In this document: positions 1-40,463 of the stretch, one piece after another
Position numbering within the stretch: position 1 is the first letter of the stretch
Layout of the letters: each line of letters begins with the position of its first letter
Assembly (NCBI GenBank): GCA_014191975.1
Contig: BJHG01000012.1
Coordinates: 1-40,463 of the forward strand
From: Methylococcaceae bacterium
GTDB lineage: Bacteria; Pseudomonadota; Gammaproteobacteria; Methylococcales; Methylomonadaceae
Direction of reading: 5' to 3'
DNA: 40,463 bases
Translations under genes and position numbers: made by a program
The notes under the pieces: generated by a model
Seen by the model: only the letters and a program-made list of their open reading frames with translations
Told to the model about the DNA's origin: nothing
Database searches by the model: none

Positions 1-82
1 TATTAGGTGGGATTATTACACTGGTGATGAAAGCCTTTCTTCCCGTTGTGTAAAAGCGGGGGATTTAATTCGCTTTGCTTGA
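1..82 (+). CDS. 3' end of an unidentified gene (partial)
   Basis: The window opens inside a gene whose stop lies just before a terminator. Two plus-strand frames are open from the left edge: one ends with TGA at 80-82 (peptide ending KAGDLIRFA), the other with TAA at 51-53 (hydrophobic peptide ending KAFLPVV). The longer frame sits closer to the terminator and is slightly preferred. Neither tail is recognisable, so no function is proposed. Confidence 0.3.
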   Translation, partial: IRWDYYTGDESLSSRCVKAGDLIRFA

Positions 83-96
83 AGCTGTAAAACAAG

Positions 97-128
97 AAAC
101 CGCCAACCGAAAGGAAGGCGGTTTTTTT
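97..128 (+). terminator. Rho-independent terminator of the left-edge gene
   Basis: A seven-base stem AACCGCC/GGCGGTT (98-104 with 117-123) encloses a 12-base loop and runs into seven T's at 122-128. It faces the convergent rhomboid gene. On the opposite strand the T-run is poor, so it mainly serves the plus strand. Confidence 0.8.
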
Positions 129-142
129 GTATTTTTTTAAGA

Positions 143-832
143 TTATTCAGTTATCGGTTTTGAATGCAAAAACAAACGATAACTCAAACAACCCGCGATG
201 AACCCGCCTAAATGGGCCCACCACGCGACATTTGCACCAACTACAGTGAAAAATACGGTTTCTGTCGCATTGTGTAATTGTAATATCACCCATAAACCTA
301 AAAAGGCAATCGCAGGAATGGGGAAAAGAATGGGGAAAATAAAGGGAATCCAAACAATGACGCGCTCAAGCGGATATAAAAAGAAATAAGCCGCCAACAC
401 ACCAGCAATTGCGCCGGATGCGCCAATAACTGGAATCGTTAAAGACGGATCAAAATACCATTGTAAAACGGTCGCTAACGCGCCACACCAAAGATAAAAC
501 AGTAAAAATCGCCACCGCCCCATTCGGTCTTCGACGTTATCGCCAAAAATCCACAGAAACCACATATTCGCCAATAAATGCGTCCAATCGGCGTGAAAAA
601 ATAAATTACTGATGAATGAAAAACCGTAATCGGGATGCAAACCAAAATCATGCGCCCATTGTGGATTGGAATAGCGAATGGCAATCATCCCAAACTGGTT
701 GATTGCTTGATAACTGATATTGTCGGGCAACACCCATTGCATCACGACAAAAATGATGGTGCAAAGTGCGATAATCGTCCACGTCATAATCGGACGATGG
801 TTGCAGGGCGCGGTATCTCGAAGAGGAATCAT
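143..832 (-). CDS. Rhomboid-family intramembrane serine protease
   Basis: This 229-aa polytopic inner-membrane protein belongs to the rhomboid family, which cleaves transmembrane segments of substrate proteins within the bilayer. The catalytic pair is visible: Ser139 in the GASGAIAG motif of TM4 and His207 in the last helix (WWAHLGGFIAG). The HLLANMW segment (His85 and Asn89) matches the oxyanion-side residues of TM2. The first helix is near residues 16-34, followed by a long periplasmic loop, and the L1 loop contains the family-typical FGDNVEDRMG. Substrates cannot be told from sequence. It is transcribed alone, convergent with the left-edge gene. Confidence 0.9.
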   Translation of the reverse strand: MIPLRDTAPCNHRPIMTWTIIALCTIIFVVMQWVLPDNISYQAINQFGMIAIRYSNPQWAHDFGLHPDYGFSFISNLFFHADWTHLLANMWFLWIFGDNVEDRMGRWRFLLFYLWCGALATVLQWYFDPSLTIPVIGASGAIAGVLAAYFFLYPLERVIVWIPFIFPILFPIPAIAFLGLWVILQLHNATETVFFTVVGANVAWWAHLGGFIAGCLSYRLFLHSKPITE

Positions 833-854
833 TATATTTTATCCTATACGCGGC

Positions 855-881
855 GTGGGGATTTAGACGTTCTAAATCCCC
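855..881. repeat. REP-like palindrome with GTGG foot
   Basis: GTGG at 855-858 leads into a perfect 11-base stem, GGGGATTTAGA (857-867) against TCTAAATCCCC (871-881), with a three-base CGT loop. It lies between ilvE and the rhomboid gene. No T-run follows on either strand, so it is not a classical terminator, though it could protect the ilvE 3' end. The GTGG/GTAG foot plus hairpin is the form of REP elements handled by RAYT transposases. Confidence 0.6.
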
Positions 882-896
882 ATAATCTAGATTTAA

Positions 897-1817
897 TTAA
901 ACGTAAGTCAACCAGTCCGCATATTTGTCACCACGACCGTGAACAGCATCAAAATAAGCAGTTTGTAATTGTTCCGTAATAACACCACGACTTCCACTGC
1001 CAATTTGACGATTATCCAATTCACGAATCGGTGTCACTTCGGCGGCAGAACCCGTGAAAAATGCTTCATCGGCGACATAAATTTCGTCGCGCGTAATGCG
1101 TTTTTCAATCACTTCATAACCGAAATCTCGCGCAATTGTCATGACAGAATCGCGGGTAATCCCTTCTAATGCTGAAGTCGTTTCTGGTGTGTAAATTTTA
1201 CCTTTACGAATAATAAATAAATTTTCCGCACTGCCTTCTGCGGCAAACCCTTGATGATCGAGCATTAACGCTTCGTCATAACCATTTGCTTGCGCTTCTT
1301 GCAAAGCCAAAATTGAATTGATGTAATTGCCGTTGGCTTTGGCTTTACAAAATGTGCTGTTGTGGTGGTTTCTGGTGTAAGACGATGTGCGAATGCGAAT
1401 GCCTTTTTCAATCGCTTCTGCGCCTAAATACGCGCCCCACGACCACGCTGCAACCATGGTGTGAACTTTCAAATTATCCGCCCGCAAACCCATTCCTTCT
1501 GAACCCAAAAAGCTCATCACGCGAATATACGCGCTGTCTAACGTGTTTTTTCTGATGGCATCGATTTGAACTTGGTTTAATTCTTCTTTCGAGTGCGGCA
1601 ATTTCATATTCATGATGTGCGCTGAACGAAATAATCTGTCCGTGTGTTCTTGCAGACGGAAAATCGCCGTGCCTTTTTCAGCGTGATAAGCGCGAACGCC
1701 CTCAAAAACGCCCAGCCCATAATGCAGCGTGTGCGTTAAAACGTGAACTTTTGCGTCGCGCCAATCGACCCAACTTCCATCCATCCAAATAAAACCGTCG
1801 CGGTCATCCATAGTCAT
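897..1817 (-). CDS. ilvE: Branched-chain amino acid aminotransferase
   Basis: A class IV PLP-dependent aminotransferase of 306 aa, the usual IlvE length. It catalyses the last, reversible step of valine, leucine and isoleucine synthesis, using glutamate as amino donor. The PLP lysine is Lys160 in the KANGNYINS motif; the downstream GFAAEGSAENLF and GITRDSV segments are the class IV cofactor-binding signatures. The start at 1817 is supported by GGAGG about eight bases upstream; a second ATG two codons in is less well spaced. D-amino-acid transaminase and aminodeoxychorismate lyase share the fold, but the N-terminal HYGLGVFEGVRAY and the length fit IlvE. Confidence 0.95.
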   Translation of the reverse strand: MTMDDRDGFIWMDGSWVDWRDAKVHVLTHTLHYGLGVFEGVRAYHAEKGTAIFRLQEHTDRLFRSAHIMNMKLPHSKEELNQVQIDAIRKNTLDSAYIRVMSFLGSEGMGLRADNLKVHTMVAAWSWGAYLGAEAIEKGIRIRTSSYTRNHHNSTFCKAKANGNYINSILALQEAQANGYDEALMLDHQGFAAEGSAENLFIIRKGKIYTPETTSALEGITRDSVMTIARDFGYEVIEKRITRDEIYVADEAFFTGSAAEVTPIRELDNRQIGSGSRGVITEQLQTAYFDAVHGRGDKYADWLTYV

Positions 1818-1846
1818 GTTTAAAGCCTCCGAAAAAATTTAAATTT

Positions 1847-1920
1847 GTGGGGGTTCACTGCGTGAACCCGCCAATTACGATAAGTAGTAGAAATAACGGG
1901 TTCACGCAGTGAACCCCTAC
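1847..1920. repeat. Inverted pair of REP elements (BIME-like)
   Basis: Two 24-base arms, 1847-1870 and 1897-1920, are inverted copies that agree at 23 of 24 positions and flank a 26-base spacer. Each arm is itself a hairpin (GGGTTCAC-TGC-GTGAACCC). The outer ends are GTGG on the left and CTAC (GTAG inverted) on the right, the tetranucleotide expected at the foot of REP hairpins. The element fills the gap between rdgC and ilvE. Confidence 0.8.
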
Positions 1921-1938
1921 ACAATCAAATTGTGTGAA

Positions 1939-2847
1939 TTAAGCGCGGTTTTCGCCGCCAAAAATTGCCAACAAACTGGGTAAGAATTTCGCTAATTCAG
2001 CGGTCATAATCGAAAAATCAATATCAAATTTTTCTTCATACGTTGCCGCTTCAGATTCGCCGACTTGTTCTTGAATCAAATCAAGGAATTTCAACCGTTT
2101 CACGCCTAAATTCTCATCTAACACAAACGACAAACGCTCTTCCCAATTTAGTGCTAATTTGATGACTTGTTTGCCAATATCTAAATGATTTTTGATTTCT
2201 GGGGCGGCTAAATCGTGACGTTTGCAGCGAATAATTCCGCCATCTTCTTCAGGCGCACGTAATTCGCATTCGTCTTCAATCGTAATTTCAGAGGGCGGTT
2301 TTTGATTTAAAACCCATTTTGTCATCGTCAAAACGGGTTTATCAACGGTATTTAATGGAATTGCTGCCAATCCGCCCAATGTTTTACGTAGCGCACTCAA
2401 TAAATCTTCAGCTTTTTTCGCCGAAGCCGTATCAACGATGACAAAACCATTTTTGGTGTCGATATACGCAAACGTATTGTGCGAAAAAGTGAACGCACGT
2501 GGTAATAATTCAAAAATCAAATTATCTTTGAGTTCAGTTTTTGCTTTTTTGGACAACTTGTGTCCTTCTTTTTCTTCAAGCTCTTCAATTTTTTCTTGTA
2601 GCATTTCATTGATGACCGAAGACGGCAATACGCGCTCTTCTTTTTTGGCGCAAATCATCAAAAAGCCGTTTGATTCGTGAACTAATTGCTCTGCACCTTT
2701 TCCAAGTGGCGCAGTCCAACCAAAACTAAATGTTTGTTGGCTGGTGCAAGGATGAAAGGCTTGAGTTTCGAGTTTTTCAGCAAGTTTTTCGTCGTTAAAA
2801 GGAAATTCTTCTGTTAAGCGAAATACGCTTAAATTTTTAAACCACAT
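1939..2847 (-). CDS. rdgC: Recombination-associated protein RdgC
   Basis: RdgC is a nucleoid-associated, ring-forming DNA-binding protein of beta- and gammaproteobacteria that restrains RecA-dependent recombination. The 302-aa length and the start MWFKNLSVFRL are typical of the family. Other matching segments are the FHPC...FGWTAPLG block near residues 31-48, the lysine/glutamate-rich central helix (about 84-110) and the C-terminal FDIDFSIMTAELAKFLPSL. It is a single unit, separated from the upstream mrp gene by a terminator that lies just before its start codon. Confidence 0.95.
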   Translation of the reverse strand: MWFKNLSVFRLTEEFPFNDEKLAEKLETQAFHPCTSQQTFSFGWTAPLGKGAEQLVHESNGFLMICAKKEERVLPSSVINEMLQEKIEELEEKEGHKLSKKAKTELKDNLIFELLPRAFTFSHNTFAYIDTKNGFVIVDTASAKKAEDLLSALRKTLGGLAAIPLNTVDKPVLTMTKWVLNQKPPSEITIEDECELRAPEEDGGIIRCKRHDLAAPEIKNHLDIGKQVIKLALNWEERLSFVLDENLGVKRLKFLDLIQEQVGESEAATYEEKFDIDFSIMTAELAKFLPSLLAIFGGENRA

Positions 2848-2859
2848 TTATTATTCCTC

Positions 2860-2884
2860 AAAAAAAGCCCCTTTTTGAAGGGGG
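2860..2884 (-). terminator. Rho-independent terminator behind mrp
   Basis: On the minus strand the hairpin CCCCTT-CAAA-AAGGGG is followed directly by seven T's (A's at 2860-2866). It ends transcripts coming from mrp, only about 13 bases before the rdgC start codon. It could also act as an attenuator in the rdgC leader if rdgC is transcribed from further up. Confidence 0.75.
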
Positions 2885-2947
2885 TTGGTGGATTTGTTTT
2901 AACGGGGCATTATCACATAATTCTATAGTCTATATCGTGACGCACTA

Positions 2948-4027
2948 TTAATTCTGTACTACGATATTGGGGAATTTGCTGCTAAAGTCTTTCGGTTTTA
3001 ATGCCAATTTCGCTGCCATTTTTAGCGCAATATCACGGTAAATTTGCGCGGCACGACTTTCTGGATAAGCCACTACAATCGGTGCACCCACGTCAGCTTG
3101 TAAACGAATTTGCATATCGAGCGGCAACGCGCCCAAACATTCAATTTTATTAATTTCCGCCATTACCACGCCACCGTCTGTTCCAAAAATAGCTTCTTCA
3201 TGCCCACAGTGACTGCAAATATGAACACTCATATTTTCAACTAAACCCAAAACGGGGACATTCACTTTTTCAAACATTCTCAAACCACGTTGTGCATCAA
3301 GCAGCGCAATATCTTGAGGCGTTGTGACAATAATCGCGCCACTGACGGGAACATTTTGCGCAAGTGTTAATTGAATATCACCTGTGCCAGGCGGTAAATC
3401 GATAATCAAATAATCGACGGCTTCCCAACACGTTTCTTTTAGCAATTGTTGCAACGCGCTCGTCACCATTGGACCCCGCCAAATCATGGCTTGATCTTCC
3501 GCAACGAGATAACCAATAGACATCGTTTGTACGCCAAACGCTGTTTTTGGTTGCATCGTTTTGTTGTCGCGGCTTTCGGGTGCGCCTGATAATCCCAACA
3601 TCATAGGAATACTGGGACCATAAATATCCGCATCTAAAATCCCAACATTCGCGCCTTCAGCCGCCAACGCCAAGGCTAAATTTACTGCTGTAGTAGATTT
3701 TCCCACGCCACCTTTTCCTGATGCCACGGCAATAATGTTTTTAACGTTTGAAAGCGGTTTCAAATTTTTCTGAACCGCGTGCGATGCAATTTTCACCCGC
3801 ACATTCACACTAATTTCGTCGATTTCTGGGAACGATTTTAAAAGGTCGGTAAGATCGGTTTTGAGTGTTTCTAAATAACTTTGTGCCGCATAACCTAATT
3901 CCACCTCGATGCGAACATTTGCATCCGTGATTTCAATTTTTTTGATAGCTTTCGCGGTGATTAAATCAATGCCGTAATGCGGGTCGATGAAGGTTTTTAA
4001 ATGGTTTTCGATGTCTTGTTTTGTCAT
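2948..4027 (-). CDS. apbC: Mrp/ApbC-family iron-sulfur cluster carrier ATPase
   Basis: A 359-aa cytosolic P-loop ATPase that binds and delivers Fe-S clusters to apoproteins. It has an N-terminal DUF59/MIP18-like domain (about residues 1-85) followed by the deviant Walker A motif SGKGGVGKST at about 103-112, a Walker B region IIDLPPGTGD, and a C-terminal CSHCG motif whose CxxC bridges the shared cluster. Length and domain order are those of bacterial Mrp/ApbC. The ATG at 4027 gives the standard N-terminus. In many gammaproteobacteria the gene adjoins metG; here metG is 32 kb away. Confidence 0.95.
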   Translation of the reverse strand: MTKQDIENHLKTFIDPHYGIDLITAKAIKKIEITDANVRIEVELGYAAQSYLETLKTDLTDLLKSFPEIDEISVNVRVKIASHAVQKNLKPLSNVKNIIAVASGKGGVGKSTTAVNLALALAAEGANVGILDADIYGPSIPMMLGLSGAPESRDNKTMQPKTAFGVQTMSIGYLVAEDQAMIWRGPMVTSALQQLLKETCWEAVDYLIIDLPPGTGDIQLTLAQNVPVSGAIIVTTPQDIALLDAQRGLRMFEKVNVPVLGLVENMSVHICSHCGHEEAIFGTDGGVVMAEINKIECLGALPLDMQIRLQADVGAPIVVAYPESRAAQIYRDIALKMAAKLALKPKDFSSKFPNIVVQN

Positions 4028-4042
4028 GTTATTTTTTTGATT

Positions 4043-4114
4043 GTAGGGGCAAATAACACTTGCCCGCTCTTATTTTACGAAATTTGTGAGGAGCGAATAT
4101 GATTCGCCCCCCCT
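4043..4114. repeat. Degenerate pair of REP-like palindromes
   Basis: GTAG at 4043-4046 starts a hairpin (GGGCAA...TTGCCC, to about 4065), and an inverted partner at about 4090-4114 (GCGAAT-ATG-ATTCGC, then a C-run ending CCTAT) closes the element. The architecture matches the BIME at 1847-1920, but the two bodies differ and the right foot is ATAG when inverted. It fills the gap between the rhodanese and mrp genes. Confidence 0.55.
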
Positions 4115-4137
4115 ATTTAAAGATATTTAAAGATAAT

Positions 4138-4647
4138 TTATTTTTTCGCAGATTCCACAGGGAAACCAGCATCCTGCCAGCCTTTTATGCCGCTAGTAAC
4201 ACGATAAACGTGGTGATAACCAAATTCTTTTGTCCACATTGCTGCGGTATTTGAGCGTCCGCATTTGTTCCCGCCACAATAAATCACGACTTTTTTACTC
4301 AAATTATTTCCCAAAAGTGCTTTGTAGGCATCTTCACTACCGTCTGCTACATCGTCTTTCCAATTGCGTGTAAATTTACCTTGAAATTCAAAATTAGTCG
4401 CGCCTGCAATATAGGCTTCATTGAATTGTATTTGTGGGTGTGCATCGATTAAAACAAAGTTTTCTTTGCTATCAATCATTTTTTTCAAATCCGTAACCGA
4501 CAATAATTCATAACCACCTTGATCGACGTCGTGATGGATTTTCATCACAATTTCTTCGATTTCGCTTTCTTTGTACGTTTGTGGCTCTGCAAATACTTGT
4601 GACGCAAATAATGCAGTAACAGCTAAAGCTAAAAGTGTTTTTTTCAT
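4138..4647 (-). CDS. Periplasmic rhodanese-like protein
   Basis: A 169-aa single-domain rhodanese with a signal peptide (MKKTLLALAVTALFASQVFA, cut near residue 20-21), so it acts in the periplasm. The active-site loop is VVIYCGGNKCGRS: the first cysteine is at the sulfur-carrying position and a second cysteine lies five residues on. The CH2A-like segment FVLIDAHPQIQFNEAYIAGATN is also present. It is divergent from the sulfite/nitrite reductase operon, which would fit a role in sulfur handling, but the substrate is not indicated. Confidence 0.85.
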   Translation of the reverse strand: MKKTLLALAVTALFASQVFAEPQTYKESEIEEIVMKIHHDVDQGGYELLSVTDLKKMIDSKENFVLIDAHPQIQFNEAYIAGATNFEFQGKFTRNWKDDVADGSEDAYKALLGNNLSKKVVIYCGGNKCGRSNTAAMWTKEFGYHHVYRVTSGIKGWQDAGFPVESAKK

Positions 4648-4817
4648 GGTGAATCCTTCGTAAGTTAAGTTAAAGTATTTGTGATTCGATATGTTTCATT
4701 TTCTGTTTAAAAATTAGATTGTAAATCTATTCTCTTTTTCCGACTGTATAACATTCAGTGTATAATTCAAGCACGGTTTACATATAATCACAATTCAATA
4801 ACAACGATAAAATTCAC

Positions 4818-6470
4818 ATGTATCAATATAATCATAAAGATCAAATTCTCATTGAAGAGCGGGTTGCGCAATTTCGGCGACAAACAGAACAGTTTTTAAA
4901 CGGTGAAATTTCCGAAGATGGTTATCGAAATTTACGTTTAAGAAATGGCGTTTATATTCAAACGCACTCGCCAATGTTGCGTGTGGCAATTCCTTATGGT
5001 GTTTTAAATTCAAAACAACTTCATAAACTCGCACACATTGCGCGGACATACGATAAAAATTATTGTCACGTCACAACACGCCAAAATGTACAATTTAACT
5101 GGCCGAAATTAGAGCAAATCCCTGGTATTTTGGCAGAACTTGCGGAAGTACAAATGCACGCAATTCAAACCAGTGGCAATTGCATGCGTAACACCACCAG
5201 CGATCATTTAGCTGGCGTAAGCATTGACGAAATCGAAGATCCACGTCCATATTGTGAGTTGATTCGACAATGGACAACACTGCATCCCGAATTCGACTGG
5301 TTGCCCCGTAAATTTAAAATTGCCGTTAGTGGTTCGCGCGATGACAGAGCTGCCACACAATTCCACGATATTGGTTTACATTTAGTTGAAAACGACGCAG
5401 GCGAAATCGGCTTTAAAGTGCTCGTCGGTGGTGGTTTAGGACGCACGCCCGTTATCGGACAAGTCATCAAACCATTCTTAGATAAAAAACATATTTTGTC
5501 TTATTTGGAAGCGACGTTGCGAATTTACAATTTATTTGGTCGCCGCGATAACAAATACAAAGCTCGAATCAAAATTTTGGTCAAAGAAGAAGGCTTGGAA
5601 AAATTCAACGACATGGTTGAAAAAGAATGGCTATTAATTCGTGATGGATTAGAAGTCAGCGATGCACGTTTTGATGAAATAAAATCCCATTTTAAACCGT
5701 TTGATTACGACAAAAAAGCGGCTGAAAACACCTCATTTTCAATGTATTACAATGAAAACAAAATCTTTGCAAAATGGATCGAACACAATACCGTTAAACA
5801 TAAAATCGCTGGCTATCGTGCCGTCTTTTTATCCTTAAAACATCCTGAAACACCACCAGGTGATTTAACAGCAGAACAGTTAGATACCATTGCCGATTTA
5901 GCTGTGCGCTATAGTTTTGGTGAAGTTAGAAGTACACATCGTCAAAATTTAGTTTTCGCTGACGTAAAACAAGCCGATTTATTCCAGTTGTGGCAATTAT
6001 TAAATGTCGCACAACTCGCAACGCCAAATATTGGTACGGCAACAGATATGATTTGCTGTCCTGGATTAGATTTCTGCTCATTAGCCAATGCTGGTTCAAT
6101 CGGTGTTGCTAAAGAAATCAATGAAATTCTCGACGACATAGATTATTTACACGATATCGGAGACGTTAAAATCAATATGTCTGGCTGTGTGAATGGTTGC
6201 GCTCATCAAAGTGTGGGACATATTGGCATTTTGGGTGTAGATAAAAAAGGAGTGGAATGGTATCAAATCACGTTGGGTGGCTCGTCAGAAAATGAAGCGG
6301 CTATTGGCGAACGCTTGGGAGCAGCAGTGCCAAAAAATGAAATTGCACCTGCAATAGGCATAATTTTAGATGTCTACATTCAACAACGTTTCCACGAAGA
6401 AACCTTTTTAGAAACCGTCAACCGCGTTGGCATTGAACCATTTAAGGCTAAAGTTTATGCAAATTATTAA
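4818..6470 (+). CDS. Siroheme nitrite/sulfite reductase (hemoprotein)
   Basis: A 550-aa enzyme with two ferredoxin-like half-domains and siroheme/[4Fe-4S] domains, performing six-electron reduction of sulfite or nitrite. The cluster ligands follow the family pattern C-x5-C...C-x3-C: Cys413 and Cys419 (CCPGLDFC) and Cys457 and Cys461 (SGCVNGCAHQ). The RLRNGVYIQ and VTTRQNVQF segments are siroheme-site motifs. The overlapping DUF934 gene downstream is typical of assimilatory sulfite reduction in proteobacteria, so sulfite is the likelier substrate, although annotation pipelines call both. No flavoprotein subunit is adjacent, so the electron donor is unknown. Confidence 0.9.
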   Translation: MYQYNHKDQILIEERVAQFRRQTEQFLNGEISEDGYRNLRLRNGVYIQTHSPMLRVAIPYGVLNSKQLHKLAHIARTYDKNYCHVTTRQNVQFNWPKLEQIPGILAELAEVQMHAIQTSGNCMRNTTSDHLAGVSIDEIEDPRPYCELIRQWTTLHPEFDWLPRKFKIAVSGSRDDRAATQFHDIGLHLVENDAGEIGFKVLVGGGLGRTPVIGQVIKPFLDKKHILSYLEATLRIYNLFGRRDNKYKARIKILVKEEGLEKFNDMVEKEWLLIRDGLEVSDARFDEIKSHFKPFDYDKKAAENTSFSMYYNENKIFAKWIEHNTVKHKIAGYRAVFLSLKHPETPPGDLTAEQLDTIADLAVRYSFGEVRSTHRQNLVFADVKQADLFQLWQLLNVAQLATPNIGTATDMICCPGLDFCSLANAGSIGVAKEINEILDDIDYLHDIGDVKINMSGCVNGCAHQSVGHIGILGVDKKGVEWYQITLGGSSENEAAIGERLGAAVPKNEIAPAIGIILDVYIQQRFHEETFLETVNRVGIEPFKAKVYANY

Positions 6471-6888
6471 AAATAATCAGCTTATCAAAAATCATTGGAC
6501 ATTTTTGGAGGATGAATCACCTGTTGTTGACGGAAATATCTGTGTTTCGTTAGCACGATGGAAGTCTGAAAAAATACAATTATTAAAACACCCTGGTAAT
6601 TTAGGGGTTCGGATTTTAACAACCGATGACGTGGCAAATTTAGGTGATGATGTAGGTTTATTTGCGCTAGTGGAATTGAATGTTTTGGATTTCACTGATG
6701 GGCGTAGTTTTTCTCAAGCGTATTTGTTACGGAATCGCTATGGTTTTCAGGGAGAAATTCGTGCTGTTGGCAAATACTTAGCAGATCAAGCATTTTATTT
6801 TTCGCGGGTAGGTGTTAATGGATTCGCTCCAGAAAATTTGCAACAAACACAAATGACACTGAATGATTTCACGGGATTTTATCAGTAA
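6457..6888 (+). CDS. DUF934 (COG3749) protein, partner of sulfite reductase
   Basis: A 143-aa DUF934 protein, a small family almost always encoded directly behind nitrite/sulfite reductases and presumed to help sulfite reduction. The ATG at 6457 (MQIIKN) overlaps the end of the reductase gene by 14 bases, implying translational coupling; an upstream alternative start would extend it by ten residues and is less likely. Conserved parts visible are LGVRILTTDDV and the C-terminal SQAYLLRNRYGFQGEIRAVG block, ending in FARVG/FSRVGVNGF-type sequence. The molecular function is not established. Confidence 0.88.
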   Translation: MQIIKNNQLIKNHWTFLEDESPVVDGNICVSLARWKSEKIQLLKHPGNLGVRILTTDDVANLGDDVGLFALVELNVLDFTDGRSFSQAYLLRNRYGFQGEIRAVGKYLADQAFYFSRVGVNGFAPENLQQTQMTLNDFTGFYQ

Positions 6889-6899
6889 AAAATAGTCGT

Positions 6900-6937
6900 A
6901 AAAAAGCCCCACTAAATCTATTTCGTGGGGCTTTTTT
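6900..6937. terminator. Bidirectional terminator between convergent genes
   Basis: AAAAAAGCCCCAC (6900-6912) pairs with GTGGGGCTTTTTT (6925-6937) around a 12-base loop. Runs of A on the left and T on the right make it work for both the DUF934 gene (plus) and the CheC-like gene (minus). Confidence 0.88.
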
Positions 6938-6953
6938 ACAATCATTATTTATT

Positions 6954-7520
6954 TTAATTCAGCAGAAAAAAAATTTTTCCTGTCATCGATAAGGACACAC
7001 CTTCAATTGAAAAATTAATGTGTGACACTAAAATAAATTCTTTATTCGACATGCCTTTAATATGCGTCACTATTTCGTTAGCTGACTTAATTTTATAGCA
7101 TGGCAAAGTACTTTCTATGGGGATTTTAAGTGTCTCAGTAATCGCTGATAAGCAAGCGTTAATCATGAGATTACCCAGCTCACACATGCCCTCACTTATG
7201 AATTCATGCACAGTGTCTATATCATATGTTTCCATACTCATCATTTTTTGAATAACGTATAACACCGTTTCTTCAGAAAACGACAACATCACTTGTATAT
7301 TTAACTTACCAACAAATTCTAATGTAACAGTACTAAATTTTTCAGATTCTAATTTCAGCGATGAAATACTGACATCACTGAGTCGAATCAACTCTACTTT
7401 CGAAACAGGTGGCTGTATAGTTTTTCCAATAACATCGCTTAAAACTTGAGTCGCACATTTTGTTCCAATATTGATGATTTCAGATAGCTTGTCAAAATCA
7501 AGCTCATGCTCGATTTTCAT
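6954..7520 (-). CDS. CheC-like phosphatase/chemotaxis protein
   Basis: A 188-aa protein of the CheC/CheX/FliY fold. The two signature helices are present: LSEIINIGTKCATQVLSDVI near residues 12-31 and EGMCELGNLMINACLSAI near 109-126, each with the acidic residue and Asn spaced as in CheC active sites (E-x2/3-N). CheC proteins dephosphorylate CheY-P. It lies four bases behind a CheY-type receiver gene, the obvious partner. No kinase, MCP or flagellar gene is nearby, so whether the pair acts on motility or another output is open. Confidence 0.75.
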   Translation of the reverse strand: MKIEHELDFDKLSEIINIGTKCATQVLSDVIGKTIQPPVSKVELIRLSDVSISSLKLESEKFSTVTLEFVGKLNIQVMLSFSEETVLYVIQKMMSMETYDIDTVHEFISEGMCELGNLMINACLSAITETLKIPIESTLPCYKIKSANEIVTHIKGMSNKEFILVSHINFSIEGVSLSMTGKIFFLLN

Positions 7521-7523
7521 TGA

Positions 7524-7889
7524 TCAAATGTCTAAAAAGTAATCGATAGCTTGACTGATTGAGGATTCAGTAACTGGTTTAGAAACAAAGATTGTTCCTA
7601 ATTCCCGCGCTTGTTCTTGGTAAGTTTCTTGTACGTTTGCAGAAAAAATCACAAGACGAATGTGAGGATATTTCCCCAGAATTTCTTTCGCTGCATCGGT
7701 CCCCAACATGCCTGGCATATTGATGTCCATAGTACAGTAATCAGGTTGTTCAATATCAATCATGGCAATTGCGTCTTCACCCGTTACGGCTTCACTAAAA
7801 ATCCAATCAGGATGTTTTGCGCTGATATGTTGACGGATGAACATTCTTGAAATTTTACTATCATCTACAACTAAAACGGTTTTAGACAT
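7524..7889 (-). CDS. Single-domain CheY-type response regulator
   Basis: A 121-aa stand-alone receiver domain with no output domain. The phosphorylation set is complete: acidic pair Asp9/Asp10 (VVDDS), phospho-acceptor Asp55 (TMDINMPG), the switch Ser in VIFSAN, and Lys in FVSKPV. It presumably signals through protein contact. The stop is four bases from the CheC-like gene, so the two form an operon and the neighbour is probably its phosphatase. The cognate kinase is not in the window. Confidence 0.92.
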   Translation of the reverse strand: MSKTVLVVDDSKISRMFIRQHISAKHPDWIFSEAVTGEDAIAMIDIEQPDYCTMDINMPGMLGTDAAKEILGKYPHIRLVIFSANVQETYQEQARELGTIFVSKPVTESSISQAIDYFLDI

Positions 7890-7937
7890 AAATTACTCTC
7901 TTGATATAAAAATGGTTAATTGAAAACGAACGAATTA

Positions 7938-8702
7938 TCACATAAGCGGCAATAATTGGTTAAGGATTTTTCCGTTTGTAATTAGAATTTGCTTCGGAAA
8001 AATTCCTATGTTACCTTGAAAATCGGTAACGGTCGCCCCTGCTTCTTTCGCGATTAACACGCCAGCGGCAACATCGTATAAATTTAATTCCTGTTCCCAA
8101 AACGCATCGAGTTGACCATCGGCAACTAAACAAATATCGACAGCCGCTGAACCTAAAAGCCGTTGTCCCGTCGTGGCTTGGGCAATACGACAAAAACGTT
8201 CTAAATTATTATTTTCTAAATACGAACGCAAACACGCAAAGCCAGTACCAATCATGGCTTCGCCTAAATCATCAATGTTAGAAACCCGAATCGGTTTACC
8301 ATTTCGCCACGCGCCCTGCCCTTTTGCAGCGCAATAATAATCATCTAAAGCAGGCGCAAAAACCGCACCGAAAACGATTTCGCCATCGATTTCTAACGCC
8401 ACGCTAATCGACCAATAATACTGCCCGCGTGAAAAAGAATGCGTGCCGTCAATTGGGTCAACAATCCAACGATTCGTTTGATTTTCAGATTGTCCGCCCT
8501 CTTCGCCCAAAAAACCAAATTGCGGATAATGTTCGCGGAGTTGCGCTTGCAAAAAGGCTTCAACCGCTAAATCTGCCGCTGTGACAAAATCACGCGGACT
8601 TTTTTTATCGATGGTTAAATTTTTTAAATCACGAAAATGCGTCAGCGCAATGTCGCCAGCGGCGCGAATAATGGGTTCTAAAAGTGGTTGTGAAATAGTC
8701 AT
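7938..8702 (-). CDS. Inositol-monophosphatase-family phosphatase (possibly histidinol-phosphatase)
   Basis: A 254-aa Mg2+-dependent sugar/inositol phosphatase. The metal ligands are visible: Glu67/68 in LGEEGG, Asp82 and Asp85 in WIVDPIDGTHSF, and a distal Asp in LNLYDVAAGVLIAKEAG. GSAAVDICLVADGQLDAFWE is the family's second signature. Similar proteins include SuhB, CysQ and HisN-type histidinol-phosphatases; the sequence visible here does not separate these, and the histidinol-phosphate assignment is only a guess. It lies 23 bases behind glnE and is probably cotranscribed with it. Confidence 0.85.
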   Translation of the reverse strand: MTISQPLLEPIIRAAGDIALTHFRDLKNLTIDKKSPRDFVTAADLAVEAFLQAQLREHYPQFGFLGEEGGQSENQTNRWIVDPIDGTHSFSRGQYYWSISVALEIDGEIVFGAVFAPALDDYYCAAKGQGAWRNGKPIRVSNIDDLGEAMIGTGFACLRSYLENNNLERFCRIAQATTGQRLLGSAAVDICLVADGQLDAFWEQELNLYDVAAGVLIAKEAGATVTDFQGNIGIFPKQILITNGKILNQLLPLM

Positions 8703-8725
8703 TTTTTATCCGTTAGTTTGAGAAA

Positions 8726-11563
8726 TTAGCACATTGTTGTTTGCCAACAAGCCGTCACTTGTTCGCGCAATTCGACAAACTCTTGAGCATCGATAATTGT
8801 TTTATCACCTTGTAAAACCCGTTTATGTCCCACGTCACGATAAGCACAATACCCATTTTTTAGTGTTTTTTGCTCGTTTTCAGAAATGATACAAGCTGAT
8901 TGTAAACTGTCCAATAATCGAATGTTGTCCGTGTAAATTGTTAAAACAGACGAATTTGCGGCATTTGCCAACACACCAAATTGCACCATGAATTCAATAT
9001 CGACAATGCCGCCCGCGCTTTGTTTTAAATCGAATTCTTCAGCAGATTTTGTCGCCAAACTTTCACGCATTTTTTCGCGCATTTCACGGACTTCGATTTT
9101 TAGCATTTCAATATCGCGCGGCAAACTCAATACACGTTGACGAATTTCGGAAAAAATTTGCCCCAAATTTACATCGCCAGCAATAAAACGAGCGCGAACT
9201 ACTGCCTGTAATTCCCACGTCCAAGCGTTTTGCGTCAAATAATTTTCGTAGCTATCAATGTGCGTGACTAACGCGCCAGAATCGCCGTTCGGACGCAAAC
9301 GCAAATCGACTTCGTACAATTCACCCGCCAGTAATTTTGTATCTAAAATGTGGCGGATTTTTTGCCCCAAGCGTGCGTAAAATTGCGAACACGACAACGG
9401 TTTTTCGCCATTCGTCATCGCGTTTCCGTCGGTGCAATCGTAAACAAAAACCATGTCCAAATCCGAACCGTAACCCAATTCAAATCCGCCTAATTTACCA
9501 AAACCGATAATTGCAAAATTAGTTTTTTCGTCGTCACATTCGGGCGGATAACCGTGCTTTTCAACCAACATTTTCCACGAGTTTTTCACCACGCAATCAA
9601 CAAGACTTTCGGCTAAAAAGGTTAAATAATCGCTGACAATCATCAGCGGAATCACGCCCATAATATCCGCCGCCGCAATTCGCAACACATTCACCTGTTT
9701 AAATTGACGCAACGCAATCATCAATGTTTCTAAATCGTCGGCATCAATTCGCGCCACGAGCTGATTTAATTGCGCGTCTAAATGGTCTTTTTTTAGCGGT
9801 TCAAAAAGTGAGCGCGTGTCCAATAATTCATCAAATAAAACAGGACAACGCGCCAAATACTCGCCAATCCACGGACTCGCCGACGCTAATTTTAACAGTT
9901 GCGCCAACGCATTTGGATTTTCAGCCAACAACGCTAAATACACATTTCGACCCGCCACCGCCGTGAACAAAGTCAGCAAACGTTTCAAAGTTTCATCAGG
10001 ATTCAGTACAGTTTGCAACGTCGCAATCACTTGTGGCATCAAGCGATTGATTACGCCCAAGCCTTTATTACTCAAACGACGAATCGCGGGCGCATTTTTG
10101 AAATCGACAATTGCCGCCCAACTTTCAGCCGTATTTTGAAAACCGTAGTCACTCAAATTTTTGAGTAATTCGCTTTCATCGTCCAAACCCGCCCAAATTT
10201 TTTGGCTCAACTGTTCAATTTCGTCTTGTTTTGAAACCGAAAAAACCGCGTCGAAAACCGCGTGAACTTTATCTCGCACAGCATTTAATTCGATTAAAAA
10301 CGTTTCCCAATTCGCAAAACCCAAAACATACGCCATCGCGTTTTTTGCATTTTCATTGGTCGGTAAATCGTGCGTTTGTTTGTCTTGATATTGTTGGATT
10401 CGATTTTCAACGCGACGTAAAAAATGGTACGACTTGGTTAATTGCGTTGCGTCTTCGGGGTTCAATAATTCTAATTCTGAAAGCAATTTCAACACGTCCA
10501 AAATGCCGCGCGTTTGCAAACTTTTGTCGTTTCCACCGCGAATCAATTGAAATGCTTGCCCGATAAATTCAATTTCTCGAATGCCACCGCGTCCTAATTT
10601 GACGTTGTCGATTCTATCTTTGCGCCGTAACTCTTGAACGATTTGCGCTTTGAGCGAACGCAATTCCTCGAACGCGCCATAATCTAAATATCGCCGATAA
10701 ACGAATTTATTGAGCATCAACATCAACGGTTTACCTTGCTCAAAATCGCCCGCCACTTGCCGCGCTTTAATCATCGCGTAACGTTCCCATTCACGCGCTT
10801 GGGTTTGGTAATAATTTTCCATGCCATCGAACGTCATAATCATCCCGCCGCTGTCGCCAAAGGGACGCAGGCGAATATCGGTGCGGAATACAAAACCTTC
10901 AACAGTCGTTTCGTCCAAAACACGCACCAAACTTTGGCAAACTTTGGTGAAAAATTCGCTGTAAGTCGTTTCTTTTCGGTCGGGCAACACGCCGTTTTCA
11001 GGATATGCAAAAATCAAATCAATGTCGGACGAATAATTGAGCTCATACGCGCCTAATTTCCCCATCCCCAAAACAACGATTTGTTGCGGTGTTCCGTCGG
11101 CTAAAACAGGGATGCCCCGTTTTTCAGAGGCTTGAGAATAAATAAAATCCAACGCCGTTTGAATACACGCCTCGGCAAGCCACGATAATTCGCGCAAAGT
11201 GTGTGTCAATTCTTCCCAATCTGAAATATCACGCCACGCCAAACGAATCATTTCATTGCGGCGAAAATGGCGCAAAACAATCATTAAATCGGCTTCCGTT
11301 TCGATGATTTTTTGCGCTAACTTTTCACGATAAGTGGCTTCGTCGTAGCTTTTGAATAAATCGCCCGATTGACACAATCCAAGTAAGATTTCAGGGCGAC
11401 GGTCACAATGTTGCGCGACAAATTCGCTCATCGCCCACACTTTCACCATTGCATTTGAAAAATCCGCAGGCAATTCAAGCGTAGTTAAACGCGCTGACCA
11501 TTTTGTTAAATCAACGTTGGCCGCTACGGATTCGGGCAGTTTTTGAATTTCAGCTACAAACAT
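8726..11563 (-). CDS. glnE: Bifunctional glutamine synthetase adenylyltransferase/adenylyl-removing enzyme
   Basis: GlnE switches glutamine synthetase off by adenylylation and on by phosphorolytic deadenylylation under PII control. The 945-aa length is standard. Two nucleotidyltransferase domains are evident: GMGKLGAYELNYSSDIDLIF at about residues 166-185 (adenylyl-removing half) and GFGKLGGFELGYGSDLDMVF from about 685 (adenylyltransferase half). Each is followed by the RLRP(F/N)GDSG motif. The C-terminal half has the LKQSAGGIVDIEFMVQ segment, mirrored by GRGGIREIEFIGQ in the N-terminal half. It is divergent from the permease gene upstream. Confidence 0.97.
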   Translation of the reverse strand: MFVAEIQKLPESVAANVDLTKWSARLTTLELPADFSNAMVKVWAMSEFVAQHCDRRPEILLGLCQSGDLFKSYDEATYREKLAQKIIETEADLMIVLRHFRRNEMIRLAWRDISDWEELTHTLRELSWLAEACIQTALDFIYSQASEKRGIPVLADGTPQQIVVLGMGKLGAYELNYSSDIDLIFAYPENGVLPDRKETTYSEFFTKVCQSLVRVLDETTVEGFVFRTDIRLRPFGDSGGMIMTFDGMENYYQTQAREWERYAMIKARQVAGDFEQGKPLMLMLNKFVYRRYLDYGAFEELRSLKAQIVQELRRKDRIDNVKLGRGGIREIEFIGQAFQLIRGGNDKSLQTRGILDVLKLLSELELLNPEDATQLTKSYHFLRRVENRIQQYQDKQTHDLPTNENAKNAMAYVLGFANWETFLIELNAVRDKVHAVFDAVFSVSKQDEIEQLSQKIWAGLDDESELLKNLSDYGFQNTAESWAAIVDFKNAPAIRRLSNKGLGVINRLMPQVIATLQTVLNPDETLKRLLTLFTAVAGRNVYLALLAENPNALAQLLKLASASPWIGEYLARCPVLFDELLDTRSLFEPLKKDHLDAQLNQLVARIDADDLETLMIALRQFKQVNVLRIAAADIMGVIPLMIVSDYLTFLAESLVDCVVKNSWKMLVEKHGYPPECDDEKTNFAIIGFGKLGGFELGYGSDLDMVFVYDCTDGNAMTNGEKPLSCSQFYARLGQKIRHILDTKLLAGELYEVDLRLRPNGDSGALVTHIDSYENYLTQNAWTWELQAVVRARFIAGDVNLGQIFSEIRQRVLSLPRDIEMLKIEVREMREKMRESLATKSAEEFDLKQSAGGIVDIEFMVQFGVLANAANSSVLTIYTDNIRLLDSLQSACIISENEQKTLKNGYCAYRDVGHKRVLQGDKTIIDAQEFVELREQVTACWQTTMC

Positions 11564-11671
11564 AATAAAAATATCTAATTAAAAAGTGGTTTTTGATTAT
11601 TTTACACACCACAACCAATTATTTTCTGCTTAAATGGACGTTATATTTTTATTCTAAAAATAGGTTTAATA

Positions 11672-12955
11672 ATGGTTATATTGTGGACGGATGCGCTGAT
11701 TTTTAGCTTGCTACTTTTTGTAGCAGCAATTATTTATTTTATACGAGGTAAAGAACATTTAAAACGCCCATTGACGATAATTAAACAAAGTTTAATGGGA
11801 ATGTCTTCGCTGATAATTTTGCTATTTTTTATGACAATTGGCATTTTAGATTCGATTCATTTCAAACCCGCATCAAAAGATAACGAAATAATCAGCGTGT
11901 TGGATTATTGTGCTACACCGTTGCGTGAGCATGGTGAAAAAACCTATTCTGAACCTTTTGCAACCAAGCTTTACAATAAAGAAATGATTGTTGAGTCGAA
12001 TGAAAATACCCGCTGGGATTATCCACGGTTGAAATTTGGTGGAAAACATTTAGAAAACGATGCTCAAAAATTGAAGGATATTTTTCAAAAAACAACGATT
12101 GGCTTTGGTATTGGTACGGGAATTTTCACGTTATTGATTTTCGCTTTTAACCTTAAATCGAAATCCACTTTTTTTGTGTTGATTACCTTAAGTTCTACGT
12201 TGATTTATTTGTCGAATTTCTATCACGTTTTCGGTACGGACAAAGTCGGTGAAGACGTGTTTTATCAAACAATCAAAAGCATTCGAACAGGCTTGGTTCT
12301 CGGTACGTTGACAACGTTAATTTTATTGCCATTATCATTAGTTTTGGGAATTTTATCGGGGTTTTTTCGTGGCTGGCTTGATGACGCGATTCAATTTTTA
12401 TACACAACATTAAATTCCATTCCGAGTGTATTGTTAATTGGCGCATCGGTTTTGATGGTACAAGTTTATATGTCGAATCACGAAAACGATTTCACGAGTT
12501 TAATCGTTCGTGCTGATATGCGATTGCTGTTTTTGTGTTTGATTTTAGGTATGACGAGCTGGACGGGATTGTGTCGATTGTTACGTGCCGAAACCTTGAA
12601 ATTACGCGAAATGGAATACGTTCAAGCCGCGTATTCATTGGGCGTAAAACAACACACGATTTTGATTCGACATATTTTTCCAAACCTTATGCACATTGTA
12701 TTGATTTCAATTGTGTTGGATTTTAGTTCATTAGTGTTAGCTGAGGCGGCGCTGTCTTATATCAATATTGGGGTTGACCCCAGCACTTATAGCTGGGGCA
12801 ATATGATTAACGGCGCACGCTTAGAAATGGCGCGTGAGCCGATTGTTTGGTGGTCATTGACAGCCGCATTTTTGTTGATGTTTGCATTGGTTTTGGCAGC
12901 AAACTTATTTGCTGAAACGGTGCAAACTGCTTTTGATCCGAGGCGAAATCAGTAA
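11672..12955 (+). CDS. ABC transporter permease, OppC/DppC type, with long N-terminal extension
   Basis: The C-terminal ~230 residues are a binding-protein-dependent permease of the peptide/nickel class. The entry motif is HVFGTDKVGEDVFYQTIKSIRTGLVLG and the EAA loop is YVQAAYSLGVKQHTILIRHIFPN. The first ~190 residues hold about four extra hydrophobic segments and a soluble loop (about 60-145), which ordinary OppC lacks. No second permease, ATPase or binding-protein gene adjoins it, so its partners must be elsewhere and the substrate is unknown. Its last codons overlap the 3' end of the convergent TonB receptor gene by seven bases. Confidence 0.82.
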   Translation: MVILWTDALIFSLLLFVAAIIYFIRGKEHLKRPLTIIKQSLMGMSSLIILLFFMTIGILDSIHFKPASKDNEIISVLDYCATPLREHGEKTYSEPFATKLYNKEMIVESNENTRWDYPRLKFGGKHLENDAQKLKDIFQKTTIGFGIGTGIFTLLIFAFNLKSKSTFFVLITLSSTLIYLSNFYHVFGTDKVGEDVFYQTIKSIRTGLVLGTLTTLILLPLSLVLGILSGFFRGWLDDAIQFLYTTLNSIPSVLLIGASVLMVQVYMSNHENDFTSLIVRADMRLLFLCLILGMTSWTGLCRLLRAETLKLREMEYVQAAYSLGVKQHTILIRHIFPNLMHIVLISIVLDFSSLVLAEAALSYINIGVDPSTYSWGNMINGARLEMAREPIVWWSLTAAFLLMFALVLAANLFAETVQTAFDPRRNQ

Positions 12956-15015
12956 CTCAGGCGAATCCCGACTTCTGCGCTACGTCCTGCTTCGGGCGCA
13001 AAATTTCGTAAATACGACACGGAACTGCGGATATTTTCATCGAGTAAATTTTTACCTTTCGCAAACAGCAAAATTTCAGATTTTGCAAAACTCGCTATTT
13101 TGTATTGTGTTCCGACATTCAACAATAAATACGCAGGCGTGGTGGTTTCGTTTTCGCCCGAATTTGTTTGTTCTTCACCGCGCGTTAAACGCACATTGCC
13201 TGAAAACGCATTTTTTTCATAACTCAACTGCGTGCCGTAACGCAACGGCGGCATTCTCGGCACGTTGCCACCTTTATCAAACGTGCCGCGCGTGTAATCG
13301 CTAAACAAGGTTAAATCCACCGCGCCAAATTTATTATCGAGCAACGGGAAAACCGTTTTGGCTTCAAACCCTTTGAAAATCGCGGCTTGTTGCTCGCTGT
13401 GTAAAATCGGAAAACATTCGGCACAATCTGTGTTATTTGCTACAAATTCGCCATCTTCCGCGTTAAATAATTGCGCTGAATCGCGTTGCTGATAAATGTA
13501 ATCGCTCACCCAATTATGAAAAAAGTTGAAATCGGCTTGCACCCAAGACGCATCAAATTGATAACCTAAATCCAAATTATTCGACAATTCTTTTTTCAAA
13601 TTTGCGTTACCAACTTCATAACTGCGTGTTGCGTGATGAAAACCGTCCGAAAATAATTCTTGAATTTGCGGCGCACGTTGCGAATGCGTGAACGCTAAAC
13701 TCAATTTATTTTGTGAATTCATTTGCCACATCGCCGAAGTCGAACCGCTCAACGGAATGTACGAAACATCGTTTCGACCTTCGGGCGTGATTTGCGTCGA
13801 TTCAGCCCGCCCGCCTAATTCATAAGTCACCGCGCCGACTTTGAGCGATTCGACGTTAAAAATTCCATAAGTCGCAATGTCGGATTTTGGAACGATTTTG
13901 CCTTCTTCGCCCAAACCTTGAAAAATGCTGTTTGTCGATTGAAAACCTAAAATACCTTTGTTATTTTTAATTAGTGGCGCGTGTTCGAGTTCAAAACGGC
14001 TTTCGTAAGTTTCATTTAAAAATACCGTTCCCGCGACATTGCCATCAAATTCGGTGTGCGCGTAATCGGTGTAACCAAATTTGAGTTTGGCTTTTTCGAT
14101 AAACGCGAATGGATTATTGAGCTGACTTTTAAAATCGTATTTGGTTTGTTTCATTTCAACATGAACAGGCGTTTCGCCGTGTCCATCGGGTGGAATGCCG
14201 TAATTTCTTTCGGTTTGATTGATTGCCGCACCGATTAAACCCACGTCTCCAATCATTGAAAAACCCGCGCTTCCGCCTCGCGCTCGACTTTGCGTATTGT
14301 CCGTGAAGCCATAAGTATTTTGTAATTCACCTGCGGGAACAGCGTTAAAACTGGGGTCATGTTGACGCGCTCGCGCTTCGTCAATTGCTGCGCCGCCAAT
14401 GCTGGTATTTCCTGCGTCACGATAAAAACCGTCAACGTGATACGCGAAATTATTTTTGCCGCCTTCAACTTTCAACGCGCTTGACGATTCGTCGGTGGCG
14501 GAATCGTAACGTTGTTCGCCCGCGCCGCCAATGACTTTGTCGAACATTTTTTCAGGCATGCGATTGTCAATCACGTTCACAATGCCGCCCATCGCGCCAC
14601 TTCCATAAAGCAACGTTGAAGGCCCGCGTAAAATTTCAACTCGTTCGGCAATAATCGGATCAACGCCTGTGGCGTGGTCTGCGCTTAATGAGGACGCATC
14701 ATTATTGCCCAAACTGTTTTGTAATACTTTGACGCGCGAACCCGATTGCCCACGAATGACGGGAATTCCCACGCCTGAACCAAACGATTGATTGGTTACG
14801 CCGAGTTCATTTTGCAAGGTTTCGCCCAGTGTTGAACCTACTTTTGAACGCAATTCTGCACCGTCTAAAATCGTAATCGGATGCGCCGAATCATCAACCG
14901 ATTCCACAAACGGTGCGCTGACAATCATGTCATCGAGTTTTTGCACAAACTCATCGGCGTAAATTGGCACGGTAAAAATAGGCAATAACAACAACGGTAT
15001 TTTTTTCAATTTCAT
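12949..15015 (-). CDS. ZnuD-like TonB-dependent outer-membrane receptor
   Basis: A TonB-dependent receptor with a signal peptide (MKLKKIPLLLLPIFTVPIYA), a plug domain (about 25-150, with IPVIRGQSGSRVKVLQN and VEILRGPSTLLYGSGAMGGIVNVID) and a 22-strand barrel ending in aromatic residues. The plug resembles the zinc receptor ZnuD of Neisseria (SLSADHATGVDP segment), and histidine-rich loops such as GFHHATRS fit metal uptake. The ATG at 15015 is chosen because GGAG lies just upstream; a start four codons earlier would put that site inside the gene. It is the last gene of the Zur operon, which supports zinc as the ligand. Confidence 0.88.
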   Translation of the reverse strand: MKLKKIPLLLLPIFTVPIYADEFVQKLDDMIVSAPFVESVDDSAHPITILDGAELRSKVGSTLGETLQNELGVTNQSFGSGVGIPVIRGQSGSRVKVLQNSLGNNDASSLSADHATGVDPIIAERVEILRGPSTLLYGSGAMGGIVNVIDNRMPEKMFDKVIGGAGEQRYDSATDESSSALKVEGGKNNFAYHVDGFYRDAGNTSIGGAAIDEARARQHDPSFNAVPAGELQNTYGFTDNTQSRARGGSAGFSMIGDVGLIGAAINQTERNYGIPPDGHGETPVHVEMKQTKYDFKSQLNNPFAFIEKAKLKFGYTDYAHTEFDGNVAGTVFLNETYESRFELEHAPLIKNNKGILGFQSTNSIFQGLGEEGKIVPKSDIATYGIFNVESLKVGAVTYELGGRAESTQITPEGRNDVSYIPLSGSTSAMWQMNSQNKLSLAFTHSQRAPQIQELFSDGFHHATRSYEVGNANLKKELSNNLDLGYQFDASWVQADFNFFHNWVSDYIYQQRDSAQLFNAEDGEFVANNTDCAECFPILHSEQQAAIFKGFEAKTVFPLLDNKFGAVDLTLFSDYTRGTFDKGGNVPRMPPLRYGTQLSYEKNAFSGNVRLTRGEEQTNSGENETTTPAYLLLNVGTQYKIASFAKSEILLFAKGKNLLDENIRSSVSYLRNFAPEAGRSAEVGIRLSY

Positions 15016-15030
15016 CACATTCTCCATTTT

Positions 15031-16020
15031 TTAAATTTGTTTCACTTTTTGTAATTTAGCCATCAAATCTTCAGCAAGATTAACCAATTCACCATCGGTA
15101 ATAAAAACTAAGCGTCCAACTTCATCATTGAATTCTCGCATTTCTAAAAAAGTCGGCGGATGCAAATAACCATTTCCGCCTTGCACAATCATTGGTTTTT
15201 TATGTTCTTGGGTATAAATCACGCCTTTCACGCGCACTAATTCATGGTGATATGTGGTCAGCAAATCAATTAAAACCACTTGTAACAAATTCCATTCAAT
15301 TCGATTTTCAAAACGCAAACAAATAATTTTAAAACGTTTCGCCGTTAAATCGTCTTCGACTTGATTGCGTTTCAATGTTTTTTTCTCAGCGGTTTGTTGT
15401 GTAAAAAGTAAGCTCGGCGAAATCGCGCCAAATGGCGCGTTGATTTTGGTGGCGTTAGGCGCGAATTTCTCAATCGTTGTAAAACATTTTTGAATTTGCC
15501 GCTCCGTGACTAAATCGGCGTGCGTTAAAACAACGGTATCTGCCCACGCGAGTTGCGCTTGCATTTGTGGAAAGCGCGACACGTTTTCATCAGAAATTGC
15601 AGAAAATGTGCTGATAACATTTTGCAAACGGTAACGCGCAGATAACCATTTTTGCGTTAATAAAATATCTAACACAGGTTCTGGATTCGCAACGCCGCTA
15701 GTTTCAATAATGACGTAATCAAACGGTTTTTCAGTTTGACTTTCCCACGCCATGCGTAAATTTTTAAGCATTGGCATTAACGCATCGCGTGTTTGACAAC
15801 ACAAACAACCACCAACCAATGTTGCTTTGGGTGCTTGATGTTTTTGCAACAAATCTTGGTCAATCGGAATCGTGCCGAATTCGTTAATAATCACCGCTGA
15901 TTTTGGAAAATGATGCAACAGCGAATTTAACAACGTGGTTTTGCCGCTTCCTAAAAAGCCGCTAATCACGATGACTGGAATTTGCTCAATAATTTTAATT
16001 TTCCGACTGACTGGATTCAT
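15031..16020 (-). CDS. COG0523 (CobW/CBWD) GTPase, copy 1
   Basis: A G3E-family P-loop GTPase, 329 aa from the ATG at 16020; a GTG four codons earlier is possible. Walker A is SGFLGSGKTTLL near residues 20-31, the family metal-binding CxCC motif is GGCLCC, Walker B is YVIIETSGVANP, and the base-recognition motif is degenerate (LTHADL instead of NKxD). A CobW_C domain follows (KGVIYTQEHK). COG0523 proteins are metallochaperones or insertases, many of them for zinc. It overlaps the fhcA 3' end by 26 bases and precedes znuD, so it is cotranscribed. It is the most divergent of the three copies here. Confidence 0.9.
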   Translation of the reverse strand: MNPVSRKIKIIEQIPVIVISGFLGSGKTTLLNSLLHHFPKSAVIINEFGTIPIDQDLLQKHQAPKATLVGGCLCCQTRDALMPMLKNLRMAWESQTEKPFDYVIIETSGVANPEPVLDILLTQKWLSARYRLQNVISTFSAISDENVSRFPQMQAQLAWADTVVLTHADLVTERQIQKCFTTIEKFAPNATKINAPFGAISPSLLFTQQTAEKKTLKRNQVEDDLTAKRFKIICLRFENRIEWNLLQVVLIDLLTTYHHELVRVKGVIYTQEHKKPMIVQGGNGYLHPPTFLEMREFNDEVGRLVFITDGELVNLAEDLMAKLQKVKQI

Positions 16021-16726
16021 AAGGTTTGCCACATTGGTGGGAAAAAAACCGCTCGGTGTCGGTTTGATTAAAACTCACATCTTCCACCTGAAAATTATGC
16101 AATTTTAAATTATAAAATTGGTCGTAATAATCTTGAACGTCGCGTTTAATCTGTCGCTCAAAATACGGTTGAATTGTTTGCGTTGTGCCATTTTTTCGCA
16201 TTTTCACATCGCCATTTTTTACGACTAATTCGCCATTTTTAAAGACTAAATCTGCACGATTAAACATCGCTTCTTTGTCCGTTTGCGGATGATAAACCGC
16301 AATATCCGCAATTGCGCCTGGCTTTGTGTGTCCACGGTCTTTCAAACCCAGCATTTGTGCGGCGGCGGTGCGCGTCATAATGGCGATTTCATAAAGCGAA
16401 AATTCTTTTTTCAAATCCTTTAACAAACTCATTTCAACGGCTTCGGGATGCAATTTCGCGATACATTCCAAACGAAATTCAACATCCATCAGCAACCGAA
16501 TCAAATGCGGGTAACTGGTAAAAGGTGCGCCATTTGGATGATCGGTCGTGAAAAATAATCGCCACGGATCGTCAGCTAATAAGAAAATTTCTAAGCCAAT
16601 TAACCATTGCAAACTGTTCACAAAACTTTTTGCTTGATAACGATACGGCACAACGCCGCCGCTCCCTTCGCATTCGCCATCCAAAACCACCCATTTTTTA
16701 GGATTGGCATCGTGACGACGACTAAA
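15995..16726 (-). pseudogene. fhcA: FhcA/FwdA homologue, C-terminal part behind an in-frame TAA
   Basis: This is the remaining part of the fhcA gene, in the same reading frame as the upstream part and separated from it only by TAA at 16727-16729. It continues the family sequence without a gap: FSRRHDANPKKWVVLDGECEG, then FVNSLQWLIGLEIFLL, then TTDHPNGAPFTSYPHLIRLL. It holds the catalytic and metal-binding aspartate (TTDHPNG, about residue 377 of the joined protein) and the amidohydrolase C-terminal barrel strand GAIADIAVY. The only near start is GTG at 16690, without a convincing ribosome site, so independent translation is unlikely. Confidence 0.85.
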
Positions 16727-17671
16727 TTAAGCAATCACATCGCCGGAAATTGTCACGGTTTGACCAAATAAAACCTGTCCCACATCCATCGTGATGTTGG
16801 GATGTTTGTTAAAACCATCAATCAATTTTGCGGCGGCGGATGAAAAGCCGCGCGAGCCTTCATTGCCATAACCATAAAATTGAATATGTGCTAAGTGCAT
16901 CGGCAAACCTTGAGCCGCTTCCATTGTCGCAATTGCCGTGTCTACGTTGTTTGGAATGCCTAAATTATTGCAATGCACATGAACAGGATGCGGGAGTTGA
17001 ATGTCACACGCAGCGCGTTGCAACGTCTGCAAAATGTGCCGAGAACTTACGCCATAATCAGGCACAATATCGTCTAAATCAAAATGGCGAATGTTATTTT
17101 TAAACGGATTCGCGCCACCTGCGTTAATGACTTTCAAACCTAAACATTTTGTGGCGTGCAACGTCCACGCAACGTAATCATTGATTTGGTTTTGACTGGC
17201 TTTGGCGCGTAATAATCGCAACAAAAAATCATCATTGCCTAAAATCACTAAACCCGCCGTATCAATAATTGGAATATCTGCCATTTGCAAATGTGCGTCT
17301 AACGCATTCGCGGGAAAAATCGCAGGTTCAACCACGGTGGTGTAACCCATTTGTGCGTAACGATAACCAATTTCTGTTGTTGACCAACGAGCGGTACTAA
17401 ATGGATGATTTAACTTTCGTGCCATAAAATTACGGTGTTGTTCAGGCAATAACAAACGGGCTGTATTTACATTTCCGCCTGCAATGTGACTGTGAATATC
17501 CACCGCACCAGCCATGACGATTTTGCCTGAAATATCGTAATCGACATCAGGTATTTGCGAATTTTCAGGCGTTGAAATAATGAAACCGTCTGCAAACCAA
17601 ATATCGCCAATTTCACCATTTAGATTTTGCGCGGGGTCAAAAACTCGTCCGCCTTTTAAGCGCGTTAACAT
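16727..17671 (-). pseudogene. fhcA: Formylmethanofuran dehydrogenase/hydrolase subunit A homologue, N-terminal part
   Basis: FhcA is the hydrolase subunit that releases formate from formyl-methanofuran in the tetrahydromethanopterin C1 pathway of methylotrophs; FwdA is its archaeal counterpart. This 314-residue part has the amidohydrolase metal ligands His60/His62 (DIHSHIAGG), the lysine that becomes carboxylated (Lys180, LGLKVINAGG), His231/His233 (PHPVHVHCNN) and His262 (MHLAHIQF). It ends at TAA where relatives continue, usually with Gln, so CAA to TAA is the simplest lesion. The joined gene has 558 codons, normal length. The start overlaps the end of COG0523 copy 2. No fhcB, fhcC or fhcD gene is nearby. 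Confidence 0.88.
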
Positions 17672-18657
17672 GCGCTAACTCGGCAACTGTCCAAGGTTTC
17701 GTGTATGTATTGTTTGGGTAAATCGCGCCCAATAAACACCAACACCGATTGCGGAATTTCATTTCCCCAAACTACGCCCATCGTTTCATCCAAAATCATA
17801 TGAACACCTTGATAAATCACTTTGCGGTCACAACCTGAAATGTGCAAAATTCCTTTGTAACGCAATAAATCATTACCGTAAATTTTAAGCATCACATCCA
17901 TAAACGCCATGATTTTTGCAGCATCAAACGCCACATTACTGCGATAAACAAACGAGGTAATTCCCGCGTCATGTTCGTGACTCACATCGTCGAGAAAATC
18001 AGGTTCAATCTCTAAAATCGCACTCAAATTAAAGCCGCGAATATCCAAAATTTCAGCAATATCTGTTTCACCAAAATGAACGTGTTTAATCGGCGCACGG
18101 GCATTAATGCCGCGTAATCGCGCTTCTATTTTTGCAATTTCTTCAGCAGTGATTAAATCCGTTTTTGACAATAATAAGCGGTCTGCAAAACCGACTTGTT
18201 CCTCGGCTTCATGACAATGTTCGAGTTGTGTTAAAGCGTGTTTTGCATCGACAACGGTGATAATTGCATCGAGTAAATAATTGTCTGCAATATCTTGTTC
18301 AACAAAAAACGTTTGAGCGACAGGCGCGGGGTCAGCAAGCCCTGTCGTTTCAATAATGACGCGGTCAAAATGCAAGTCACCCTTTTCACGTTTTTGAGCG
18401 AGTTCGCCTAAAATTCGTACCAAGTCGCCACGCACCGTGCAGCAAATACAGCCATTATTCATTTCAACAATTTGCTCTTCGCCTTGAATTAACAAATCAT
18501 TGTCAATCCCTGTTTCGCCAAATTCATTTTCAATAACCGCAATGCGTTGTCCGTGTTCTTCGGACAAAATACGGTTTAATAAAGTCGTTTTTCCCGCACC
18601 CAAAAAACCCGTCAAAATAGTGACTGGAATTCGTGAAAAATGGTTATTTTCCAACAT
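17665..18657 (-). CDS. COG0523 (CobW/CBWD, YjiA-like) GTPase, copy 2
   Basis: A 330-aa G3E GTPase close to the YjiA type. Visible are Walker A LTGFLGAGKTTLL near residues 15-27, a metal site GCICC, Walker B VIIETTGLADPAP, an SKTD base-recognition motif (LLLSKTDL), a His/Asp segment HEHDAG before the C-terminal CobW_C domain, and YKGILHISG. It probably moves zinc to client apoproteins at low supply. Its stop overlaps the fhcA start (ATGTTAA), so the two are translationally coupled, which makes the FhcA homologue a candidate client. DUF1826 lies 20 bases upstream. Confidence 0.93.
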   Translation of the reverse strand: MLENNHFSRIPVTILTGFLGAGKTTLLNRILSEEHGQRIAVIENEFGETGIDNDLLIQGEEQIVEMNNGCICCTVRGDLVRILGELAQKREKGDLHFDRVIIETTGLADPAPVAQTFFVEQDIADNYLLDAIITVVDAKHALTQLEHCHEAEEQVGFADRLLLSKTDLITAEEIAKIEARLRGINARAPIKHVHFGETDIAEILDIRGFNLSAILEIEPDFLDDVSHEHDAGITSFVYRSNVAFDAAKIMAFMDVMLKIYGNDLLRYKGILHISGCDRKVIYQGVHMILDETMGVVWGNEIPQSVLVFIGRDLPKQYIHETLDSCRVSAC

Positions 18658-18677
18658 AAAATCTCCTTTAAAAAAAA

Positions 18678-19355
18678 TTAAGCAAAATCCAGCGTGAGCA
18701 ATAATCGACGCGGTGATTTTTCTGATAATTTGGGCGAACGATGCACCGCGCCGTTTTGTTCATTGCCTTCCCATTTCGAACCCTTCAACAAGCCAATTCC
18801 GTAGGCGGGCATGATGCTAATGGCATCCATATCGCCTTTAATTAAACCCGAAACAACATCACTCAAACCGCCCGAACCGCTGCCTAATTTGGCGCGATTG
18901 ACAAACGCATCTTGTAAAAATTCCGTGCCAATTCCGCCATAAGTACACACCAATCGACACGGCACATGGTCAACATGAAATTTTGGACACATCGCTTTAT
19001 CAAGCATTCCAAAACGCAAACCGACATTTTCAAGTTCAAATAAATGGCTGAAAATATCAATCAAATGAACAATATCCGCGCAAAATTCGGCATAACCTTC
19101 AACCAAATGAAATCGTGACGGCAATAATGTTTGAGCGTTAAACGCTTTTACATTGATATTTTCAATCGCGTTCACCGTGCGAGGCTCGGATAATAAATGC
19201 GTAACGAACGTTTCAAGTTCATCAGAAACAGCGCGTTTCACCACGCAAATGTTCACGTCAGGTTTATAAATTTCAGTTAAATCTAATAAATTGTCAGAAA
19301 AATAAGTGTGTGAATGAGTGGATTCAAATTTAACAATTAGCGGTAATGCGCTCAT
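18678..19355 (-). CDS. DUF1826 protein
   Basis: A 225-aa DUF1826 protein. Family hallmarks are the C-terminal blocks MCPKFHVDHVPCRLVCTYGG (about residues 122-141), GTEFL, and LLKGSKWEGNEQNGAVHRSP near 189-208. The function is unknown. The family is repeatedly found beside COG0523 genes in predicted Zur regulons, and the conserved Cys/His cluster FHVDHVPC suggests metal binding. Here it sits between the ZIP transporter (14-base gap) and COG0523 copy 2 (20-base gap). It is intact, unlike its two damaged operon neighbours. Confidence 0.88.
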   Translation of the reverse strand: MSALPLIVKFESTHSHTYFSDNLLDLTEIYKPDVNICVVKRAVSDELETFVTHLLSEPRTVNAIENINVKAFNAQTLLPSRFHLVEGYAEFCADIVHLIDIFSHLFELENVGLRFGMLDKAMCPKFHVDHVPCRLVCTYGGIGTEFLQDAFVNRAKLGSGSGGLSDVVSGLIKGDMDAISIMPAYGIGLLKGSKWEGNEQNGAVHRSPKLSEKSPRRLLLTLDFA

Positions 19356-19369
19356 AAATTTTTAAGTGC

Positions 19370-19936
19370 CTAAGGAAGGAGAAATTGTTCAAAAATAATA
19401 ATGGATTGCATAAACGCAATGCCCGAAGCGAGAATGGCGGTTTGTCCAAATAAATTGTGAAGGGTGGAATGTTCATGTAACGCGGGAATCATGTCTGTCG
19501 CGGCAATGTAAATAAAGCCACCCGCTGCAATCGGTAATAAAAATACCAGTGACGATTCCGCGATTTGACTGAGAAATAGCGTAAATATCGCGCCAACCAC
19601 CACTGTTAATGAACAGTAAAAATTATATAAAACCGCTTTTTTCGGCGAAAAACCGCCATAAATTAACGCGCCTACGTCGCCAATTTCTTGCGGAATTTCA
19701 TGCGCGATAATCGCAAAAGCCGTTGTGACACCCAGAATCGGGTCGGTTAAAAAACTGCCCGCAATCAAAACGCCATCAACAAAATTATGAATGGCATCGC
19801 CCACTAAATTCATTTTTGCCATCGGCTGAATGGCGTTAGCTTCGGAATCGGTAAAATCCACGCGGTGATCGTGTCGCCAGCGCACAATTTTTTCTAACAC
19901 AAAAAAATGAAAACGCCGATTAACGTTGTTAAACAA
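19370..19936 (-). pseudogene. ZIP-family zinc transporter, C-terminal part after a frameshift
   Basis: This frame carries the second half of a ZIP permease. The metal-translocation helices are present: GDAIHNFVDGVLIAGS (the HNxxDG motif) and IAHEIPQEIGD (the HExPxE motif), followed by three more membrane helices. Homology begins at FFVLEKIVRW, about ten codons after this frame's first possible start; the codons before that are out-of-frame translation of the upstream part. Only a one-base change in the T7 run (19901-19907 on the plus strand) separates the two parts. Confidence 0.88.
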
Positions 19937-20154
19937 ACGGTTGAAACGGAACCTTGTCGCGCCACCGCATCGGGAATCAAATGAATAAACGCATCGCCTA
20001 AAAGTACGCCGACGGCTAATGCGACTAAATATGGCACAATTTGTTGCAGTTTTTCGGGCTTAATCCACAACACAAACAAGCCACTTAACGAACTAAAACT
20101 CACTAAAAGACTCGCGCCAATAACCGCCGCTGGAATATCGGAAGGTAAATTCAT
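19894..20154 (-). pseudogene. ZIP-family zinc transporter, N-terminal part before the frameshift
   Basis: The first 84 or so residues of a ZIP-family metal permease: helix 1 (about 8-30), a short cytoplasmic loop, helix 2 with the conserved GVLLGDAFIHLIPDA, and helix 3 (TTLIGVFIF). It then stops with LC and TAG, whereas relatives continue with FVLEK. Adding one T to the seven-T run would join it in frame to the next segment and give a normal ZIP of about 260 aa. Its ATG overlaps the stop of the 54-aa small gene (ATGA), so initiation is probably coupled. Importing zinc fits the Zur operon. Confidence 0.85.
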
Positions 20155-20315
20155 TTTGAAAATTCAAAGGTTACGTTATGAACAAGAGCTTTTTTGTTTG
20201 TCGAACCATAAACAAAATTCGCAATTGAATCGGGTAACCAATTCAAAAAAACGTAACTCAGCATGACGCTAAACACGACCAAAAATACACGGTTTAATAA
20301 TTTTGCTGAAGTCAT
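20151..20315 (-). CDS. Small single-span membrane protein in the zinc operon (54 aa)
   Basis: An unrecognised 54-aa protein. The ATG (20315-20313) overlaps the TGA of COG0523 copy 3 and its own TGA (20153-20151) overlaps the ATG of the ZIP gene, both as ATGA. That double coupling argues that it is really translated. The peptide begins MTSAKLLNRVFLVVFSVML; residues about 9-27 form one hydrophobic helix, with a polar C-terminal tail (about 28-54) that contains a single His and no Cys. The topology suggests a tail facing one side of the inner membrane. A role as a partner of the ZIP transporter is inferred from position only. Confidence 0.65.
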   Translation of the reverse strand: MTSAKLLNRVFLVVFSVMLSYVFLNWLPDSIANFVYGSTNKKALVHNVTFEFSK

Positions 20316-21472
20316 GCGATGTCACCGTTTTCAATTTCGTCCAAAAACCAAACAGGAAATTCATCTTTATAATCGCGCCACACATTTTCGCCTACGGCTA
20401 ATTCCTGATCGGTTAATAAACACGCATTTAATTCGGCAATCGCTTTCTGTTCATCCATATTTTGCCCGATGAAAACCAGTTCTTGCTTGCATTCGTCAAA
20501 CGATTTTTGCCACTGTCCCGCGCAACCGTGCTGCATTGTTCCGCCTGCTTGTGACCAGGAACCCGCCCATTCTGGACGCGACGCTAACCAAAAAAAGCCT
20601 TTTGAACGTAATAATGTGCCGTTATTCCATTCGTCACGATGCAAATAATCATAAAAACGTTCGGTGTGAAAAGGACGTTTTGCCTGAAATACGAAACTCG
20701 TAATGCCGTATTCTTCGGTTTCAGGTTTGTGCGTGCCGCGTAATTCTTGCAACCAGCCAGCGGCTTGTTCGGCTTTTTCAAAATCAAATTTTTGCGTATT
20801 TAAGATTTTTTCTAATGGCACAACGCCCATCATCATGGGGATAATTTCGGCATCACGATTTAAATTTTGTAAAATCGCGGTGAGATTTTCCAATTCGTCG
20901 CGGCTGATTAAATCAACTTTTGAAATTAAAATAACGTTGCTGAATTCAATTTGTTCAACTAATAAATCTGAAATGTTGCGCTCGTCTTCGTCGCTAATTT
21001 CGGCATGAATGTCTTTGAGCGATTGCGATTCTAAATAATCACGCATGAAATTCACGGCATCAACCACCGTTACCAACGTATCTAAACGCGCTAAATCCGA
21101 CAAACTCACGCCATTTTCATCTCGAAACGTGAACGTTTCTGCAACAGGTAACGGCTCGGCAATGCCCGTCGATTCGATTAACAAATAATCAAAACGTTGT
21201 TCTTGGGCGAGCTGGGTAATTTCAATCAATAAATCTTCGCGCAACGTGCAACAAATAAAGCCGTTGCTCATTTCGACTAATTTTTCTTCGGCGTAATTTA
21301 ATGACATTTCGTTTTTAACGAGCGCGGCATCAATGTTGATTTCGCTCATGTCGTTGACGATAACCGCGATTTTTAAACCATCACGATTGGCTAAAATTGA
21401 ATTTAATAAAGTCGTTTTGCCAGCGCCTAAAAAGCCAGAAAGAACAATGACGGGGAGTTTTTTTGTGGTCAT
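20312..21472 (-). CDS. COG0523 GTPase, ZigA-like, copy 3 (first gene of the Zur operon)
   Basis: A 386-aa G3E GTPase of the longer ZigA/YciC-like type. Motifs are LSGFLGAGKTTLL near residues 11-23, VNDMSEINIDAALV, the metal site GFICC (in place of GCICC), LIESTGIAEPLPVAETF, and ISKVDL. The extended C-terminal domain has SKGFFWLASRPEWAGSWSQAG and a late EFPVWFLDE. Proteins of this type are induced by zinc limitation and thought to supply zinc to essential enzymes. A Zur operator lies 31 bases before the start codon. The TGA overlaps the ATG of the following small gene. Confidence 0.94.
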   Translation of the reverse strand: MTTKKLPVIVLSGFLGAGKTTLLNSILANRDGLKIAVIVNDMSEINIDAALVKNEMSLNYAEEKLVEMSNGFICCTLREDLLIEITQLAQEQRFDYLLIESTGIAEPLPVAETFTFRDENGVSLSDLARLDTLVTVVDAVNFMRDYLESQSLKDIHAEISDEDERNISDLLVEQIEFSNVILISKVDLISRDELENLTAILQNLNRDAEIIPMMMGVVPLEKILNTQKFDFEKAEQAAGWLQELRGTHKPETEEYGITSFVFQAKRPFHTERFYDYLHRDEWNNGTLLRSKGFFWLASRPEWAGSWSQAGGTMQHGCAGQWQKSFDECKQELVFIGQNMDEQKAIAELNACLLTDQELAVGENVWRDYKDEFPVWFLDEIENGDIA

Positions 21473-21502
21473 GATTTTTAGGGAAAGTGAATTTTATTGA
21501 TA

Positions 21503-21517
21503 TGTTATATTATAACA
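21503..21517. promoter_or_regulatory. Zur operator of the zinc operon
   Basis: TGTTATATTATAACA is a perfect 7-1-7 palindrome, matching the core of the gammaproteobacterial Zur box (TGTTATAnTATAACA). It lies 31 bases before the first gene and 42 bases after the end of zur. Binding of zinc-loaded Zur would block the operon promoter. Confidence 0.85.
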
Positions 21518-21558
21518 CTTATGACGTGTGCGCAATTTATGCCGTGCATTTTTACAAT

Positions 21559-22059
21559 TTAATTAAGTGGAGGCGTGTTATTAGATTGCGTGCAAGTTGC
21601 ACAAATGCCGTGAATTTCAATCGCTTGATGATGCGCGGTAAATCCTGCCAGCGCGAATTCTTGCCTGAGAGCTTGCATCACAGAATCGGCATGACGTTCT
21701 TCGACGTTTTCACATTGCTTGCAAATTAACAGCAATTGTTCGTGAATCGAGCGTAAATCGGTGCATCCGACAAACGCATTCAAACTTTCGACGCGGTGAA
21801 TAAAGCCTTGTTCGCGCAAAAAATCTAACGCGCGGTAAATTGTGGCGGGTTTAGCCGAGCTTTGTAATGGCTTGATGCGTTCGAGTAAATCGTATGCTTT
21901 CACCGCGTGATGGTCTGCCCAAATAAGTTCTAAAACTTGTTGGCGAATCGCGGTGAGTTGCACACCACGTTCGATGCATAATTGCGCCGCCAGCGTTAGC
22001 GCGGTATTGATGCAAAGGGAATGATTGTGTGGCGCGGGGTGTTCAGTAGAATTTGTCAT
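21559..22059 (-). CDS. zur: Zinc uptake regulator Zur (Fur family)
   Basis: A Fur-superfamily repressor, 166 aa from ATG at 22059 (MTNSTEHPAPHNH); an upstream start would add 15 residues and overlap the operator region. The winged helix has ATIYRALDFLREQGFIHRVES as recognition helix and wing. The C-terminal domain has CKQC and CATC, the pair of CxxC motifs of the structural zinc site, and a histidine-rich sensor segment (FTAHHQAIEIHG). The His-containing N-terminus is typical of Zur rather than Fur. The gene lies directly ahead of the zinc operon and has its own operator-like site, so it is probably autoregulated. Confidence 0.92.
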   Translation of the reverse strand: MTNSTEHPAPHNHSLCINTALTLAAQLCIERGVQLTAIRQQVLELIWADHHAVKAYDLLERIKPLQSSAKPATIYRALDFLREQGFIHRVESLNAFVGCTDLRSIHEQLLLICKQCENVEERHADSVMQALRQEFALAGFTAHHQAIEIHGICATCTQSNNTPPLN

Positions 22060-22083
22060 AAAAAATAAAAAGTGAGTATGGTT

Positions 22084-22098
22084 CGTTACAATATAACA
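22084..22098. promoter_or_regulatory. Probable second Zur operator, in front of zur
   Basis: Read on the minus strand, TGTTATATTGTAACG matches the Zur core with two mismatches in the right half; the left half TGTTATA is exact. It sits 25 bases before the zur start codon and could give autoregulation. Confidence 0.6.
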
Positions 22099-22243
22099 TC
22101 TCAATTCAAATCAGGTGCGATTGAAATTTATTTCTTAGGAGCATTTAATCTTCTAATGACTGTCTATTAAACCCAGCTAAACCCATATTTATATTTTCAG
22201 CTATAATTCATACATCTTTTATAAAATAGAATCGGTCAAAATT

Positions 22244-23161
22244 GTGTCAACAATCAATCAAAAAGTAACTACTTTTCAAGGGCTAATTTTAGCTCTGCAA
22301 ACTTATTGGGCGGAACAAGGTTGCGTTCTTCTTCAACCGTTGGATTTAGAAGTGGGAGCGGGAACATTTCATCCCGCAACTTTTTTACGCGCCATTGGGC
22401 CAGAGCCTTGGCGAGCCGCTTACGTTCAACCTTCACGCCGTCCAACAGATGGGCGTTTTGGTGATAATCCAAACCGTTTGCAGCATTATTATCAATTTCA
22501 AGTAATGCTAAAACCCTCACCCGCAGACATTCAAGAATTGTATTTGGGTTCGCTCAAAATGTTGGGTTTTGATTTGCTCGAACACGATATTCGTTTTGTG
22601 GAAGACAATTGGGAATCGCCGACGTTGGGCGCGTGGGGTTTGGGTTGGGAAGTGTGGTTGAACGGCATGGAAGTCACGCAATTCACCTATTTCCAACAAG
22701 TCGGCGGACTGGAATGTCGCCCCGTCACAGGCGAAATTACTTACGGTTTAGAACGTTTGGCGATGTATTTGCAAGGCGTGAACAGCGTTTACGATTTGGT
22801 TTGGACAGAAACACCGAATGGCGTGGTGACTTACGGCGACGTATTTCATCAAAACGAAGTTGAAATGTCAGCATTCAATTTTGACCACGCAAATGTAGAA
22901 TTTTTATTTAAGTGTTTCGACACTTACGAAGAAGAAAGTAAAAAATTGATTTTAGAAGATTTGTCTTTGCCCGCTTACGAAATGGTGTTGAAAGCCTCGC
23001 ACACGTTTAATTTACTCGATGCACGCCACGCGATTGCTGTCACCGAACGGCAACGTTATATTTTGCGCGTTCGCACATTGTCGAGAGCCGTCGCCGAAGC
23101 CTATTACGCCAAGCGCGAAGCCTTAGGATTTCCACTGTTAAACGCGCAAGGAGCAAACTAA
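22244..23161 (+). CDS. glyQ: Glycyl-tRNA synthetase alpha subunit
   Basis: The 305-aa catalytic subunit of the bacterial alpha2beta2 glycyl-tRNA synthetase. The class II core is clear: [27 protein letters not shown] (motif 2 region, about residues 40-66), [12 protein letters not shown], and [12 protein letters not shown] (motif 3 region). The start is GTG at 22244 ([12 protein letters not shown]), which gives the family's usual N-terminus. It is followed at once by glyS. The gap to zur holds divergent promoters and the second Zur site; Zur control of glyQ is not expected. Confidence 0.97.
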
Positions 23162-25225
23162 ATGACAGCCCAACATTTATTATTTGAATTAGGTTGCGAA
23201 GAATTGCCACCGAAAACGTTAATGAAATTAAGCAACGCTTTAACCGCTGGAATCATGCAAGGTTTAAACGAAGCCGAATTAAATTTTTCAAAGGTGAAAA
23301 GTTTTGCCGCGCCACGTCGTTTGGCAATTTTCATTGAACATTTACAAGGCGCACAAGCTGATAAAACGGTGCAAAAACGCGGCGTATCCGTTCAAGCGGC
23401 TTTTCAAGCGGACAGCACACCAAGCAAAGCCGCGTTGGCTTTCGCGCAAAGTTGCGACGTTGAATTCGACCAACTCGAACGTTTAAAAACCGACAAAGGC
23501 GAATGGCTGGCTTGCACTCAAACGATTGCGGGGCAAAGCACGCAACAACTAATTCCTGACATTATTCGCAAAAGCTTGGCGAATTTGCCGATTGCAAAAC
23601 GAATGCGTTGGGGAAATTCTGCGGTCGAATTTGTCCGACCTGTGCATTGGGCGGTGTTGCTTTATGGCGAAGAAATTATCGAAACTGAGATTTTGGGTTT
23701 ACAAACAGGCAATCAAACACGAGGTCATCGTTTCCACGCGCCACAAAATTTGACGATTTCAAAACCTGAAAATTACGCCGACATTCTGCTTTCACAAGGC
23801 AAAGTGATTGCAGATTTTGAACAACGTAAAAATCAAATCCGCGTCGATGCAGAAAAAGCGGCTTTTTCAGTGAACGGAATCGCGCATATTGACGACGATT
23901 TGCTCGAAGAAATTGCCGCATTAAATGAATTTCCCGTACCGATTACAGGGCATTTTGATGAACGCTTTTTAGCGCTGCCTGCCGAAGTTTTAATTACCAC
24001 GATGCAGGAAAATCAAAAATACTTTCCCGTTAAAAATGCCGATGGTTCGTTGCGTCCTTATTTCATAACGTTTAGTAATATCGAAAGCACAAATCCTGAA
24101 TCCATTAAAAATGGCAATGAACGTGTCGTTACGCCACGTTTAGCAGATGCAGAATTTTTCTGGAAACAAGACCGCCGTTATTCTCTCGCGGATTTCGCGC
24201 CACGTTTAGAAACCATCGTTTTTCAAGCAAAACTGGGAACAGTCGCGCAGAAAGTTCAACGACTTGTAAAATTGGCTGAATACATTGCGCCAAAAATTAA
24301 TGCAGATGTTGAACTGGCAAAACGTGCCGCCTTTTTAGCAAAAAACGATTTGATGACTGAAATGGTCGGCGAATTCGGTAATTTACAAGGCATTATGGGG
24401 CGTTATTACGCGCTGGCAGATGGTGAAAATTCGGCTGTTGCGTTGGCGATTGAAGAGCATTATTTGCCAAAAAAAGCGGGTGGCATGACTCCAGCCAGCG
24501 ACATTAGTTGCGCTGTGGCGTTGGCTGAAAAAATTGATACATTGGCGGGAATTTTTAGCGCTGGGTTGTGTCCGACTGGCGACAAAGATCCGTATGCGTT
24601 ACGTCGTGCGGCGTTGGGCGTGTTGCGAATTCTGATTGAACACGATTTAAAACTCGATATTCATGCGCTGACCGAATTTGCATTGTCGTTATTTGCTCAC
24701 GAATTCGACAAAACTAAAACTCAAATGCTCGTGACGGATTTCATTTTTGAGCGTTTAAAAAGTTATTGTTTAGACAAAGGTTTTACGGCAGATGAATTTG
24801 AAGCCGTTTTAGCGGTAAATCCTGCTGAACCGCTGGATTTTATGCAACGTTTGCAAGCCGTGAAAGCGTTCCGTCAATTGCCCGAAGCCGAAAGTTTAGC
24901 GGCGGCGAATAAACGTATTTTGAACATTTTGAAAAAATCTGATTCGCCTGCCGAAACGATTGGGAAATTGGTTGAACCCGTTGAAATTACGCTACACGAA
25001 TTGGCAAAAAAATCGGCGGCGGACATTCAACCGTTACTTGAAAAACGCGATTATCAAGCGACATTAAATCGTTTGGCAGAATTGAAACAGCCTGTTGATG
25101 CATTTTTTGATGGCGTGATGGTGAATTGCGATGATTTAGAATTACGTGCCAATCGGCTCGCATTGTTGAATTTGCTGTCGGAACAATTTTTGACTTGCGC
25201 CGATATTTCGAGGTTACAAGCATGA
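23162..25225 (+). CDS. glyS: Glycyl-tRNA synthetase beta subunit
   Basis: The 687-aa tRNA-recognition subunit. The N-terminal LLFELGCEELPPK, the RRLAIFIE block, MRWGNSAVEFVRPVHW near residues 146-161, the HD-like/HExxH-type central region with TEMVGEFGNLQGIMGRYYA, and a C-terminal anticodon-binding DALR-like region (FFDGVMVNCDDLELRANRLALL) are all family-standard. Its ATG directly abuts the glyQ stop. Its TGA overlaps the ATG of a short leader reading frame that lies before the TonB receptor gene. Confidence 0.97.
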   Translation: MTAQHLLFELGCEELPPKTLMKLSNALTAGIMQGLNEAELNFSKVKSFAAPRRLAIFIEHLQGAQADKTVQKRGVSVQAAFQADSTPSKAALAFAQSCDVEFDQLERLKTDKGEWLACTQTIAGQSTQQLIPDIIRKSLANLPIAKRMRWGNSAVEFVRPVHWAVLLYGEEIIETEILGLQTGNQTRGHRFHAPQNLTISKPENYADILLSQGKVIADFEQRKNQIRVDAEKAAFSVNGIAHIDDDLLEEIAALNEFPVPITGHFDERFLALPAEVLITTMQENQKYFPVKNADGSLRPYFITFSNIESTNPESIKNGNERVVTPRLADAEFFWKQDRRYSLADFAPRLETIVFQAKLGTVAQKVQRLVKLAEYIAPKINADVELAKRAAFLAKNDLMTEMVGEFGNLQGIMGRYYALADGENSAVALAIEEHYLPKKAGGMTPASDISCAVALAEKIDTLAGIFSAGLCPTGDKDPYALRRAALGVLRILIEHDLKLDIHALTEFALSLFAHEFDKTKTQMLVTDFIFERLKSYCLDKGFTADEFEAVLAVNPAEPLDFMQRLQAVKAFRQLPEAESLAAANKRILNILKKSDSPAETIGKLVEPVEITLHELAKKSAADIQPLLEKRDYQATLNRLAELKQPVDAFFDGVMVNCDDLELRANRLALLNLLSEQFLTCADISRLQA

Positions 25226-25302
25226 AAATTTTCACAAAAACAGTTGCACAATTAAAAATTAATTTTAAAATTTTTAGCAAGCAAGCAAGCATCAGATTTT
25301 AA
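25222..25302 (+). CDS. Possible 26-aa leader peptide
   Basis: ATGA overlaps the glyS stop and opens a 26-codon frame (MKIFTKTVAQLKINFKIF...) that ends 13 bases before the TonB receptor start. It contains the AGCA repeat. The peptide is basic and not recognisable. It may be chance sequence, but the coupling and the position make a translated leader possible. Confidence 0.22.
   Translation: MKIFTKTVAQLKINFKIFSKQASIRF
25276..25291 (+). repeat. Tetranucleotide repeat (AGCA)4
   Basis: Four perfect tandem AGCA units lie 24 bases before the TonB receptor start codon and inside the leader frame. Short tetranucleotide tracts in this position are used for phase variation in some bacteria, but four units is few. 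Confidence 0.7.
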
Positions 25303-25315
25303 AATTGGAAGTGTG

Positions 25316-27346
25316 ATGAATCGTTTAATGCTGTTTTTAGTGTTGATAAATATTACAGGCGAGGTTATCGCGCAACCCAGTAAATTAGCTTGCCAAAATT
25401 TAAAAAATGCGGATTTAACAGATATTCCACTCGAAGAATTAATGGAAATCCCCATTTTTCTTGGTGCATCGCAACAAGCGGCGTGTGCCAACGAAGCCGC
25501 GAATATCGTGACGACCATCAGTAACGAAGAAATTTTAACTCGTGGCGCACGCGATCTGGTCGATGTATTGCAACTTGTACCTGGTTTCACGTTAGGCAAT
25601 GATATGTCTAATATCTTATCAGCGGGGATTCGTGGTATGGCGACTAACGACGGCAAAATGTCAGTGTTTGTCGATGGCATTATGCTGACCGAACGAGTTT
25701 ATGGATCAAACGTTTTTGGTGGACATTTTCCCGTTGAACAAATTGATCACATCGAAATTATTCGTGGCTCAAGTTCGATTCAGAATGGCAATTTTGCTGA
25801 AATGGGCGTAATTAACATCATTACCAAAAATGCTAAAAAGGCGGATGGAATCGCTTTCACAACTGATTATGGGCGATTTGAACGCGGTGAAGCGCGTAAA
25901 AATATCAATATCGCAGCGGGTAAAGTTTTCGATAATTTAGAAATCAGTTTTTCTGGCAAGGCTAATGAATCACAACGTAGCGACAGAATTTACACCGACG
26001 CACACAATAAAAGTTTTGATATGGCGAATAACAGCCAGCTCGATTCACTCTATGGCAACTTTGCGTTGAAGTATAAAGAACTCGGAATTCGTTTACTGTC
26101 TGATGAATACAATGTCGAAAGTCGTGATGGTTTTGCAGATAAAATTCGTCCCAAAGGCAACTTTTTGAGAAATAGCTTTACAACAAACGCCGCGCAACTT
26201 GATTTTGAACATCCGTTTAACGCGAATTTTAAACTCAATGCAGATTTTAATGTTTCACAGCAAAAACCGTGGGAGCGTTATCGCGTTTATGATGACAAAA
26301 CAAAAGCGGCAGATTTAATCGAAAAAACAATTGTTGATAATTATAAGTTCAATACCAAAGCAACATGGATGGCAGATTCTGGCAGTTATGTTACGCTCGG
26401 TAACAGTTATCAAATGGATGATTATTCACTTATTGCGCCAACTAAAATCACGTTACCCACTTTCAGTAATTACACCGCGTATACGGAAGGCGTTTATAAA
26501 ACCGCGTGGGGGGATTTTTTAGCAAGTTTGCGTTTTGATTATTACAACAATTTTGGGACAAATTTCTCGCCCCGCCTTGCCTTGACTAAACAAATTGATA
26601 AATTTCATTACAAATTACTTTATACGCATGCTTTTCATGCGCCAACGGGTGGGAATTATCAGCTAAATCAAATCTATGATGAGATAAATGAATTAGGTAG
26701 AAAAACGAAAAAGCTTTCACCAGAACGCACTGAAACGTATGAAATTGAATTGGGTTATGAGTTTTCACACAATTTTGAAATTGTGACAAACGTTTTTTGG
26801 ACAAATATAAAAGATTTGCTGACTTATGGCATTGATACCAATGCAAATCAGTTTTATGTCAACGGAACAGAATCCGATGTTTATGGTCTTGAATCGGGTT
26901 TGAAATATAAAAACAAAACACTGGGGAATTTTGATTTAAACTATTCGCTTTATCAAGCGAATCAACATCAAGCATCACAATATTATCAAGCATTTCAAAA
27001 TGGTAATGTAATTCACCCAACGATGAACTTAGGGTTTCCAACGCATAAAGCAACGCTCAATCACACGTTTGATTTCACACCTAACCTTTCATTCAATCAC
27101 AGTTTGATTTTCATGAGTGACAGATTATGTTATAGCGGCACGGAATTGCAGCATTACAAACCCGAATGGATTTATAACACTTATTTGCGTTATCAAAATA
27201 TGCCAATTAAAGGCGCGGAAATTGGTTTGGGTTTGTACGATGTTTTCAATGCACGTTATCAATATGTTCAGCAATACAAAGGGTTCCATCCGCCTTTGCC
27301 TGCCGAATCGCGTGAATTGATGTTGCGTGTGTCTTATAAATTTTGA
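25316..27346 (+). CDS. TonB-dependent receptor, ligand unknown
   Basis: A ~676-aa outer-membrane receptor. The signal peptide (MNRLMLFLVLINITGEVIA) is followed by a short region with TDIPLEELMEIPIF, which is TonB-box-like and common in this receptor group. Next come a plug with DVLQLVPGFTLG, VFVDGIMLTERVYG and IDHIEIIRGSSSIQNG, and a 22-strand barrel ending ELMLRVSYKF with terminal Phe. GTG at 25313 would add one residue; the ATG is better placed after GGAAG. It lies between glyS and gmhB. There is no iron or vitamin gene beside it, so the ligand cannot be named. Confidence 0.88.
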   Translation: MNRLMLFLVLINITGEVIAQPSKLACQNLKNADLTDIPLEELMEIPIFLGASQQAACANEAANIVTTISNEEILTRGARDLVDVLQLVPGFTLGNDMSNILSAGIRGMATNDGKMSVFVDGIMLTERVYGSNVFGGHFPVEQIDHIEIIRGSSSIQNGNFAEMGVINIITKNAKKADGIAFTTDYGRFERGEARKNINIAAGKVFDNLEISFSGKANESQRSDRIYTDAHNKSFDMANNSQLDSLYGNFALKYKELGIRLLSDEYNVESRDGFADKIRPKGNFLRNSFTTNAAQLDFEHPFNANFKLNADFNVSQQKPWERYRVYDDKTKAADLIEKTIVDNYKFNTKATWMADSGSYVTLGNSYQMDDYSLIAPTKITLPTFSNYTAYTEGVYKTAWGDFLASLRFDYYNNFGTNFSPRLALTKQIDKFHYKLLYTHAFHAPTGGNYQLNQIYDEINELGRKTKKLSPERTETYEIELGYEFSHNFEIVTNVFWTNIKDLLTYGIDTNANQFYVNGTESDVYGLESGLKYKNKTLGNFDLNYSLYQANQHQASQYYQAFQNGNVIHPTMNLGFPTHKATLNHTFDFTPNLSFNHSLIFMSDRLCYSGTELQHYKPEWIYNTYLRYQNMPIKGAEIGLGLYDVFNARYQYVQQYKGFHPPLPAESRELMLRVSYKF

Positions 27347-27891
27347 TGATGCAAAAATATATTCTCCTCGACCGAGACGGTGTGATTAACCACGAATCAG
27401 AAACATTTATAAAATCGCCCGAAGAATGGTTGCCGATTAACGGCAGTTTGGAGGCGATTGCGCTATTAAATCAACATGGTTTTCGCGTCGTGGTTATCAC
27501 TAATCAATCAGGTTTAGCGCGTGGTTTGTTTGATGAAAAAACGTTAAGTAAAATTCACGATAAAATGTGTGATGCAGTGATTGAATTTGGCGGAACAATC
27601 GAAGCCATTTATTTTTGCCCGCATCAAGCTGTTGATTTATGTGAATGTCGTAAACCGAAAGCGGGTTTATTAAAACAATTCGCGGCGGATTACGTGGTTG
27701 ATTTAAAGAACGTAGTATTTATTGGTGATTCATTACGCGATATTCAAGCTGGACAATCAGTTGGTGTAACACCTATTTTAGTCAAAACAGGTAACGGTTT
27801 AAAAACGTTACAAAATAATCCACAATTTTTAACTTCACTTTTAATTTTTGAAAATTTATATGACACAGCAAAACACATCATCGGTCGATAA
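27346..27891 (+). CDS. gmhB: D-glycero-D-manno-heptose-1,7-bisphosphate 7-phosphatase
   Basis: A HAD-superfamily phosphatase of about 181 aa that removes the 7-phosphate in ADP-heptose synthesis for lipopolysaccharide core. HAD motif I is DRDGVIN close to the N-terminus, motif II VVITNQSGLARG, and motif IV FIGDSLRDI. The zinc-binding loop CPHQAVDLCECRKPKAGL carries the C-x-H...C-x-C ligands typical of GmhB. The start overlaps the TonB receptor stop (TGATG); an adjacent ATG three bases later is equally possible. The downstream plsC overlaps its end by 32 bases. Confidence 0.95.
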   Translation: MMQKYILLDRDGVINHESETFIKSPEEWLPINGSLEAIALLNQHGFRVVVITNQSGLARGLFDEKTLSKIHDKMCDAVIEFGGTIEAIYFCPHQAVDLCECRKPKAGLLKQFAADYVVDLKNVVFIGDSLRDIQAGQSVGVTPILVKTGNGLKTLQNNPQFLTSLLIFENLYDTAKHIIGR

Positions 27892-28603
27892 TCGTCCAAA
27901 AAATTACATTGGTTCTGGCTTACTTTTTTTCAGTATTTTTTTCACCGCGACAATTGAAGCGACAATTTTGTTTTCGTGTTTTTGGTTGCCATTTGAATTT
28001 CGTTACAAAATTGGCAAGTTGTGGTGCCGTTTAATGCTTTGGATAATGGAAATGACGGTTGGTTTAAAATATGAAGTTGAAGGATTGGAAAATGTAAATC
28101 CCGAACAAGCGTCGATTATTTTCAGTAATCATCAATCGGCCTGGGAAACATTGGGATTGCGTTATATTTTGCCCACGCAATCGGCGGTGATAAAACGTGA
28201 ATTATTGTATTTGCCGTTGTGGGGGTGGTCGTTATTACTATTGAAATCCATTGTGATTGATAAACGTAATGCGCGTAGTGCGTTGAAAAGTTTGGTGAAG
28301 GATGGCACAAAATACTTGAACGAAGGCATTTGGGTTTTGATTTTCCCCGAAGGCACTCGCGCTGGCGCACGCGAAGTGTTGCCTTTCAACATTGGCGGCG
28401 CGATGTTGGCACATAAATCGGGATTTCCCGTAATTCCTGTTGTACATAACGCTGGCGATTTTTGGACACGATACAGTTTCTTTAAATACCCAGGCACGAT
28501 TAAAGTAAAAATCGGTGCACCAATTGAAACCAAAGGACGCAAAGCGACAGATATTAACGCCGAAGCCCAAGCGTGGATAACAACGGAATTGGCAAAATTA
28601 TAA
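27860..28603 (+). CDS. plsC: 1-acyl-sn-glycerol-3-phosphate acyltransferase
   Basis: A 247-aa membrane acyltransferase that makes phosphatidic acid. A hydrophobic helix (about 15-45) precedes the acceptor motif FSNHQSAWET, which is HX4E instead of the textbook HX4D. This variant is common in a gammaproteobacterial PlsC clade. The glycerol-phosphate-binding motif is IFPEGTRAG and a later one is HKSGFPVIPVVHNAG. The ATG at 27860 (MTQQNTSSV) is chosen over a TTG four codons upstream. Gene order gmhB-plsC after glyQS is conserved in many gammaproteobacteria. Confidence 0.93.
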   Translation: MTQQNTSSVDNRPKNYIGSGLLFFSIFFTATIEATILFSCFWLPFEFRYKIGKLWCRLMLWIMEMTVGLKYEVEGLENVNPEQASIIFSNHQSAWETLGLRYILPTQSAVIKRELLYLPLWGWSLLLLKSIVIDKRNARSALKSLVKDGTKYLNEGIWVLIFPEGTRAGAREVLPFNIGGAMLAHKSGFPVIPVVHNAGDFWTRYSFFKYPGTIKVKIGAPIETKGRKATDINAEAQAWITTELAKL

Positions 28604-28604
28604 A

Positions 28605-29570
28605 ATGTTACAAATTGGGAATTTCCAGCTTTCAAATAATCTAGTTCTCGCACCCATGGCAGGTATTACTGACGCGCCATTTCGAGAACTTTGCACCCAA
28701 TTTGGTGCCGGATTAACCGTGTCAGAAATGGTCGCGTCAAATCCTATTTTGCGCCATCATCCGCGAACCCTATTACGAGCTGAGCATACTAAAAATAGTG
28801 GTTTGCGTTCGGTTCAAATTCTCGGCACAAATGCTCAAGATTTAGCCGATGCCGCACGTTTTAATGTTGAAAATGGCGCACAAATTATCGACATCAACAT
28901 GGGTTGCCCTGCCAAAAAAGTTTGCTCTGTTGCAGCAGGTTCGGCTTTGTTACGTGATGAAAATTTAGTCAAGGAAATTCTCGATGCCGTTGTAAATTCG
29001 GTTGATGTTCCTGTCACATTAAAAATTCGCACAGATTGGGACTCTGAAAATAAAAACGCGCTCACGATTGCGAAAATTGCTGAAGATTCTGGCGTAGCGG
29101 CATTAACGATTCATGGTCGAACTCGCGCTTGTAAATTTGAAGGTTTCGCCGAATATGAAACGATTAAACGCATCAAACAAACAGTTAAGATTCCAATTAT
29201 TGCAAACGGTGATATTGATTCGCCACAAAAAGCGCGTTTTGTCTTGGATGAAACTGGTGCAGATGCAATTATGATTGGACGTGCTGCACAAGGAAATCCG
29301 TGGATATTTCAACGAATCTCACATTTTTTAACCGAGGGTGAATTACTAAAATCGCCACAAAAAAACGAAATTTACGGTGTTTTAACACTACATTTAGAAA
29401 ATTTGTATTCATTTTACGGTTCAGGTTTAGGTGTCCGTTTAGCACGAAAACATATAAGTTGGTATTTACGCCACATTGACAACATCGATTTAGAACTAAA
29501 AACACAAATCAATCAAACTTTAGAGCCTATAAAGCAACTGGATTTAGTACGGCTGGCATTGGATTTATGA
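28605..29570 (+). CDS. dusB: tRNA-dihydrouridine synthase B
   Basis: A flavin-dependent TIM-barrel enzyme (321 aa) that reduces a D-loop uridine of tRNA. The N-terminal LAPMAGITDAPFRELC, the catalytic cysteine in MGCPAKKVCSVAAGSALL, the FMN-site VTLKIRTDWD, ALTIHGRTRACKFEG and IIANGDIDSP, and the C-terminal helical domain (VRLARKHISWYLRHI) are all Dus motifs. The VLAPMAG/NPW(I)F pattern fits DusB rather than DusA or DusC. In many gammaproteobacteria fis follows; here a membrane-fusion protein gene overlaps its stop by four bases. Confidence 0.95.
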   Translation: MLQIGNFQLSNNLVLAPMAGITDAPFRELCTQFGAGLTVSEMVASNPILRHHPRTLLRAEHTKNSGLRSVQILGTNAQDLADAARFNVENGAQIIDINMGCPAKKVCSVAAGSALLRDENLVKEILDAVVNSVDVPVTLKIRTDWDSENKNALTIAKIAEDSGVAALTIHGRTRACKFEGFAEYETIKRIKQTVKIPIIANGDIDSPQKARFVLDETGADAIMIGRAAQGNPWIFQRISHFLTEGELLKSPQKNEIYGVLTLHLENLYSFYGSGLGVRLARKHISWYLRHIDNIDLELKTQINQTLEPIKQLDLVRLALDL

Positions 29571-30736
29571 AAAAATATCTTATCGTTTTTATCACGTTAA
29601 CCATCACCGCTTTAGTCGTTGCACTTTCAAATTATTGGCTCACGCATAAACCACGAGCGAATCGTGCTCCGAAAACAGTTTCTGCACCATTAGTTGAAAC
29701 GCTAAAACCGACCATCAAAAATCATCAAACTACGATTCACGCGATGGGAAATGTGATTGCATCGCAAAGTGTGAATTTAACGCCGCGAATTAGTGGTTTA
29801 GTGATTAGCGTGAGTCCGAATTTTATCGAAGGTGGTTTACTGAAAAAAGGTGAATCACTTGTTGAACTCGATCCAACAGATTATTTATTGGCTATAAAAC
29901 AAAGTGAAAATGACGTTACAAAAGCACGTTACAATTTAACTATTGAACAAGGCCAGCAAACGATTGTGCAACGTGAAGTACAATTATTGGAATCTGAATT
30001 ACACGGTCAATCTGAAGAATTAGTGTTACGAAAACCACATTTGAAATTAGTGCAAGCCGCTTTAATTGCTGCAGAAGCATCACTGAAACAAGCACATTTA
30101 AACCTAGAACGCACAAAGCCGGTTGTGCCGTTTAACGCAATTATTACGTCACGAAATGCGAATATCGGTGCATGGATGCCTGCATTTTCAACAGGAACAC
30201 CGTTAGCTAAATTGGTTGGAACAGATAATTTCTGGATAAATGTTTCAGTACCAATTGATAAATTACGCTGGTTAAAAATCCCTGAAATCAATGGCACGGA
30301 AGGTGCGGTTGCAAAAATAACTTACGAAAGCGCATGGGGAAAGAGCATTTATCGTGAAGGTATGATCAAACGTTTGCAAGCTGAAATTGAACCTGAAGGA
30401 CGAATGGCAAAAATTTTGGTTGAAGTTGATGATCCACTTTGTCAACGAGCTGAAAATAAAACCAAACAGCCATTAATGCTTGGAACATATGTACAAGTTG
30501 CGCTCGAAGGTTTGATGTTAAATGACGTGATTGAATTACCCGAAACAACGTTGCACGAAGGAAAAACGTTGTGGTTGTTGAATGAAAAAAATGCGCTTGT
30601 ATTTATGAATATCGAGCCAATTTGGTTAGAAAATGGCAAAATCTATTTAACAAAAAATACGCTACCAGAAAATACTGTAATAATTACAAGCGATTTAGCC
30701 GCGCCAATGATTGGAATGACACTGAAAACAAACTAA
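29567..30736 (+). CDS. HlyD/RND-type periplasmic adaptor (membrane fusion) protein
   Basis: A 389-aa adaptor anchored by one N-terminal helix (about residues 4-24) with no lipobox cysteine. The order is a beta-barrel/lipoyl half (MGNVIASQSVNLTPRISGLV), an alpha-hairpin with heptads (about 105-175), a second lipoyl half (KPVVPFNAIITSRNANIGAWM), a beta-barrel domain, and a membrane-proximal domain. Such proteins link an inner-membrane pump to an outer-membrane channel. No pump or TolC gene is beside it, so the partner is unknown. It is coupled to dusB by ATGA and abuts dciA. Confidence 0.87.
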   Translation: MKKYLIVFITLTITALVVALSNYWLTHKPRANRAPKTVSAPLVETLKPTIKNHQTTIHAMGNVIASQSVNLTPRISGLVISVSPNFIEGGLLKKGESLVELDPTDYLLAIKQSENDVTKARYNLTIEQGQQTIVQREVQLLESELHGQSEELVLRKPHLKLVQAALIAAEASLKQAHLNLERTKPVVPFNAIITSRNANIGAWMPAFSTGTPLAKLVGTDNFWINVSVPIDKLRWLKIPEINGTEGAVAKITYESAWGKSIYREGMIKRLQAEIEPEGRMAKILVEVDDPLCQRAENKTKQPLMLGTYVQVALEGLMLNDVIELPETTLHEGKTLWLLNEKNALVFMNIEPIWLENGKIYLTKNTLPENTVIITSDLAAPMIGMTLKTN

Positions 30737-31024
30737 ATGAGTTTCAAGTCTGCTTTAGAATTTCACAATCGAACGATTGTCAAGTTGGTTTCAGAAATTG
30801 AACAGCAACGGAATTTGCTGTCGGTGGTGCGAAGTGTGTTGCCAGAAATATTAGCACAACACACGCTGCATTGCGTGATTCATGACGCAACGTTGTTTAT
30901 TTATACCGATTCATCGGTATGGTCGTCACAATTACGCTTTTACAATTCGACCATTTTGGTGGAGATTCAGAAGATAGTTGCTGAACCGATTAAAACGATT
31001 CAAATTCGTTTGTCGAGAAGTTGA
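30737..31024 (+). CDS. dciA: DciA-type (DUF721) helicase loader protein
   Basis: A 95-aa DUF721 protein. Family features are LSVVRSVLPEILAQHTLHCVI (split here by the limits of the motif) in the first half, then LFIYTDSSVWSSQLRFYNSTIL near residues 51-72, the core of the KH-like fold. DciA loads the replicative helicase DnaB in bacteria without phage-derived DnaC/DnaI. The protein is at the short end of the family, with little of the disordered C-terminal tail. Its ATG follows the adaptor stop directly, so it is the last gene of the glyQ-led run. Confidence 0.8.
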   Translation: MSFKSALEFHNRTIVKLVSEIEQQRNLLSVVRSVLPEILAQHTLHCVIHDATLFIYTDSSVWSSQLRFYNSTILVEIQKIVAEPIKTIQIRLSRS

Positions 31025-31048
31025 TTCATTGCATCAAATGATAACCGT

Positions 31049-31077
31049 TTGCATTTAGGGTGCTTTTTTATTATACT
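31049..31077 (+). promoter_or_regulatory. Sigma-70 promoter for the porin gene
   Basis: TTGCAT (31049-31054) and TATACT (31072-31077) are separated by 17 bases, close to consensus. The site lies about 31 bases before the porin start codon and likely drives porin-bfd-bfr. Confidence 0.65.
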
Positions 31078-31107
31078 TGCTTCATCATTTTTATGGAGTA
31101 ACGTTTC

Positions 31108-32484
31108 ATGTTTAATTCTAAAAACACTTTCAAACTTAGCATTATCAGTAGTTTACTGCTTTCTACTTCCGCTTTTGCGTTGGAAAAACCGAAATCAATC
31201 GACGATATGTGGAAAATCATCGAAGCCCAACAAAAACAAATCGAAGCATTGCAACAAACCAAATCATTGCCCGAAGAAATCCCCACCAAATCGCCCAATT
31301 CTGAAGTCAAAACGTTAGAACGAAAAACCGACATTTTGAGTCAAGAAGTGGAAAAACTTCGCACCAATTTATCAATTCCCGAAGAAGCACAATACAAAAG
31401 TGCTTACGGTTTAGGTCCCGCAGCATCAAAGGTTTATCAAGTTGGCAAAGGGCTTTCGATTGGCGGTTACGGCGAGGCGAATTACCGCAACGTAGTCAGT
31501 GATAAAACGTCAAAAGACAGCGCAGATATGTATCGCGTGGTTTTATACGCAGGTTATAAATTCACCGACAAGATGTTATTCAACAGTGAAATTGAATTTG
31601 AACACGGCTCAACAGATTACGAAGGTCAAGTATCAGTAGAATTTGCCGCATTAGATTTTTTCATCAATCCGTTAGCTAATATCCGTGCAGGTATGGTTTT
31701 AGTGCCGATGGGCTTTATCAACCAAATTCACGAACCCCCATTTTATTTTGGTAACAATCGCCCCGAAGTGGAACGCCGCATTATTCCTAGCACTTGGAGC
31801 GAAATGGGTGTGGGTTTATTCGGGCAAATTACACCTGAATTAACGTACACGACTTACGTTGTGAACGGTTTGAATGCACAAGGTTTTGGTTCAGGTGGTA
31901 TTCGTAGCGGTCGTCAAGGCGGCAGTGAAGCAACCGCAGAAAATTTTGGTTATGTGGCAAGACTTGATTACACACCAACTTATTTAACAGGTGTAACGCT
32001 TGGTGCATCGGGTTATGTAGGCGATTCGGGACAAGATGGAGATTTTGGCGGCCAAAAAGTGAATGCGTTCACACAACTTTATGAAGGTCACGTCCAATGG
32101 AAATATCGCGGTTTAGAATGGCGTACGTTGGGTTCGGTCGGACGAGTTGATGACGCGGGCATTTTAAGTGCCGCGAAAGGTCAGGCAATTGGTTCAGAAA
32201 GTTACGGATTTTATACCGAAGTCGGTTATGACATTTTGCCGCACATTATTAAAAACACGGATCAATATCTCGCACCATTCTTCCGTTATGAACAATACGA
32301 CACGCTGGCGAAAGTGCCTGTGGGTTATGCGGATAATGAAAATTTAGATCGTCAAATTTATCAAGTAGGTTTGCAGTATAAACCCATTCCAAACGTCGTC
32401 ATTAAAGCCGATTACCGTAACTTTGTAGCAAAAAAAGGCATCGTTGCCGATGATTTCAATTTAGGTTTTGGTTTTATTTTCTAA
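31108..32484 (+). CDS. Outer-membrane porin with N-terminal coiled coil
   Basis: A 458-aa protein with a signal peptide (cut after STSAFA, about residue 24), a predicted coiled coil (about 29-95, with repeated EAQQKQIEALQQ and LERKTDILSQEVEKL heptads) and a beta-barrel ending in the Omp-type terminal Phe (LGFGFIF). Segments such as GGYGEANYRN and YFGNNRPEVERRIIPSTWSEMGVG resemble OprP/OprO-like phosphate-selective porins, but the substrate is not shown. GGAG nine bases before the ATG supports the start. It is followed by bfd and bfr, so it may take part in iron supply, though that is context only. Confidence 0.82.
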   Translation: MFNSKNTFKLSIISSLLLSTSAFALEKPKSIDDMWKIIEAQQKQIEALQQTKSLPEEIPTKSPNSEVKTLERKTDILSQEVEKLRTNLSIPEEAQYKSAYGLGPAASKVYQVGKGLSIGGYGEANYRNVVSDKTSKDSADMYRVVLYAGYKFTDKMLFNSEIEFEHGSTDYEGQVSVEFAALDFFINPLANIRAGMVLVPMGFINQIHEPPFYFGNNRPEVERRIIPSTWSEMGVGLFGQITPELTYTTYVVNGLNAQGFGSGGIRSGRQGGSEATAENFGYVARLDYTPTYLTGVTLGASGYVGDSGQDGDFGGQKVNAFTQLYEGHVQWKYRGLEWRTLGSVGRVDDAGILSAAKGQAIGSESYGFYTEVGYDILPHIIKNTDQYLAPFFRYEQYDTLAKVPVGYADNENLDRQIYQVGLQYKPIPNVVIKADYRNFVAKKGIVADDFNLGFGFIF

Positions 32485-32507
32485 AAATTGATAACCCAGG
32501 AACAACC

Positions 32508-32705
32508 ATGTATATATGCGTTTGCAAAGCGGTAACCGATAAACAACTCGTTAGCGTGATTGAAAGTGGCGTGTGTACTCGCCGTGAACTCACACATTGT
32601 TTAGGCGTTGGAAAAGATTGCGGTAAGTGTAACAATGAAGTGAAAAGTTTATTAAAACAACACAGCCGGCAAAATGAAAATTATCAATTTGCCGCTTTAG
32701 CTTGA
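32508..32705 (+). CDS. bfd: Bacterioferritin-associated ferredoxin
   Basis: A 65-aa [2Fe-2S] protein that docks on bacterioferritin and reduces its mineral so that iron can leave. The four ligands Cys4, Cys6, Cys38 and Cys41 (MYICVC and DCGKC) match the Bfd pattern. The gene lies ten bases before bfr, its partner, in the same direction. Length is typical. Fur control is usual for bfd in other species, but no clear Fur box is seen in the short gap upstream. Confidence 0.95.
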   Translation: MYICVCKAVTDKQLVSVIESGVCTRRELTHCLGVGKDCGKCNNEVKSLLKQHSRQNENYQFAALA

Positions 32706-32715
32706 AGGATAACAT

Positions 32716-33180
32716 ATGAAAGGCGATACAAAAGTAATTGAGTTTTTAAATCGTGCGTTAGAAAACGAATTGACCGCAATCAATCAGTATTTCTTGCACG
32801 CAAGAATGTATAAAAATTGGGGTTTTGCAAAACTTAACGAAAAGGAATATCACGAATCAATTGACGAAATGAAACACGCTGACCAATTGATTGAGCGGAT
32901 TTTATTTTTGGAAGGACTGCCGAATTTGCAAAACATCGGCAAAATTTTAATCGGTGAACATCCGCTCGAAATGTTGCAATGTGATTTGAAATTGGAACAC
33001 ATCGCCGTGCCGTTGTTGCGTGAAGCGATTGAACATTGCGAAAACGTGAAAGATTTTGTATCGCGTGAATTGTTTGCACATATTTTGGAAAGTGAAGAAG
33101 ACCACATTGATTGGCTTGAAACACAACTTGAATTGATTGAAAAAGTCGGCATTCAAAATTATTTGCAGTCGCAAATGTAA
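32716..33180 (+). CDS. bfr: Bacterioferritin
   Basis: A 154-aa 24-meric iron-storage protein. The ferroxidase ligands Glu18, Tyr25 (second shell), Glu51, His54, Glu94, Glu127 and His130 and the heme ligand Met52 are all in place, so it should be a complete heme-containing, ferroxidase-active subunit rather than the ligand-poor BfrA/BfrB-type partner. It forms an operon with bfd and is followed by a strong terminator 27 bases on. Confidence 0.96.
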
Positions 33181-33203
33181 TTTAAAACAATCATTCAAAA
33201 ATC

Positions 33204-33233
33204 GTAGGGGCGGGTTCAAAACCCGCCCTTTTT
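33204..33233 (+). terminator. Terminator of bfr formed by a REP-like palindrome
   Basis: GTAG (33204-33207) leads into a nine-base stem, GGGCGGGTT against AACCCGCCC with a three-base loop, followed by five T's at 33229-33233. It has both the REP foot-plus-hairpin form and the terminator form. On the minus strand no T-run follows. Confidence 0.8.
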
Positions 33234-33242
33234 CGTTTCAAT

Positions 33243-33609
33243 CTAGGCTAAACTTAGGCAACACAAATCTTTTGGAATTTTCATTTTAAACATTATCGAA
33301 TTAAACAACGCGCCACCCGCATTTGTATTGATTTCAATAAGTTTTAAATCATCATTTTTATCAATATGAAAATCGTAACCAAAAAACACCTTTCGCTTTT
33401 AGCGCAAAATGCGTGGTTTGTGACGCATAACTTAAAACGTGATTTTGATAATCAGGCAACAAGATAACAGATTCAATTTCAGTTATGATTTCACACTGTT
33501 GCCGCAGAACATTTTTAGATACAAAAACGAGAGAATTTGCAAAGAGATTTTCGGGCAGCAGAACATAGAGACACGAAAATGCGTCTCGATTTAATGTGAA
33601 AGAATCCAA
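33243..33609 (-). pseudogene. Remnant of an ATP-grasp-like gene
   Basis: The first frame (TTG at 33609) reads [41 protein letters not shown] and then goes out of frame at a six-T run (A's 33380-33385). With one T removed it continues [27 protein letters not shown] and ends at TAG (33245-33243). I recall the GYDFH...[11 protein letters not shown] pattern from a family of ATP-grasp-like proteobacterial proteins of several hundred residues, so this is a frameshifted and truncated copy. It follows the dynamin-like gene by one base; no function is expected to remain. Confidence 0.6.
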
Positions 33610-33610
33610 A

Positions 33611-35134
33611 TTATTTTCGTGTAAATTTTTGCATTAACGCAGATTTTCGCTGTGGTTCTGTTGTTGATTGTGTTGATAACTGCACAGATGAAGCAATAGG
33701 TTCAGCCTGTACAACAGGTTGGGTCTCCTCAATAACAGGAGCAACAGCTACCACAGTTTCAATCTCTACAATAACCGGTATAACCGCTTGAATAACAGGT
33801 GCAGCGGCTTGAATAACAGGAATTGTTGTAGCGACAATATTATAGAGACTAAAATTATCGTTTAGTGACTGAACTAAGTCTTTAGCTTTATTTAGCAACG
33901 TAGTGAGCCTACCTTTTGACTTGTTGTCCCAGCCAACTGGATCGTTAATTGGCAGCATCATGCGCGAAAAAGTCAGATTTTTTTCGAACAGCGGCACTAA
34001 ATTTTCAGTCAATTGTAGTTGTTTTTGACGTTTCATGAGAGATCGAATTGTGATTGTTGCGATTAATTTACTAAATAAAACATGCAACGGAATCATGAAT
34101 GCAAGCATCATTAATGTAATTACTGCTCCGACAATTGGGTCAAATAACAATTCTAAAAATCCCATTCCTGCAACTTCTGCAAAAACAGCTAACATTGCGA
34201 AAAAGCCTAAAACAACAAAACTTGAAAATACTGAGCCTTCTTTCCAATAAAATTGCGCTGCCTTAACTTCATGAATTAACACCCGTTCAACATCGAGAAT
34301 ACTTTTTTCGAGTGAATGTAAAACCCTATATGAACGTTGTAAACCAGCATTTGTAATGCGTTGTTCTAAAATTGCAAAATCCATTGACGCTTGGTCTTCA
34401 AGTTGCGAAATACCAATAAACTGCCCGATTGTCAGCCCTGAATCAGCCAGTTTTTTCTGCCATGCAACAGCGTTAGACGTCATGTCGTCAAATAAATAAA
34501 CGAGCTTATTGCTTTCTTGTTGCTTAATAAGCGTGGCGATTAACGCTTTCGCTAAATCAGTTGTTGAATTAAAAATATCACAAAAAACCAAAACAACGTC
34601 CGATTGCTCCATGCTGTAAGTTGTTACGAAATTAGAAATCTCATAATTTGTCGCATGAATAAAATTTGGAATATCGATAAACAATCGTCCCTGCAATCGT
34701 GGACTGTTCAGCATTTTCATTTCCAAATGCGTGTTAATTCGTTCGCCTTCACCTTTTTTTAATTGTTCGAGTTTTTGACCGATTCGATAAAAAGGATACC
34801 GAAAATCTACATCTAATGCGGTTGCAGGTAAAATTGTTTGATTAGTTTGTGGACTGTGCATTAAAACAGTTGTTTTATGCGTTGGCGAAAGCTCAACGTT
34901 TAAATAACGTGCTAAAAAACTTTCTTTTGCACCAGAATTCCCTCCAACGATACTAACGGTTGACCACCACGAAATCTGAGTTGCAGTCGTATCATCATTG
35001 TCTATCAGTCCCAAATCAAATTCAAATTGATCAAGTTCATGAAACACATTAATCGCATTTTGTAATACAGTATTTTCTATCCCAAATTGGCTTTGGAGAT
35101 TTATTAAATGTTTACTCGCTATTTTCTCAGTCAT
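33611..35134 (-). CDS. Dynamin/EHD-like membrane protein with degenerate GTPase motifs
   Basis: A 507-aa protein of uncertain family. A P-loop-like segment VSIVGGNSGAKESFLARYL (about residues 60-78) departs from GxxxxGKS/T, and the DxPG-type motif reads LFIDIPNF. The strand-helix pattern VVLVFCD...KLVYLFDDMTS is G-domain-like. Two hydrophobic helices lie near 305-330 and 335-360. A basic helical segment follows, and the tail (about 440-490) is low-complexity, rich in Pro, Val, Ile and Ala (PVIQAAAPVIQAVIPVI). It resembles bacterial dynamin-like or EHD-like proteins that have lost nucleotide-binding residues. A role in membrane shape is only a guess. Confidence 0.55.
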   Translation of the reverse strand: MTEKIASKHLINLQSQFGIENTVLQNAINVFHELDQFEFDLGLIDNDDTTATQISWWSTVSIVGGNSGAKESFLARYLNVELSPTHKTTVLMHSPQTNQTILPATALDVDFRYPFYRIGQKLEQLKKGEGERINTHLEMKMLNSPRLQGRLFIDIPNFIHATNYEISNFVTTYSMEQSDVVLVFCDIFNSTTDLAKALIATLIKQQESNKLVYLFDDMTSNAVAWQKKLADSGLTIGQFIGISQLEDQASMDFAILEQRITNAGLQRSYRVLHSLEKSILDVERVLIHEVKAAQFYWKEGSVFSSFVVLGFFAMLAVFAEVAGMGFLELLFDPIVGAVITLMMLAFMIPLHVLFSKLIATITIRSLMKRQKQLQLTENLVPLFEKNLTFSRMMLPINDPVGWDNKSKGRLTTLLNKAKDLVQSLNDNFSLYNIVATTIPVIQAAAPVIQAVIPVIVEIETVVAVAPVIEETQPVVQAEPIASSVQLSTQSTTEPQRKSALMQKFTRK

Positions 35135-35255
35135 TTTGTCAGCGTCCTAGTAAAGTAAAAACTAAAGAATACCTATAATAGTCAGATAATGCAAAAATGA
35201 GAGCTTATGCCATAATGCGTAAATTCTTTAAATTTAAAACAATGGATTTTTTTTA

Positions 35256-36917
35256 ATGACATCACGAAAAATTTTAGTCACTAGCGCGTTACCTTACGCA
35301 AATGGTGCAATTCATTTAGGGCATTTGGTTGAATACATTCAAACCGATATTTGGGTTCGTTTTCAAAAACAACGTGGTCACGAATGTTATTACGTTTGTG
35401 CGGATGACGCGCACGGCACGCCGATTATGCTTAAAGCGGATCGTGATGGCATTACACCTGAAGAATTGATTGCCGAAGTGGGCAAAAATCATATTGCCGA
35501 TTTTAACGAATTTGGCATTGCGTTCGACAATTATCACAGCACGCATTCGGACGAAAATAAAACGCTTTCATCGTTGGTTTATACCCGTTTGCGCGACGCG
35601 GGACACATCAGTTCGCGCACGATTACACAAGCGTTTGATCCCGTCAAAAATATGTTTTTGCCGGATCGATTTATCAAAGGCGATTGCCCAAAATGTGGCA
35701 CGAAAGACCAATATGGCGACGGTTGCGAAGTGTGTGGCGCGAATTATTCGCCCACCGATTTGAAAAATGCAGTGTCAGCCGTTTCGGGTGCCACGCCGAT
35801 TGAAAAAGAATCCGAACATTACTTTTTCGATTTGGCAGATTTCACCGATATGCTGCGTGACTGGACAAACGCCGGACATTTGCAAGCCGAAGTGCGTAAT
35901 AAATTGGCCGAATGGTTGGAAAGCGGTTTGCAACAATGGGATATTTCGCGCGACGCGCCGTATTTTGGTTTTGAAATTCCCGACGCGCCAAATAAATATT
36001 TTTACGTTTGGCTCGATGCGCCGATTGGTTACATGGCCAGTTTTCAAAATTTGTGCGACAAAACCGATTTGAATTTCGATGATTTTTGGGCGAAAGACAG
36101 CGATGTTGAGCTTTATCATTTCATTGGTAAAGACATTATTTATTTTCATGCGTTGTTTTGGCCAGCGATGTTGAGTGGCGCCAATTTCAGAACGCCCGAC
36201 GCCATTTTTGCACACGGGTTTTTAACGGTGAACGGTGAAAAAATGTCGAAATCACGCGGCACATTTATCACTGCTCGGACGTATCTTGATCATTTAAATC
36301 CTGAATATTTGCGTTATTACTTCGCGGCGAAATTGAGCAACACCATCGACGATATTGATTTGAATTTTGACGATTTTAGTCAGCGCGTGAATTCGGATTT
36401 AGTCGGCAAAGTCGTGAATATCGCCAGCCGTTGCAGTGGTTTTATTCGTAAGAAATTCGATAATCAATTGTCGGCAACCTGCGTTGAATCTGAATTATTT
36501 GCTGAATTTATCGCAGCAAATGAAACGATTGCAGAAAGTTATGAAAATCGTGAATTTGGCAAAGCCATGCGTGAAATTATGGCGCTAGCGGATAAAGCAA
36601 ACCAATATATTGATGATAAAAAACCTTGGGCGATTGCCAAAGAAGAAGGTAAAGACACTGAATTACATGACGTTTGTTCAGTTGCGATTAACTTATTCCG
36701 CATTTTAGCGGCGTATTTGAAACCCGTTTTACCTGCATTGACGGATGAAGCAGAAGCATTTTTAAATGCACCCATAGTAACGTGGATTGATGAACTGCAA
36801 CCGCTTGTAAATCACGAATTAAATGATTTCAAACCCTTAATGACAAGGGTTGAAGCTGATAAGATTACGGCAATTATTGAAGCATCGAAAGCAGATTTAC
36901 TTAAAAGTGAAAATTAG
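35256..36917 (+). CDS. metG: Methionyl-tRNA synthetase, short form
   Basis: A class I synthetase of 553 aa. The HIGH-type motif is HLGH (residues 20-23), KMSKS is at 329-333, and a CPKC...CEVC zinc knuckle lies in the connective domain (about 143-160). The anticodon-binding helical domain is complete, with the family's [18 protein letters not shown]. The protein ends at [14 protein letters not shown], so the C-terminal Trbp111-like tRNA-binding/dimerisation domain of the ~670-aa E. coli enzyme is absent. No such domain is encoded directly downstream. A monomeric short MetRS occurs in other bacteria, so the enzyme should be functional. Confidence 0.95.
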
Positions 36918-37051
36918 AAATTTAGTGAAGAAATTTCAAGCACCATGTTATTTGTGTCAGAAAATTATGTAACACCGCACGCAATTTCAAAAAACTATAA
37001 TACAATGCACACATTACGCATACATTACAATTTTTACTGAGGTGATTAATC

Positions 37052-37288
37052 ATGACAGAACTTATGAGCAGTGGCCTAGAGTTGCTTTTTGCAGGCATGG
37101 GCATCGTATTTTTATTTTTAACAATGTTGGTTTATACAATTAACATCATGTCTGGATTAATACAACGTTATCTTCCCGAAGAATCTGTAACGAGTACCAG
37201 TATTCCTACTATTCAAACAGGTACAATTGATAAAGGTTATATCGCGGCAATTACTGCTGCGGTTCATCAATATCGTAGTACATATTAA
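37052..37288 (+). CDS. oadG: Oxaloacetate decarboxylase gamma subunit
   Basis: A 78-aa membrane-anchored subunit that holds the decarboxylase complex together. One helix (about residues 8-33, LELLFAGMGIVFLFLTMLVY) is followed by a hydrophilic tail ending IAAITAAVHQYRSTY, the OadG signature. GAGGTGAT precedes the ATG by about eight bases. A TATAAT at 36996-37001 may be the operon -10. It starts the oadGAB operon; oadA follows after 41 bases with its own AAGGAG site. Confidence 0.9.
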   Translation: MTELMSSGLELLFAGMGIVFLFLTMLVYTINIMSGLIQRYLPEESVTSTSIPTIQTGTIDKGYIAAITAAVHQYRSTY

Positions 37289-37329
37289 ATTTTCTTTTAA
37301 CCCCCTGCCAGTAAAGCAAGGAGATATAA

Positions 37330-39105
37330 ATGGCTGTTAATACTAAAAAATTAGGTATCACCGAACTCGTTTTGCGTGACGCTCACCAATCGATTTTAGC
37401 TACACGCCTTCGCACTGAAGATATGTTGCCGATTTGCGGTCAATTAGATGACATCGGTTATTGGTCAATTGAATCATGGGGTGGCGCGACATTTGATGCG
37501 TGTATTCGTTATTTGGGTGAAGACCCGTGGGAGCGATTACGTGCATTAAAAGCGGCGATGCCGAAAACGCCGCAACAAATGCTGTTGCGTGGTCAAAATT
37601 TGCTCGGTTATCGCCATTATGCTGACGATGTGGTGGATAAATTTATCGAACGCTGTGCGATAAATGGCATTGATGTTTTCCGTATTTTCGACGCGATGAA
37701 CGATACGCGTAACATTGAACATTCGATTAAAGCCGTTAAACAAACTGGCAAACACGCGCAAGGCACTATTTCTTATACAACTAGCCCCGTTCATACTTTA
37801 AAAACATGGCTTGATTTAGGTAAAACGATTGAAGACATGGGGGCGGATTCAATTTGCATCAAAGATATGGCGGGGTTGTTGAAACCATATGAAGCCTTTG
37901 AACTCGTGTCAAAATTGAAAAAAAGTACATCGATTCCAATTCATTTACATTGTCACGCAACAACAGGTTTAAGTGTTGCCACGTTAATTAAAGCAATTGA
38001 AGCGGGCATTGATAATGTTGATACCGCTATTTCATCTTTAAGTATGACATACGGTCACAGCCCCACAGAAGCGATTGTGGCGAGTTTAGAAAGTGAAAAA
38101 CGCGCGACTGGCTTAGATTTACTTAAACTCGAAGAAATTGCTGATTATTTCCGTAACGTGCGCAAAAAATATGCCCAATTTGAAGGCGATTTGAAAGGCG
38201 TTGACGGGCGTATTTTAATTGCACAAGTACCTGGTGGCATGTTGACGAATATGGAAAGTCAACTTAGAGAACAAGGCGCATCCGATAAATTTGACGAAGT
38301 ATTAAAAGAGATTCCACGCGTACGTGAAGATTTAGGTTTTATTCCACTCGTGACACCGACTTCACAAATTGTTGGTACACAAGCGGTTATGAACGTCATG
38401 AGCGGCGAACGTTATAAAACGATTACCAAAGAAACTGCCGGGATTTTAAAAGGCGAATATGGTGTTACGCCTGCGCCCGTCAATGCTGAATTACAAGCCA
38501 AAGTTTTAAACGGCGCACAACCAATTACTTGTCGTCCCGCCGATTTAATCGACGCTGAAATGGATAAATTGATTAAAGACGTTCAAGAAAAAGCTAAAGT
38601 TGAAAATATAAAATTGACAGGGAATATTGAAGAAGATGCGTTGATTAATGGTTTATTCGCGCAAGTCGGTTGGAAATTTTTGGCGAATCGTAATAATCCA
38701 AGTGCATTTGAACCCAAACCGGATGCTGAAGCCTTTGCCGCTGCCAATATGCGTAAAAAAGACGATGGCGTTGAATCTTACACGGTGAATGTTGACGGTA
38801 AAAATTTCAATGTAGCGGTTGCAAAAGGTGGCGCGATATTAAATGTTCAACCAACTATTTCAACAGCAGCACCGTTAGCCGCTGTAGCTGGAACTGGCGC
38901 GACGATTGAAGCTCCGATGTCGGGAACCATTTTAAAAGTATTGGTTCATGCAGGTAGCGAAGTTAAAGAAGGTGACATTGTGGTGTTAATGGAAGCAATG
39001 AAAATGGAAACCGAAATCCGTTCAAAATTTGCGGGTGTTGTAAGTGCTATTCATGCGAAAGAAGGCGCGGCTGTAACAGGCGGTTCTGTTTTAGTGTCGC
39101 TCTAA
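37330..39105 (+). CDS. oadA: Oxaloacetate decarboxylase alpha subunit (biotin carboxyltransferase)
   Basis: A 591-aa subunit that moves the carboxyl group of oxaloacetate to biotin. The N-terminal TIM barrel has VLRDAHQS, the metal-site HLHCHATTG (about 212-220) and [22 protein letters not shown]/OadA conserved domain follows ([21 protein letters not shown]), then an Ala/Pro-containing linker. The biotinyl domain has [12 protein letters not shown], whose Lys (about residue 558) carries biotin. Together with OadB and OadG it forms a Na+ pump. The same domain layout occurs in methylmalonyl-CoA decarboxylase and PycB, but the OadG and OadB neighbours settle the call. Confidence 0.95.
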
Positions 39106-39114
39106 GGAGGAATT

Positions 39115-40242
39115 ATGGAAAATCTAACATCTTTATGGCATAGCACAGGTATTTACAACTTTACGAGTGGGCAAGCATTTATGATGCTGGTTGGGTTTTT
39201 GTTGTTGTATTTAGCGATTAAAAAAGGATTTGAACCTTTGTTATTGTTGCCAATTGGTTTTGGTGCAATTTTGAGTAATATTCCTATTGCGGGAATTACT
39301 GAAGAAGGCGGTTTGCTTTATTACCTTTATTTCGGCATTAAATTGGGTCTGTTCCCGTTGCTTATTTTTATGGGTGTAGGTGCGATGACCGACTTTGGTC
39401 CTATGCTGGCGAATCCAAAAACGTTGTTACTGGGAGCCGCCGCGCAAGTCGGTATTTTCGCGGCATTGCTTGGTGCGTTGGCTCTGAATGCCATTCCAGG
39501 TTTAGAATTTTCATTAAAAGAAGCCGCCGCGATTGGTATTATCGGCGGCGCAGATGGACCAACAGCCATTTATGTCGCATCGAAACTCGCACCCGATTTA
39601 TTAGGCGCGATTGCTGTTGCCGCCTACTCGTACATGGCGTTGGTGCCATTGATTCAACCACCAATTATGCGAGCATTGACGACCGAGGCGGAGCGTAGAA
39701 TTGAAATGCAGCAATTACGTCACGTTAGCAAAACTGAAAAAATTATTTTTCCGTTAATGCTATTAATATTATCAATTTTGTTATTACCTTCTGCCACACC
39801 GTTAGTTGGCGCGTTTGCGTTCGGTAATTTAATGACTACATCAGGTGTTGTTGAACGTTTAAGTCAAACCGCACAGAACGAATTGATTAACATTGTGACG
39901 ATTTTTTTAGGCTTATCCGTAGGTTCAAAACTCAGTGCGGAAGCGTTTTTACAAGTCAAAACATTGGGGATTTTAACGTTAGGCGCCGTGGCGTTTGCTA
40001 TTGGCACAGCATCTGGCGTAATGATGGCGAAATTAATGAATCGCTTTAGCGACACGCCAATTAACCCGTTAATTGGCGCTGCCGGAGTTTCAGCCGTTCC
40101 GATGTCGGCTCGAGTGGCGAATAAAATTGGTTTGGAAAGCAATCCACATAATTTTTTATTGATGCACGCGATGGGACCCAATGTGGCGGGCGTAATTGGT
40201 TCTGCGGTCGCAGCAGGTGTGTTATTAAGTTTGACTAAGTAA
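39115..40242 (+). CDS. oadB: Oxaloacetate decarboxylase beta subunit (Na+ pump)
   Basis: A 375-aa integral membrane protein that decarboxylates carboxybiotin and exports Na+. About nine hydrophobic helices and two re-entrant segments are visible. Conserved blocks include [49 protein letters not shown] (the Asp of GADGP is the key carboxybiotin/Na+ residue) and [19 protein letters not shown]. The length is at the short end for OadB. Nine bases separate it from oadA, with GGAGG before the ATG. Sodium export coupled to oxaloacetate decarboxylation links central carbon flow to the sodium gradient. Confidence 0.95.
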
Positions 40243-40261
40243 ATCTTGGCATAAATACGAC

Positions 40262-40270
40262 TGCTATAAT
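40262..40270 (+). promoter_or_regulatory. Extended -10 promoter for the BLUF gene
   Basis: TGCTATAAT is a perfect extended -10 (TGn-TATAAT). TTGGCA lies upstream, but only 13 bases away, so no good -35 is claimed. The site is about 67 bases before the BLUF start codon. Confidence 0.5.
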
Positions 40271-40336
40271 TTTCAAACTTCCAGCGTGAATGGGAGTTTC
40301 TTTTGAGTTATAAACATAGAAAAACTAGGCGGAATT

Positions 40337-40463
40337 ATGTCACTTCATTGCTTAATCTACACGAGCATCGCATCGCAAAAAATGACAGATGAGGATTTGA
40401 AAGCTATTTTACAGAAAGCCCGACCTCGTAATGCCGCATTAGACATTACAGGAATGTTACTTT
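40337..40463 (+). CDS. BLUF-domain blue-light photoreceptor (5' part only)
   Basis: The ATG at 40337, preceded by AGGCGGA, opens a frame that runs off the window after 42 codons. The peptide LIYTSIAS...LKAILQKARPRNAALDITGMLL is the start of a BLUF domain. The FAD-contacting Tyr8 and Asn32 are in place, and the conserved Gln and Met/Trp would lie beyond the edge. BLUF proteins sense blue light through flavin and may carry an output domain or work as short stand-alone sensors; which one applies here cannot be seen. Confidence 0.8.
   Translation, partial: MSLHCLIYTSIASQKMTDEDLKAILQKARPRNAALDITGMLL

Follow-up and report, generated by a model that had tools for sequence, protein, structure and literature searches.

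A second FhcA encoded in a predicted Zur-controlled zinc operon of a Methylococcales methanotroph is interrupted by a nonsense mutation

The DNA analysed here, referred to as the window, comprises positions 1 to 40,463 of contig BJHG01000012.1 from the Methylococcaceae bacterium assembly GCA_014191975.1. It carries a zinc-homeostasis gene cluster in which an FhcA paralogue, termed FhcA2, is split by an in-frame stop codon. The genes, assigned with Pfam and NCBIfam models, and the predicted Zur box are all on one strand and nearly contiguous, in the order Zur, Zur box, ZigA, ZIP, DUF1826, COG0523, FhcA2, COG0523 and ZnuD. The individual features are as follows.

12949-15027, minus strand: ZnuD-like TonB-dependent zinc receptor (NF038289, 408.7 bits, below the cut-off of that model; synteny)
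15031-16032, minus strand: COG0523/CobW-family GTPase, overlapping the end of fhcA2; likelier start ATG at 16020
15995-16726, minus strand: 3' part of fhcA2, 243 codons and stop, carrying Asp377
16727-16729, minus strand: in-frame TAA (codon 315) within the FhcA paralogue, CAA in the nearest relatives (sequence and alignment)
16727-17671, minus strand: 5' part of fhcA2, 314 codons with ATG start, containing His60, His62, Lys180, His233 and His262 and lacking Asp377
17665-18657, minus strand: second COG0523/CobW-family GTPase
18678-19355, minus strand: DUF1826 protein
19370-20154, minus strand: ZIP-family transporter, split by a frameshift
20312-21472, minus strand: ZigA zinc metallochaperone GTPase, first gene of the operon (591 bits, cut-off 600)
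21503-21517, minus strand: Zur box TGTTATAATATAACA, perfect match, 30 bp upstream of zigA
21559-22104, minus strand: Zur repressor; likelier start ATG at 22060
22084-22098, minus strand: Zur-box-like site with two mismatches, upstream of zur

Since the intergenic gaps between zigA and znuD are short or the genes overlap, this region is likely transcribed as a single operon. The frameshift in the ZIP gene is located in a seven-T stretch (19901-19907), which is one base shorter than in the intact frame of the closest intact relative (G007); it may reflect decay or error and is a second lesion within the zinc operon of the window. A small frame at 20155-20318, starting MTSAKLLNRVFLVV and partly conserved in G007, lies between zigA and the ZIP gene; it possibly encodes a small membrane protein belonging to this operon. 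In G007 (L037, 11906-12387) the COG0523 gene that follows fhcA2 is without an internal stretch of about codons 86-252.

The Zur sites were predicted by a scan with the gammaproteobacterial Zur-box consensus. With at most one mismatch allowed, 38 boxes were obtained across the zinc loci (0.9 Mb) as compared to none in five shuffles of each, and 28 of the 37 such boxes in loci L051-L109 are positioned close before ZigA, ZnuD or Zur. In several Methylophaga loci (L093-L097, at about 10258) a near-perfect Zur box is found downstream of fhcA2 and does not head a ZigA operon.

The TAA at 16729-16727 on the minus strand is codon 315 of the 558 codons of fhcA2 and is in frame in the assembled sequence, which reads GAT GTG ATT GCT TAA TTT AGT CGT at this site. 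The upstream frame of 314 codons (17671-16730) and the downstream frame (16726-15998, closing at the TAA at 15997-15995) add up to these 558 codons with the stop counted, and the gene contains this one stop and no indel. When joined, the frame scores 658.1 bits with TIGR03121 (formylmethanofuran dehydrogenase subunit A, equivalog cut-off 392.75) and covers the full model; the separate halves reach 381.5 and 260.9 bits, both under the cut-off. Residues 3-312 align to model positions 2-319 and the second half to positions 326-554. This bears out the first-pass annotation, which had described a TAA splitting an otherwise full-length frame with its family blocks in order.

A single C-to-T change from a glutamine codon had been proposed as the origin of the stop. 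Glutamine indeed occupies this position in all 95 aligned intact homologues (61/61 FhcA2, 21/21 canonical FhcA and 13/13 other FhcA), and among the nine nearest sequences, i.e. eight relatives and the sister species G004, the codon is CAA in eight and CAG in one, so that the most parsimonious change is CAA to TAA. Apparent stops in L012, L018, L033 and G022 turned out to be the natural terminal codons of these genes. Because 22 of the 30 intact genes in the window also terminate with TAA, the standard genetic code applies and a changed code was rightly excluded. The catalytic aspartate of the TTDHPNG motif, residue 377 of FhcA2 and equivalent to Asp385 of FwdA (PDB 5T5I), lies 3' of the stop, and a 314-residue product would therefore lack it, as had been anticipated. 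The frame is disrupted here and intact in its orthologues, as expected of a pseudogene, and the lesion is a nonsense mutation of the ordinary kind. The same allele was not found in viral contigs.

One claim of the first-pass annotation could not be upheld, namely that the interrupted gene is the fhcA of this genome. The genome was searched as a whole (2.13 Mb, 131 contigs, 97.4% complete), and a second, intact FhcA with 50% identity to the FhcA2 of the window was found on another contig (C63:6017-7636, genome G000). This canonical FhcA reaches 766 bits on the FhcA model, above the 658 bits of the window gene, and its gene adjoins fhcB (TIGR03129, 374.5 bits). One fhcC above the family cut-off is present in the genome, adjoined by FhcD, which was named by sequence and position. 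As the genome retains an unbroken Fhc set, the gene in the window is an extra FhcA and the methylofuran pathway is not broken. FhcA is usually encoded with the other Fhc subunits; FhcA2 has no FhcB nearby and is thus called an FhcA paralogue. The earlier reading had also not linked the gene to the flanking zinc-homeostasis genes; what the gene means and what follows from its loss are thus not as that reading implied.

The amidohydrolase subunit of the FhcA/FwdA family contains a binuclear zinc site formed by four histidines, an aspartate and a carboxylysine (PMC11656701). His57, His59, Lys178, His231, His271 and Asp385 of FwdA 5T5I correspond to positions 60, 62, 180, 233, 262 and 377 of FhcA2, and all six ligands are kept in 61/61 FhcA2 proteins, Asp377 being behind the stop in the window gene. 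With six ligands present, FhcA2 should be a metal-dependent enzyme with the same chemistry as FhcA. FwdA, which belongs to the formylmethanofuran dehydrogenase of methanogens, catalyzes the reverse reaction in archaea and is more distant from FhcA2 (E about 1e-97). The homology to FhcA of Methylorubrum extorquens (PDB 6S6Y) extends over the full length, and the His-x-His motif, the lysine, two histidines and the aspartate are all shared. Unlike M. extorquens fhcA, however, fhcA2 is located apart from fhcB, fhcC and fhcD in a zinc operon and is interrupted by a stop in the window. Few fixed positions (250, 314, 343 and 349) set the FhcA2 clade apart.

Zur-regulated paralogues of zinc enzymes that are linked to COG0523 have been described for nine families, HisI, PyrC, Cam, HemB, CysRS, ThrRS, AmiA, QueD and DksA (Haas et al. 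2009, PMC2770081); FhcA is not mentioned among them. FhcA2 resembles these in that it is a zinc-enzyme paralogue with a canonical second copy in the same genome, clusters with COG0523, zur and zinc transport genes and has predicted Zur sites at the head of the cluster. FhcA is an amidohydrolase with a binuclear site of the same kind as that of PyrC. In the literature on Zur regulons, paralogues of the PyrC, HemB and DksA families lack ligands, whereas those of HisI, CysRS, ThrRS, QueD and AmiA keep them. A loss of ligands as in PyrC2 or HemB2 is ruled out for FhcA2, with six of six kept, and to judge from its sequence it would add another family to those that keep their ligands. In the open-access literature searched, no paper was found that ties FhcA or formylmethanofuran dehydrogenase to Zur or zinc starvation.

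Across methylotrophs, FhcA2 is repeatedly found together with zinc-starvation genes. From 84,980 species genomes the 80 closest FhcA loci were sampled, and 61 of them belong to the FhcA2 clade, with members from Methylobacter, Methylomonas, Methylotuvimicrobium, Methylococcus, Methylocaldum, Crenothrix, Methyloprofundus and Methylophaga as well as one Methylophilaceae, one Filomicrobium and others. Of these 61 loci, 54 have at least two zinc genes and none has fhcB, whereas the 19 loci outside the clade show at least two zinc genes in no case and fhcB in 13. The corresponding Fisher test (p = 6e-13) overstates independence, since the loci share ancestry, and the range of genera covered speaks more strongly for the association. 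Zinc-associated copies form one clade (SH-aLRT 93) in a tree of 81 proteins, on which the context changes once between zinc and fhcB; the deepest rows, L118 and L119, sit on long branches and their placement is less sure. The canonical FhcA was also present in all eight named FhcA2 genomes tested.

A few copies of the clade are located outside zinc islands. In Candidatus Methylobacter titanis an extra copy (L070, 7992-9650) lies between a BioA-like aminotransferase and a BioD-like protein; no zinc genes were detected near it, and the same host has a zinc-island FhcA2 at L056. A related copy at L073 is likewise without zinc genes.

Between intact FhcA2 relatives dN/dS ranges from 0.07 to 0.16, a sign of strong purifying selection, and the gene is thus normally kept. 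The private changes of the window gene comprise 20 synonymous and 5 non-synonymous ones, with no clear relaxation; three private changes are at sites otherwise invariant in the clade, as compared to none or one in 18 relatives. The frame offers 219 single-base routes to a stop, and under the assumption of equal rates the lack of a second stop caps neutral divergence since the gene was inactivated at about 0.04 substitutions per site. The synonymous divergence between the window gene and that of G004 is 0.65. With no second stop and at most about 0.04 neutral substitutions as compared to 0.65, the loss of fhcA2 appears recent. Long-term neutral decay is unsupported, given the constrained changes and the single stop, and the sequence data argue for recency only.

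The first-pass annotation had suggested inspecting the same codon in sister strains. The fhcA2 of G004 retains glutamine at codon 315, but one base is inserted near codon 130 and 8 bp are duplicated in tandem near codon 290. In the zinc operon of G004 (L041, 1-3639) the DUF1826 gene is frameshifted, and the ZIP gene is cut by a transposase-like (TnpB-like) remnant at the contig edge. Another lesion, a 2-bp deletion near codon 238 (window numbering), is present in the fhcA2 of G054, which belongs to another family of the order and is assembled in one contig. The majority of the remaining copies are intact: among the 33 FhcA2-range matches listed from 141 genomes of the family, the window copy is the only one with an internal stop, and shortened copies exist. 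As judged from these genes, FhcA2 is patchily distributed and has been lost repeatedly and independently in the window genome, G004 and G054.

It is unlikely that the stop stems from faulty sequencing or assembly of a fragmented draft genome, or that it is a minority allele, with the gene intact in most cells. The draft does consist of 131 contigs, the remaining frame is clean with private changes that look constrained, and the ZIP frameshift within its seven-T run is at a typical error site. However, a single consensus substitution is a rare kind of error, the other 30 called genes of the window have complete frames, and both lesions are in one operon. In addition, the sister and a distant genome bear different fhcA2 lesions, including the 8-bp tandem duplication, which would be an unusual type of error. 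Far less probable still is a functional split or recoded gene, in which readthrough or restart past the stop would yield FhcA2 or a two-chain enzyme. Both halves are still open frames that align to consecutive parts of the model, but codon 315 is never a stop in the relatives, the nearest in-frame starts (GTG at 16690 and TTG at 16684) have no clear ribosome-binding site, and the RNA structure past the stop is unexceptional (z = -1.5). Moreover, TAA followed by T is a strong terminator. With the stop not conserved and no strong structure behind it, recoding was rejected, and the initial view of a dead gene rather than readthrough stands.

FhcA2 might also be an amidohydrolase with another task, e.g. 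a deformylase or a zinc store, that was drawn into the zinc regulon and is not a subunit of Fhc. The absence of fhcB, fhcC and fhcD beside fhcA2 and the identity of only about 50% to canonical FhcA would fit such a role. On the other hand, FhcA2 scores far above the cut-off of the FhcA/FwdA equivalog model, matches M. extorquens FhcA over its full length with E = 5e-157, has the same ligands and catalytic aspartate as FhcA and co-occurs with the canonical protein in all eight genomes tested. We therefore regard another task as rather unlikely, if somewhat less so than a sequencing error.

The stop in the window is, in our judgement, quite probably a recent loss-of-function mutation in the second FhcA of a Zur-controlled zinc-starvation operon of a Methylococcales methanotroph. 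When zinc becomes scarce, Zur would leave the operon, and the COG0523 GTPases and the transporters would collect zinc. FhcA2 would then be produced as an alternative form of FhcA, the subunit with the binuclear zinc site, and would replace it inside the Fhc complex, aided by the two flanking COG0523 GTPases; we infer this replacement because no second FhcB was seen and a single FhcC was found. Scarce zinc may be held better with the help of the chaperones, or another metal may be used. In the lineage of the window the back-up would no longer be needed and would be in the course of being lost, with growth on ample zinc unaffected. Some points count against this explanation: all ligands are kept, and the sequence thus gives no sign of zinc-independence; the private changes of the window gene show no clear relaxation; and a few copies of the clade (L070, L073) are outside zinc islands. 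We lean, with a little more than even confidence, towards the broader view that methylotrophs carry a Zur-regulon zinc-starvation isoform of FhcA with its own COG0523 metallochaperones, that it sustains H4MPT/methylofuran-dependent formaldehyde oxidation when zinc is scarce, and that its repeated inactivation marks lineages no longer meeting zinc limitation.

The result to retain is the Zur-linked FhcA paralogue, undescribed in the open literature searched, rather than the stop, which serves mainly as a caution that an interrupted 'fhcA' as seen here should not be read as a break in the C1 pathway. The Fhc complex carries out the formate-releasing step in the main formaldehyde-oxidation route of most methylotrophs. 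If our explanation is true, zinc supply would become a point at which methane oxidation is controlled, through a second FhcA that is conserved and apparently under Zur control, and the zinc-sparing paralogues would gain one more enzyme. Which proteins COG0523 metallochaperones serve is a long-standing question, and this FhcA would provide them with a natural client in hosts as tractable as Methylotuvimicrobium buryatense and Methylomonas.

Follow-up and report, generated by a model that had tools for sequence, protein, structure and literature searches.

Methane-eating bacteria oxidise formaldehyde with the help of a zinc enzyme, the formyltransferase/hydrolase complex (Fhc). Among the described systems closest to the locus analysed here, the gammaproteobacterial Zur box has been published as GAAATGTTATANTATAACATTTC and lies ahead of zur and of zinc-uptake genes (PMC2706843). 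A second paper gives a gel-shift probe for Zur from A. baumannii that includes TGTTATAATATAACA (PMC3516566). Zur-controlled COG0523 clusters have been described with COG0523 genes that occur together with DUF1826, an outer-membrane receptor, a paralogue of a zinc enzyme and a Zur box (PMC2770081). The same paper places zinc-starvation paralogues among the ribosomal proteins and in the synthesis of folate, pyrimidines and haem, among others, and presents FolE2 as a zinc-independent enzyme under Zur (Haas et al., PMC2770081). Nine enzyme families with Zur-controlled paralogues are given there in section 10, FhcA not among them, and the terms 'formylmethanofuran' and 'Fhc' are absent from its main text. 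A literature search covering open-licence papers, mostly by titles and abstract openings, found neither a link between Fhc and Zur nor a described zinc-starvation paralogue for one-carbon oxidation.

The window, which is the whole stretch of DNA analysed (40,463 nucleotides), carries a cluster that likewise combines COG0523 genes, DUF1826, an outer-membrane receptor, a zinc-enzyme paralogue and a Zur box (Table 1). The initial annotation had reported a perfect 7-1-7 palindrome with an exact gammaproteobacterial Zur core ahead of the operon, and the 15-mer was indeed located exactly there. All 14 specified core positions match the consensus, the 15-bp core is identical to that in PMC2706843, and no differing feature was found in that comparison. 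The weaker site that had been placed ahead of zur was recovered as well, with its two mismatches, when read on the minus strand. Both palindromes are well supported as predicted Zur operators, the first preceding the operon and the second preceding zur. As judged from its sequence, the operator is an ordinary, convincing Zur box, and the interest lies in the genes that it is predicted to control.

Table 1. Coordinates of the predicted operators and genes of the locus within the window.
Feature	Position	Strand	Remarks
Second predicted Zur operator	22084..22098	.	Two mismatches; zur begins about 25 bp downstream
zur, zinc-sensing repressor, 166 aa	21559..22059	-	FUR PF01475
23-bp box around the 21503 core	about 21499-21521		Heads zigA and the operon
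Predicted Zur operator core TGTTATATTATAACA	21503..21517	.	Between zur and zigA (gap of 86 bp); zigA begins 30 bp downstream
zigA, COG0523 GTPase	20312..21472	-	First gene past the operator; NF038288 591.1 bits, cut-off 600
54-aa small ORF	20151..20315	-	Overlaps zigA stop and ZIP start
ZIP metal transporter	19370..20154	-	PF02535 match split into two pieces by reading frame; frameshift in or close to T run 19901-19907
DUF1826 protein	18678..19355	-	PF08856 E 1.5e-55; model resembles Fe(II)/2-oxoglutarate oxygenases
Second CobW/COG0523 GTPase (CobW2)	17665..18657	-	PF02492 E 1.5e-58; nearest NCBIfam model PRK11537 (NF008578), 311.4 bits, cut-off 361
fhcA2, paralogue of the formyltransferase/hydrolase complex A subunit	15995..17671	-	TIGR03121 657.9 bits when read across the internal TAA, cut-off 392.75
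Third CobW-type GTPase	15031..16032	-	Start uncertain; PF02492 E 2.7e-38
znuD-like TonB-dependent receptor	12949..15027	-	Last in run; NF038289 408.7 bits, cut-off 950

Our preferred reading is that the two palindromes are Zur operators, that the operon is released when zinc runs short, and that FhcA2 then replaces the canonical subunit, FhcA1; taken as a whole, we give it a probability of about 0.6. When zinc is sufficient, Zur would repress both zur itself and the operon that follows it in the same direction. A drop in zinc would derepress the operon, upon which ZnuD and the ZIP transporter would import zinc and the COG0523 GTPases would pass it on. FhcA2 would substitute for FhcA1 in the single FhcB/FhcC/FhcD set, and with this exchange the oxidation of formaldehyde to formate would continue. 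The operators, the regulator, their conservation, the make-up of the operon, the lone-subunit status of FhcA2 and its intact metal ligands are well supported by sequence analysis. From the same material we infer that Zur actually binds, that it represses and that the genes are co-transcribed; a Zur-controlled exchange of FhcA1 for FhcA2 under zinc starvation, with FhcA2 the better subunit at low zinc, would be a further step of the same kind.

Past the box, zigA is followed by the 54-aa ORF, ZIP, DUF1826, CobW2, FhcA2, the third CobW and the ZnuD-like receptor, tightly packed and on the same strand as zur. Zur, ZigA, CobW2 and ZnuD all score below their curated NCBIfam cut-offs. For the regulator, which reaches 134.7 bits against the NF008646 cut-off of 167, this score was missed, and it is filed here as a Zur homologue only. 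Among solved structures, 4mtd ('Zinc uptake regulation protein', presumably the E. coli Zur) matches it best (E 3.2e-31), with both Cys-x-x-Cys pairs aligned. A family search with the 54-aa ORF gave none, and a similar ORF was found in G007, a genome of the same genus, only, among the loci tested. The model of the DUF1826 protein is confident (pLDDT 89.2); by Foldseek, it comes closest in the PDB to Fe(II)/2-oxoglutarate oxygenases (TM 0.4-0.5, E about 2e-6), and H127, D129 and H205 are invariant across 22 sequences. An oxygenase-like function of this type is thus possible for the DUF1826 protein of the Zur cluster. In a comparison with locus L048, the third CobW gene and znuD are 93% identical to G004, CobW2 only 77% and the C-terminal part of FhcA2 only 83%; the operon from 12949 to 18657 looks mosaic.

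At E≤1e-10, no ZnuA match was obtained in 11 of 12 Methylococcales genomes, the present one among them, and the control genomes were positive in 11 of 14 cases; ZnuABC is therefore probably lacking in these organisms. Zinc entry in them may rest on ZnuD-like receptors and ZIP transporters, and an intact second ZIP is encoded elsewhere in the present genome, on contig C9.

The operon is not intact in this genome. The fhcA2 gene contains a single in-frame TAA at 16727-16729, and ZIP is broken by its frameshift; the counterparts of both in G007 are intact. With both genes interrupted, the operator probably controls an operon that has decayed in part in this genome; an assembly error is a possible source of both the stop and the frameshift. 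FhcA2 is likewise broken in G004 and G054. In the close relatives G010 and G011, the arrangement is zur-box-zigA-znuD, with znuD directly behind zigA and the FhcA2 block missing (zigA 97-98%, znuD 92-94% identical). Together, these observations mark FhcA2 as dispensable in this genus. Compared with G007, the two pieces of FhcA2 have dN/dS values of 0.08 and 0.14, which argues for constraint until recently.

A canonical, intact fhcA (FhcA1, 766 bits) lies elsewhere in the genome, on C63, adjoining fhcB. FhcB, FhcC and FhcD each occur exactly once above cut-off in all 12 genomes compared, 10 of which carry FhcA2; FhcA2 is thus a lone spare subunit. The G007 copy has no stop and scores 657.9 bits with TIGR03121, and intact FhcA2 copies range from 628 to 664 bits. 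Residue counts leave out the broken or partial L049, L090, L091 and L092, take the related L088 and L089 as outside the 30 FhcA2 sequences, and keep the window's two pieces apart. On this basis, the metal residues H58, H60, K181, H234, H263 and D378 are kept in 30 of 30. As assigned by motif and alignment, the binuclear metal site is complete, with four histidines, an aspartate and a carboxylysine; the ligand set and a possible gatekeeper, Lys64, of the archaeal enzyme are set out in section 2.3 of a review (PMC11656701). A zinc-free FhcA2 is rejected, since all zinc ligands are retained in 30 of 30. With its ligands kept, FhcA2 is not of the FolE2 type, in which ligands are lost, and fits only the kind of paralogue that keeps them.

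Six differences are fixed between FhcA1 (28 of 28) and FhcA2 (30 of 30): K65N, D76Q, Y142L, C236N, H267Y and C339G. Three of the positions, C236, H267 and C339, are conserved in all 28 FhcA1 compared and replaced in every FhcA2, and it is our guess that this reflects the loss of an extra metal site. We advance only tentatively, as a possibility that we would not expect to hold, the more specific proposal of a zinc-sparing or metal-swapped FhcA2 that, at low zinc and under Zur control, takes over from FhcA1 in the Fhc complex. The AlphaFold model of FhcA2 is too poor for use (mean pLDDT 58.4).

A rather doubtful alternative accepts the Zur sites as real and regards FhcA2 as an extra dose of the same zinc enzyme with no special metal property. 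The retention of all metal ligands in 30 of 30 FhcA2 speaks for it; the six fixed differences, however, count against it, as does the phylogeny. In a tree of 78 rows, the 30 FhcA2 rows group at 100/99, apart from FhcA1, so that FhcA2 is a separate lineage and not a recent copy of FhcA1; recent duplication is rejected by the tree. FhcA2 joins two alphaproteobacterial MAGs and nine genomes from the phylum outside the class at 100/99, which suggests that it was acquired rather than recently duplicated. In this tree the midpoint root serves for drawing only, several rows are long, and the fork with the 11-row sister group of FhcA2 stands at 90/64.

It is also conceivable, and in our judgement unlikely, that FhcA2 acts outside C1 metabolism, as a stand-alone amidohydrolase or a zinc reserve of the starvation response. 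Unlike the FhcA of the complex in 6s6y, which we take to be that of Methylorubrum extorquens, FhcA2 is encoded in a Zur-type operon and has no FhcB, FhcC or FhcD copies of its own, and it differs in this lack of partner copies from FhcA3, which at L052 belongs to a full fhcBADC cluster. Furthermore, the position of the archaeal gatekeeper lysine, by alignment a lysine in 8rja (presumably the archaeal enzyme), is an asparagine in 30 of 30 FhcA2. The same asparagine, Asn65, is nevertheless present in 6s6y, to which the G007 FhcA2 aligns over residues 2-536 (E 5.6e-154) with shared ligand motifs, and the TIGR03121 scores of intact FhcA2 lie far above the cut-off of 392.75. FhcA3 itself is a third, distant FhcA type (L052-L056), present in 7 of 61 genomes by score. 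At L052, the one locus of five that was scanned, the cluster is complete, with an FhcB of 523 bits; no box with ≤2 mismatches was found at the five loci.

The exact 15-mer occurs as a single copy in the 2,129,701-base (2.13 Mb) genome; by a first-order Markov estimate with the composition of the window, the expected number of copies is 0.011 for the genome, 2.1e-4 for the window and 4.5e-7 for the zur-zigA gap. Perfect palindromes of the 7-1-7 form, whatever their sequence, are no rarity (5 in the window against 5.55 ± 2.4 in 100 simulations). When ≤2 mismatches are allowed, the core has no more matches in the genome (3 forward, 3 reverse) than a reversed control pattern does (4 and 3). The weight for the operator therefore rests on the specific sequence, its location and the matrix scan described below, and not on palindromy or mismatch counts. 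That the palindrome is instead a transcription terminator of zur or a chance AT-rich palindrome is very improbable: it does sit past the zur stop codon and generic palindromes of its form are no rarity, yet no terminator-like site was found at the locus, on which ground the terminator reading was rejected, the core's expectation in the gap is minute, and the box precedes zigA or znuD where the preceding gene is not zur (for example L098, L105 and L114). A sigma-70 promoter scan gave 3 sites where 2.9 are expected from shuffles, and none that stands out; a single weak site of this kind overlaps the box of zur, and none overlaps the 21503 box. In five other loci (L062-L065 and L083), a pair of boxes shifted by 5 bp against each other makes up a longer palindrome (GTTATGTTATAACATAAC), perhaps a double-dimer site.

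The genome-wide matrix scan proposed in the initial annotation was run with a matrix, R1, built from sequence alone from 29 hand-picked boxes of relatives; the window's own sites, boxes with ≥3 mismatches and some with two were left out. Because G007, of the same genus, contributed two of these boxes, R1 is not independent of close kin. With 150 of 954 first-look candidates scored, only two places in the genome reached E≤10, both in the window: the 21503 box at 20.7 bits (E 8.5e-4 genome-wide) and the 22084 box at 16.5 bits (E 0.02). The further regulon members that had been suggested, such as znuABC or alternative ribosomal proteins, did not appear in that scan, which gave no other box at this threshold and hence no wider Zur regulon among the scored candidates, and ZnuA gave no family match at E≤1e-10 in this genome. 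The other two-mismatch matches, on C17, C64 and C75, were likewise absent at E≤10 among those 150.

Among 61 genomes, a box at E≤0.05 was found in 32, the present one included, and none in 29. The loci fetched for the genomes with such a box number 29 among relatives, and in 27 of these the box precedes zur, zigA or znuD, as identified by tblastn with the window's proteins; in the two exceptions, L099 and L118, it precedes proteins with weak, below-cut-off PEP-CTERM matches. The placement of the second site ahead of zur is shared with G007, G009, G010 and G011. A box with ≤2 mismatches lies within 260 bp of the zigA start in 17 of the 24 FhcA2 loci with zigA, at 24-44 bp in 16 of these; the other seven have none within that distance, although in some of these a box precedes znuD or zur instead.

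It had also been suggested that the difference in strength between the two sites reflects tight repression of the operon and mild autoregulation of zur. The comparison does not support this. Matrix scores are not affinities, and where both boxes are present, in seven genomes, that of the operon outscores that of zur in four (20.7 against 16.5 bits here, 21.2 against 19.5 in G007, 20.8 against 19.5 in G008 and, by 0.1 bit, 17.0 against 16.9 in G009) and falls below it in three (19.1 against 19.6 in both G010 and G011, 16.1 against 22.1 in G024). Because the order reverses in these three, a stronger operon box is not a conserved design.

Of the 201 genomes sampled across the order, at least 48 carry FhcA2, the present one included; copies in pieces, such as those of G004 and G054, are uncounted. 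Identities among the matches listed fall into two groups, 66-100% for FhcA2 against ≤54% for other FhcA. A scan of genome contigs gave 32 FhcA2 loci, of which 30 belong to Methylococcales or to MAGs falling among them. The hosts include Methylobacter, Methylomonas, Crenothrix and Methylicorpusculum, and FhcA2 is present in the complete genome of the cultured Methylomonas sp. LW13 (L079). Near FhcA2 in 35 Methylococcales loci, DUF1826 occurs in 33, CobW2 in 30, ZIP in 26, ZigA in 24 and FolE2 in 14, counts that are lower bounds because several contigs are short. A box with ≤2 mismatches lies somewhere in 30 of the 35; in one of these, L090, it has two mismatches and lies beyond znuD, not heading the operon. 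In the alphaproteobacterial MAG relatives L088 and L089, no box or Zur-cluster genes were found nearby, and the FhcA2 type was not seen on plasmids, where 38 records match, all at <60% identity.

If our preferred reading is correct, zinc supply would help to control how methane is oxidised by roughly one in four of the Methylococcales sampled. Should the more tentative proposal of a metal swap in FhcA2 hold as well, a core step of methane and formaldehyde oxidation would shift its metal economy under the control of Zur.
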